From positions 3,038,001-3,102,000 of the forward strand of contig CP114117.1 in assembly GCA_029959195.1 (NCBI GenBank): a stretch of 64,000 nucleotides of DNA, given 5' to 3'. Position 1 is the first letter of the stretch. Each line of letters starts with the position of its first letter. The notes under the pieces are model-generated. The model was not told the DNA's origin and searched no databases. It saw only the letters and a program-made list of their open reading frames with translations. Made by a program: the position numbers and the translations under genes. This document shows, piece by piece, positions 1 to 64,000 of this stretch. This DNA is from Dictyophora rubrovolvata (taxonomy: Eukaryota; Basidiomycota; Agaricomycetes; Phallales; Phallaceae).

Positions 1-1247
1 CCATGAACGCCATGAAAGCTGGGATAGGCATTCGGATCAATACCGCCCGTGGAAAGGGAAGATGTTGTGGGGCTAGGCAAAGGGGAGTCACCGTCGCGAG
101 ACTGACCACCCTTTACTCCCTCTCCGCTGGTAGAATTGTCCCCGGTGTGTGAACGTGCTCTTCGTTGAGATTTAGACGAATTGTCACCATAAGGTTCATA
201 TCGCTTTGTTGCAAGGCGCTTGTTCGGATTGGAGGAACTGCTCTCTCTGGATAGCCCATTCCCTCCTACCTTGGGAGATTCGGGATCATCTGCTTCGCCT
301 CTGGGCACGTACCGTATGAGTATCACATGACAATACAGAGAGAGAGCAAATCAAGACCGAAAGATTACCTGTAGCGAGGAATGCCTTCGGCGTCATATTC
401 GACACGGGGCGGGACACGGAAATGAGTTTTCTCCAAATAATCGGGACTAATTTCGAGCGCTGCCAGCTCGGGAAGGGAGGATGGAGTTCTTAAACGACCC
501 ATGCTAATGTCTTCGGCTTTGTAGTAAGAAATAAGATGCTGAGAAACGCCCCCAATTGAGAGAGAAAACGTCTAAAGGGTATTGACCGAGTTAAGACAAA
601 GCCGTAAAAGGGTACCGCATGGAAGAATCTAACCTTCTTCATCATTCCCTGAGACTTGAACTTCTTACTATTGGTCAAACTGCCATATAAAGATCGTTCG
701 CGGTTTCGATCTACGTCGGCGGCTTCCGTGCTCTTCGGACGGGACAGCGTGGAGGATTCATTCCGGAGGGCTGAGCCACCTTCATTAACGAGAATAGAAG
801 GCACATGGCTTGTTGGAGCTTGAGACCGTTGGGATCCACGCAAATTAGTCTTCTTATCAGTTTCTCGGTAAATCTAGAACAAACAGAAACATATGGATAC
901 ATAAATAAGCCAAGTCTTAAGTTTCGATACAGCACGCCAAAGATGCGTTCGGGTGTACAAACCAGGAAGTTTCCCAATATGCGACTGGGGCTCCAATAAA
1001 AACCATCGGTCCAACGTTTGATACCGCTTTCATCTTCGTCGAAAACGAAAACGGACCCGGAACTAATCATTTTTCGCTCTGAATCTACCAAGCGTCGAGT
1101 GACTCTTGGGATTATGCCACGGCGCGCCGCCTCGAGGATTAAGAGTGCGTCGCCAGTCGTCTCGATCCACCCAGTCCATGGCGGCTCAGGACAGGACGTC
1201 GCACCCTCGCCTTGGATGGAGGGGGAAGGCGATGGTGTTTGATCCAT
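1..1247 (-). CDS. Gti1/Pac2 (WOPR-domain) transcription factor, 3'-truncated by window edge
   Basis: WOPR proteins are fungal DNA-binding regulators of morphological switching (S. pombe Gti1/Pac2, Candida Wor1, Histoplasma Ryp1). The first exon (963-1247) starts MDQTPSPSPS and carries the hallmark TGDALLILEAARRGIIPRV and KRWTDGFYWSPSRILGNFL. The second exon (634-873) continues directly with IYRE. The third (369-571) contains the second WOPR box around QHLISYYKAED, followed by MGRLRTPSSLPELAALEIS. The fourth starts at 300 with GEADDPESP and is a polar Ser/Asn-rich tail that runs off the window. Introns lie at about 874-962, 572-633 and 301-368; reading across them restores the family sequence without a frame break. 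The start was chosen because it is the first in-frame ATG and the domain begins about 25 residues later. No C-terminal stop is visible. Confidence 0.9.
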
Positions 1248-2149
1248 TTATACAATGGTACTGCCACATATCAACGTAAGATAACGACGAAATAAAAATT
1301 TAAAAAATTTAAAAAATAAAATAAAATTATATACCAAAAAAATATAAGAAAACAAGCTATACAGCAGGGTCAAAGCAAGTCGCTACATGATGGTAGGGTT
1401 CGCAAAAAGATTAGGTTCAGCAAAAAAACCAACAAGGTTAAACTTTACGACTCACGGAAGAGGAGGTTGAAAACGGGGTTCGTTATCAGAGGACTCTGTT
1501 GTTGCGGACCTCCAAATTAAAGCTCAGAACATCCGACGACAGCATTCCATGATATTCCGGCCAATTACATGGTTTGTTTTTTGATTTTCGCTTGAACGTA
1601 CGGAAACAACCGCGTCAGTTGGGTCGACGTTTTTACAAATACACTATTTATTCTTGTGGCATTTAAAATCTCGAGTCTTGAGCTTGATTCATTGCCGGGC
1701 ATCCGCATAACCTTATTTTATTTTTTGGTTTTTATAACCTTATTACTATTAAACGGCCAAGCGCTTGGTTGTTCTTTTTTTCAACACGTGTGACATTCTC
1801 GGGATTACAAACTGTAAACAGAGGCCGCGGTGAGCAGGCTACCTGTAAAGAAAACTAATGGATAAGTGTACGCATGCGATGCTTCGCATCTTAATCATAA
1901 AGCATGGAGTCCTGATAGTGGCGCTTCTGTCAATAACTTGAAAAACGAAATTAAATTCATTGAATTCTAATTCCACCAGACAGCTCGAGAGCGAATCGAG
2001 ATGATGAAAAAATAATTGGGTGGCCATAGTGGTCATAAACTGCCTCGCCAGTTCAAGGTCAAGCAGATTAAAACTACGCGGTTATTTATTTGACTCGGAG
2101 TAGGTGTTCTCGAAATGTTTCGTCAAAGGGAGGGTAAGCGAAAAAATAT
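1248..2149. other. Intergenic DNA, no gene recognised
   Basis: An A/T-rich stretch near 1290-1360 lies just upstream of the WOPR gene and is the likely place for its promoter. Short ORFs here show no family signal and no consistent splicing. Confidence 0.5.
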
Positions 2150-2232
2150 TCCGTGACGGGGAATCGAACCCCGAGCTGCTGTGCACACGCGCGGCTGAAA
2201 GACAGCGATGTTAGCCATTACACCATCACGGA
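2150..2232 (-). tRNA. tRNA-Glu (anticodon UUC) with a 12-nt intron
   Basis: On the minus strand the 7-bp acceptor stem pairs TCCGTGA with TCACGGA, the T arm is CGGGG-TTCGATT-CCCCG, and a D-arm with TGGTGTAATGGC is present. The anticodon stem GCTGT/ACAGC closes a loop reading CTTTCA-C, giving anticodon TTC. Between A37 and C38, the canonical tRNA intron site, sits a 12-nt G/C-rich intron. Without it the tRNA body is 71 nt. CCA is not encoded, as expected for a eukaryote. Confidence 0.93.
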
Positions 2233-2377
2233 CCCACTCAATGACTCGCAGTATGCATACAATTGAAACAATAGATTTTTTGCTACATATTCCCAGTAGT
2301 TGAACCCAGGCCAGCGGATACAATGAATTTTACAAAAATCCTACAATCATGGAAGTTGTGTATATCACACATTTACA

Positions 2378-5166
2378 TTACCATCTGCGCTCAAATCTGT
2401 CACTTTCCGCATACTTATCTCGCTCTCGCTCCCGCCCCCAGTCTCTTTCCGTCCCCCTCGCCTTCTCTCTGTCTCGTTCCCTATCTCTTTCTCCCCCCAG
2501 GTCCCTTTCTCGTTCTCTGTCTCTGTCTCTGTCTCTGTCTCTGTCTCTGTCCCTGTCCCTGTCCCTGTCCCTGTCTCTTTCTCTTTCTCGCTCTCTTTCT
2601 CGTCTCCGGTCCCATTCTCTGTCCCGTTCTCTGTCTCGACTATAATCCCCATCTCTATCCCAATTTCGTCCTCTGCTATAGGAATCCCTATAATCAGATC
2701 GACTCCTATCACCTTTATCCCATTGTTCATCCGATTTTGAATAGCTAACGCTCCGACCCGGACTCTCTTTTACAGGAGAAGCTTGCTTGGAATTACCAAG
2801 CCTACTAGTAGAAGCCTGGTTGAATGTGTAAGTGAACTTTTTTTCAAATTAATTTGCGTATGTTTTTTCACGTGCATGAACTGTCCCGTCGGCGGAATAA
2901 TTATAAGGGTGTTGGGGTGAAGCGTTATTGACAGATGGGGAGCTGCGAGCGGTAGTAGAAGCGGTTGCGTCCTTTTGTATCGTTAAAATACGATTCTCCA
3001 GGTCAGTGTGAACGGTTACTGAAGGCCTAGGGGCTTGTATAAAAGCTGGGTCTAGTAAATTCTGCACTCCACTGCCAGTGGCAACACTAGTGTTGGCATA
3101 TCTGTCAGCTGACTCAAGTTTCGCAGCAGTAATTTTTGCCAAAGCGTTGTCCACTACGGCATGTGTTTGTACTACCGAAGAATTTCTCAGCGCCTAGGGA
3201 GGAATCTCGTAAGTTAAAGGGAGATGAAAGTGCAAACTACCTTGGCGTACTCTGGGGGCAGTGGGCGGCTTAGGACTAGGTTGTCTTTTACTAGCCTCGG
3301 GCAGTATAGTATGATCCTTGTCATTGTCCGAATCCACGTCCATATCCATAACACCCGACTGTCCTCGCGAGACACTGCCACTTGCAGCAGCAGCAGCAGC
3401 CAACGATCCAGATGCATCTTGACTAAAGATAGTAAGGGGAATTCGACAAATAGTGTCAGAGATAGTTTTGAAAACTTTCGAGTTAGTTCGGATGTCTGCA
3501 TGTTGCTTTCTGGCCTCGCTTCGCAAAGCGTGAATAGCTCTGGATAAATCAGCGAGGGAAAATCGCTCCATGAAAATTGCGACTAGGACAGCGATCGTGA
3601 CAAATTCTATAGGCGCAACCCGAGCAGGCTGTTCAAGAGGTACTTTCAATTCCTTGTCCTTTGCAATGTCGCGGAAAATTCGAAAGGTCTTTATAATCTT
3701 CTCTCGCAACAGAGGGTCAGGCCCATCAATTTTATCCACCCACTTACTGAGTTTCAAGGAAGTGGCTTGCACTAAATTCGGAAGATGTGCGATAGAAAAT
3801 AATGCTTGGCACATGTTCTGAAGGCCCCGCGAACGAGCAAGGTCTAGTTTGATAGTGACGGAAAGCCCATCGTTTGGAGTGACATATTCGTCGATCAGTT
3901 GCTGGGCAAGATCGCGCCAAGGACCGGTACCAACCCGAAGTTGCTCTGATGTGAGACGTAAGGAAGAAGACAAGAATAACTAAGATATGTCTACGAACCA
4001 GCCGACGTTAACGCGACACCCAGTTGTACCCTCTGAAAATTAAAAATTAAGTATTAAGACATTATTCGATAATTAGGCACCAAAACAAACCCGGAATACT
4101 TCACGTTCCAAATGCGGTGGCAGCTCGTCATATTCAAAACAAACTATTTGCTTATTTTGGAACATATTTTTAGAGCTTGGTGGAAGGATAGTCCGTTTAG
4201 AATCTTTATCATTTTCCATAAACCATAATTTTTCGTTGGTGGACCTGTGTAACGTATTAGAGCAATTATAACACGACAAATAGGGAAGGTGGCTTTCTGG
4301 TCACGATCTAAGAGCAGGATGATGACAGAGAATTAATAAGAGCCTGAGATTCATCTTGTTTAACATTCACTCACGAGGGATCTGGAATATAGTATTAAGC
4401 TATGTAATGCAATGAATTAATAAGTTAAATAATTACCTCTCCCAAGAAAAATCTTCGAAAGTCACGGATTTCAATATTGAGCAAAAAAAACAGGGACTTG
4501 GGATCGCATACCTTTTGATACTCGTGAGTCGTTGTTTACCATCTATATATTTCCAGGTTATTTTCTTGCGAAAATAAGAAGTTGTGATATCTCTCACCGA
4601 TACACACACGCCTATTTGATGTAATGATTCATCGCACTATGCTTTAAAATGCAGGATAAACTTAAACTCACCGCTCGTTTCCGTCGTCTTCGCGTAACGC
4701 TACATATACAAGGGCTATCGTGAATACGTCCGTCGTAGAGATATATCATGAACACGACGAACAAAATATGATAGGTGGAATATAAAAATTCCGGAAAATA
4801 GAGTCTATGAGTCCAATTTGTTTTGCGTCAGTCCAAACGGTTCCTAAAGCGATCCAGTTGGCATCATCTCAGACAATGTGTTGCGTGCGGTGTTACATAG
4901 CAAATACCTCTTTGATAGTCTGGATCCAACTCGATGTCTCCTTGCTTAATTTGATCTGAATACCCCATGAGTCGAAATACATGCGCTCCATTAGAGGAAT
5001 TTTATATACCGAACAAAGCTCTGGTGGTGTATTGGGTTGTTCGACCCGCTTTCAAAGAGTTCCGTACCTTGTAGACTTTTTGATCCCTTTCGGTCATTTT
5101 TGTGGTCTTGATATTTCCCGATAATGGTTCTTCATCTGAGGTGGTGTTCTCAGAGTCTGTAAGCAT
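2378..5166 (-). CDS. DUF262 domain protein with Arg/Asp-Glu repeat tail
   Basis: The N-terminal half matches the fungal DUF262 family, which belongs to the ParB/Srx-like nuclease superfamily also used by GmrSD-type bacterial restriction proteins. Small exons spell the family landmarks in order: RTTQYTTRALF (exon ending 5010), DQIKQGDIELDPDYQR (4908-4955), TVWTDAKQIGLIDSIF plus RNFYIPPIIF (4763-4843), REDDGNER (4672-4699), IDGKQRLTSIKR (4512-4564), NKQIVCFEYDELPP (ends about 4091), RVQLGVALTSA (3999-4032), then a helical C-terminal part from 3945 to about 3241. The next exon (from 3193) is polar. The last (about 2800-2378) holds long RD/RE dipeptide runs ending RFERRW and a stop. The segment around 4300-4440 between the KQRL motif and the KLWFMEND exon is poorly resolved and may use very small exons. 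Start taken at MLTDSENTT; an upstream start is possible. Its role in fungi is not established. Confidence 0.8.
2511..2595 (-). repeat. Simple repeat coding Arg-Asp / Arg-Glu dipeptides
   Basis: The plus strand reads a (CTCTGT)n/(CCCTGT)n tract. On the minus strand, in the frame of the DUF262 gene, it encodes alternating RD and RE. Charged tails of this kind are common in nuclear RNA-associated proteins. Confidence 0.8.
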
Positions 5167-7072
5167 GAGATTCTGTTCAAGGAACAGCTTGAATAAAAAC
5201 TGCTGAAATATCAATGAAAATAGTTTTAAGGTGGCTTTTGAGACCACGTGCGAGACACATAGGCGCCCTCAGACCACCAGATGATCATTCTTGTCTCGGA
5301 TTTGTCTCGGATTGTCTCAGATTGCTCTGCTGCGCAAAGTAGATGATGCAAGCATTTACTTGCAATCTACAGTAACAGAATAGCTAACAGGCAAACCACC
5401 GATTCTCATCGATCTCATCTACTTCGGAGTTGTATTCTTCTCAGAGTCAGTAGTTCTGCCTTTCATAAACCAAGCTTGCATCATCGCCGAACGATATCGA
5501 TATCTAGACATTTTATTAACCCAGCAATGATCTCGATTATAATTTTCTGACGAATGATATTAATCACACCTGGTTCAAATATGGAGCAGACGCGGCGTGG
5601 CACTCGAGTTGTCCAAGCTACTTGAAAGCCGTTTCTCAGTTCACGCCTCTAGGCCGTTTCGAGGCCGTTTCCCTGTCTGTTTCACCCATCGGTCATTCTC
5701 GGTCAGGGATGTACTTTTGAGGAGAATTTCTAGAAATTTATATAAATTTTTTTGAGCAACTGTACTCTCCTGAATGCACAGGTGAAACGACGTATGAAAC
5801 GGACGGAGTGTTCAGAATTAAAACGGGATAAGTGGTAATTCCTGAGGTATTCCCGACATCTCGAAACGGACAGCGAAACGGACAGCGAAGCAGTCTTGAA
5901 ACGGCCTAGTAACTCTGACACTCCCCATAATATAATATTGGTACCAAGAATTAAACGTCTATCCTCAATTTCATCTACGATGATCAAATGCTTCATGGTC
6001 ACAAGATAGCCCGAGTCGGTCTGAAAGAGCTGTGGGAATGGAATAGTAGGAAGCCAGAGGGTTGGCACAATTGATATAGTTGATTGGCACGAAATCATTG
6101 TCAAAGACAAAGCATGATTGCCTCGCCGCGTGATTATCGAATATACGGGAACGAAATACGCTGCAGTTAGAGTATAGAATGAAGCCCGACCTTCGCTAAT
6201 GCATATAGCAACGGACTCTAGTCGATGCAAGCGAATATAACCTGTAACAAAACATGCGTGTTTTACAAACAAAGGATCAAAGGACAACGGCACGATTATT
6301 GCCTATCATTGTGTTTAGAGCTCCGATTCTTCGGAGTTCTTCGGAGTTCTTGGCGGAAGTTGCCGAATCAAACTCGCATGGGCAACTCTTTTCGTGCGAC
6401 CTGTTGGACCCAGAAGTGATTTTTGGAATTCAGATTAAAGGTATCGTCTTCTCCAGATATCATAAACCAAACCCTGAGACAGAAATACAGGCACGTAATC
6501 ATCAAGAGGGTCGGAGAAATGCATGTTGCGGATACTTCAAACAGCAGCCTCCTTCTATTGGCAATGATGATGTCAGAGACGCATAACCCGGGGCCACTGT
6601 CCACATGCGACATCCTTCTCAAGCCTGAACTGGCTGAGCATATGCCGCTCTGATTGACTCTATCAACAACTCTAAAGTCTTCAGTTTATTGATGTATCCG
6701 ATCCACCCGCACTGCCCTCACCTCTCGCCAAGCCCACAACCAGAAAGCATCATTTGTCCAAGTACATACCGGCGGCCGCAATTAAAACGACCTGCCGCAG
6801 AACCGTCGGTCAGAGCTCTCAGCCAGATTTAATTGGACAGCATCTGGCGCCCCACTGATTCGCATCGTCATAATCCGAACTCGCAATTAACAATCGGCAA
6901 TCGCAGCCAGCACATTCAATAAACCCATTCTATTAAGTTTCACGTGAACGAACAAAAACACCCCGCTACCCCTCATAGCCTTAGAATTCTCACCCCATCG
7001 CCTCCACCTTCCTAATTATATTCTCAGTCGCCGGTTTGCATAGGACAGAAAAGTCCTTACTACGTACACCCC
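5167..7072. other. Intergenic DNA upstream of the permease, no convincing gene
   Basis: A 187-residue open frame on the minus strand (5730-6293) has no recognisable domain and overlaps low-grade repeats, for example GAAACGGACAGC repeated at about 5868-5890. A short TGTCTCGGAT-type repeat lies at 5290-5320. The last 300 bp before 7073 are C/T-rich, like a fungal promoter. Confidence 0.4.
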
Positions 7073-9891
7073 ATGTCCCACCTCTCGCGACCGCATCGTA
7101 CATCAACAGGCTCTTCCGAGAGTACAACTTCCGCTTCCAACGAGAAACCTTACCAAACGACTGCCACCCCAGCCATATCCTCCGCTACTACCAACGAGAA
7201 AAATAACCCAACCTCCTCAAACAACATCAATGAAAAAGGTGGAACCCCAGGTGCAGCCAAAGCATCTGCGATCGAAGCCGACGCGAGCTATGACGAGGCT
7301 CAATATGGTCATCTGCATAGACAGTTGAAGAATCGTCATATCCAGATGATTTCCATCGGTCCGTCTTTGTGTTGTCGTCCGCTTCCGGTTATCATCGCTA
7401 ACCCTTTTTTGACATTTCTTCAGGTGGTGTTATCGGAACAGGTCCATATATTTTATCCTTTCTCCTCCTTTCTCCTCCTTTCTCACTTTAAAACCTATGC
7501 AGGTCTCTTTCTCGGCACATCAACTTCACTCGCGAACGGAGGTCCGGTAGGACTCTTTTTGGGATATACAATCATGTCATCTGTCTGCATTGGGGGTGCG
7601 TCCATTCAAATCTGGTCTCGTCATCACAGAATAGCATTTATCTACATACATTAGTAATGTTATCCCTCGGCGAACTAGTAACATACCTGTACGTCCACTC
7701 GTGAATTTTGAGCCCAGAAAAGGACATTGCGTTAATACATTTCAATACATTTCAAATAGTCCTATCGCAGGTGGACACATAACTTTATCAGGTCGCTTTG
7801 TAGACCCCGCCCTGGCTTTTGCAATGGGATGGAATTATTGGTACTCTTGGGTTATCGCTTTACCTGGTCAGTTCAATACCATTGTTGTCAAATTTGCAAC
7901 ATTTTGCGCAGTAAATGTGTCGGTTACTGACGATTACTCCTTTCCTTTGTAGCCGAATTATCAGCCGCAGCCGTGTTGGTAAACTGTATGTCCACCAATT
8001 TAATATCATACTTCTCAATTTTCACACATCAATTAGATTGGAACAAGTCCATAAACGTATGTTCTTTTCTTCGAAGGTCTTGACCGTAACTGAGATTCGG
8101 ACATACGGACAGAACGCCGTTTGGATTACCATCTTCTTCGCGGTCGTTTTATCTATCAATTTCCTTGGTACCCGGGCATTTGGAGAATGTGAATTCTGGT
8201 TCGGTGGGTTCTCATCATATAATACGTATGTATATTCTGTTCTAAAAGTAACCTTTTTTTTTTTTTGGCAGCCTCAATAAAGGTCCTAACCATCGTCGGA
8301 CTTATCATACTGGGTGTTGTCATCGATCTAGGAGGCAGTCCGAGTCATCACAGATTAGGATTCCAATTTTGGGTAAGGCGAAGACTAGACATACTTTACC
8401 ACATGTTCGGTACTAACTACCACTGCTCAGAGAAATCCAGGACCATTCGTCGATTTCGACAATGTTAAAGGTGCAAAAGGTCATTTCCTAGGATTCTGGT
8501 CCGTTCTCATACAAGCCGCCTACGCTTTTGTAAAGTTTCCCTCGTTATTATCTGAAGGAAAATGACGCATATACTCAATAATTTATCTAGATCGGAACAG
8601 AAATTATAGGAATGACAGCTGCAGAAACACAAAACCCACGCAAAAATATTCCACGCGCTATTAAAGGAGTATACGTTCGAATCTGTGTCTTCTATATTTT
8701 GGGAGTATTTGTACGTTCCGAACCTTTTATTTTCCTACCGTTTTCACAATTATTCAAGGTTTTGGGTCTCATCTGTCCCAGCAATGACAGCCGCCTCACC
8801 AGTGGCACTAATACAGCTGCATCATCCGCATGGGTTATTGCTATTCAAATCGCGGGAATCAAAACATTACCTAGTATTATCAACGTTTGTTTATTAAGTA
8901 TGTAAATCCCAGCTTTATCCCTTATTTCGACCTTCCATTTTTTTTAGCTTCTGCATGGTCTGCTGGATCGTCTGATTTTTATACCGCTTCCCGCGCTCTT
9001 TATGGTCTTGCGACACTAGGACAGGCTCCTAAAATATTCAGAAAGGTAGATTCGTGTCATGTCACTGGATGCCATTGCTCAATTTTTTTTTCCGAAAGAC
9101 AAATAGATTCGGGACACCTTATGTATCTTTACTCGGCTGTGCACTCGTATGACCCCCTTTCCCTCATAATTTATCCGAGTCTTCCTCACATCTTTCCCAT
9201 ATTCTCCCCTCTTTAGCTCGGTCTTCTAGCATATATGGGCTCTTCATCTGGCTCTTCCAGAGTATTTGGATGGTTTTCAAATATGAGTGCCGTCACGGGT
9301 ATGATAAACTGGTTGGGAATATGTATTACGTCACTTCGCTTCAGAAAAGGGTTAAAGGTAATATTTCAATAAATACTCCCCTACCCATTCATTCATTGCG
9401 CTTCTTTCTTTTTTTTATGTAGGCACATGGAATAGACCCCTCCAGTTTACCCTTTTCTAGCAGATTACAGCCATACGTTGCCTGGTGGTCTTTATGGTGA
9501 GCATATATTCCATCCCTTGTTTGAATACCCACCCGATCAATGAATTAATTCCGTTTGGCAGTTGGGTTATTCTGATTATAATTTTCGCCGATTGGTCCGT
9601 GTTTCTCAAAGGAAAGTGGGATCACGCAGCTTTTATATCCACCTATTTCCCAGTTCCTTTCTTTATAGTGTACGTGTAAAATTATTTCCAAACTTTCTCA
9701 GAAAGGAAGAAAATACTAAATATGTATGTTACTTTTAGCCTTTATTTCGGGTACAAGTACTACTATAAGACTCAGATATTGAAACGTGAGTCCTGCATCT
9801 AAAATTTACGCCGTACCAAGGTTAACTTGAATCTCTTTTATCAGCCTCGGAGATGGACTTTGTTACATCCGTTGATGATCCTACTATTTAA
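7073..9891 (+). CDS. Amino acid permease (yeast amino acid transporter family)
   Basis: A plasma-membrane amino acid/proton symporter of the AAP (TC 2.A.3.10) type. The cytosolic N-terminus is Ser/Thr/Asn-rich (about 85 residues). It is followed by the family signature RHIQMISIGGVIGTGLFLG, then GELVTYLPIAGG, AFAMGWNYWYSW, IGTEIIGMTAAE, a TSAWSAGSSDFYTASRALYGLA block and a final membrane pair before the tail KPSEMDFVTSVDDPTI. I read 19 exons: 7073-7358, 7424-7441, 7503-7595, 7655-7688, 7760-7866, 7953-7985, 8037-8056, 8113-8203, 8272-8372, 8431-8529, 8591-8710, 8759-8897, 8948-9045, 9099-9146, 9217-9357, 9423-9496, 9562-9669, 9739-9785, 9845-9891. Two exons are only 18 and 20 nt. The frame is continuous through all of them and about 12 hydrophobic segments are present, so the gene looks intact. 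Substrate cannot be told from sequence. Confidence 0.93.
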
Positions 9892-10114
9892 ATATTTGTT
9901 GATGGTCGATGATTGACCAGGCGTATGCTATATTAGGTTGGAAAATTAGTATTTTATCATTGGCATATTGTTGGAAATTGGAGGTTTGACTACTTGGTTT
10001 TATGTATATCGAAGCCGAATGCAAATGTATCACGAGGTTCGCCTACTATCACTGACGTCTGCTCGTGAATTACTTTTATTTCTATCCAGTAGTAATACAT
10101 ACATCTATGAACCT

Positions 10115-11289
10115 TCAACTGAAGCAACTCAACCACCTGTCGCTCTTTCCCTCTAAAGCATTCACAATCTCTCTCGCAACAATACGTTGTGACTGTTCTG
10201 AGGGATGTAACTCGTCGAACCTGCCACAATACGAAGTCGACGACATCAGTACTCAGTACCCGCACAACTCAATGAGCTCCGAGAGAGAACTTACCAAACG
10301 AAACTATCTGCTGCAGTTCCATTGTTGATCGTACAATCCGCGACACCGTTTGTAGGTTCGTTAAGTTGAAAAACGCACGAATTCCAACATCCGGTTGTAT
10401 TGAAGGGAACGGTACCATTGAGATAGTGAGATGGGTTATCAAGTATGTCAGTGAAAAGGCCGTGAGAATCGAATAAACCTATGTATGGTAGGAAGAAAAA
10501 AGAATATTATTTCTGCTAGTTTAGAACTCGATGGAGGGGAGCTTACAAACGTGCGCGTCTTTCAGTGTCGGAGCGAGATTGGCAAGCATGAGTTTGGTGA
10601 GCTCGTTACCAGCCGCGACGTATTCTTTCATAATGATGTTCCATTCTGTCGTGTTACGTTGTTCGGTCCAATACTTGTTGGGATAAGAGTCGGCGGAGTA
10701 AAGTACTACGCGGTCGAGTGGGACCATCTGACAGTGAAACAAGGTATTATATAACCAACTTGAAGGGAAATCATAAAAAAGAACGTTGACGTTGAGCCCT
10801 TACGTTTTGGAAGAAAAAGTTCCGTGCACCAAGATTATACATGGTCTGGACCCATCCGACAGCACATGTGGTGGTATTGACAAGACTAACGCCCGGAACA
10901 GCTTGACCCGTAATAAGCTCTCCAACGCCAACATCATTCGTCCCAATCCAAAGTGTAAACAACGTTTCTTCAGCATTAAAATTCTTTCCATTATTCGTAG
11001 CATTCAAAAACGCGGGGATCTCATCTTGGACGACGGCGGGGAAAGTACGCGGCGTCAGATTTTGATCGCAGGTGGCGCCTGATCGAGCGAAATCGAGGAA
11101 GGAGAGGTGGCCGTAGTCTGCGGCATATATGGGCCAGAGGGTGAAAGAGGCTTGGGTTATGTCGGTGTAGCTGTCGCCGAATGTCATGAGTTTTGTGATC
11201 TTTTGTTTGAATGGGTGGGGCTGGAAGATTGGTTGGAAGGCATGGACGTTTGTAAGGAGAGCGAGGGAAAGTGCGACGAGTCTGAGCAT
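10115..11289 (-). CDS. Secreted GDSL esterase, CE16-type acetylesterase
   Basis: The start MLRLVALSLALLTNVHA is a clear signal peptide, so the product is secreted. The catalytic blocks of the SGNH/GDSL fold follow: FGDSYTD (block I, Ser), SGATCDQN (block II region), IGTNDVG (block III, Asn) and FDELHPSEQS (block V, Asp/His). This set and the length (about 318 residues) fit carbohydrate esterase family 16, which removes acetyl groups from plant cell-wall oligosaccharides. Exons: 10804-11289, 10547-10727, 10295-10478, 10220-10115. The exon joins read NFFFQN-MVPLDRV, AHV-C-LFDSHG and SFVW-FDELHPS without frame loss. N-glycosylation sequons (NGT, NTT) are frequent in the third exon. The gene is convergent with the permease, with only about 220 bp between the two stops. 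Confidence 0.9.
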
Positions 11290-13764
11290 TCTTCCAGTTT
11301 AGCGTCGAGGTAGGTACCGGTTGGATGACTGAGTGTGTAAATGATCGGTTTATATGCAAATTTCCATTACGATGTCTAGCGAACTTTGTGATAAATCCGG
11401 TGACGTGGATATGAGAAAGAAATAACATAACAAGTATGCAATTTCGATGATTGACCTTGGTCTTCTGTCTGGAGTCAGTCGCCTGACTCGGACATCCCAC
11501 TGATCCCAGCAGTGGTGACGCTCCAGACGTTGAAAGACGTGTTGACCGAACATTATCCGGATTGGGTCAGCCGCGTTTACAGTCATCTGATTGACCACTT
11601 GTTGGTATCAGGTGAACATCCAAGTTGTCCTGAGGATGCTCATTACGGAATTCTGTTACGGCTGATTGATTACACGAAGCAGAGAGAGAAGCATCTTGGA
11701 CAGCGGCATTAGCGCCTAGTGACATCTACAGAAACAATACCCACCTTGAAGTTCGGTCGACATGAACGCTGAAAACGTGGGAGTACACAGAGTCTTCCCA
11801 AATGTGAGTGAAAGCAATCGGTGTGTACTGCTTGTTGGACCTTGGTGAAATGGATTGATGTGGTTGGAAATGCGGAGTCCACTTCCCAAAATACCCGACC
11901 GCCGTCGCCGTTAACCAGTTCCTCTCCAGTGTCTCGGCTCTCCCGCCCACCCCTTACATTCCCTCGCACTTCAGAAGGGAGGCAAGTTTATGCCGTCGCT
12001 GTCAAGAAGTGGCAGAGAATGGTGACAAACTACCTTAACCGTTTATAAAGCTTGTTAGAGGCTCTGAGAGGCTTGATCAGCTCCCTTGACAAAAAAGGGC
12101 GTTAGGATTTTTGCGACACTCGGTGGGATAATCCATATCCCCTCACCTAGCTCACCCATGGTCAGCTCATTGGAGTCCAAGGAGGTCTAACGAAGACCAA
12201 AGAAACGAAGACCAATAAGCGGAGAGAGCCGAAAGATACTAGAAGCAGATTAACAATTTGTTGCGTCCGACTAAAATTTCTAATTACAATACTAGTCTGC
12301 CCTTTATACAAGTGGCGGAATTACATTCTAAAGGGGTGAGACGAAACAACGGAACATAAAGGACAACAAACGATGCAAGACCATTAGTACAAGTAGTAAT
12401 GTAAGCGAACGGAAACGGAAACGAGAAAAGAATCAATGATTTTTTGGCAGAGAAAGGTCGATACCTACTGTAACACAAGGAGGGTGATCTACATACACGT
12501 TACCACCACAAGGAAGTATGGGAACACCAATACCATGGATGCTCTACTAGCGCAATTTGAGGGAGTCAAGGTATTACCCACAAGGTGCATCGTATATACA
12601 TACTAGTAGACATTTGGAATGTGCCTTCCCCATCCGCAATTTACACGACTCTCCGGTTCAAAGACTTTAGGTGCTGATGGCGGGCTCTGATTGTTGCGTG
12701 CTTATTGAGATAGTGTCTGGATTAGCCGTAAGCAACCGAATGCCAGAGTACATATGTATGTGGTGTAATGTTGAGGACACGGACGAGTTATGAAGAGAAA
12801 CGCGTATAATTGGAGGATCACGTGACGGGCTGACATAGCCCTTTAGCTGAGGAGACGGAACGAACTGATTCGAGAAACAGTTTGTCTTAGCGGTTACAAG
12901 GCTCGGTCGTTCATATATGTGAGTTCACCATGACAACCTCATTAGGCCTTATAAACGGCGTTTAGAAAGTCAGTACCTCAGGAGTTCCGTTGTGTAACGA
13001 AATTTTCTTTCCCCATTTATCTCTTTTTCCGTACTTTCTGATTCCTTTTCTCTTACTACTCTCAGATTACTTAGATACCAATTTCCAAAAAGGTCCGCTA
13101 CAAAACGGAAATAAATGTATATAAAAACCACCTAGTTCTATACGAAGAAAATAAGAACATCTTTCCCCTTCACGAATTCTCTCAAAACACACACTCGCTG
13201 GTTCCCTCATTCTTTCTCTGCCTACCTCCTGACAGCGCATATCAGTAAGCTGAGTCCTGACCAAAGATGAAAAAGCTCTTTACCTTCATCTGCGCTTCTT
13301 GTAAGGAATTCGTTGTCTGTTGAGTAAGGCAATACCTGGGCGACTGGAGAGCTATTAGGTTTAGGTGGTCAAAAGCGTTTTGGTTTTCACATGTAACCCA
13401 ACAGTTTATATATGTGGGCTCATCACGTTAATAGTTGTTCAATGTCCGAACGAAAAGTAATAATAACACGATAAATTATTTGGAAGCTCGATATATAACT
13501 TCCGATAGATGCAATTGATTATAGTTATACGACTGCCATTGAGATTCTTTGCTGAAGGAAGCTCATTGAACTCGCGGTTAGTTCGGTTGTATATCGCCAT
13601 CAAAATACACCCGCAACTGTATGTACAACCGCTGATATACCAATGCCCAAGGTATCTGTCGCACGACCGGTGTCGACATTCTCATGAAACTAACAACCTG
13701 ATAGCATATATGCGCATAGAAAATATGATTCATGTTGGGAATGAGTAAAGAAAACATGGTGCGA
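11290..13764. other. Gene-poor region, no recognised gene
   Basis: The first 100 bp are the esterase promoter side. Overlapping open frames on both strands at 11,510-12,050 show no family match or consistent splicing; they could be a decayed gene. From 12,100 to 13,760 I see only short random frames. A small uncharacterised gene cannot be excluded. Confidence 0.4.
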
Positions 13765-16578
13765 TCATAGCTTGGCTTTGGAACTATATTTCTGTCTTCT
13801 TTCCCACTCCTTGGACAATCTCTTCCGTATCTCTCTTTTTAATGTTTTCCCGGCAGGATTCCGCTCTATAACATTTAAGGCGATCAATTGCAATAAGCAA
13901 GTTAGATTTTTAAAAAGAATTACCAATTGCCGTCGACTGAATCATAATCATTACAGGCACTGCAAACGTCGGTAGGCTAATTATTATGGTGAGTTTCTTT
14001 GTCGTCAAAAGTTCAACAAAATATTTCGACTAACCGCGGCTTAACAGCTTCTAAGAGGTCTTGTTCCGTAACTTTCCCCGCCCACTCGGAACGTAAAACG
14101 ACCGCTGCTCCCACTAATTCCCCCAGTCGTTTATCGGGAATACCGACAACGGCACAATCTATTATGCGTTTGTCCGCGAATAGGGCGTTTTCAACAGTTA
14201 TAGAATGCTGGTTCCATGTGTCATGCACTCAAAAATAATTAAAGACATATAACGCAAGCGACGTACGATGTTTTCGCCTCCTCTAAGCGGAGTACAATTG
14301 TATCAATAAACACAGAGACCGGATAAAATCCACGAGTAACAAACCTAATTATTATATCCTTAACTAAAAGAAAAAACAAAATTCAACTGAGAGTCAAGAA
14401 TCTGTTCAAAAACCCGAGAGCAATATCTCACCTCGATCTTTAATATAGACGAAACCATCCTTGTCAATAATGGCAAGATCACCAGACTTAAGCCATCCAT
14501 CGCGGGTTATCACTTCCTCCGTGGCTTTGGGATTATTGAAATAGCCCTTCATAACATTTGGCCCGCGACTTTTGGGGTTTGTTCTGGAGTCAGCACTTCA
14601 AAATATAACGACGAAAACGACCACCCACATCCATAGTTCTCCAATATGACCGGGAGGGAGAACTTTATTGGTATGTGGATCCACAACTAACAAATCTACA
14701 GTCGGCGGCGCCAATCCTCTGTGAAATATTTCTTTCACAAAGGGACAGGTACAAATCGCTTTGAGACTTGAAATCACTCACGTGCTACTGGGATGTGCAA
14801 GATAATCTTCGCCTACAAAATGCACTGCTACTGAGTTGGTTTCCGATAGACCATAACCTTGTGATCTGGATTATTTCAAAAACATTCGCTTTTAAACCCC
14901 CCAGTAACCAATAGCACGCACACGTTGGTCCCTGGGAATTTTCTTTTTATTTCCGAAGCAAGAGAATCCGCAGCGGGAGCTCCTCCAGTCCCAATATTCT
15001 CAATAGTCGTAGTTCCTACTCATGTTTCAAACGACTTTCTGTAAGAGAATGCACAAATAGGCGGGGCTTACCGACGACCTTCGTCTCAAATAGATCGTAA
15101 ACTAGGCTGGGTACAGCGGTGGTATTGGTGACTCCTTCGTCTTTGATCAGCTTAGCGGCTAAAAATGTGGCTTTGAGGATCAAACTGCAGTAGTAAAAAA
15201 AGACTAACCAACGTCCTTATCCCACTAAAAAAGGGTTGAAATAAATTTAGAAAATTAAAAATAATATCTGGACAAGGACACCCACTTTACGCATAAGAAC
15301 GATTTTGGCGCCTCGAAAAGTGGATATGAGCTATACGAGTACATCGGCTTTTAGAAAAACGCCTTTTTTTCAAAAGGGGATAACAGGACGACTTGCCATT
15401 TGGCTCGTACAACCAGTTACGTGAAAGAGCGGTACGGCGATCAGTTCTGCATAAGGCTTCTTCTCTACTTCCGGACCATTACCCAATGGTGGTGGATCTA
15501 ATTAATAATAAAAAATGCAGAATCAGCTGAGGTCAATTCGGATCTTTGTACGGAGATAGAAATTTTTTTTACAATCATTTCCTTTCCTCAACTCTGAGCG
15601 CCGAAGAGCTGCGAGAGTATTGGGTAGGTTTCCAAGCCATCCACGCTGAGTCGAGAGCACACCCTTAGGTAGGCCGGTAGTTCCAGAAGTGAAAAAGATC
15701 TACAAACTCCGGAGTGAGAAAAAATGGTAGTAGAAAGGACGAATATTCGTACAGTCGCATCGTCTTCTGGCAGAATCTCCTTCACCTTCTTCCAAGCATC
15801 CGTGGGACCTTGATATTGTGCTAAAACTCTCGACCACTCTTTCACATTTACTCCCGAAATACTGCATTCACTGTAAGGCCGTACACAGACAACATTAGTG
15901 TTCAATGAAGGTAGAACAGAGGCCAGGAGGTCTAATCTTTCATGATCAAGGAAAAGAACTTTGGGGGTTGTAAGTCGGATGCAATGTAAGGATGCATCTA
16001 GCGGTAACCATGCGTTGAAAGCGGTGGTAACACCTCCCTGTTCAAATTACTATGAGTAAATGTAGACAACGTATTATAGTATGCAACTCGAGTACTAACC
16101 AGCAAACCGACAGCCCAAAAAATTAATATCCACTCCGGATAATTGCGCATAGAGATCCCAACCCGGTCGCCTTTTCTGATGCCATAAACCTTTGAAAGCA
16201 AGCGTGAAGTACTCTATCAAAGAAAAAGACAAAAATGCTCGCCTCGTATAATATGGAAGCCAGTTTGTGTATGATTTTATCAGCTTGACCGCATGTGATA
16301 CGAGTATCCTCAAAAACTAAATATTCCTGGTTGTGGACCTCAGTGTTTTGCGTGATACGATCTATCCAGAAAGCACGCAAAGATGGCCATAAATTCTTGT
16401 AGACTCTATAGATACGGTTGTTAATGATAGCATGCTCTAGTTCGTGGAGAGCTCCAGGCGCTGTCATTATAGCTTCACCTGTAAATAAGAGACGCATGAG
16501 TCAAAGTATCCAGAGAATAAAAAATGAGTAATCACATTCTGCAAGAGACCTAGCTGGCTTCCATTCGAATGTGGCCAT
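13765..16578 (-). CDS. AMP-dependent acyl-CoA synthetase/ligase
   Basis: An ANL-superfamily enzyme that activates a carboxylic acid with ATP and joins it to CoA. It starts [14 protein letters not shown], then [37 protein letters not shown] and FNAWLP. The P-loop A3 motif [12 protein letters not shown] lies at about 15,700; the A5 motif reads [10 protein letters not shown] (about 14,850), and GELWI is split near 14,640. A8-like [19 protein letters not shown] lies near 14,450. The C-terminal domain has [13 protein letters not shown] (about 14,140) and ends [16 protein letters not shown] before the stop at 13,765, giving the catalytic A10 lysine. About a dozen short introns interrupt it. The N-terminal layout resembles fungal long- or medium-chain acyl-CoA ligases of uncertain substrate. 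No peroxisomal SKL tail is present (it ends KAKL). Looks complete. Confidence 0.88.
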
Positions 16579-17756
16579 GATGAAAGGTTGAGAGGATTGC
16601 AGACTCTGGGAAGCTATATCGGCAACCAGTACTAAAATTCATGTCAAGGAACCGGCAGCAGTTGAAAACCGGTCGGTTGGGATATGCCATAGTTCACGTG
16701 ATTATTTTTGTTTTTGTCATTCATAGCTAGTTATCCAAGCAAACAAATTAGAGGCCAAGCAGGTTTCTTCTTTTCTCAGATCATATAGGAGCGTGCACTT
16801 GTAGGTCTGTGGGGGACATAATAATATGCACAGGGTCGAAAATCAGGGCTGTGCTTTGGTCGGGCGACGTCATAAGGTCAATGCGCGTTTATTGATCTTT
16901 TTATAAAAAACCGAATAGAATCCGCGCGCTCTCAGGCTGCGGCATAGGTTGTAGTGCAAACGGACTTTACTTCTTTATTGACAGTCGGGTGGATCATCTC
17001 TTAGATTGTATGATTCAGTGGTAAGATATCAGCACCTGCGCTTTTTTATATGCTAGACGAAGATAACTTACTTTGGGGGCGAGTCGCGGGCTAGTGCAAC
17101 CAGTGGTTGTCCGACGGAAACGTAAAACAGGCGGACCCAGTACTCTGAGCTCAAAACATCATTGACGAGATGTTAACTCATTTTGTGCAAAGATCAGAAA
17201 ACGAGCGAGGATTTGAAAAGAGGAATAAATGAACCGTACTGTTGAACATGATGACATATGATATATGATATTTGACGCGAGGCTCTCGGCTTAAAATGAA
17301 TGCGACCAACGTACATTTCATGTAATTTACTTCTTAATTGTCGTTGAACGTAATTTCGCCAAGTTTCTTGAGTGAAATATGCGGCGGTGTGGTTCGGCAG
17401 TCTTTTCTGCAGGCGTTACTGTCGCGATGTTACGGGCGGCTGAAGGAACTATTGAAGTTCCCAATGATCAACTTTACATATCTCCAAGTTTGTTTCGAAT
17501 ATATAGCAGACACCATTCTCATACATATGGTTATCGTAGATCCCTAACTTATCCTCCTTACTGACATAGTAGCGTAATCTACAGATTTTTAGCTTCAAAG
17601 GAAGTCCAATGCTTGCACCAGTGAAAATCAATTAACAACTTCAAGTTTACCCTACTAATTCTCAGCGATCCAAATGGCTAGACACGCTTCATTTGGAAGG
17701 TCTCGGTGGTGCTGACGGATTTTCTTTTCCCGTAGTCTAGAAGAGGTGAATGAGCA
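16579..17756. other. Intergenic DNA, no gene recognised
   Basis: Holds the promoter side of the acyl-CoA ligase and the 3' side of the giant gene. A 60-70 residue open frame at 17,338-17,564 (+) has no support. The sequence GACATATGATATATGATATTTGA near 17,250 is a small A/T repeat. Confidence 0.4.
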
Positions 17757-20700
17757 TCAGCCTTTTATACAAAAAGAGCAGGAATGTGACTGACTTGTAT
17801 TGTTGTTGCCGGTCTGTCTATTAGTAAACAGTGCGCCAGGACTAAACCAGCTAGAGCTTCCCGGACTGTCATTTCTAGTATAACTCACTTCCTGGGCTGT
17901 CTGTCTAGTAGTAAAACTACTATTATTGTATGTTTCAATCCTGGTTTCAGTATTTCTTTGTTCATTGGAAAGAGCAGTCGTAGCCGGTGTTGAGATCGGT
18001 GGACTCGTTTCGGGAGAGGTGACCAATGGTCTCTCTAGTAAAACTTATCAACGATGAGGATTATAAGACGTAATGACACACATACCTGTAATATATCCTG
18101 AAGATGGAGAAGACATATATGTGTCACCCGACATCGAATGAAAATCGTCCACAGTCGAAGTCATCGCTCTAGATGCAGGTGTGCTTTCACTTCCAGAATG
18201 GAATACCGTAGACGCGGAATCTCCGTCGTCAGTTGGTGTGAATAAATTCACGGTTCTGTCATCTGCTGAGTAGAAGCTAATCGGTCGAGACGACGTCCCG
18301 TCAGTGTAACCTGCGACTGTCTGAACGTCAATAGTCATAGCTGATTCGTCATCGTGAAAATCGACCGATTGATCACTTTCAAAGTCGATATTGGGTACCT
18401 CTTCAGGTGTTGGGGTGAAGTTTCGGCGTGAGTATTCAATGTCGGCGACGGTTTGTATGACGCTGGTTTGCTCTTCATCTTCATGAGTCGAAACGATCAA
18501 ACTCGATTGCAGGGTAGACTGACTTAGGGCAAGCCCCTTGTCCTCCGAGTCGGAAAGTACAGATTCGACGTTTCCAGCATCAACAACAGCCTTCATCGAT
18601 GTCCTGATTAGACTTATATCGGATGGTCTTATTGTGCCTGTGGTTTCAACGGAACCTTCTGAAGTCGTTATCATAGAATCCCGTCGGGATGGTGTTGGAA
18701 TTATAATATGGCTGTCCTCGTGGAGGCCTTCCTGATGAACGAGACTTGCACGCAGCGTGGATTCCATGGAAACAGAAAGCTGCTGACTATCTATTATGTA
18801 CGAGTAAAATGAGTCAATCATAAGTAATTAAACTAGATTTTCAGCGCCACCTTCGTATGTAGATCCCTCCACAATGCCTACAGTACCTTCCGACTTCTGA
18901 GCTATCATTTCAACAGCAGAATCGCGCAATTGTTCGGACTCGTGGCTCTCCTGAACAACCGACGTAACTCCTTCCGTCGTCTTTGATTCCACCGATGACT
19001 CAATAATGTGCACATCGGTACTAGCGGTTCGATTGTCGGAGCTAAGGGAGGTCTGTCCTTCCGTGATATTAGTGGTTGTCTGGTTAAATGAACTTTCCGT
19101 GCTGTTAACGGCTTCGTTGGTAGCTGAAGAAATCGTTGAGGTCCCAGTAACAGCCATAGATACTTCAGCTACACCCAACATCACCGAAGCGCCTGTGGGT
19201 TCTCTGCCGTCATTCGAGATCGCTGTTTTCTCACTCATATCACCAGCGGACCTAGATTCGAGAGCTCCTACTATACCAGTCGAGGCCGTCACAACAGTTG
19301 ACCCAGTCTCCGACGTGGAAGCTTCTGCGATCTCAGAATGTATCACGACCTCGCTTGAGCCCTCGGAGACGACCACCCCTTTCACTCCCGCGGCAACTTC
19401 AACGGTTGGCCAAGCACCCGCGTCCGTCGTTGCAGCTGTGGAAGGTCCTATGTCGTGATTTGACGCAAGAACGATTTGCTCAGTAGTTTGTGTGTCGATA
19501 TCAACATTATTTGAACCCCCAACAACCCGTTCGAAAAGCGTCATATCGGAAGATCGAACCATCTCCGATTCTGTAATCTGAGCCGTCAAAGTTGAGGTTT
19601 GAGCGGCCGCTCCTGAAGCTTCCGCAGACACACTGGCCTTTGTCGATTCTGAGACCTGAGCTTCCTGCCCAATTTGTTCAGTTGCATCCATTGAGGCCCC
19701 CGTTGTTACTGTCCCTAAGGTCATGGTCGTCGATTCTACAACGCTGTGCGCGTCCTGCGTGGCGGTGGAGCTCTGAAGAACTTGAGACCCAAGATCACCA
19801 ACTAGAGTCTCGCTAGTCGAGCTGATCGAGGCTCCAGCTTGAGTAACGGATGCAACGTCTCTTTCCACATCCTCCGTCGCCTTAACATCTTCAATAATAC
19901 TATGAACAGAAGTCTCTTGAACTTCGGCAGCGATTTCGGTATGATGCTCTTCGTGAATAGCCGCGACATCTGAAGTAGCAGTAGTCTTGACAAGGTTCTC
20001 TCCAGTAGCGCTCGAAGTACTCTCGTTGGAAATCTCGAGGTGAGATCCTGTCGTTATTGCTTCTGTAACGTTTTGCTGGTTTTCCGCGGGAATTGATGAA
20101 CTTTCCTGAACGGAAGCGTTCGCAGTTTCGGTTGCTTCATCAGAGCGGATGCTTTGCGCGGATACTTGAATTTGCTGACTGAGCTCAATACCTTGGGCAA
20201 CAGTTCGTTCAGCTTGAACGGATTCTGAACCAGAGACCCGCTCGGATATAGTAATCAGCTTTGTCTCACTGTCAGCGTCCTGAGAAACTAAGCGTTGGTT
20301 AGTTTAGATATTTCGTGTTGATAGATTGAAATAACTACCTTCATCCGAAGCCGCGATTCCGGAAGTTACGACAAGTTGTGCCTCTGAATTATCGGTTTGC
20401 CCTTCGGATATCGCTGATGTTTCCATTGTCATTGAAGCGACGCTGTCTTGCACTAAAGCCTGAGATATGCATCCGCTTGAGGACTCTGCAGCTGTTGCTG
20501 TTGCTGTGTCCTGCGCCGTGGCTCCAGAAACCATTAGCGTCGAAGATTCATTCTCTTCTACCTTCGAGACACTGGCTATTGCTGTATGTATTTCAGTAGA
20601 CGTCACCGCAGATGTCTCCATAATCTCAGTTTGCCTTTCGGACGTTGCTGAAGTGACGTTGTCTTGCGCTAAAGCCTGAAATATGGATTCATTTGAGGAC

Positions 20701-23700
20701 TCCACAATCGGCGCTGCCGTTGTATCATGCACCGTAGCTCCAAGGACTATGGCCGTTGAATCAGTCTCTTCTATCTTTGAGACACTGGCCATCGCTGTTT
20801 GTGTTTCAATGGACGCCGTCGCAGATGTCTCCATAGTCTCGGTTTGCCTTTCGGATGTCGCTGATGTTTCTACCGTCGCTGAAGTGACATTACCTTGCGC
20901 TGAAGCCTGAGATGTGGATTCGTTTGAGGATTCCACCTGCACCGTAGCTCCAAGAACCATGGCCATCGAAGTTTCATTTTCTTCTACCTTCGAGATATTG
21001 GCCATCGTTATTTGCGTCCCATTGGACGCCGTCGCAGATGTTTTCGTAGTCTCAGTTTGCCTTTCAGATGTCGCCGATGTTTCCACCGTCGCTGAAGCGG
21101 TGTTACCTTGCGCCGAAGCCTGAGATATAAATTCGTTTGAGGATTCCACAACCGTTGCTGTCGTTGTATCCTGCATCGTAGCTCCAAGGTCCATGACCGT
21201 TGAAGATCCACTCTCTTCGGCCTTTGAGGCACTGGCCATCGCCATATCAGTAGATGCCGCCACGGATGTCTCCGTAGTGACTTCAATCGCTGATGCTGCA
21301 TGGGTGACACTCGATTCGGCATTTCCTTGGCTGACTGAAGAAGTAACGGTATTCGCATTCGTTTGAACGTGTGCATTGTCGAGCTGCGCAATTATTTCAG
21401 AAACAGTATCCGATGTCGTACGTGCAAGTATCTCTTTTGTTGTCGTTTCCTCAGTAGCTGCGCGAGTGGAAGACTCGCTTTCCACGTATTTCGTATTAGA
21501 GCGACTTGTACTCTCCGTAACCGCGACTTCGTTCTTTGAAGTCGCTGCAGACGTATTCTCGACGACCACCACTTGAGTATTCTCGACGGCCACCAATTGA
21601 GTATTCCCCGATTCGAAAGCAAGAGCGGAGCCGGTACCCGTTATTTGATTTTGACTTTCGGAAACAGTGGCTGTCTGCGAAGCTGTACCGGGTTGAGTAA
21701 AGGTCAATATCGCCTTTGAGTTGTCGGCTACCACTTCCAAACGAAGTTCTTCTGAGACATTCTGAATTTCATCGGCCCTGACCTGGGTATTCTCACAGGC
21801 GGTCTCTTGACTGGTGGCCTCGCCAGACACGTCGCCTTCTCTTCGTGTCACTTCGATAGTGGATGCTTCGAGAGCTTTCGCTAATTGAATGTTAGGTATA
21901 GAAGAGAGAGGGCAATGTGAACGCACTTTGTTCCATAGTCTCTACTTGGGACATCGAGGAGGCATCTACGATGGACACAATCGTGTTATTTGCACTTTGC
22001 TGCAAACCAGTAACGATAGTTCCGGATCTCATAATATCGTTTCTTGTGTTCTCCGCGAATGATGTCTCGGTGCCAGTACTACTTGCGGTGATATCATTTC
22101 GAACTTCGGAACCGGAAATTGTGGTTTCCGCGACTTTGGTGGATGTGCTCAAACCGGTGCTAGTAGCGAGTCGCGTCTCTGCATCATTTCGTAGACTCTC
22201 CACGGAGGAGGATATTTGATCGGCATGAACATTAACGTAATCGAGCTCTGCTATTGAATCGCTTAGATCTAAATCAAGTTAGGTCGATGGAAATATCATA
22301 TAGACTGGTAATAATCTACCTTGTTTGGACTGAAGAACACCCTGTGGCTCGGTAGTCGCGGTGCGTAGCTCAGAACTAGATTCTTTATAAGCAGCACTCT
22401 GATGTAAACCTTGCAAAAATCCAGCTTCTGTATGACTATAAGTCGATTCGATCGATTCGGATGACAATCTTTCATACGAAGAATGGATGTCTGGTCGAGT
22501 TTTCGAGGCTTCTGTGAACTGAGAGACACCCGAGGAGTCTATTTTTGATGCGAAGGTATTTTGTGTCGTCGTTCCAACAGCGGTCCCTGAATTCACTCGT
22601 CCTATAGTGATCGTTTCGGTAGTAGCACGCAGATCTGTGCCCTCCTCTTTTGTAATGTTCACAAATGAATCGACACCTAGGAAAAGTCAACGCAAAGTAG
22701 GTACGACTTTTGAGCACTTACTTTTCGCCGAATGAACAGAGTCTGATAGCATTTTTCCTCGAGTTATTTGGGTGGGTTGATCCACATCTGTTAGCTCAGA
22801 GATATCTGACAGTTGCGTGACTTGTTCATCTGCTCGCTGCTCAACCGGCCCTACTTCTCTTGTCCAGTAACAACAGTCATCCAAACATACACCCGTCCCG
22901 TGAGTGCGACTCTCCACCTTATGACAGGATTTCGGGCGGGTCTTCACTGCTTTAACATGAACAGTTGATGAATTGGAAGAATCGCTCAAAGAGAGCACCT
23001 CCCTCTCCGATGACTCGTCATGGTGCACCTCAACAAAGTCAGAGAACGACGAGCCCTGTCGCATCAGAGAAGGACGCTGGCGAGAGTCCAGTCCAGATGA
23101 CGTATCAGCGGTCGAGGTAGTTATTCCAGTCTTGTCGACTATCTTGCTTGTTGTTGCACGTGAAGCATCCTCTTGAACAGCAGATGAGGCTTCAACTTTG
23201 AGTCCCGATGTTGACAATGAACGCGACTGCGTAGACGAAGTCTGGCCGACTTCGGATTGGATACTGATGGAAACGTCAACATTCTTTTCGAGCGTAGAGT
23301 TGTCGCTTTGGCCGACCAGAGTGCTCGTTCTTGCGGGTGAATATGCAGGTGGTGGATCATCCTGTAATGGAATTGAGGACGATGCGGTGGTGTATAACGT
23401 ATCTTTCAAATTAGCTGATGAAGAACTTGAAGCAATGACTGGAAAAGCCGTTATAGACGTTTGTGCTTCAATTTCTTTAGCTTTAGAACCAGACAAAGCG
23501 GACACCTTCGAGCTGGAGGATGAAGCCGTTTCTTCGTCAATAGTGGTCAAAGATTGTTCGATGACATCCTGAGACGTTGGCGAAACCTTGGGCGATGAAC
23601 GAGAGCTTGGTACAGTGACAACAAGGTCGACAGGTGACGAGGGTTCCAAAAGGATAATCGAAGGGATATCAGATTGCTTCTGTTTTTCTTGCTGACGAGA

Positions 23701-26700
23701 AGTGGTCCCTTCAGCTATTCGAGTATTAAAATTAAAGATTTCTATTTATGTATGTGATACAAACGGGCTTACCGGTATTTATGGTACGCCACCGGGTAAC
23801 CTCTTCGACAGTTTTGGTCCCTGTTTGCGCAAATTCACGTTCCGAGAATCCGGTGCTTTGTCCAGCTTGAGTCACGCCCTCGCTTAGGTACTCTTGGACA
23901 TCCTGCGACTGAATTTGCCCTCTCACGTTTTGAACTATGGCATTGGAAGTATTTGATTTGATTTCAAAAGATACATCTTGCCCTATGAAAGAGAGGGTTC
24001 AGGAATTAAAAAGGGCGAACTAAATTTCTGAGAAGTCTCCACATACGAGTGGAAGTCCGCAAAGCTGCCGAAGATGCGGGAGGAGCGGGCACCGGGACTA
24101 CGTCTGAATCCACTGGGGTTGAGACATTGCCCCCTGATGCTTTATCCTCTTCTGCCGTTAGCTCATTATGAACTAGCGTAGTCTGACTATAACCTTGAGA
24201 TTGGGCTTGGGATCCAGATGTAGCAACGTCAATCGCCGAGGCTTCAGTAAAAGAAGTACTGGTGATTATTGCGTTCGAAGTATGCAATCCAGCGACGGCT
24301 TCATTAACTAAGTTAGTCTTTCAGTGAAGGAAGAAATTATCTTGAAAGTACTTACAGGTCGCATTGACTTCCACATCGCGCGAACTAGAAATTTGTGGGG
24401 TTGCATTTGAGACAATAATGTCCGTCGATTGCCAAGTCTCGCCTCCGACTATGATCGTTTCAGTGCTGGAAGGACCGACCTCAGCTGACTGCGCGACGGT
24501 ATGTTCTTCGCTGGTAGTCGAGATAACGGCTTCTTTTTCTACTCGCACCGCTTCAGATTTCGAGACATCACGTTCAATGACAACTCCTTCAGTCCGCACA
24601 GGACCGGGCACGGGTAGTTGCATTTCCAATCGTCCTTCGCCAATGGATATAGGGGCGTCGTTCACTATTTGCTCCACTTCGGACTTGGAGACCTCGCTGT
24701 TAATTGTGATTCCTTCTGTACGTACGGGACCGACCCCAGCTGCTTGTGCTTCAGTAGACTTCATAGTTTCACCCGCTTCGACCACAGACTTTGAGACCTC
24801 CCTTTCGACGACAATCCCGTCAGATATAACATCTTCGCTTCTTATTTGCTCCGCTCCAGACTTCGAGATAGTCGCAACGCTTTCTACAGCAGACACTGTT
24901 TGAGCTGATGTTACGGCAGATCCGGTAACCACTATGCCTGCAGAGCTTGTCGAAAATTCTGTCGCAGCTGTCAATGCCTCGGTGGTTGTAACTCCGGGGG
25001 TGGAGGATTTCGAGACACTATCCACCGTAGTGCCGGCCGTCACGGCCACCCCAGTTACATTCTTGGATGAACCGGAAGCTTCGGCTACGGTCTCTATAGC
25101 ATCATTTTGCGAAAGTTGAGCTGTCGCAGCAGCTTGCTCGATTGTGTGCTGCGCTGAACCTTCAGCTGCTGTTTGGGTAGTGCTCCGGGCCGTCTCTTGC
25201 ATGGACCCAGCAACTAACGTAGTTGTCACATCTTGATGACGATCTAAAAGAGACTTTGAAGTAGACGTCTGTTCAGATATAGAGGTAGCCTGGTTTGAGG
25301 ACGAAGAAACTGATTCCATAACTCCCCTCTCCTCAGAAATAGAGACATTCTGAACACCCAAAGCTTGGGCTGCAACATTCTTTATAAGCGAACCGGCAGA
25401 GTGCTTGATAGCCTCGGTGATGGTCTCACCATCGAGGACGTTCTGGACAGCTTCAACCGCAGCGCCTGTGAGTGCCTGAACCACTATCGAAGCTGAGTCA
25501 CTTCCGACAGAAGACAATTGACCAGCTACACTTTCGATATCGGCAGAAGTTTCGTTTTCTTCTACTTCTACGACCTTGCGCGCGGCGACGTTAATGACAG
25601 TGTGACTTTGACCCGGCGACACAAAAGTCTCTGAGCTGACTGTAGACGTAGGGCTGGCTTGACCCGTGATTTGACTGATAAAAAGTGTTTCCTGCTTTAT
25701 GTCGCTTTGTTGTGAAGACGAAGAGGTCTCCCCAGCAATGGTAAGACCTGGCGTAGGGATACCTAATGATCTTGATTGGCTTTCAATATTTTCGTCGCTG
25801 AGGGAAGGCGAACCTGAAGTAACAGAATGTGACTCCATAGCTTTGATTTCTGAAGTTCCTGCGATCGAAATGGACTTAGACCCAGTGTCAACGACGTGTT
25901 GGACGCTGGGCAAAGAAAAGCGGACCTCCTTCCTTGAGTTAGCATCCTTCTCGACACCAACTAGATAAAGATGTTAGTAGAGAATGATGAAAGCCGAAAA
26001 AATGCACCGACTCTTTTCTGATACCTCTCGTGCGACATCCACCGTTTCGGCCACTTTACGCTGCGTGACGATCTCACGCGACTCTGAGTTATTAGGACGG
26101 TCATTGGGTGCATGCTCGACCTATAGAATATACTAAACTGACCTATAGTGCTCTTACTTGGGTTAGAACTTGAGCCGGAGCCTTGCCAAGGAAAGCCTGT
26201 TATTCCTGAATCAGTACTTCCGGATGAACTTCCCAAAAAGGTTGTCGAAGTATTCAAGGCGGAAGAGCCTAATAAAACGTTTCAGTAAATTACAATAGCA
26301 TAGTTTGCAATATTGGTATACCGCCAACAGGAACAGGGGTAGGCTCGGGTGATACACTTGGTATAGCATCAGATGAGATCGATCTCGCAATATCCAAGGT
26401 TGGCATAATTAATTCTACAATAACTAATCGTTAAAAACTATATACCAATAGATATAATCGACTGCACCAGGAGCAGAGGGACCCGCAGGGATAGCTGTAG
26501 TAGGCCTCGGAACAGGAGCTCCCGGGACACAAGAAACGTCGGGTTGAGGCACGAAGCCAGGAGGGATGCCTGGAAGTAAACGCAGGTCATCTCTGCTTGC
26601 TCAAGTAATAAATAAAATGTATAGATACCTCGAGGAGACGATACCGAGACCGAAGGCATTGAGCCTGCTGATCGAGACGCAGGTAATGTGGGTAACATAG

Positions 26701-29121
26701 AAGTAGTTTTTGTCCAGGCATCATTTGTAGGGAATAATCCTTCTTTGATGGCGACGGACGAATGACCAGCTTCTAAATTTCTAACCGCGGCATCTAGGCG
26801 CAAGAATGAACCAGAAGAAAATACACCAATGTCAACTGATATACCATGGTTTCCTCCTGTAACGGAGTGGACACTTCTTCCAATTCCGGACGAGATCGCT
26901 TCATAAATTGAGTGCGACGAACCATGCTCCACAACATCGGAAGCAGGAATACTCCCTTGGACTACCCGCTGAATATGAGATACTCCTAAGCACGAACATC
27001 AGAGATCGTAATCACAATAAACAAGGAAATCGGGAAATGAGCACCAACCTATATGGGTCGATGAAGGTGGATTCAACATCGGCGAAGCACCGATATTAGC
27101 CTGAGGGACGCTTTGAACCGTAGGTATATCTCGAGAGGTGATTTGCGTTTGATGAGATGGGACTAATCATCGTGAGGACGACGTTTATGAATGTGGATGC
27201 TGATGCTCACCAACAGGAATGAAGTTCGCTGAGGGATTCGCTGTCGACACGGCCGAAGGCATCGAAAACCTATTTTGATGCGTTCCTGTTGGAATGCACC
27301 TCGAGTGTTCTATACACTAGATGAGAAACAGTGTGGTACTATAATTACAATAAAACCTACCAATCGAGACATGCGGCTGAGAATTGTAATCAAATTGAGA
27401 GATGGACGGTGGAAGAGTTCCTCCGGACGGAATAAGAGCAGCCGGAGGAATTGCATTTGAACTGCTAGGAACTGTGCAACAATAGTTCAATGTCAATCAA
27501 ACTAGGACTGCGGTAGAGAAAGAGACTGCATACCCTGGCCAGTGTGTAGGACACCGTTAACCCCTGTTTGAGAATCAAACGGCAGTGAAGATGTAAATCC
27601 GACTGGCGGAGGACCATGGGCGACAGGAACTGTTCTTGTGTCGCCCAAGAACGGCACCGAGAGACTAGGCTCTGGAATAATATGAGAAGGTTCTAACGAT
27701 GGGTCAGTTAACGATCAGAAACAATCAGTAGAAATACCGGAATAAAGATTTTCGGCAGAATAATGAACATGAGAAATATTGTCCAGCAAAATAGGGTTAT
27801 TCATAGGCATAGTAATAGGCATAGACGTAACAGAAGATTGATGGTTAACTGTTATAGGTGTTTATCGTGATTCGCAGATAAAAGCATCGTACACTTACCC
27901 ATAGACGGAGCACCCGCGTCCAAAGTCATTGACGGATATTCATATTCAGGTACTGGTACGGGCATAGCAGAACTAAAGGGTTCCCCTCCAAGAAAAGTAT
28001 TAATGGTAGGATCCATGAAGGCTGAGCAAGGAACTTCGAGAGACGCTGTTGGGAAGACATTAAGATGGAATGTGAACATACGAAAGAAAGACACACAGCT
28101 AGGTATGACATGAGGACCCATAGAAGAAGAATCCAAACCGAAACAAGACGAAACAGACTGGCAAGCTGGCATAGTAGGAACATTATCAGGAATATACGCC
28201 CCTGATACCGCTAATATGAAAGATGAACAAAACTGCCTCGCACATAGGGAAGAAAAATGCAGACTAACTTCCATGGTTGCAGAACGCAGGCGCCGACACG
28301 TTCTGCATATGTATCTGATAGAAGCGTCGTTGTATATCGGTATAACGGATATTTGACATTACGGTTGAACGCACAACACCAACAGGCTGAGAGGTACCTT
28401 CGAAAATAGCTCTAGCGTTAGTAAAATTGGATGCAAAGACAGATTCTTGGCTAGAGACGATGTATTCTTCTTGGTATGATTGAAAAGGAGACCTCGCAAA
28501 AATGGAAGGATCCGAGTGAGGGTTCATGTTGTGAGAATATACCGGGTGTCCATGACACACAGTACTCGAACCAAAGTGACTTTTTTGTTGGAATGGATCA
28601 AATGAACATTGCTTGATATTTCGGATAGTATAGCGAATAACATAATCACCGCCATCTTGACGACGTTCTAGAATGACGCACTACAAGTTTTGATCGCAAT
28701 CAATGCCAAAGCAAAATACGCTCATTTTAATTCACGAAATACCTCTGTACCAGGCTTGATTTCAGAGGGGATATCACGGCCAAATCTTCCATACGGTTGA
28801 TCTGTCCACACTAGACTATGTTCACTGTGACTAGCGCAAGTCGCATTATGGTCAGCTCGATGCATCAGAATGGAGGGCTGAACGTTTCCGGAGATGAACA
28901 ACTTGTCGTTATAAGGAACGACGTCGACGTCAGAGGCGAGACCGAAAAGATGGATTCGAAGCTCAAAGATTGCGCCAGATTGTAAGGAAATGGAAATTCT
29001 GCAAGGGGAATATTAAACATCATCAAAACAAAACAAACTTTTTGAAAGATCACAAAGAGTCGGTGAACGTGTAAACTACGTACTGTGGAACAAAGGGATT
29101 TTCTGGTGGATGGTTGTGCAT
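17757..29121 (-). CDS. Giant Ser/Thr/Ala/Val/Glu-rich protein of unknown function
   Basis: A single gene of roughly 20 exons and about 3,200 residues, not assigned to a known family. Exon 1 (29,084-29,121) gives MHNHPPENPFVPQ. Exon 2 (28,743-28,998) gives a folded-looking segment with FELRIHLFG, LVWTDQPYGRFGRDIP and KPGTE. Exon 3 (from 28,680) opens CVILERRQDGGDYVIRYTIRN. This N-terminal unit is shared with the small gene at 30,018. The rest is low complexity, rich in S, T, A, V, E, with internal repeats at 20,450-21,290 and 24,540-24,800. I checked the joins at about 24,340, 23,710, 22,670, 22,270, 21,910, 20,320 and 18,040; each has GT/AG borders, a 45-75 bp intron and a continuous frame, so it is not several pseudogenes. 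No signal peptide or membrane segment is visible, which argues against a wall adhesin despite the composition. The start was chosen by match to the paralogue; an upstream ATG at 29,240 exists. Confidence 0.75.
20450..21290 (-). repeat. Tandem coding repeat in the giant gene (about 210-231 bp units)
   Basis: Four units begin near 20,450, 20,680, 20,912 and 21,125; the last is partial. Each encodes a variant of VSKVEENES...MVLGATVQDT...VESSNESISQASAQGN..SATVETSATSERQTETxETSA. One unit is shorter by about 7 codons. Frame is kept in all of them. Confidence 0.85.
24540..24800 (-). repeat. Second, shorter coding repeat in the giant gene (about 40 residues)
   Basis: The translation shows recurring GPVRTEGITINSEVSKSEVEQ and GPVRTEGVVIERDVSKSEAVR, with a weaker third copy ISDGIVVEREVSKSVVE. 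These are tandem units of a different type from those at 20.5-21.3 kb. Confidence 0.75.
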
Positions 29122-30017
29122 ACTGCCAACGACGTCAGTGAGACATGGAATAGCAGATCGTCTAAGGTAAAAGAATAAAAAAGTTCGCCCACAACCCTTC
29201 TGAAAACAACAGCGACTGGAAGTTTTACTATTGGTGCCATGATTGACAATTCAGTGTGCAAAATCACCCTGAACCAGGGACCTGGCGTCAGAAGCGGAGA
29301 AAGTTACACACCGCTCTTCACCTCCATATTCATCGAATTGACCCTTCGCAAAGTCAATCAATACTCCAAATTAAGAACGCCGGGAACGCTTCTGAAAGGG
29401 CTTTTCGGCCCGTCGTGAGTACGCGAGGCATAAAAACGTTGAAAAGGCATGGAAACGGACAGCGCATCGGTCTAGATGTCACCCTCTGGAGGTGGCCCTG
29501 TCAAATTCTGGGGGTGGCCTGTTCTGCTGAGCAAGACACCTGTCAAATTCTGGAGGTTGACGCGTTGACGTGAGAGCAATGTTGGCCTACAGTAGCTTAC
29601 AGTTCATAAGTTTGATGCCCAATTCGCTGAGGAACATCAGGGAACATCTTCGAACGCACGTTGAATGAATAAACAAGTAAAGCCGAACAATCTCGTGCGT
29701 GATCTACGATTGGTTGCTAACCATGCGCCGAACATGATTCAGATGTATATTGACACATTGACATACGATGGTCTACGACGGCCTGTTTCTCGGCGTTTCA
29801 CAGCAGACAAATATCCGTTTTAATTGTGTTCACGCAGCCCTCAATTCATCGGTTAACTGATCACATCCTGGTTGGAGGGTCGCTTTGGTCCCTACTCACG
29901 ATTAGCGCTTACTCTGAAGACTTAGCCAAATTGACATAAATTGCGCCCCTTTCGAGTTGCTCTTTCCTTCAGCTCTCAGCCCTCACTTCCCACCTCACAC
30001 CTCTTCTCTAAATCGAC
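29122..30017. promoter_or_regulatory. Shared upstream region between the divergent paralogues
   Basis: About 900 bp lie between the two ATGs of the head-to-head pair. A partial direct repeat, CTGTCAAATTCTGG, occurs at about 29,498 and 29,542. The 80 bp before 30,018 are C/T-rich, as is usual before highly expressed basidiomycete genes. No other gene is supported here. Bidirectional control is an inference from position only. Confidence 0.4.
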
Positions 30018-30831
30018 ATGCCAATCCACACTCTCAGCAACCCCTTTGTTCCACGGTTTGTCCGAAAGAATCCTTCATCTCGACTTCAGCTCTAACGATT
30101 TTGTGATCTTCCTAGCTCCTCCGTTATGAGGTACCCTAACGGAACCTTTGAACTGCGTTTGCACGTTCATGGAGTGCCCTCTGATGTTCAAATGGTTGCT
30201 CATGACAACTATGTCCTCGTCACGGGTCGTATTGTACCCCGTGCGCGCATCGACGCACAAGGACGCGTGTCTACCCTCTTATGGTCCGACTACCCTTGCG
30301 GCTACTTTGGCCGTGACATCCCGTTGAACTTGAACCCCTCCACTGAGGTAAACTTTAGCTCCGACGAGACGCGCAAAAGCAAAAACTGTCGCCTAATTTT
30401 TTTCTCAGGTTCTCGTCCTTGAAAAGCGTCAAGATGCTGAAGACCTTGTCATCAGATATACTCTTCGTCCCAAGGCCCTTGCCTACAACTGCGCCCCATT
30501 TGCTCGCGTCGATCAATTCAGTGCTCGTCCTTATGCCCAATCTCTCTACAACGACGCTTTTGCTGCAACAGCCAACTATTCAGCATGCGGTAAAGGTGCC
30601 GCTTGTGCATGCGGATCCCAACAAGCCACACAAGTCCCATACGCTCTCAGCACCGGCGTCCCCATCGCAGGTTACGCTCCTGCTGCCGGATACACATTCC
30701 CTCAGCCTGCTGTTGCTACCGAGACTGCTGGACTTCATGCTGGTTTCTCTGCTCACGTCGGAAACGCCGAAGTTAGCGCTAACGTAGCTGAGGGCGTCAC
30801 ACTCAAAGAAGGCGTCGCCACTATCATTTAA
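30018..30831 (+). CDS. Small paralogue of the giant protein's N-terminal domain, unknown function
   Basis: Three exons (30,018-30,055, 30,131-30,347, 30,409-30,831) encode 225 residues: MPIHTLSNPFVPR, then FELRLHVHGVPSDV, LLWSDYPCGYFGRDIP, NPSTEV and LVLEKRQDAEDLVIRYTLRPK, followed by an Ala/Gly/Tyr-rich tail with a CGKGAACACGSQQ cluster, ending KEGVATII. The segments match MHNHPPENPFVPQ, FELRIHLFG, WTDQPYGRFGRDIP, KPGTE and ILERRQDGGDYVIRYTIRN in the adjacent giant gene. Both first introns fall at the same codon and phase, and the first exon is 38 nt in both. C/T-rich upstream DNA and C-ending codons (GTC, GCC, CTC, ACC) are common here, hinting at strong expression. No signal peptide or membrane segment. 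No known family recognised. Confidence 0.85.
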
Positions 30832-31457
30832 AAAGTATTCATGTATTGATTTCTTGCTCTAAGGACAATTTAGTTGACTATTTGTTCCGTGCTCTGGGGT
30901 TCACGGAAAGCATGTCATGTCATATACTTTTTTTCTTCTTTGGAATAAGATGACTTTTGGCGCCTTTACCTAAATAAGGAAAGTGCAACGTGCAACCCAG
31001 CCATTGGGCTTGTTGCAAAAACGTCTTAACTGTGCTGTAACAAAGGCTATGTAATTATGTGAAACATTTGCTTCGATAAGTGATACTTCAAATACGCTTA
31101 CCGTTCAAACAAACCTAAACTCAGAATGGAGCCGTTAAGGGTAGTACCGGACCTTCTTGAGTTCTCAGGTAAATGTTTTATCATCAACTGTGAATGCGAG
31201 TAAAATGACCTATGACCCCGATAAAGATGTGATAAAACCAAAAAAAATCATAATCACCCCGCATATATGAGGTGAAAGCGTACAAGTGACGATCACAATG
31301 TGATGTCAAGAAGGAATGACCATTGACACCACGGAAACTATTGAGAAGCGCCGACAAGCTTGGAGCACACTCGGATTGTCTCTGTGATAATTCGATCTGA
31401 GCTCAATTCGACCGCACCAATGACCACTAGAAAGCGCGGAGTGAACTCCGCGGGGGA
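30832..31457. other. Intergenic DNA
   Basis: 3' flank of the small paralogue. No gene or repeat recognised before the solo LTR. Confidence 0.4.
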
Positions 31458-31462
31458 CCTTG

Positions 31463-31736
31463 TGTAAGAGTCTGGACTCTTATCCGAGTTCCCCGAGTCG
31501 GAGACTACAGACGTAGTCAAGTTGTCCTACTTTCATTTATTCTTTGTCTTTATTAATAGTTTCTTTCCATAAGTTTCCTTTTATTTCTTATTAGATAATC
31601 TTTCTTTTTCTTATAAATACTCGAGATGTAGATATTTTATTCTTTAGCTTCTAATTCTACGAAGGTTACTACACTCATTGTTGTCTGATCCTCGTTTTAT
31701 CTGAAGTTCTTGTGTAAAAGTCTTCTGACTTTTACA
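31463..31736 (+). mobile_element. Solo LTR (LTR retrotransposon fossil), 274 bp
   Basis: It begins TGTAAGAGTC and ends GACTTTTACA, so it has TG...CA borders with short inverted ends. It is flanked by a perfect 5-bp duplication, CCTTG (31,458-31,462 and 31,737-31,741). An internal TATAAATA lies near 31,612. No internal retrotransposon genes lie next to it, so this is a recombined remnant. The perfect target duplication suggests moderate to young age. It is a different family from the LTRs at 53-60 kb. Confidence 0.85.
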
Positions 31737-31919
31737 CCTTGCTCCCTCTTCAACGTGGCGAATAGAACGAAATATTCTGGCGAGATAGGAACAAAGATTA
31801 AACATTGCTATATACATTCAAATTATTATTTTATTCATATTGCATTCTGAATAAAAATCTCTTGGTGTTAGCTAAAGAACGACATTTCTACAAATGTTCT
31901 TAACAATTTTTGGGGTAAG

Positions 31920-32760
31920 TTCTAAGTTCTCTGTCGAAGAAGCTGGACTTTCTGAGATCCAAGATGGCATGTTAGTTGTTTTAAGTAATGCGATCCAGTT
32001 CCGATTGTGATTGCAACCAGCCAGAGATTATTTTGAGAGAGAAAGAAAAAGAGAGGAGAGGGGAAGTACATACTGCATCTTTGATGACATAACGAACTTT
32101 GCTCGCGATCTTGTTAACCTTTGAAGTAACGGTAGCTAGTTGTGCTTCGTTCGTGAGAGTTGGTAGATCGTGAATTCCGGCCCCCCTCATCACTGCCTAA
32201 ACAGGTTGGAACGTCTGAAGAGAATGCATGGAATAAATAATAGTAATGAGAAACCACGACGAATGCGGACCATGCAGATTTACACTTTTTCAAGTCTTAG
32301 CAACGTAAGTATGGAGAAAATCCGAATTTCCAGGTGTACGCTTGAAGATTCACGTTTAATCCTCGAGAAGCGGTATAAGACACATTTTTAAACGGTTTTT
32401 CAATTGCACAACGCATAGCTGAGTTTTCTGTGTACAGTAGAACTTGACACTGAAGAAAACCCGCCTGATATAGATAAATCCAAATGAAAAAACCAGTTGA
32501 GAGGGGGCGGGACGTGGTCTATTTTACATACCTCAATGAAAGTTTGGATAAATATCTGCTTCGATGTCTGCAAATCCCGGTACTTTGACTTCCAATACAT
32601 TGATGAATTTCTTAGTCCTCACTACTGAATGAGTATGTTTATGACCACTGACAGACTTTCGTCGAGGCTCCGGCTCGAGACTATCACAGCCTGAGTTATC
32701 TGGAGAACCAGGTGGTGCGGAATGGAAAGACGTTGTCAAGTGCCCAGGTTTAGTCCTTCA
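31920..32760 (-). other. Possible small or decayed gene (unrecognised)
   Basis: Minus-strand segments are plausible as exons: one around 32,533-32,739 with SLEPEPRRKSVSGHKHTHSV and KFINVLEVKVPG, one near 32,410-32,460 with GFSSVSSSTVHRKLSYA, and one ending near 32,080 with LTNEAQLATVTSKVNKIASK. No coherent splice chain or family could be established, so this may be a remnant. Confidence 0.25.
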
Positions 32761-32859
32761 GGTTATTACAAAATCAAAGATGATATACCTGTTTACACTT
32801 CGCGCGTTAGAATGTTCAAACATTCAATATTCATGTCTCAATCCTCCTAACTCGAGCAT

Positions 32860-33070
32860 GGACGGAGAAGGAAAGCAACAGAAGACTGGTGTTGGCCCAG
32901 CATTGGCTGCGGAGTAGGCACCAACTAACTAAATCACAAAATGCTGATTTACTGGCATTTTTTAGAAGAAAAAGGTGAAGGAGTTGACATTGATCTCAAG
33001 GACAGAAGTCCCTATGAGAAGACGGAAGAGGAAGTGACACTGTACAGTTGTGTTAGGATACGAGGATAGG
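32860..33070 (+). CDS. Possible very small protein (about 52 residues)
   Basis: An ATG at 32,860 opens MDGEGKQQKTGVGPALAAE. An intron ending at about 32,969 would continue in frame with EKGEGVDIDLKDRSPYEKTE to a stop near 33,070. The charged composition is gene-like, but there is no family match and the acceptor choice is arbitrary. Confidence 0.25.
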
Positions 33071-34059
33071 CGCTAGGATATCAACTATCCGTGCCTGCAA
33101 GTGTCTTTTGCGCATTTTGACAGCGGAAGTGACCTTGGCGGAGCAAGGTGATGATCCAAGATCCTCTCTGGTAGGAGGCGGGCCGCGGGGGCGCGCGACT
33201 CGGCCTACAGGTTATAATATCGTAAATATCGAGCCTTAAGTTCTCTCCCCGAGGAAAAAGCCCATCAACAAACTTGTTGTAGAAAATTTCAAGTGATCAT
33301 TCATGCCACCTGACATAAAGTGTCGGTCAAAGTATCGATGGGTACTATTACAAGCTGAAACACTGAAGTTTGAACGTTGTTATGCTATATTCGAACCGCG
33401 AGATAACAGCACAATTTTCTCATCCGGAAAGACTTCAAAATAAGGGAAGAATCAATCGAGCGCAAAAGTAGGCTGCATGAAGTCAGATTAGGAGTTGTTT
33501 GGGCGAGATGTGCTTAGGCTACTGACCTCAGGATGTGCACTTGGAGGCCCTGAACCTCATTGTTTTACTACTTGACCGAGTGCCTAACGAATGATGCCAC
33601 TAATTTTGTAAGAATTGAATGCGAACAAACGTATTGTTTACTAGTAGCTCAATGAGGCATCTCAAGGTTATGATATCGGCTAATACGGCAGGTGTACTTG
33701 GACAGCGGGCAATGTTCCAGTTCGATGGACATTGAAGCTTTTGCTCGGGAAATAGCCAAACTAATTGCCAGTGCCCGTACACGATCTTATGTCATATGTA
33801 AGTCGAGTTCTGGAATAACGAAGACGAGACTGCCATAAAGACAGGTTATCCGCGCCCGAAAAGTTGACTCGGGGCAACCCGTTAATGCTCTTCCGCACAG
33901 ATTAATTCACATGAAACGGTCACCTCTGATGTATAAATCTTCGACTTGCTTTTTAGTAACATAAAAAAAATTTGACTCGCTTCTTAGTAAAAACACGATA
34001 TGAAATAAAGCGAAGGCACGAACACATTACATACAAAGGGCAAACGTTCATAATTGTGT
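33071..34059. other. Gene-poor DNA
   Basis: No gene recognised. A short G/C-rich patch (33,175-33,210, GGCGGGCCGCGGGGGCGCGC) stands out against the A/T-rich surroundings. Confidence 0.4.
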
Positions 34060-34690
34060 CAAGGATGTTTTCTGACCTTGGGGTAACCTCCCCTGTCCAA
34101 GGAAGAAGCTCTAAAAACATAATGGCAAAATGAGTGAAACCACTGATCGACCACGAGGTGCCAATGTTTTGAATTGTGAATTCCTTTTCTTTTGGCGCAG
34201 CAATTGTCATGTGTATGAGCCTTACTTGGAATTCTGGCAATGCAACACGGGTCTTCTAACAACCCATAAGCACGTCATAAACACGATAGAAGAGAAAATC
34301 TACATTAAAGGAACCGTGTTGATTCTTGCCTTGCTACAAGTTTTCCGTTCGGTATGAATCTGGCACCCAGCGAGCAAAACTACTCGTGTGAAACCCGTTT
34401 GAAGGGCGAATTCATCGAACAGCATGTGAGGGGGTAGTGAAATTTGATTATATTTTTCCGTTATTCAATGACCGAGACCTGTATTTGCATTAATTTTTCA
34501 ACCATTTAGTGTGACTGAAGCAGACGTGGTATTGTTCTCTCACGAAAACATGCATGCTTCGCCAACCAATTTGTAGAAGTGTATCCGGGATTATAATCTT
34601 TGAAAGATGACCATCCCTTAGTCGAGGACCACCAACACATCCGCAAGGACAGGCTCGAGAATTGTGCGGAGCTTGGGGATAAACCAAATA
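34060..34690 (-). repeat. Diverged duplicated block, copy 1
   Basis: On the minus strand this block reads, in order, GGATGTGTTGGTGGTCCTCG, TTGGTTGGCGAAGCATG, GACCCGTGTTGCATTG and CCTCGTGGTCGAT. The same order of near-identical strings recurs at 35,150-35,720. A minus open frame just upstream (34,618-34,812, ESLKAMRLGMFRNFEL) looks Leu-rich like an F-box/LRR gene fragment, but this is weak. Confidence 0.5.
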
Positions 34691-35149
34691 AGGATGCCTA
34701 AATTTTTAATGGGATGAAGTAGCCCGTATACTGAGTCTGCCAATTCGAAGTTCCTGAACATGCCTAATCGCATGGCCTTCAGGCTTTCAGGTAATTTCAA
34801 CGATCTTTTCAACGCGTCATCGGCGGGATTTAGATTACAATATTGGTCATTTAAGCAGGTCTCTAGAAGACTTAAGGTCAGCTGGTAAAGACTGCTTCAG
34901 ATTCATATAATGGCTTAATGTTAAGGTTCAATGTTAAGATTCAAGGGGACCACTATATAAAGTAGGCGTTGTTAACTCTGAAACTGGCAAGTGTATAGTT
35001 GTTTACTTCCTTCCCTTCAAAAATTATTAGCATCATTGTCTAGGATGAAATAAGAAACCACATATACATGTACATCACAAAGAGTGAAAGCGCGTGTAGT
35101 TAATTTGATTGTCAAAACGTTTTCAAGGGCTCGGAGAGCATCTTCCGAG

Positions 35150-35720
35150 GAGCCGGAGCACAATAATAAAATTTATCGACCACGAGGAGTCAAAGTAGAG
35201 GCACTTAATAAGCGTAAAGTAAGAAATTTTCTTTTTTTGGAGCAATATTTGTCATCCAAGCCAGCACGAACCTCAGCCGAGGTTGGGACAATGCAACACA
35301 AGTCTCCAAGCCACCCATAATGATAATACTGAGAATATCGACGACAAAAGCCACGTTGAATAGGACGTTTGAGAACCTGTTTGATGAAACTACCTTTGTG
35401 GTGAAGCATGTTCACTTGAAAAGCGTGTATGAGGAATTGCTTGGACAGAATGAACGGTCCCAGTAATTAGTCGTCACTCTCCTACGCCGAGGACTGAGGT
35501 TGCCTGGTCGTCTGCGACAAACCGAATACTGTACACAATACCGATGTATCAAGCAATCGTGGAAGTGTCTGACGTGCTCGCTTTGTAGAATCCACGCGTG
35601 CTTCGTCAGCCAATCAGAACTCGCCCTTTGGGGACAATGTATTCTGGATATTGTTTAAATGATAGCCAGCCATTAATCGAGGATCATCAATACATCAATG
35701 GGGGCAAGAATTGCAGCCAC
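35150..35720 (-). repeat. Diverged duplicated block, copy 2
   Basis: Matches copy 1 in order: TGATGTATTGATGATCCTCG, TTGGCTGACGAAGCACG, GACTTGTGTTGCATTG and CTCGTGGTCGAT. It is too diverged and gapped to be recent. Both copies are direct repeats about 1 kb apart and probably derive from one gene family. Confidence 0.5.
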
Positions 35721-36022
35721 GGAACTCGGGGAAGAACAAAGACGAGGACTCTGGGGATGGGGCAGGTTCGAGAAAAAATATAGTCCGTCGTCGGCGAGGG
35801 TGGAAAAGAGTTTTAGACGTGGACTGCATGGAATTTCCATTATCGGGGTGCGATAAGCAGTTGTTAGGATTCTTGATATTCTTTGAGATCAAGGTTCCTT
35901 GCTGCCAGAACCATTCCCTTGGGCCAATGGCTGCAGAGACAAACGCAGATTGGCCCCGCAGCATGACTAATCCACTCGGATCGCTCCGCTTGCGACCCTT
36001 CTGATTGGGTGACCGCGTCACG

Positions 36023-36038
36023 TGTGACCTAGGTCACA
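36023..36038. promoter_or_regulatory. 16-bp perfect palindrome upstream of catalase
   Basis: TGTGACCTAGGTCACA is a perfect inverted repeat about 170 bp before the catalase start. It overlaps an E-box, CACGTG (36,019-36,024). A TATA-like TTTATAA lies near 36,111. This looks like a dimeric transcription-factor site; which factor is unknown. Confidence 0.5.
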
Positions 36039-36208
36039 TGCCCTAGGGATCTCAGAGTCTCACCGCTCAATTTCGCAATTGCCTGCCTTCTGAGTGGGTC
36101 GACTGAATTCCTTTATAAGCCTCCCGTGTCTGTCATGTCCTGCTCTCTCCACCTTGGTCTCAACCACCACCACCACCACCACATTCGCACTCATCCGTCT
36201 ATAAGTAA

Positions 36209-38308
36209 ATGCCTTCCCAGACAGTCTTCAACACACAGGACGGCGCAGTCTACACCACCTCCAATGGTGCTCCCGTTGCAGAGCCTTACGCCGCTGGTAA
36301 AGTCGGCACCACCGGCCCTCTTCTTCTTCAAGGTTAGCCCACAATGTCCTGTCCAACTTTCACACATGCTGCTATGTATCGTATCTGTATGCTTGTATGC
36401 TGACCACCCCCACACTTTTAGACTTCCATCACATCGATTTGTTAGCACACTTTGATCGTGAACGTATTCCAGAACGTGTCGTGCATGCCAAGGGTGCCGG
36501 TGCTCACGGTTATTTCGAAGTAACGCACGATATCACCGATCTCACTTGCGCCGCTCTTTTCAACAAAGTATCTGTCCTTCTGTCTCTCCCTTTCACAGAA
36601 ATTGACGCATCACACTACTTAGGTTGGTAACCAAGCCGAACTTACTATGCGTTTCTCCACTGTCGGTGGTGAATCCGGTTCAGCAGACACCGCCCGCGAT
36701 CCCCGTGGATTCGCCATCAAGATCCGCACCAGAGAAGGTAACCTCGATTGGGTGTTCAACAACACTCCAGTATTCTTCATCCGCGACCCCGCCAAATTCC
36801 CACATTTTATCCATACCCAGAAGCGTGATCCTCAAACCCATCTCAAGGATCCCGACATGTTTTGGGACTATTTGAGTCAGAATCCGGAAAGTGTCCACCA
36901 GGTTATCATCCTGTTCAGTGACCGAGGTACTCCAGACGGGTATGTATAATCCTTGGTAGCTTCTCTCTCAAGAGTGCTTGTCTGATCTGTGACATGCAGT
37001 TATCACGATCAACACGGCTACTCGGGCCACACCTACAAATTTGTCAAGGAAGACGGCTCCTTTGTTTATACTAGAATTCACGTCAGGGCAAGAAAGGGAT
37101 TCAAAGTATGTGCTTGCTGTATATCTTATTTACAACGACTTACCTCACCTTACCCCCAGACCCTTTCAGCCGAAAAGGCGGACGAATTGGCAGGAAGCAA
37201 TCCGGACTATGGTATTCAAAAACTGTTCGAAGCCATCGATAAGAAAGATTACCCAACTTGGGATGTCTATGCCCAGACTATGACCTCAGAACAGGCCACC
37301 AAGTTCAGATATAATCTTTTAGATCTCACCAAGGTACGTTGAAAAGAAAAATGGCCAACGTTCTATAATCATGCCTCATTCTTCCTCAGATCTGGCCACA
37401 CAAAGATTATCCTCTTCGCCAATTCGGCAAGATAGTTTTGAATAAAAACGTCGATAACTATTTCGCTGAAATCGAACAGGTAACGCTGTTTTTCTCACCC
37501 AGAAGAGATACTGAATTATCGCTTCCCATGTATTAGGTTGCTTTTTCACCTTCTCATATTGTACCTGGCTGGGAACCATCTGCTGATCCCGTCTTGCAAT
37601 CTCGCTTGTTCTCATATCCCGATACTCATCGTCACCGTCTGGGCGTCAACTACCAGCAAATCCCTGTTAACCAGCCCATAGTTCCCGTGGCTAACTTCCG
37701 TAAGTTGGCCGTTCTGATTTCTCGTATCGTAAGCAGTAATTGAAGTTCTTTTTTTATCGTGAAGAGCGCGATGGTTACTCGACTATCATTTCTCAAAAAT
37801 CGCGTCCCAACTACCAATCCAGCATCCAACCTTTGACCTACAAAAAACGTGTCACCTACGATGTCAAGCATGAGAAGTTTGTTGGCCACGCTGTAACTCA
37901 TTTGTCGTTAGTACAATCCAGCTCTTCCTCTCCTGGACGTAAAGTTATGACGCCATTAAAAATTTAGTGAAATAACCGAGCTTGACTTCGAACAACCCCG
38001 TGCTTTATACACCAAAGTATTTGATGACGGTGCCCGTGAACGTTTCATCAAGAACGTTGCTGGTCACCTAGGCTCAGCCAAGAGTGTCGAAGTCAAACAA
38101 AGACAGCGTACGTCCGTTCTTAGAAAATCTACGTTCAAATTCCCTAACGCTTTTTCTTTCTTTCTTTCTTTCGACAGTGTCTGTATTTGGCGCAGTCGAT
38201 AAGACTCTCGGCGAGAAACTTGCTAAAGCAATCGGTCTTGAACCTGTTGAACCCCTCAAGCTTAAACCCGTTGACAATAGCTGGAGATTGGAAGCGACTC
38301 TGGCCTAG
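36209..38308 (+). CDS. Catalase (monofunctional haem catalase)
   Basis: Converts hydrogen peroxide to water and oxygen. The distal active-site region is [20 protein letters not shown] (His), the catalytic Asn lies in the region before [16 protein letters not shown], and the proximal haem-ligand signature is [14 protein letters not shown] (Tyr). Ten exons: 36,209-36,332, 36,422-36,567, 36,623-36,939, 37,000-37,105, 37,160-37,333, 37,390-37,479, 37,537-37,699, 37,765-37,906, 37,968-38,107, 38,178-38,308. The frame is continuous from [15 protein letters not shown] to the end WRLEATLA. The size (about 510 residues) is that of small-subunit catalases, without the extra flavodoxin-like domain of large fungal catalases. 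There is no signal peptide and no SKL-type C-terminus, so a cytosolic enzyme is most likely. The start sits just after a His-rich-looking (CAC)n leader, which I take as untranslated. Confidence 0.97.
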
Positions 38309-39297
38309 ATAATCTGTTCACCAGTGGGTATCTATCGCACGCGAAATTTAAAGAGGAAGAATTTCTTTCAATCAAATTTGCATAGTTGGTTTGTATTAGA
38401 AGATGTGTAAAACTGATGAAACGTTTATGTACTTTGTTTTTTTAACCCCCTACTCAATTTGAGCATCGCCTTCGTGTTGCTCTCTTGCGCTCCAGCTTCT
38501 AGCACAACTACATCCCACCCTCGGAATTGCATAGTCAGGATTGAATATCCCGAAACAATTCCATTTACACCAACCTCTTGAACAACGTGACCATGCATGA
38601 CATGGATGATGTCGCCACATTACGCACGTCGCCCCAGTTTTGCAAATTCCGGCGACTTCTAGCCTCAGACTCTAGTTATAGATTTCGCTTCAAATATCTT
38701 CTTTTCTTCGCCCTCGAATTCGCATCGACCCTGGCGTACTATCATATGCATGTGCACGGCGCACCCTGACTGCTCTTGTCTTTTCAATTTCCTTGCAGGC
38801 TCAGAGCATGAAATCTCACTCTCCAATCTTCTCTTGATTTTTTTTTCACGGGCACGCATCGTTAGGTACGTACGTAAGATGCGTAAGATGGTGATCATCT
38901 GGTTCATTTTAAACCTGCATCGACATCTTTTGCCTGGCTATAATCACTAATCACTATGACTGATATTACGATTCTTCACGCCACTTGATCTAAACTGAGT
39001 AATGATTTATGATTGCGCGTAAGCATCTGTAAGCGTTTGAATGTATCTGCGTTGGGGCTGGGGCTGGGTGGGGGTGGAGGTTTAATTCCATTGCCAGGGA
39101 GCCATCACTTGATCTGCATTGGGCATTTCACTCGCTATCAATCACGTTGGTGTTGTTAAGTAACGTACAACCCAAGTTCCAAATCGATGGTATACATACA
39201 TATGCAGATCGAATAGATATAAAGTGTACAATCATAATCGTAGCAAAAATACCTTAATATATAATGGCAAACAAAACATTCTCGCCCACCACTGTCA
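38309..39297. other. Intergenic DNA between convergent genes
   Basis: Holds the 3' ends of catalase and the BTB gene. A G-rich patch, GGGGCTGGGGCTGGGTGGGG, lies near 39,055. No gene recognised. Confidence 0.4.
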
Positions 39298-40484
39298 TCA
39301 CATCGGAAGCGACGCAAAAGTACGCCGATAATCCTCACGAATCTCCTCCCAACTATCGGCGATATCAAATATCCTCGGAAGCGAATTCCAAAGCTGATTC
39401 AAAGCCGTATCAAACAGCACCTCGATCGCATTATAACATTCAGCGCAATACCCAGAACTGCTAGTTGAAGAAGAAGTGGCCACACTGGAGTCACTTGCAG
39501 CACTAGTGTTCCTAGCTTTCTCGTGAAACCGCTTCAAAAGGAGTAGTGGGTCTGGATCAACAGCCCAATCGCGAATCTGAAAATACCCGCAAGCGTATTC
39601 TTTGAATTCGTCCCATTGGGCTTTACATTTAGATTTTCGGCATTCCATGGATGGTGTGATTAACGGTCGGAGAATGTTTTCGTAAAAATCAAAATGATAG
39701 ACCAAGAAACTTGAAAAGCCGCGGTAGTATTGTAAAAGTAACGGTTGTGGGAACTTGTGTAGATGAAGTTTAGGTCTGAAGCGGGATACGACGAGGTAAA
39801 GACAATATGGGAGGATGATTCTGATGTTTGCTTTTGAGATGGCGAGTAAGATTGGAACGACACCTTCCGATGGCAAATCGACGTGAGAAGGGCCTCTCCA
39901 CTCTGAAAGCTCATTAGGAAGCGAGGGTTTCAAAAGCAGGATTATCCTTTCCAAAATCGTGTCTATCATGTATTTATGGCAAAAGATAAGAAGATCTGCT
40001 AGACGTTGGTGATTTGGCATGATCAACGATAGATCTGGTCTACACGTCAATTCAAGATTTACCACCAAAGAATGAATGAAAAAAGAGATGAGAAGAGAGG
40101 AAAGGGACCCTTCACTTTTACGCAGCAGAAGAAGAAAGAAAGAAACACGGACTTTTGATCATATACCAGTCGAAAGAAGTCGAGAGCTATTTTTGACGGA
40201 TCGCTAATCCTGACCACGGGCAACGACTCGAACATCTCGACATCATGACTATTGGATGATGGTGACTGAAGTGGAAGTTGACCAGTGCCTGAAGCATTGT
40301 TAGCACATACTTCCAACATGTTGGCAAAGACAACCGAAAGACGGCGGATAACACTGCGATGCACGCAGAATGCGATGTTGTCTTCGGATACCATCGCAAT
40401 GTTGGCATCTTCGAGATTGATTATCGAGCAACGTTTAATTCGTAGGGTTGGAGTGGTTCGGCCAATGTCTGACTCTGACGACAT
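39298..40484 (-). CDS. BTB/POZ-domain protein (agaricomycete type)
   Basis: Exon 1 runs from 40,484 and holds the BTB start: LEDANIAMVSEDNIAFCVHRSVIRR followed by FANMLEV and a spacer typical of the mushroom family, then VVRISDPSKIALDFFRL. After an intron of roughly 140 bp the frame continues LSLIMPNHQRLADLLIFCHKYMID, a BTB C-terminal helix and BACK-like region, followed by a Cys-containing tail (CRKSKCKAQW, GYCAECYNAIEV) and the stop at 39,298. Such proteins are expanded in mushrooms and are thought to mediate protein interactions, possibly as cullin-3 adaptors; the partner is unknown. The acceptor of the intron is uncertain by some tens of bases. Confidence 0.8.
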
Positions 40485-41450
40485 GACAGGGTTGAGTTAT
40501 ATGGGATGGGCACAGGATTTTTGTACAGTCGAGTCATCGCCGCGAATGGATTTGCTTCGATCTCCGATATTGAAATTCGCTATTCGCTATTTATGCACAT
40601 CAAGTCACGCAACGCAAAGCTGTAAAAATTAAAAATCCTTCGTTTCTTCAAGACAGAAAATTATAATACAAAGTATATGAGAACAAGCCAACGGAGAACA
40701 AGGCAGAAAACAAGGCAGAAAACGAAATAGAGGAAACTTTGAATTTAAAGAATGCCAATGAGAAAAAAAATACGAAAATGGTACAATCTAAAACAATGAT
40801 CTGATATCTATAAACAGTTCAAGCTGTATGTGTGCAAAGTCTTTGTGTAGTATGATATATAAATTGAAGGAAAATGAAAACGAATCAGGGAGATAGCTCC
40901 ATAATTCTAATTGAGAGGAAGCATGTAAAGTCCGAATAGAAGTAAACAAGATATATAAACAAACGGAACGTAATAAAAAATGGATAATGAATATGAAATA
41001 TGAATACGAAAATATGAAAAAATAAAATAACATGGTGGTCGTTTGTGGAATCGCCGAACGGCCTTCGTTGAATTGCGTATGACTTTCGTTCCCTTCGTTT
41101 TTTTTTTTGACAGGTGAATTAAAAACCGGATAATTTTCGTGAGTTGCGTTACGTTTCCTCGAGTTGTCCTTATCTTTTTAGAGATAAAAAGGAGCGAGTA
41201 ATATCTACAGCTAGAATGTGTAAAAAGTAAATTAGCAAAAGAAAACCACAAAGAAAACAAAGTTGCCACAACATACCGAAAGGTAATTAAAAATGCACAA
41301 TGCCGTGTGGTATCATGTACGAATGGAGTGTTGATCATGACATGATCATGGAAAAAAGGAAATGCACTAAATTTTAAACTAGTTAATACTCCTTGAAGCT
41401 TTGGGGAAAGGAAGAATATTGACAAACTAATCGCAAGCAACCCCCCCCCA
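40485..41450. other. Intergenic DNA, A/T-rich
   Basis: Upstream DNA of the BTB gene and downstream DNA of the large membrane-protein gene. Only A-rich, Phe/Ile/Leu-coding open frames of no value are present. Confidence 0.4.
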
Positions 41451-44400
41451 CTAAGCAGGCCCTAAATGCCACCCCCCAGCAACAGGCCCTCTCGCTCCTC
41501 TCCTCGTCTGATCTCTCCAGAGCGGATCAATAGACGTAGCAGCACCACGTCCACTACTTCCATCTCCACTGGCGTTACCGCTACCCTGTTCCGTACCCGA
41601 TGCACCACTGCCGCCCGGAAGAGACTCAGTCGTACTAGTATGCGTCTGTGCAATTGAAGGTGGAGCGGTCACTAACGAAGCTGGAGCTGTGCTTATTGGG
41701 CTAGGCGAGGATCGATGAGGCTGTTGTTGTTGTTGTTGTTGGCCTTGACGAGGGATTGGAATGGCAGCTGTCCTACTAGTACCAGTAAAAGCAACACCGG
41801 GTTGTGGTTGTTCCTCCTCCTCCTCCTCTTCGGGAACATCCACTTGCTGCGCACCGGATACATTCAACATATCCAGACTAGGAATGGTAGGAAGACTTCC
41901 ACGTCCATTCCCATTATCCCCATTTCCCTCCTCCTCCCTTTCCCGCTCCCTCTCGCGTCTAACAAACGCAGCCAACTCTCCAGGTCGTCCAAAAGTACCT
42001 TCACTACCGGTACCACCGCCCTGTTGCATCGAAGCAGATAACATCGACAAGGGTCTTCGGCCCTCACTACTCGACCTCGCCCCAGCACTTCCTGCACTGG
42101 GACTAGCCGAAGAAGCAGTTCCCGAGCTCTCCCGTCTGCTATGCCCAAATTCGAATCCCCTCGGAACGCCAATAAGACGGTGCTGTCCATGATGATGAAG
42201 TGGCGGAGAATAAGGAGAACTGGGAGTGAAAGGTGAAGAAGGTGCATCGCGAGTCAGAGGAGAAGAAAGAGGAGAATTATTCGGGGAAGAATGTCCAAGC
42301 GATGATGATGGAGAAGACGAATCACTTCTGAGAACTCCCGCTCTAGTTCGAGCTCCTCCAAATGCAACAGTCATATCGCCCTCGTCCTCATTCTCATTCT
42401 CGAGCGCAACAGGACTATCTCCTCCTCCCCCGGCGACAACACCTGCCTCCTCCTCATCATCCCTCATCTCAACTAGCTCCACAAAAGAAGAAGACCGATT
42501 CCTTATAGACTGAATCAAACTCTGCGCACGACTTCGTATCGTAGACTGCTGCTGTGATTGTGGCTGCAAATAAGGTAACGGAGGTGGTGGAGGTGGTGGG
42601 GTCGTCCCGATAACAGACGACCTCTCTTCTCTAGATCTAGACCTCGACCCACTCCCACTCCCGGCACCCGATTGACCAGTAAAACTAACCCTCCGACTAC
42701 CAGGCATACCCAAATGTCTAACACCCACACTCAAATTAGCTCCTAAACTAGCCGCCAGATTGGCTAAACTAGGTCGTGAGCTTATACTCTTCAAACTAGA
42801 CCGCGGTGAACGAGTATGTAGCGATGCAGAAGCCGAGGCTGGTGCAGAACCAGGTATCGATCCCGGAGGATTAGAAGCAGGACGAGAAGACGACGAAGGT
42901 GAGAGTAAGCCTAGTATATCTTCATTCTCATTTTCCGAGTTCTCTTCCTCTTCTTCTTTTTCAGGAGGTCCACCAGTTCTTGCCCTACCGAGATATGAAA
43001 CCCCTTCCTCTACTCTCCCGACCTCCTCGTCATCCTCCTCAACATACCCCTCAGGCATAGGCATCGGCAAAATCAAATCACCACCACCCGGCGCACTTAA
43101 ACCAGACGACATCGTTCTCGTTCTCGTCCTCGTTTTTGCGGTAGCAGAAGTACGTCGAGATCTCCCACCAGTAGCGGAATAGACGCTTGCAGGAACGGGA
43201 AACTCAATATCCAAACTTGTATTTCCGGGTGCTTGTTCTTCTTCATGATGCACAGGTGGGTGCTCACCGGGAACATGCAAACGAGACTGAGATTGAGACT
43301 GAGACTGAGCAGCAGGTGGTAATTCGGTGGCAGTATGCGTTCTCCCTCTCTCACGACGCGGTCTAGTTCGTGATCTTGCTACTGGACTCGTCACGGTCGC
43401 AATGGCGGGAGGTGGTGGTGGAAGCACTGCATGTGGATTTTGATTCTGAGACTCGGGAGACGAGCCATTATTGTTCGAAGGTGAAGATGACGATGTCGCG
43501 TTAGGAGATGACACGACAGAACCCGGAGATAACGAAGACTGAACAGGAGATGTTTGCTGATCAGGCCGTTGAGATTGTGGTGAAACTGAAACCGAAGGCG
43601 AAGCTCCTCCTGCTCCAACTTTTCCTCTTCCTCTTCCCCTCGCTCCACGTCTTACACGCACTCCTCCACTACCGACCACACTAGCACTCCCACGACTACT
43701 TCTTGTCCCGTTCCCGGACGCCGACGCAGATCCCGACGCTCTCCTACCCGCACTCACAGACGCACTCGCCGAAGCAGGAGAAAACGAAGCTCGAGTACCC
43801 CGACTCCCACTTCCTCGACTACTAACAGTACCCATCCCGCTTCTCCCAGTCCCAGTCCCAGTCCCAGTCTGGCTTCTACTCGCACTACTCATAGTAGCAC
43901 TTCCAACAGTTGAAAATGCATACCCGCCACTTCCGGCACCGATAGGTCTTCCCAAACTAGACATAGAAGCGGAGCCAGACGCAGAGGCTGAAGTATGTGT
44001 ATGCCGTCTACTTCTTCGATGCGTCCTTGAACTAACGGGTGCACCAAATTCATCAAAGTACAGCTCCTCTTCACCTTCGCCTTCACCTTCAACAACGCGA
44101 GGTGATCCAGATAAATCATAATCTTCATCATATTCTTCAACGCCCTCTTCTCCTCCTCCTTCTTCATCTTCCTCGCCGATCCCCTCAATCTCGTACTCCT
44201 CTTCTTCATCTCCATATTCTCCCTCTTCCTCTTCATCGTCGATGAAATCATCATCATACTCTTCAATTTCATACTCTCCTTCCTCCTCTTCCTCCTCCTC
44301 CTCCTCTTCTTCTTCTTCTTCTTCTTCAGCGCCCTCCTCCTCATCCTCCAAACCCGATCTTGTAGGACTAGGAAACGGTACCAAATTTCCACCGGGACCG

Positions 44401-47196
44401 GGAGAAAGTCCAGTCATAGTAAGCGTCGTCGCCGTAGTTGGCGTCGCAGGTGTCATCGCGGCAGCACCAGCAGAAGGACCCGAACTCGCAGTCGGAGGTG
44501 GCGGTGAAAATGCAGAAAACGATGTCGTTGTTGTCGCTGGACCAGCCGACATTGACGAAGATGCTCCAGCGACGGGACCAGGACCGACACGAATAGGAAA
44601 AGGGAGTACCCTGAGCGGATCACTTCTTCTACTCCTCTGACTTCCATATTTCGTATCACCGCTTTCTCCTGCACTACCACCCCCTGCGTCTCCTCCTCTT
44701 CCTTCTCCAGCAGGAATATCGCTCTCCCCGAGCGGACCAAGTGGATCACCGGGCGGTGGTGGTAAAATATCACTCAACCCAACACCACCAGCAGAAGAAG
44801 ACCCCGGTTCGAGATCGACTCCTACGCTCCGAGAATGCAACAACACACTCCGATGTAAAACACTCTGCTTAAGCACTTCATCCAACCCTTTCAAATCATC
44901 CGAATGTAGCGAAATTCCATTTCCACTTAAACCACTCCCTCCACTTCCACCTCCACTGGCATTCTCATCTTTCTTCACACCATCACCGCCTTCCTCTTCG
45001 TTATTTTCATCGACCACACCGCTACTGGGATGGAGACCACCGCCAGCACCAGGATACCATTTCCCTCCACTATTGGTAAGACACATCTCCCAAGCCTCAC
45101 GAATTCGTTTTCGTGTGCCGCGTTTCCAGTTCCAGCTGTCGCTCAGTGGAGGATCTTCAGCTGTATATGCGCGGGGTGGTGGAGCTGGGTAGTATGAGTA
45201 TGGGTATGGATACGGGAAGGGCGCATAGTTAATCGTCGTCGCAGTGGTGCCGGTGGTGGTGGCGCGGGTTGCGGGACGAATTGTTTGAGATTGAGGGGTT
45301 TGAAATTGAACGCTTTGTTGTTGTTGTTCTTTTTCTGTGCTGCGAGGAAGGGGAAGAGGAAGAGGGGGAGAAACAGGGGAGAAAAATGAGCTTGTTATGG
45401 ATTCGTCGGGGTGGGCTGAAGTATCTGATGTAGCTCGTCTTCGTCCCCCTCCCCCTCGCCGTGAATGTCGATGATGATGATGATGATGACGACGTGATGA
45501 CGATCCTCGTCGGTCTTGTTTTCTCCAAGGACTGAAATTGACATTGACAAATGCCCATCCGGATTCGTCTTCTTGTTCGTTGTCGTCTACTTCGACTTCA
45601 CTTTCTGGATCGGGATATTCTTCCCATCTGTATCGTGGACCGCATATACCGGCACATGCTGAACCTGAAAGAATCCAAAGCGTTGTGCTTGAATTGAAAA
45701 AGAACTTTGAATAAACAAATACTAATAATAAAAAAGTCGTGAACTGGGGGGGAAGCCCAAACTTACAAACTCCCTAAAAGGACAACGCATCTCCAGAGTG
45801 TCCATGCGGCATTTGCGAATAATATGCCACGCGCGTAATTTGTTAAACCACCGGTGGTGGAGTTGAAATACGTGGCGTCGCGTCCCAATGAATTCGGACC
45901 GGTTGGTGATTGAAGGAGAAGAGCTACAGAAAGAGCAGCGCGTGGAAGAAGAGAAAGAACGGTTGGAGTGTTTTGGGAGAGGAGATACGCTGATTCGGCG
46001 ATGTAAGGTGTGAAAGCTGGAAGGAGGGATAAGAAACCTGTGGAGGTTGTTGATGTGGAGGTTGTGGACGTGGCGGTTGAAGCTGATTCGGTGCGGGTGT
46101 GAGTTGGTAGTGGTTGGGGAGGCGGAGTGCGAGGACGGGAATTGAGGGAAGCTGTGGGTGAGGGTGAGAGGTGGGGCGGGGTGAGTAGGGGAAGAGATGA
46201 GGATCGGGTGAAGAGGGAGCGGAAGGACGGGCGGGCTGAGCGGCGGATGTAGGCTAGGAAACAGTAATTCGAGTATGAGGTCAGTGCTGCGAGGTTGTGT
46301 GCCGGAGAAGAGAGATATATTGGGAGTATGAGTGGTCGTTCTGATATGATATGACATATGGATTTGTGAGTGAGGGAGAGGAGATGGAATGACGCAGAGA
46401 CTACTTACTGATGCGCCAGCGCCTCCAGAAAGAATAAACAAGTTCGTAAAGTATGAATATGAGTATGATTTGGATGAAATAGCATGCTATGTAGGCTGAT
46501 GCTGCGAGATTCCAGTTGCGAGGATTGGTTAGTGGGCCCGGGTGTTTTGCTGTTCTGAGGGAGGGAGGGAGGGAGGTAAGCAAACACAGTCAGAGAAGAG
46601 AGAAAGCAGCGGACGCACTGGATAATCATAAACACGACGTTAAAATCAAAAAAGGTTTGTAAAATAAGGTGACCGAAGACGAAGAGAGCATGGAGTCTGT
46701 ACCGGATGCGCATGAAAATAGTTGGGGAACGGAGTAAAGCTAGATGAAGACTTGGAGCGCGGAAACGAGGCTGAGGGCGATGGTGAGGAGGACGTCTAGC
46801 TGAGACTTGTTGTTGTTGTTGTTGTTGTTGTTGTAGAGGAACGCGAGTCTCGGCTGAATCACCGGTCTGCTCTGGTAGTGCTTCGTCGGGGAGGGGACCC
46901 TCGCCGATACGCCAGCGGTCAGCATCTCGTGCGATGATGCGTACGCTGCGGGGAGTGGGCTTGCGACCTTGTATGGGAGCCGGTATGGACGAAAGAGTGG
47001 TAGCAGTAGTCGTTTGTGGGCCAGAGAAAAGGTCCTGGGCAGGCGGACGGCCATGGGAAGGCGGATACATGTCGACGGAGTCACGTACTGTACTGGGAAC
47101 TGGAGGAGGAGGTCTTTTTGGAAGCCAGGACGGGTATGAATATGAATGTGAATATGAAGGGGAATATGAATGTTCTCCGTCAGATGTTGTCGACAT
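41451..47196 (-). CDS. Large membrane protein with acidic low-complexity tail, unknown function
   Basis: Four main exons. The first (from 47,196) opens MSTTSDGEHSYSPSYSHSYS, has Pro/Ser-rich cytosolic sequence, a nine-residue polyQ run, and a membrane segment FVFGHLILQTFFDFNVVFM. The second (ending about 46,406) adds ASAYIACYFIQIILIFILYE. The third (from about 46,350) reads KRPLILPIYLSSPAHNLAALTSYSN and later ARGILFANAAWTLWRCVVL. An exon from about 45,665 (ACAGICGPRYRWEEYPDPE) runs without a break through His-rich, Tyr/Pro-rich and KRIREAWEMCLTNSGGKWY segments into about 1,200 residues of Ser/Gly/Glu/Pro low complexity, including a poly-Glu block at 44,240-44,340, ending GGWHLGPA. I do not recognise the family. 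The N-terminus suggests an endomembrane protein with a long cytosolic tail. Confidence 0.75.
44240..44340 (-). repeat. GAA/GAG repeat coding poly-Glu
   Basis: The plus strand reads (CTC/CTT)n, coding about 20 consecutive glutamates in the membrane-protein tail on the minus strand. It is flanked by further acidic stretches (EEYDDDF, GDEEEEYEIEG). Confidence 0.85.
46807..46835 (-). repeat. CAA repeat coding polyglutamine
   Basis: The plus-strand (TTG)n run encodes about nine glutamines near the N-terminus of the large membrane protein. Confidence 0.85.
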
Positions 47197-48001
47197 TGTG
47201 TCAAGAAATTAAGGTTTTGTAGAATGAAATTAGGTTGCTTTAGAATAATAAGTAGTAATAATTATTTGTTTTTGGAATATGCTTTGCGGCCGGGGGTATT
47301 TTTTATTGGTATAATACACGCGTACTACACGTGGACCAGGAGGAGGAGGACGAGCGAGCGACAAGCTCTCAGGCCTGTGTTGCCTTTTTTTTCTTTTGGC
47401 GTTCTTTGTTTTGTTGCGCCAAACAATGCTTGCCCTTTCTGGCATCTATTCCCGAGGGCTGATCAAACCGTCGCATATCACGTGCCTGGCACACGGCGCG
47501 TTCAAGAATCAAAGTTTAACGTCACGAAGCTGGACCTACAACTTGTCAATGGTATTATATTTATTTTTGCGCGTCATCTAGTATCGACTGCATATACTTG
47601 CACGCTATGAAAAATACTAAATGCGATCGACTCGTGCATAACACCACGCTGATGGTGTGGAAATCGTCGCCGAAAAATTCAACACATGTATGTGATTTGT
47701 CCCACGCGAAAAAGTGCAAATCGCTTAATCAACGTCCGAATGATCAGGCAACTGAGCCCAAGTTCAACATTTTCGTGCTAAATCGAAATAAATTAGCGCA
47801 TTTACCGTATCCTGGTTGATTCCTCCAGATATATGAGAAGCGAATCTGAAGACAGTTCTTGCACAATAAAAGTGAGTAACGTGAAAGAAAGTCCGAGTCT
47901 GTCCACTGGTCAGAGACTCGGATGGATCTACTTCCACGATGAGCGTCTAGTGAGAGACGTGTGTGTCACATGAATCACACTTCTATATCCACGCTCTAAC
48001 A
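47197..48001. promoter_or_regulatory. Divergent promoter region
   Basis: About 800 bp between the starts of the large membrane-protein gene (-) and the Xaa-Pro aminopeptidase gene (+). No other gene is supported. Confidence 0.4.
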
Positions 48002-50146
48002 ATGCCAGCCATGCTCCCACTTCAACAACACGTTCACAAAGTTATTGACAACTTGACAAGACTTTTGCCCAATGAGTTTCGCAGCAAAGTGAGTGTCATG
48101 TGTATTTCACATCAGATGACCACTGGTACTCATCCATATTCAGCCGCAAATCATCGTTCTCAACGGAGCACAAACACCATACAGAAATGACACTGACCGC
48201 GAAATGACATTTCGTCAGGCAGGTTCCATCAACAATAGCCCTTGCATTTTGCACTAATCCCCCGCTCCAGGAATCCAACTTTTTCTATCTCTCCAGCTTC
48301 AACACACCAGACTCCCATCTCGTCATCCTCCATACACCCTCTACCACATCGACCCTCAACCTATTCATACCACCTCCTGATCCTCTCCTCATAATGTGGA
48401 GTGTTCCCCCGCCTTCGATAGTCGAAACAATATCAGAATACAGAGGCGTCGCATCAATCCTAGCAACCCCTCTCCTCGTCTCCCATCTCGCCACGCTGCT
48501 CATCTCGCACCCTGGCGCAGTCATTCACACTCTCCCACTATGGCCTGACCATCCATTCCCTCTTCAACCACCCGATCTAAAGTCTTTTCTATCCGGCATA
48601 AAGCATAACGTTGTAACTGCGGAATACCTCCTCCCGTCTATTCATCTCGCAAGATTGATCAAAACTCCCGCCGAAATTCCCTTAATCCGCAAGGCTAATG
48701 AGGTTTCCTCTAGGGCCCATGAGGTAAGGTATGCACCACATATCCTTAAATATAAATATAAACTTACATTCATTTTAATAGGTAATAATGCGTCTCTTAG
48801 GCAAAGGCGTCAAACACCTCGTCCACAGAGACCCAGTAAGCGAGAAGAACGGTATCCCAGCACTACCAGGCGAATGGCTTATCGAAAAGGAAGCCGAAGC
48901 CGAAGCAGTTTTCGTAGCCAGCTGTCGCCGAGAAGGGTATTTCTCCAGATTGTCATTAATCCTTTGACACACTCTCATCGGACCGTTCCCAGAGCCGTTC
49001 ATCAAGCTTACCTCCCAATTGTCGCAGCTTCAACACGCGCAGCGACGTTGCACTATTGCTGTAACGATAAAGAGTTTGCTTGGGGTCCTGTTAGACAGCA
49101 TCAGCACGGCAACGGACATCCGGGACATGATCATGTTGACGAAGGGGCGATATCTCGCGGGGAAAGGGACTTCATGCCCCAAGGTATGCATTTATATGTA
49201 CTATCAGTCCAGTTGTTTTTCTAAATTTTTTGGTAGTCCTTTTGATAGACGCAGGCGCTGAATGGGATAATTACGCCAGTGACAGTAAATAGTCGACTCT
49301 CTCATTCAAAAAATTCTCAGTCCTCAACATCTCGTTTTAGTCACCCGCACAATGCCCGTGGGTAATGGCGGTAGGTTCACGTCTGAAGCGCGGGAAGTAT
49401 ATTCCATAGTCCTCAGAATGCAAGAAGTAATGAAAACGGTTTCTTTTTTTTTTTGTGTTTTGAATCTAAATTACCCCCTAGGAATCCATGTCCGCCCTCA
49501 AACCAGGCATACACTGGGACGAAATCCAGTATCTCTGCCACCAAATTCTTGTCCGCGAATTCATACGATTAGGTATATTCAAAGGTGAAGAAAAAGATAT
49601 CCTCGAGAGTGGTGTTTCCTCCGCATTCTGTGAGTTTCTTCTTTCTTTCGAGTCACCATATGGCATCTCACTGTTCTTCTCTCCAAGTCCCTCACGGCGT
49701 AGGCCATTCCCTCGGCCTGGACGTACACGACGTACCGAGCGCCAGCAAACCAGCTGGAGCAGACGGAAAACTTCTCCCTCAATTCGAAAGCGACCTTGCA
49801 CGAAGAACTCACTCTTCGTTCTACACTTATCTTAGACTTCGAAGGATCATCCAAGCTGGAATGGTTGTTGTAAGTATCTTTTTTCTCCAAATTAGTCCTG
49901 CCCTTTTAATTCTTCACATTTTGCGCTTATTAGACCGTTGAGCCTGGTTGCTACTTTTCTCCACATCTTCTCGCACCGGCTCGAAACTCCGTGTTCATAG
50001 ATCATGTCACGTTGAGCAGGTATGAAAGTGTAGGAGGTGTGAGAATTGAGGACGTCGTACTTGTCACGAGTGATGGGTGTGAGAATTTGACTACGGTTGG
50101 TAAGAGTGTTGAGTGGGTTGAAGGTGTTTGTTCGGGCGAAATTTGA
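48002..50146 (+). CDS. Xaa-Pro aminopeptidase / prolidase-like metallopeptidase (M24B)
   Basis: Removes or cleaves residues next to proline using two metal ions. The N-terminal creatinase-like domain reads QIIVLNGAQTPYRNDTDREM, FRQESNFFYLSSF and RLIKTPAEIPLIRKANEV. The pita-bread domain shows the metal ligands: two Asp in LIDAGAEWDNYASDITRTMP, His in FFPHGVGHSLGLDVHD, Glu in VTVEPGCYF and Glu in GGVRIEDVVLVT. Exon 1 is 48,002-48,088, exon 2 is 48,144-48,217, exon 3 starts at 48,271; later exons follow to the stop at 50,146 (end VEGVCSGEI). The intron after FRQ has a GC donor rather than GT, since only that join gives FRQ-ESNFFYL in frame. No signal peptide; probably cytosolic or mitochondrial. 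Confidence 0.92.
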
Positions 50147-50435
50147 AATTTGGAAGGTTGGGTTGAGAGGTAAGGTAAAAAAAGGCGGAATGTATTTTTG
50201 GTCTGTAGGTTTGTAGGTTTGTAGGTTTGTAAACTTTATTTTGTCTGTGGTTTATCGGGATTTTGAATGTATATATGCTTGTGTTATATGCTATTGAAGG
50301 ATCCAATATATCGGTCGATAAAAATTTCACAACGGAATACATAAACACTTCTATCAAAATGTGACGTGTATGACGGGATCATGTTCAAGAGAAAACATAT
50401 TAAGGGATAACACTTCGAATCCCGAGCCTCACTAA

Positions 50436-51764
50436 TCACTCGAGTTTCTTGAAACCAAAGAGACTTGCACCGATGGCTCTAGTTTCCTCCTTCTGCAGGG
50501 CAGCTCCGCTACAGACATTCCTGAACAAAGTCAAATATTGATAAGAGTAAATAGACTTACGCTTCTGGATCAAATCGTTCAGGAACACCTAATCCTTTAT
50601 CAGCCCCTGGACGAGCCACTATGCGCTTTAACCAGTTGTCGAGGTTGGGATAATCTTTTATACTGACACCAGCGAATTTGGCGGCGCGAACCCTTTTACA
50701 CAGCGTTGGTCATTAAACACAAATAAAATAGTTGAGACATACCAGGGACTATTATACGAAACTTAAAGTCAGAGCTTGCTCAACTCTCAATGAAAGAAAA
50801 ACTAAAGCTCACAGGGATTTGATATCCGCTAAACTATAATGTGGTCCAACCAGCCACTCTCGTCCCTCCAGGCGCCCTTCAAGCACGGAATAAAGTCGAA
50901 TAAGTTCATCCTATGAACATAGCTATCAGTCAACCGTGGTTATAAATAATATAAACGAGTCATACTTGGTAGCGTTTAATAGCATAAGGAATGTCTTCCG
51001 GAGCGAAACGCAGAAAGTGAACACTAATAGTATATATGTAAGTTTCAGATATGACATTCGGCTTAGACTGGCAGAGCAAAGAAGTCTTACGCTTGACCCG
51101 CCCTTCAATGTCATTAGTCAGTACTGCGCCTCGAGAATTACACACATATATAAACAGTACCACTTACATGGGCGAAAGCCCTCCGTCTGCGAATAAAAGC
51201 CATTGAAGCTGTTCGCTGAACAAATTGGGTTCCTTAATCGGATCGTAAGAAATTATATGTTTGGTGTCATAGTGCTGTGCAATGTCTGGAGAGAAACACA
51301 ATGATGTCAAATTGAATACCAGAATAGTTGAACGGTTAAAAACGTACAAAGAAGGATAGCTGAAGATTCCATTATGGCAAAATCTCCTCTCGAGTGATCG
51401 ACTAGAGCGGGAAGGCGACCTAATATGTTTTCATGAGTAAAATAGTAAATTGACAATCATGTTGTGAAGTTTCCGCGTACCATTGGGATTGATTTTCAAG
51501 TACCATTCACTTTTATGCTCTCTGTCTTTCAGGGAAGGTACTTTCAAATTATCTGCAGCACAGTGAGCTTGTTTGTTTCTTATTGAAACGTGGCTGCGAA
51601 ATCGAAGACATACAAGGAATATTTAATTCCTCAAGAGCCACCGGGACACTTTGTGCTACAATAAAATGGAATATTGATTGAGTAAATCGTGCCATCAAGG
51701 AAGAAGCAATAAACTAACCCGCGGGAGACACAGCCATATAAAGAGTCAACTGTGGAGAAGACAT
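50436..51764 (-). CDS. Glutathione S-transferase (Ure2p-like)
   Basis: The start MSSPQLTLYMAVSPAAQSVP and LEELNIPYNLKVPSL form the thioredoxin fold of the N-terminal domain. The glutathione-binding region reads KINPNGRLPALVDHS and MESSAILLYIAQHYD. The C-terminal all-helical domain has QWLLFADGGLSPMAGQAVHF, EWLVGPHYSLADI, LDNWLKRIVARPG and the end GASLFGFKKLE. A 12-nt microexon (51,091-51,102) supplies the conserved AGQA in the PMxGQAxHF motif. Several introns of 45-70 bp interrupt the gene. The family conjugates glutathione to electrophiles or reduces disulfides. Convergent with the aminopeptidase gene, with about 290 bp between stops. Confidence 0.9.
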
Positions 51765-53096
51765 GTTGATGTTAGCTGATTATAGTTGTGCGTGTGGTTC
51801 GCGATGGGATGTCTAGTAACATGAGGGATAATAAATGTTTTTGAACTTGGTGTGATTTGAAATATTAGGCGAGGCGAGATGGTTGGGGAGTACGAAGAAG
51901 ATTCATCATTAGTCACTTATTGCCAATCATGATTTCCAAGACAGACGCACGGTATTCAAATGGCTAGCTCATATTGATCATTTCTGTTTGAACCAGCGAA
52001 TAGAATCTGAATCGTTTCTAAAGGACGTTCAACGGGTCAGAGTCAGTCTCGCTAAAGACACCCTTAAATTTCGGCGGGGGCACTAGCCAAGAAGCTTTTT
52101 GTAAGTACGTTGCTGGAGAATTCACACATTATACATGGACTGGATGAACACCATTCGGGAAAGGATTCTCGCCGAAATGGACCTGCGAAAGAGCGCGAAT
52201 CAACGGCCCAGTGTATTAAGTTTCTAGTACGCTATACGTACATAGTAATCATTTGTAATTTGACATACAGATTTCCAGAAGGCCCATCAGTGTGAGCGAC
52301 AATCTATGTCATCGATCATCAAACATCTTCCAACAGCACACCAGCTTAGCAATACACAGTCTGGGTCTACTTCGCGTTCGCTGGCGGAGAAGATAGCCAC
52401 GCAAGCGCGCCGCTGCGCGTGGTTCCCTAAGCGATGTGCCAGGATTAAAGGCGCAGCAGCACAGTTCAACACGTTTGTGATGTGATAAAAGTATTCTACA
52501 ATCCATTGAGGATTGAGGATTTAAAAATATCTTCACCAAGTTTCATTGTGGGGGTTGGTACCCGTATTACATTTACACAGTAGGATACTACGTCATCCTT
52601 CGTTTGTAGGCCATTGTTTATATTTATTCCTTTGTGCGCGTATTCACACATCTGTACGTACAAATTTCTATGTAGAATCTCGAGTACTATTCTGCCCCTC
52701 TCATCTTCTCTTACTTACTCTCTGCGTGACGTTTGACGTCATTCAAATAACCGCGGGAAAGGAATGGTTTACTATTATCAGTAGTCACAAGAATTTTTGA
52801 ATAAGAAATATCATGTTTTAGTGGAAGAGAGCCAGCACTATGTAGATGAACGAAACCACTGATATGTAACTACTTGAACAGGTACTGGAATATGCTGCTG
52901 TGGTGTTTTTGAGATGCAATTCTGATACATGCACAACAAGAGTGAACAGGAAAGAAAGGGAACCAAATGATGAGTGTGAGTCAAGAAAATAGTGTAGGAT
53001 AGGAGTTGTAAAGGTAGAGGAGTGAAAAATAAAGCTTGTGCTTGAATTCAAACTGAGGGGAAAGTTGCAATACAAAACTGAGGAATTGGATGATAT
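51765..53096. other. Intergenic DNA before the LTR cluster
   Basis: No gene recognised. The GST promoter lies at the left side. Short open frames around 52,110-52,800 lack support. Confidence 0.4.
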
Positions 53097-53436
53097 TGTT
53101 AGGGCAACTCAGGGCACACACCTAGAGGAGGGAAAACCTAAGATCTATACATGGGGAATGACTAGCTACTCACCTAGAGGAGGGAAAACCTAAGAGAAAA
53201 AGCTTAGGGATCCCCCTCTAGGGAAAACGACTACATATATGTGAGTACAGGTGCTCAGCGGATCCCCATGGGATCCATGGCGATAATGAGTGAAAACAAG
53301 AGAACAAGTTGGAAATGAGAATTGAATGGAAATGAATTGAACGAAGAAATGAGCAATGAATGCGAAAAGAACAGGAAAATGGGAAAACGGAAAAGGAGAA
53401 CGATATACTACTAAGTGTTGCTAGCATACTGTGACA
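53097..53436 (+). mobile_element. Solo LTR A (LTR retrotransposon fossil), 340 bp
   Basis: Begins TGTTAGGGCAACTCAGGGC and ends GCTAGCATACTGTGACA, with a perfect 5-bp target duplication GATAT on both sides (53,092-53,096 and 53,437-53,441). Near its start it carries two copies of CACCTAGAGGAGGGAAAACC, the second forming a hairpin arm. It has no internal coding region. Complete as an LTR; relatively young, given the intact duplication. Confidence 0.9.
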
Positions 53437-53571
53437 GATATTGTTGGTCTTAAAACCGCAGATTTTTATATACAAAGGTAGCTCAGTGTCTGAGTGAAAA
53501 ACGGAACACTTGTAATCTAATTGTGAACAAGACAAGGTAAAATCATTATGGAAAAATGAATACATGGTCTG

Positions 53572-53977
53572 TGTCAGGGCTACTCTCTCAGACTAGAGGG
53601 AGGGGATCCTAAGCAAAATATATTCTAGGAATAATACTAACTCACCTAGAGGGAGGGGATCCTAAGAGAACAAACTTAGGGATCCCTCCTCTAGGGCTAC
53701 TAACTATATACTATGAAAAACGGCAAAGGCCACACGTGGCCTTCGGTTCATGGACTAGGCACGGATACGCGCCGGTCCTGGACTTTTAGCCGGGGCCTAG
53801 GCCATGGCTCTGATGAGAACGGGCGCTCAGCACCCGTTGAAGGAAAAATGGGAATACGGAAGGAGAGGGAAATGCAAGAGATGGGATAGAATACGAGAAA
53901 TATGGAAATAAATAAAATAGACCAGAACCGAAGATAAATGTAGAAAAATAAGGGGATGATGCTAGCGTACCCTGACA
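53572..53977 (+). mobile_element. Solo LTR C (fossil), 406 bp
   Basis: Begins TGTCAGGGCTACTCTCTCAG and ends GCTAGCGTACCCTGACA, with a perfect duplication GTCTG (53,567-53,571 and 53,978-53,982). It is related to LTR A: same hairpin near the 5' end, same GTGCTCAGC-like element, purine-rich 3' half and similar last 18 bases. Only 135 bp separate it from LTR A. Confidence 0.92.
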
Positions 53978-55286
53978 GTCTGGGGATTGGAATTTAAGAG
54001 AAAGAAAAAGGTTTCACCAAGTGATTAAAATGTAAAATAAGGGAAAAATATATAGCAAAATGTGAACACCAAGAAAAAGCTAAGTTTAAAGGCAATACAG
54101 CCTTTATAATCATCATATGGAACCCAACCTCAGCACATCAACATCTATCACGTCATTTCGAGATTGAACAACGGGAGCTGCAGGAGTCAAAGACGAGGGT
54201 CTTGCACAGTGTCATGATCCAAATTCATGACATCACTAGCGATACGGATTCCTTATTTTATTCCCTTATCATATCGTATCTAAACGTTATCTTATCACAA
54301 TCGCTTCGCAGATGCTACGACTGGAAGTCTTGCCAGACTTCATTGCCATTTCACAAAGTCCTAGACACTGTCGTCTTCCTAGGACTTACAGTAAGCTGCA
54401 GATAGACCTTTGGTCTACATTCTAGTTCCAAACCATGCATGAGATCATCTATGACAATTGTAGGTGTTACGCACTGGAACACGTGTACGAAGTCTGGCAA
54501 GGTTAGTGCGAGAGATAAACGGTGGGCTTCAACTTGCTCTTGAGTTGCACCCTCACTGTGCACGTCCATTAACTTCAAGCTATGTGGTCGTGACATCTGA
54601 CACGCTCACACATGGTTCAGACAATGCATTACGATATCAAGAGACATCGTCCTGAGCAAGACGGGGAATGCAGGTTACAACCACGTCATACGATGGGCAT
54701 GAGAGTTCTGGTGACATCGTGTATGTCGCCCCAAACATCAAGATAGAGATTCTAAGATTTGAGATGAAACATCGGCAGTGTCTGCAACACTGCCCATGGT
54801 GAAACGAGAGATTAAGAAGAAGAGAAGGTGTTTCAAGGAAGCTCGGTGTAACAAGTAACAAGGCAAAACTTTTATTGATATCAGAACAGAAAAAGTAGAT
54901 ACATTTAAATTGATCCTTTTATAGAAATGAAACGTGATGACCAATATGAAAAAAGAATGATGTGGACAAGTTTGGAAACGGCGACTTCGGGGAGTTGCCC
55001 AATAAGGAATGGGCGGGGTTTCGGGAAGTTAAGTGAGGTTACGTACACACTAAGTGGGCGTAACAGTAGGTCCTTGTATATGTTCTCCCTTTGTTCTTGT
55101 TGCCTCATGTTTGCCATATGGCAAACCGACCCTGCATATACTTATGATACTCACGAATTGCTATGACATGTATACATTCTCAAGTTCATTATCTATTTCG
55201 AACTGAGATTCAAACCTCTAGCATACTTGTATATAAAGCTTTCTATACATTGTAGCTAGACTTCGCTTTAGACTTAATATTGAACC
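53978..55286. other. DNA between solo LTRs, with one copy of a dispersed repeat
   Basis: No intact gene. It contains the repeat at 54,450-54,620 that recurs at 58,930-59,105. Confidence 0.4.
54450..54620 (-). repeat. Dispersed repeat, copy 1 (about 170 bp)
   Basis: Shares strings such as GTACGAAGTCTGG, GGCTTCAACTTGCTCTTGAGTTG and CCATTAACTTCAAGCT with 58,930-59,105. The minus-strand translations are alike (HSLKLMD-HSEG-TQEQVEA). Origin unknown; possibly a fragment of a mobile element's interior or of a gene. Confidence 0.8.
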
Positions 55287-55571
55287 TGTCAGGGTACACT
55301 AGTGTTGTCCCCTTATTTTTCTACATTTATCTTCGGTTCTGGTCTATTTTATTTATTTCCATATTTCTCGTATTCTATCCCATCTCTTGCATTTCCCTCT
55401 CCTTCCGTATTCCCATTTTTCCTTCAACGGGTGCTGAGCGCCCGTTGTCGCACACCAAAATCTTCCTAATAAGGAAACGTTCTGATTTTTGGTTCAAAGC
55501 GGAGTTTCAAACTACCAAAAACTTAACCAATACATCACAGCCTCTCGAAATCAAAACCCTTACAAAAAAAA

Positions 55572-56153
55572 ATGGCCGCATTTTCATTTCACTATACATC
55601 ATCAATCTCTTTGCCCATTCCAGCATCTCCCACTGAGTCATTACCCCCCTCCGACGATGAATCTATATCACCTTTTCATTTTTCGCCTTCCAGTCCAAGG
55701 ACATATGATTTGGATCTGCATACGACTCTTTATATCTATAGTTCCCAATATGCGAGTCTCGACATCGACGAAGAAACGTACCTCCCGAAGTTCCCTCCAC
55801 CTCTTATTATTCATCAATGCAGAAGTTCGGATTTGGTTCACCCCGGTCTCATGTTTGGAGAAAAGGTTTATATCGAGGAACGATTAGACTGGTTTACAAT
55901 TATCAACGTTTATTCTACACCCGAATCAGCCGTTAAAGACTCATATCGGATTTGGTTAGTGACACAAGAAGGGTTCGAATTTACATTCCTGGTTCTAGAT
56001 GTGCCAAGTCGTTGGGTTGTCATGAAAAACATAAAAATGCAAAAACATAGCCCATATAGACCAGCCAATCTTGTTCCTGTAGATCCTCAAATGTCTCGTT
56101 TTTCACCCCATTCGCCAGAACCAATATCTCTCCCCTCTTCTCCATCCAAATGA
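55572..56153 (+). CDS. Insertion ORF1, 193-residue protein of unknown family
   Basis: Starts MAAFSFHYTSSISLPIP after an A-rich leader (CAAAACCCTTACAAAAAAAA), a good context for translation. A polar Ser/Pro N-terminus is followed by a possibly beta-rich core: LHTTLYIYSSQYASLDIDEE, LPKFPPPLIIH, YRIWLVTQEGFEFTFLVLDVP and RWVVMKNIKM, then a Ser/Pro tail. There are no introns, no signal peptide and no membrane segment. It is a diverged paralogue of the next ORF: spacing and residues match over about 100 positions. No known family recognised. The full-length frame with natural codon use argues for a real gene. Confidence 0.7.
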   Translation: MAAFSFHYTSSISLPIPASPTESLPPSDDESISPFHFSPSSPRTYDLDLHTTLYIYSSQYASLDIDEETYLPKFPPPLIIHQCRSSDLVHPGLMFGEKVYIEERLDWFTIINVYSTPESAVKDSYRIWLVTQEGFEFTFLVLDVPSRWVVMKNIKMQKHSPYRPANLVPVDPQMSRFSPHSPEPISLPSSPSK

Positions 56154-56309
56154 TCCTTCCGAAAGATCCGACGTGTTTGCTCAAACCTTCTTGGACGAAA
56201 TTAGGACAAAAGGCTTGATTAGGATAAGCGATTAGATTTGTATTTCATCTCCTTCTTTCTTTTTGGACATTTCATTAGCGCTTAAAAATTTTGGTTAACT
56301 CATATCATC

Positions 56310-56888
56310 ATGTCGGACAATAACGATACTCCTACTTCCCCTATTCCCCTTTTTCAACTCCCTTTCTTCCCTTTTGAATATCATTCTTCTCTCAGATTCA
56401 GACCCAACCCTAATTTCCTCTCACGACTTCACGTTTACAATACTCTTGTTTCTGAAATTGATGTCGACCCCTCCACAATGCTTCCGATTACTCCACAGCC
56501 ACTAATGGAGATTACTATTCCTTATGACGATCTGGAGATAGGATATCCACGAGCTTTAACCCTGTATGAACGAACCAATGTCAATGTCATGGACGAATTG
56601 TATGAGTTTGTCGAGTTCCTTTCAACAAATCGTCAAGAAGAATCAATCTGGAGACTGGTCTTTCGTCATCAATTTCGAAGTTATACTCAATTCTTATTCA
56701 TAGATGCACCCCTATCTGCCATCCCATCCCCTCCCGACTACTCTGTTGGAAATCAAACCCTCCCTTCCTATTCCAATCTCCAATCCAATCTCGTTCAAGA
56801 TCTGGTATTGTTAAGCGTTGCCATAGCCATTATTATTGCGCCACAGCCACGAAGAAGAAGATCTCGTCAACAAGAACCAGATCAGTAA
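56310..56888 (+). CDS. Insertion ORF2, 192-residue paralogue of ORF1 with C-terminal hydrophobic segment
   Basis: Starts MSDNNDTPTSPIPLFQLPFF, 156 bp after the ORF1 stop and in the same direction. The core LHVYNTLVSEIDVDPSTMLP, PQPLMEI, IWRLVFRHQFRSYTQFLFID lines up with LYIYSSQYASLDIDEETYLP, PPPLIIH, IWLVTQEGFEFTFLVLDVP in ORF1. The C-terminus adds a hydrophobic helix, LVLLSVAIAIIIAP, followed by RRRRSRQQ, which looks like a tail anchor with basic residues. Function unknown. Confidence 0.7.
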   Translation: MSDNNDTPTSPIPLFQLPFFPFEYHSSLRFRPNPNFLSRLHVYNTLVSEIDVDPSTMLPITPQPLMEITIPYDDLEIGYPRALTLYERTNVNVMDELYEFVEFLSTNRQEESIWRLVFRHQFRSYTQFLFIDAPLSAIPSPPDYSVGNQTLPSYSNLQSNLVQDLVLLSVAIAIIIAPQPRRRRSRQQEPDQ

Positions 56889-57977
56889 GAAGTTTGGGAT
56901 GGTAAGATTATAGTTTTGGGTAAGAGGTAGCGCGAGAAGTGCCAGATGGTGATTTTGATAAAGCTATGCTGGGAATCCGGTTTCATCGTCTTCTTTTGAT
57001 CTCTTTTTGTTTCTCTTTTGTTTCTCTTTTTGTTTCAACATATTTCTCCTATTCCCCCTAACCACATATGTGATTCCCCTTTTTTTTTTTTTTAATTGTA
57101 TCCTCCATTGTTTTCTCCTTTTTCTTTTGTTTCTTTGTTCTCTTTTTGTTTCCTTTTGTTATCATGATGAATGATAAGTGATCATTCCGCTTTCCTTTAT
57201 GTTTCCAAATGGTATAAATACTGCATGTAAATACATGTAACAGCAGCAATCTACCGGAACGGTTGTCTCAAGTTTAGTTCAGTTTAAGTCAAGATTCAAG
57301 TCAAGTTTCATCTCTAGTCTATTTCTATGCTCACGTCTATTTCTTTGGATTACTCTGAGTGAGGCCTCGGAGTATAAACTCAACGATTCGTATTGTCATT
57401 GAAGCCTTACTAACTTTAAAAACAGATTATCATCGCTGTATTATCGACAGCGTATTGACTCACCATTTTTATCGCAACTCACATTTATCGTCCCCCTCAC
57501 ACACACACGATCTTAGGATCATCATTTTTTTATTGTTGTTGGTTTTATATCGACGCACACACACACTCTAAATATCATATTATTCCCTCACCCTCCTCCT
57601 TACGAAATCAGCACCAGGACCCGCTCCATGGAGACTAGACGGCCTCAAACAAAATATCTTTGTAGTTTTTCCGATTGTATATATAGCTATGACATTTAGC
57701 TATTATCTTCGGATCGTTACACCGTTCTCATCAGAGCCATGGCCTAGGCCCTGGCTAAAAGTCTGGGACCGGCGTGTATCCACGCCCAGTCCATGAACCG
57801 AAGGCTGTGTGTGGCCTTTGCCGTTTTTCATAGTATATAGTTAGTAGCCCTAGAGGAGGGATCCCTAAGTTTGTTCTCTTAGGATCCCCTCCCTCTAGGT
57901 GAGTTAGTATTATTCCTAGAATATATCTTGCTTAGGATCCCCTCCCTCTAGTCTGAGAGAGTAGCCCTGACAGAACC

Positions 57978-58433
57978 TAGTTCGATATCTCAATATAGTC
58001 TTCTTTATTCATTAACACTTCAGTCATTTCCAAATGCTTTAAATCCAAACCATCTGTAGCGACAACGCCATTCTGGTGTTGGATCCACTACTTCTTTAAT
58101 CTCCTCTTTTTCTGCTTCCTTGTCGACAATCTATTCCTACAGATTGTTCTAGACTTTCTAGAGCTTCGGCTCAATGACATTCTTCAAAGATTCAAAGGTC
58201 CCAAGCGTTGTCAAGACAAGTAGAGCTAACATTCAGAGGACTGTTGTGGTACCACTCAGGTTGAGACCACACTCTACAACAATCCGGTGACATTTGTATT
58301 AATATTAGATACGAACTCTAACGTATATACATTTGTCATCGATACCCGAGTATCGGTACTTAACAGATATTGATCATATAAACAGAGTATTGGCGGTAAC
58401 CTTAAATCATTGTAGTAGAGTGTATGTTGGATG
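57978..58433. other. DNA between LTR D and LTR E
   Basis: No gene recognised. Confidence 0.4.
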
Positions 58434-58787
58434 TGTCAGGGTATGCTAATGCCGTCCCTTTCATTTCTTCCATTTATCTTCGGTTCCTATCTATTTTATT
58501 TATTCCCACATTTCTCATATTTTATCCCACTCCTTGTCTTCCCCTTTCCTTCTGTATTTCCATTTTTCCCTTCAACAGGCGCTGAGCACCTGTTCCCATC
58601 AGAGCCATGGCCTAGGCCCTGGCTAAAAGCCTAGGACTGGTGCATATCCGCGCCCAGTCCATGAACCAAAGGCTGTGTATGACCTTTGCCGTTTTTCATA
58701 GTATATAGTTAGTAGCCCTAGAGGAAGGATCCCTAAGTTTGTTCTCTTAGGATCCCCTCCCTCTAGTCTGAGTGAGTAGCCCTGACA
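58434..58787 (-). mobile_element. Solo LTR E (fossil), reverse orientation, 354 bp
   Basis: Same family as C and D, with TGTCAGGG...CCTGACA borders on the plus strand. It is shorter because it has only one of the two AGGATCCCCTCCCTCTAG units found at one end of C and D. It is clearly more diverged from C and D than they are from each other. Its flanks (GGATG and GTTTC) do not match, unlike those of A, C and D. Confidence 0.85.
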
Positions 58788-58929
58788 GTTTCGTTACCCC
58801 TTTATCACATTTGGGAGTCTTAGTTCTAGGCCTCATTATGTGATTATATAGGGGTTCCTCCTGTGCAGTTGCTGTCCCACTCCTGGGTATGTTCTTTCTA
58901 ATTGCAAGAAGTTTCCTATCATCATAACC

Positions 58930-59105
58930 GTGGTCATCGGTTATCAGTGTTACGTGCTGGAATGTGTGTACGAAGTCTGGTGAGGTTAGTGTGAGAGATA
59001 AATGATAGGCTTCAACTTGCTCTTGAGTTGTGCCCTCACTGTGCGCGTCCATTAACTTCAAGCTGTGTGGTTGTGACGTCTGACATGGGAGCACATGGTT
59101 CAGTG
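58930..59105 (-). repeat. Dispersed repeat, copy 2
   Basis: Second copy of the 54,450-54,620 repeat, in the same orientation and diverged by point changes throughout. Confidence 0.8.
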
Positions 59106-59339
59106 TAACATTTTGTTACAGATAGTGTAGCCCAGCTCTTACAGGTTCACAAGGTAACAGTGGAAAACTGTATATTCACAGGTAAATGGTAAGAAAGGCT
59201 ACCGGCACCTTTACTGCCTAGCGGTATTTTGTACACGGTGTACGGCGCCTACATACTATTACATAATCATGCTACATAGTGCACGTGCTAAGTCACATGT
59301 TGTAGTATAATGGACTTATGCCTAAGTCCATAGGGTATG

Positions 59340-59650
59340 TGTTAGGGCAACTCAGGGCACACACCTAGAGGAGGGAAAACCTAAGAGAAAAAGCTTAGGA
59401 ATCCTCCTCTAGGGAAAACGACTATATATCTATGAGTACAGGTGCTCAGTTGATCCCCATGGGATCCGCGGTGATAATGAATGAAAACGTGTGAGAATGA
59501 GAGTTCAGTCAAAGACTGAATTCGAGAGAACAAGTCGAAAATGAGAAATAGTTAGAAATATGAGAAAGTGAGAAAGGACGGAATAAACACAGAGAGAGCA
59601 TGAATACAGGAAAATAGGAAAACAGAAAGTGTCGCTAGCATACTGTGACA
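59340..59650 (+). mobile_element. Solo LTR B (fossil), 311 bp
   Basis: Begins TGTTAGGGCAACTCAGGGC and ends GCTAGCATACTGTGACA, like LTR A. It has only one CCTAGAGGAGGG unit before the hairpin, where A has two. Flanks GTATG (left) and GTATA (right) agree in four of five positions, consistent with an aged target duplication. Confidence 0.85.
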
Positions 59651-60004
59651 GTATACATCCGCTATCAAAGCGGAATCATTACAATTTTCAATCACTTCCT
59701 CAAACTTCGAAGTCTTGAAGTTCAGATCATTTCATCATCCAAACCATTTCTCTTATTTCCATTTCCTTCGATTGAACTCTCAAATTGCTTCGCAATCCTT
59801 GAACTTATCACTGCGGATCCTGCAGAGATCTTTCTATTGATTATAAGCACTTGTCCTGTAGTGTATATAGTCTCTATCCCTAGAGGGAAAACCCTAAGCT
59901 TGTTCTCTTAGGTTTTCCTCCCTCTAGGTGTGTAGTTAGTAGTTCTGCTCAGTAGATCTCTTAGGTTTTCCTCCCTCTAAGTGTGTGCCCTGAGTCGCCC
60001 TAAC
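59651..60004 (-). mobile_element. Solo LTR F (fossil), reverse orientation, diverged subfamily
   Basis: In reverse it starts TGTTAGGGCGACTCAGGGC and carries the same hairpin with two units. Its second half shares only the GGATCCGCAGTGATAA block with A and B. The left border is uncertain because it abuts LTR B: the TGTGACA at the end of B may be shared. Right flank ATCAC. Older than A, C and D. Confidence 0.7.
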
Positions 60005-60783
60005 AATCACATTATATCTATAGTTTTCTTCGTACAATGGCTTCGGAATAATAGAGTTGTTGTTGCCTGATATCACAAGGGGTGCATCAGTGAGAGAAAA
60101 GATGAACCATATCCACAGCAAGACATGGAGTAAGAAATCAAATGAGAATTACTGAGAAGAACAGAACAATCTGTATTCATAGCGGTGTAAAGTCCTAATA
60201 TCAAAACTCCGAAATAGAAACGGCTTCCCTGACCGAAACGGGAAGAAGCCGGCTCATAATCAACACATACATATAAATATAAACGTGCACAAACAACGTG
60301 CAGATGGAAGCAAATTCTACGGGGGTGGTGAGCCCTTGCTGCATGGAAGGGAATGACTCTTCATTGGATGATTGCTCTGCCAATCTTCCATGGTTGGGTC
60401 GAGATAATCTCCAGACTCCCCTTGAATACATCGCGAATATGAAAATTAGCACAAAATTAACACAGCGTCCAGAAAATAAATCCGACATAATGTAGCTCAA
60501 TCTGGGCGCTTACTTCTCATGTGCAAGTCTGCCGCTCTAGTAAAATTTATCTCGCGTTCCCTAGATACACGCCGAGATATTTATTGTTTCAAAGGAGAGC
60601 TTGGCGTGTAGTTCGGCCGCTCAATTGGCTTACATGCCTCGACAAACCCGGGGGTCCATCAATATTGATGTCGCATGCGTTAACACCTCTTCTTTATCCC
60701 ATAAATGCCCATCCTCCGTCCTTTCCGCTACTTTCGTCCTTTCGTTTCAGTGTGTAACCCAGCTTTATCGGCGCTGTTTGAAG
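60005..60783. other. Intergenic DNA right of the LTR cluster
   Basis: No gene recognised. A 99-residue minus-strand frame at 60,201-60,500 has no support. The 100 bp before 60,784 are C/T-rich and probably the promoter of the next gene. Confidence 0.4.
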
Positions 60784-61794
60784 ATGCTTAATAGCTTTGG
60801 AAAACTTGCCGTTATTGAAGTAGCTGTTTACATACCAGTCGCCCTGGTGGCGTTTTATGTCACGTTACGATATACTTCTACTAATCGTCGGAGAGCCTGG
60901 GGTTTTCTTTTGACATTTGCCATGAGTAAGTTTTCTGTTGTTTTGATGTTTTCTCGCTGAAATCTGCGGTATTTTAGTACGTTCCGTGGGGGCCATCTTG
61001 ACCATAGTGTCCCAATATGAATCAAACCCATCAAATGGTCTACTCACGACAGTCGGAATCCTTCGAGTCCTTGGTCTCAGCTTTTTACTCCTGACCACAC
61101 ACTCCTTAGTATCCGCAATGTAAGCAGTTCAGGTCTGTCACTTTCCTCCTTTACCACAACATGATGTATTATGACAGAAGCAAGAAAGCCTTGCCGAATC
61201 TTCCCCGATTTCTACAGCTGGTACGGTTAGTAATTGTGGTTGGAATGATTCTGTCTGTCATCGTAAAAATCAGCCAAGCATTGGGACAAGCTGGATTATC
61301 TACGAAGACTACCCATAATCTTTTCAAGATCGGTATCGCCCTTTATTTGATCAGTTATTTAGCCATTTTTGGCGTCCACATGCGATTGTGGACCGTGAGA
61401 CGCGATCTCTCTACTATCTATTACAAAGTAAGTCTAATGAGGAATATTCTTTCATCTCAAATGATTTTTGAAAAAGTTCCTGCGGAATATCTCCATTGCG
61501 ATGCCCTTTCTCGCTGCACGAATTACTTACTCTGCGTTAGGTGCCTTCAATCCCGCGGACTCGGAACTCGCGACGATTTTCGCCAAATGGAAATTATTCT
61601 TATTCATGGCTTTACTTATGGAATTTATAGACGTATGCATTTACCTGGCTTCCGGAATCATCATTCCTGTCAATGACGAAGAAGCTGGCTCATCTGACAA
61701 GCCTCCACCTGCACGAGAGAACCGCTTAAAAAAATGGCCTCGAAACCGCAATAAGACTATACCGAGGGATAAGGAGATGATATCAAACCCTTAG
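60784..61794 (+). CDS. Polytopic membrane protein, DUF7702-like
   Basis: Four exons (60,784-60,925, 60,978-61,119, 61,178-61,427, 61,477-61,794) encode about 283 residues. It opens MLNSFGKLAVIEVAVYIPVA and has about seven hydrophobic segments, including AWGFLLTFAMIRSVGAIL, LVRLVIVVGMILSVIV and FLFMALLMEFIDVCIYLASG, then a basic, Pro-rich cytosolic tail. The N-terminal layout (a membrane segment, a YxxRR-type loop, an IRSVG-containing segment) matches the fungal DUF7702 seven-helix family, which resembles RTA1-type proteins. Function unknown. Confidence 0.75.
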
Positions 61795-62192
61795 AGTTAC
61801 CACTCCTTCTCTAACTTATCTTCTCTACTTATATAAGAGGCGGCACTGTTTTATGGCAAAGGACTTATTTTTTCCTGAGGCCTATGTACGAAATCCAGGC
61901 TCAGGCTGATGTTCCTCGACATAGGTACCAAAGTCACCATTAAATCAGTCGTCGATGCGAGTATCTCAGAAAGACTAACACTCCACCAAATTGAAAACTA
62001 AAATAAAGCTATAGGGCATAAAAATATCGCACCGGGAGTTGCCGGCGGGCATCCAAATATTTTTGAATATTTTTAGAAAAGGCAGACGGGCAATCCGCAG
62101 TAGTGAAGCAGTGATTTCAGAAACGTCTATAAAGAATGGTACCACTCACACTCCCACTGACGACGGTTCTCCTGTCTTTCCGTTTCATACAA

Positions 62193-63084
62193 AATGCTAA
62201 GGACGATTTCTCTCCCGGAAATACTCGGTGCTCGCAAAATCCCCTTGTTTTGGCTTAGACTGCCATTCTGGATTGCTACAGTTGGACTGTCAGTCGTGTG
62301 CGTGGCGGTTGGTGCCCAAGCGATACGAAGGTATGGTTGTGTTATGGCTGAATTTTAACTAATACGTATGAATCATGCTTACAATCAATTCGTCAATAGG
62401 AGCCAAGAGTTGGAAGACACCCTTCGTGCCGTGGCCCAGCAAAACAATGTCACGATTATGTTTGACATGAATGGTGAATTATTTTCGGGCTTTATCCATA
62501 ATGGAACTTTTACAAATTACCCATTTTTAAAATCGCAGACATTGTAGCCACTTCTAGACTGCTAACAGTCATCGGCGCCTTACTCGCAGCTTTCAGTCTC
62601 ACCTACAGCTTCATCCTCTTGATTGATGGCATCATGTTCCTCGTTCGTCGTAATAACCGAGCAAAAACGAAATCAGAAGAAGAATCAGATCGTGCACCCG
62701 AAGAACGCTTACCTTTCTCAACTCGCACATTGCGTTTCCAAGTTCTTGTCCTCGGTGTACTGACTCTCGTTTTGTTCACTGGCTTGGTTCCTTCTACGAT
62801 CTTTGCCCGAACAGGCCATGCCCACCTTACGATTCAACCTTCTAATCCAACTTTAATGTCCCAAATTGATACGAGGTACTGGGATTATGGATTTTGTACG
62901 TTCTCCCGTGATTCCAACAAAGCCGACAAATGATCTAAAATTGCTATTAATAGTACGTTGCCTAGCAGCCGCACCGTGGTTTGCAATCATATTTTCAATC
63001 CCAACTGCTTTGATTAGTTGGGTAGCATTGCATATCTCCAACGCGACTTCCCCATCCGGATCTCCAATTGCAGGCAAAGCTTGA
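62193..63084 (+). CDS. Small four-helix membrane protein, unknown function
   Basis: Exons 62,193-62,330, 62,400-62,473, 62,539-62,895 and 62,954-63,084 give about 232 residues. Four hydrophobic segments are visible: IATVGLSVVCVAVGAQ, VIGALLAAFSLTYSFILL, LVLGVLTLVLFTGLVPST, and FAIIFSIPTALISWVALHI. A charged cytosolic loop (RRNNRAKTKSEEESDRAPEER) lies between the second and third. The region between helices 1 and 2 has an N-glycosylation sequon (NNVT), and so does the C-terminus (SNAT). It is in the same direction as the previous gene but shows no clear homology to it. Confidence 0.7.
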
Positions 63085-63610
63085 CTTCTCTCCTCTTCAC
63101 GGCTTGACGTTTTCTAACGAACTCTCGTTTTGTCTCTATGCAAATTACATATTATTTGTTATGAATGCTTTGATGTCTTCGAAATACTCTTTATCACCTA
63201 TGATTTCAGGCTGATATCTATTATCCGACTTAGATTCGACACTCGACGCTAGATTGCGGATCAGTTCGAGCTAGTGGACGCACGTATGGGATAGAGATTT
63301 TTGCGAGAGATCTACTTCCGCCGGGGGATTATCGATCATCGTTCAAAGTTGATAACTGAGTCGGTACCGTTCAGTGATTAACGACCCATCAGCATTTTAT
63401 CCCTTGGCTGAGATGCATCAAACACGTTTGAGCCAGCTTTTCTCAATTCATAAGGAATATCGACGCGCTCGCTCGTCTCGAACTTCAATGTACTTAAATT
63501 ATTTTTTATTGTCTTTGGCTGATCCGATGAGGGTTCTTGGCGCATGGTTGATCTGCCATGTCTTCAAAGGCTTGTGCTCTCTACACATCTCACGAATGAA
63601 ATAGTCAAGT
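63085..63610. other. Intergenic DNA
   Basis: No gene recognised. Confidence 0.4.
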
Positions 63611-64000
63611 TGATCTTGGAGTTCGTGCAAGTTCCCTTATTAGTGCCCATCGCTTGAAGGAACTCACAGGGCCGCCATCCTTACTTCGACTCGTGTCCCA
63701 AGCACATTTCACATCCCTCGATATTATATTAACCTGTTGGTGACTCATATACCTAGTTTTGCAAGAACAAGACGGCAGAAGCTCTCACTATACCAACCAG
63801 TTCGATGACAATCGTCTCGTGTATTCCTATGAACAAACACCGGATCTACTGAAATTTTGGGAACCCCTGGTGGACTCCATCGTGTCCTCTATCACTCACT
63901 TAGAACTCATATTCCGATGCACGTCCCTGTTTGACAAGGACTACGCGATGCTTTCGATTATTCTCGGGACAATAGATAGTCTAGAATCCCTGGTTATCAG
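63611..64000 (+). CDS. Partial gene at right edge, unrecognised
   Basis: A frame reading DLGVRASSLISAHRLKELTG and SQAHFTSLDIILTCW is followed, perhaps after a short intron near 63,738-63,760, by LQEQDGRSSHYTNQF, LKFWEPLVDSIVSSITHLEL and AMLSIILGTIDSLESLVI up to the window end. The Leu-rich pattern recalls mushroom F-box/LRR-like proteins. The start codon and the first exon are not clear, so it could also be a remnant. Confidence 0.35.

Follow-up and report, generated by a model that had tools for sequence, protein, structure and literature searches.

A nested insertion in Dictyophora rubrovolvata, probably a Ty3/gypsy-type solo LTR with two small putative genes

A solo LTR by nature carries neither enzymes nor a partner LTR, and the target duplications of LTR elements are 4-6 bp long. 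Solo LTRs of the Ty3/gypsy group (Metaviridae) begin and end with TG...CA, have TGTNR at their termini and are flanked by a target duplication. LTRs do not usually code for protein (PMC4667437). The precedent known for a protein-coding gene within an LTR is MMTV, where the single retroviral gene sag is located in U3; of 527 shortlisted sag contigs, 490 were classed as solo LTRs (PMC4667437). Retrosat2 of grasses combines LTRs of more than 3.2 kb with an extra ORF of unknown function; this ORF0 precedes the gag-pol ORF and, in the accessible part of the source, is not described as an LTR gene (PMC3485330). TGTNR is the terminal pattern of the vast majority of Gypsy LTRs, but also of Ginger, and Ginger1 makes 4-bp duplications with CCGG and CCGT/ACGG among its targets (PMC2836005). 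The PlavakaA transposons of Agaricomycotina have TGT..ACA ends (PMC12730594, section 3.2.2).

The insertion described here interrupts an older LTR, called LTR D, in a 64,000-nucleotide stretch of contig CP114117.1 (the window). It shares TG...CA, the TGTNR ends, the target duplication and the lack of an enzyme of its own with Ty3/gypsy solo LTRs, and differs from them in its length of 2.28 kb, its two ORFs, the 4-bp duplication that comes with the TG...CA reading and in that no full element was seen. The likeness to MMTV sag concerns the arrangement only, and no homology is claimed. Long LTRs and an extra ORF are what makes Retrosat2 comparable. The insert is probably a nested solo LTR of the Ty3/gypsy type, 2,276 bp long, whose long U3 would hold two small putative protein genes in a sag-like manner. 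We infer its family and its mobility from its termini, the duplicated target and the lack of any other hallmark in a single copy. The features are as follows.

55287-55445, plus strand: left part of LTR D, ending in the left CCGT copy (55442-55445)
55442-55446, no strand: left CCGTT, target duplication (4 or 5 bp)
55446-57721, plus strand: insertion on the 4-bp reading, proposed solo LTR, TGTCGCA...CGTTACA, 2276 bp
55572-56153, plus strand: ORF1, putative, 193 aa from ATG, stop included
56310-56888, plus strand: ORF2, putative, 192 aa from ATG, stop included
57213-57220, plus strand: TATAAATA, possible TATA box of the proposed LTR promoter (weak; single occurrence)
57722-57726, no strand: right CCGTT, target duplication (4 or 5 bp)
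57722-57972, plus strand: right part of LTR D, beginning with the right duplication copy

LTR D (55,287-57,972) is an inverted copy of LTR C (53,572-53,977, minus orientation), to which it aligns in two segments sharing the duplicated target, and the interruption of this 406-bp LTR amounts to 2,275-2,276 bp. When the insert and one CCGTT were removed by script, the joined segments 55,287-55,441 and 57,722-57,972 gave 406 bp, the same length as LTR C, with 390/406 positions identical and transitions at all 16 of the positions that differ. LTR C contains the empty site, GCGCCCGTTCTCATC, while the junctions in LTR D read GCGCCCGT/TGTCGCACACC on the left and GATCGTTACA/CCGTTCTCATC on the right. 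GAACC is found on either flank of LTR D. An earlier, sequence-only reading of this DNA had claimed that the halves of LTR D sum to the length of LTR C, that GAACC flanks LTR D, that CCGTT stands at both insertion junctions and that the insertion was a separate event later than LTR D; coordinates, arithmetic and the split LTR with its duplicated CCGTT bear out all four, the T at 55,446 being ambiguous between a 4-bp and a 5-bp duplication. It is thus confirmed that the interruption of LTR D was a distinct and later event that left a target duplication of its own.

When it comes to the interior of the insert, no terminal direct repeats of at least 12 bases were present at both ends among the 13 direct families listed, the nearest approach being a pair of 18 nt (78%) at 55541 and 57598, and no inverted repeat links the ends beyond TGT/ACA. 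The insert is thus neither a complete short-LTR element nor a transposon with long terminal inverted repeats (TIRs), and a complete short-LTR element (TRIM) lying within it is ruled out by the same lack of terminal direct repeats. Neither end is a poly-A tract or a simple repeat: the right end is GATCGTTACA (TGTAACG on the reverse strand) and the left TGTCGCA, with no A/T run, and a LINE or SINE insertion was ruled out on this ground. A Helenus TRIM was ruled out as well, since no tRNA-like sequence is found in the insert at the Rfam gathering score. The sole Rfam match in the window at this score is a tRNA gene on the minus strand at 2149-2232. AATAAA and ATTAAA are absent from the plus strand of the insert. 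A Pfam search gave 0 families for ORF1 or ORF2 at E up to 5. The missing terminal direct and long inverted repeats and the missing Pfam family are as a solo LTR predicts. In this single copy no paired LTR, PBS, PPT, reverse transcriptase or integrase ties the insert to a retrotransposon.

The T at 55,446 can be assigned to the duplication or to the element. In the former case the duplication is CCGTT and the element spans 55,447-57,721, with the ends GTCGC...TTACA; in the latter the duplication is CCGT and the element spans 55,446-57,721 (2,276 bp), with the ends TGTCGCACACC...GGATCGTTACA. Both CCGT and CCGTT fall within the 4-6 bp range. Altogether there are three readings of the junctions, namely a 5-bp duplication and two 4-bp duplications, with either the T or the last C assigned to the element, and TG...CA arises only when it is the T. 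On this reading TGTNR is present at both termini, as TGTCG and, on the reverse strand, as TGTAA. The background of TGTNR in the window is 0.0086 and 0.0084 per base on its two strands, and the chance of finding it at both ends in one of the three readings is p about 2.2e-4, compared with p about 0.012 for TG...CA alone; a looser pair of 7-base patterns, picked after the fact, gave about 1e-5 and was given no weight. Terminal motifs were compared only once the insert ends had already been seen. The last seven bases, CGTTACA, match the 3' integrase motifs given for rGmr1 (CGTNACA) and Sushi (CNTNACA), and the 5' end, TGTCGCA, mismatches the 5' motifs of both at the fifth base (PMC3601003, as far as the source is available). 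From TGTCGCA...CGTTACA on the 4-bp reading we infer an integrase-type signature, that of a Ty3/gypsy LTR. With such ends, and with a solo LTR needing neither enzymes nor a partner, a solo LTR would be the simplest reading.

The sequence-only reading had described the insert as having two ORFs and as lacking a poly-A end, long terminal inverted repeats and any recognisable transposase or reverse transcriptase, and these descriptions hold, the last as far as Pfam families are concerned. It had also found no recognisable LTR and concluded that the insert fits no known class; these two statements are not supported, as on the 4-bp reading the insert has TG...CA with TGTNR at either end, the Ty3/gypsy LTR signature. 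What had been proposed as a possible new kind of gene-bearing mobile unit would keep its genes, now inside an LTR.

The same ends would also be expected of a nonautonomous DNA transposon that was moved by a Ginger-like, integrase-type transposase and has lost its terminal inverted repeats. TGTNR together with a 4-bp duplication speaks for such an element, and CCGT/ACGG makes up 24% of Ginger1 duplications (PMC2836005). However, the TIRs of Ginger1 are about 40-270 bp long, while the insert ends share only TGT/ACA; the ORFs have no transposase domain; and Ginger1 is reported, in the accessible part of PMC2836005, from four animal species only. This origin is therefore considered quite unlikely. 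Ginger1 proper was rejected as a class for the insert, which has its CCGT target but neither the long TIRs nor the integrase-like transposase, although a nonautonomous copy could lack the latter. PlavakaA was likewise rejected, as it needs a 2-bp duplication (PMC12730594, as far as the source is available) and the insert has GT before TGT and CC after ACA.

TG...CA needs a duplication of 4 bp, whereas the neighbouring LTR-like units show 5 bp: their 5-bp flanks match for C, D and F and agree at 4/5 positions for G, with the boundaries of F and G moved by hand one base from the printed ones. These neighbours, and the agreement of five bases at the junctions of the insert, would favour a mobile element of unknown type, or a novel sort of gene-bearing unit, that has a true 5-bp CCGTT duplication and the ends GTCGC...TTACA. 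The TGTNR ends would then have to be a product of chance, at the p of about 2.2e-4 calculated above, and this possibility is judged to be decidedly improbable.

The solo LTR favoured here is known from one copy. Apart from the insert itself, a blastn search of the window for a second one yielded nothing but short segments of low score or low complexity, and tblastn of the ORFs found nothing in the window below E 0.12 outside themselves. In viral contigs ORF1, ORF2 and their alignment gave 3, 5 and 126 pattern matches, respectively, and in bacterial and archaeal genome contigs ORF2 gave 56; none of these was confirmed, and the insert had no match among plasmids. A fungal element would hardly be expected in these collections, so their negative results carry little weight. 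No fungal LTR with its own ORFs was among the literature matches listed, subscription journals being mostly outside their scope. That no second copy is known, and that the codon use of the ORFs is host-like, would also fit an origin without transposition, in which host DNA with two genes was inserted by break repair and the duplication represents filler or the repair of a staggered break. This leaves both the duplication and the TGTNR ends to chance and is regarded as the least probable of the origins considered.

Stop to stop, ORF1 and ORF2 comprise 208 and 200 codons. When the insert was resampled 1,000 times under a first-order Markov model, the longest ORF had at least 208 codons in 2 resamplings and the second longest at least 200 in none. 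With codon use trained on ten long ORFs of the window, the own frame was the best of six for both. When 172 ORFs of 80-210 codons were ranked by frame gap, ORF1 and ORF2 were placed 5th and 10th, the training set for this ranking being nine ORFs, with a long low-complexity one left out and one of 175 codons lying within the ranked size range. The frame gap of ORF1 is 0.162 from ATG and 0.172 stop to stop; since the gaps of four of the 12 ORFs that 52,400-60,300 contains besides these two are in the range 0.14-0.165, ORF1 is not distinct from the best of them. The codon support for the two ORFs as genes may thus be called modest.

The two predicted proteins also resemble each other weakly. Their local alignment score of 68 was reached by 1/2,000 full shuffles and 10/2,000 shuffles within 20-residue blocks, and the semi-global score of 49 by 4/2,000 and 31/2,000, respectively. 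BLASTP of one against the other, run on a single subject sequence and with no composition correction, gave E 2e-5, while tblastn within the window gave E 0.12-0.14. ORF1 and ORF2 may therefore be diverged duplicates, for which this resemblance is suggestive but does not settle the matter. Searches of the PDB by sequence gave 0 matches for ORF1 and a single one at chance level (E 0.57) for ORF2. AlphaFold2 models had a mean pLDDT of 50.5 for ORF1 and 40.0 for ORF2 (two-row alignment) and are too poor for use; a Foldseek search of the PDB with the ORF1 model yielded 717 matches when E values up to 10 were allowed and none when the limit was 0.001. The two models have a similar order of strands, which does not count as independent evidence because either protein was used in folding the other.

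It is also conceivable, if unlikely, that the insert is a solo LTR in which ORF1 and ORF2 are not functional genes, which is compatible with the LTR part of the favoured explanation. Searches of Pfam, the PDB (at E 0.001) and viral contigs found no relative of either ORF, a search of bacterial and archaeal contigs found none of ORF2, and the codon signal of ORF1 is no better than that of the best repeat-area ORFs outside the insert. Against this stand the ORF lengths, which exceed those of the Markov resamplings, the preference for the own frame in both and their weak mutual resemblance.

For a solo LTR with two putative genes the following course of events may be envisaged. LTR D was formed first, as its GAACC flanks and its match to LTR C show. 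An integrase, suggested by the ends, would then have joined a full element into LTR D, whereby CCGT was duplicated, and recombination between the LTRs of this element would have deleted the internal region and left one LTR. Such a loss is known from a mushroom: a MarorGypsy-26 copy in Marasmius oreades has retained just one LTR (PMC9674265, as far as the source is available). Both ORFs have remained open, and as putative genes they would sit in U3, upstream of the possible TATA box at 57,213. It can be guessed that the putative proteins have an accessory role for the element, for instance in regulating its own transcription or in escape from silencing. More tentatively, and with somewhat less than even confidence, the insert might represent a family of fungal retrotransposons with two duplicated accessory genes in the LTR, so that its solo LTRs are portable two-gene cassettes that arose independently of MMTV sag. 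If the insert is indeed a solo LTR with genes inside it, repeats of this type, which tend to be classified as inert remnants, could disperse small genes across a genome, and gene models predicted within them could represent LTR-borne genes, neither host orphans nor gag-pol relics. A shift of one base in the reading of a target duplication can, moreover, mask the LTR signature of an insertion.

The CpG ratio of the insert is 0.94, close to the 0.97 of the window, while lower values were obtained for E (0.34), F (0.47), C (0.69) and the right part of LTR D (0.33); these pieces are short and not uniform, and the left part of LTR D has 0.99, so the depletion is not shared by all older LTR pieces. 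Together with the nesting in LTR D, the ratios suggest that the insert is younger than most of the surrounding LTR pieces.

Other repeats are found nearby. LTR C has GTCTG on both flanks, and six of the 16 transitions that separate it from LTR D are in CpG context, the pattern expected of deamination in methylated repeats. LTR E (58434-58787) is a relative of C and D (304/353 and 309/353 identical); some 50 bp are missing close to its right end, and its flanks, ggatg/gtttc, show no matching duplication. A solo-LTR-like unit at 53097-53436, TGTTAGGG...GTGACA, has GATAT on both flanks, and a related unit at 59340-59650, also TGTTAGGG...GTGACA, has GTATG and GTATA, which are 4/5 alike. The LTR cluster is bracketed by a direct repeat of 157 nt (86% identical) at 54464-54620 and 58947-59103. 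Farther away, a long minus-strand ORF rich in Ser/Thr contains tandem 213-nt units that are 72-85% alike, at 20510-21149.
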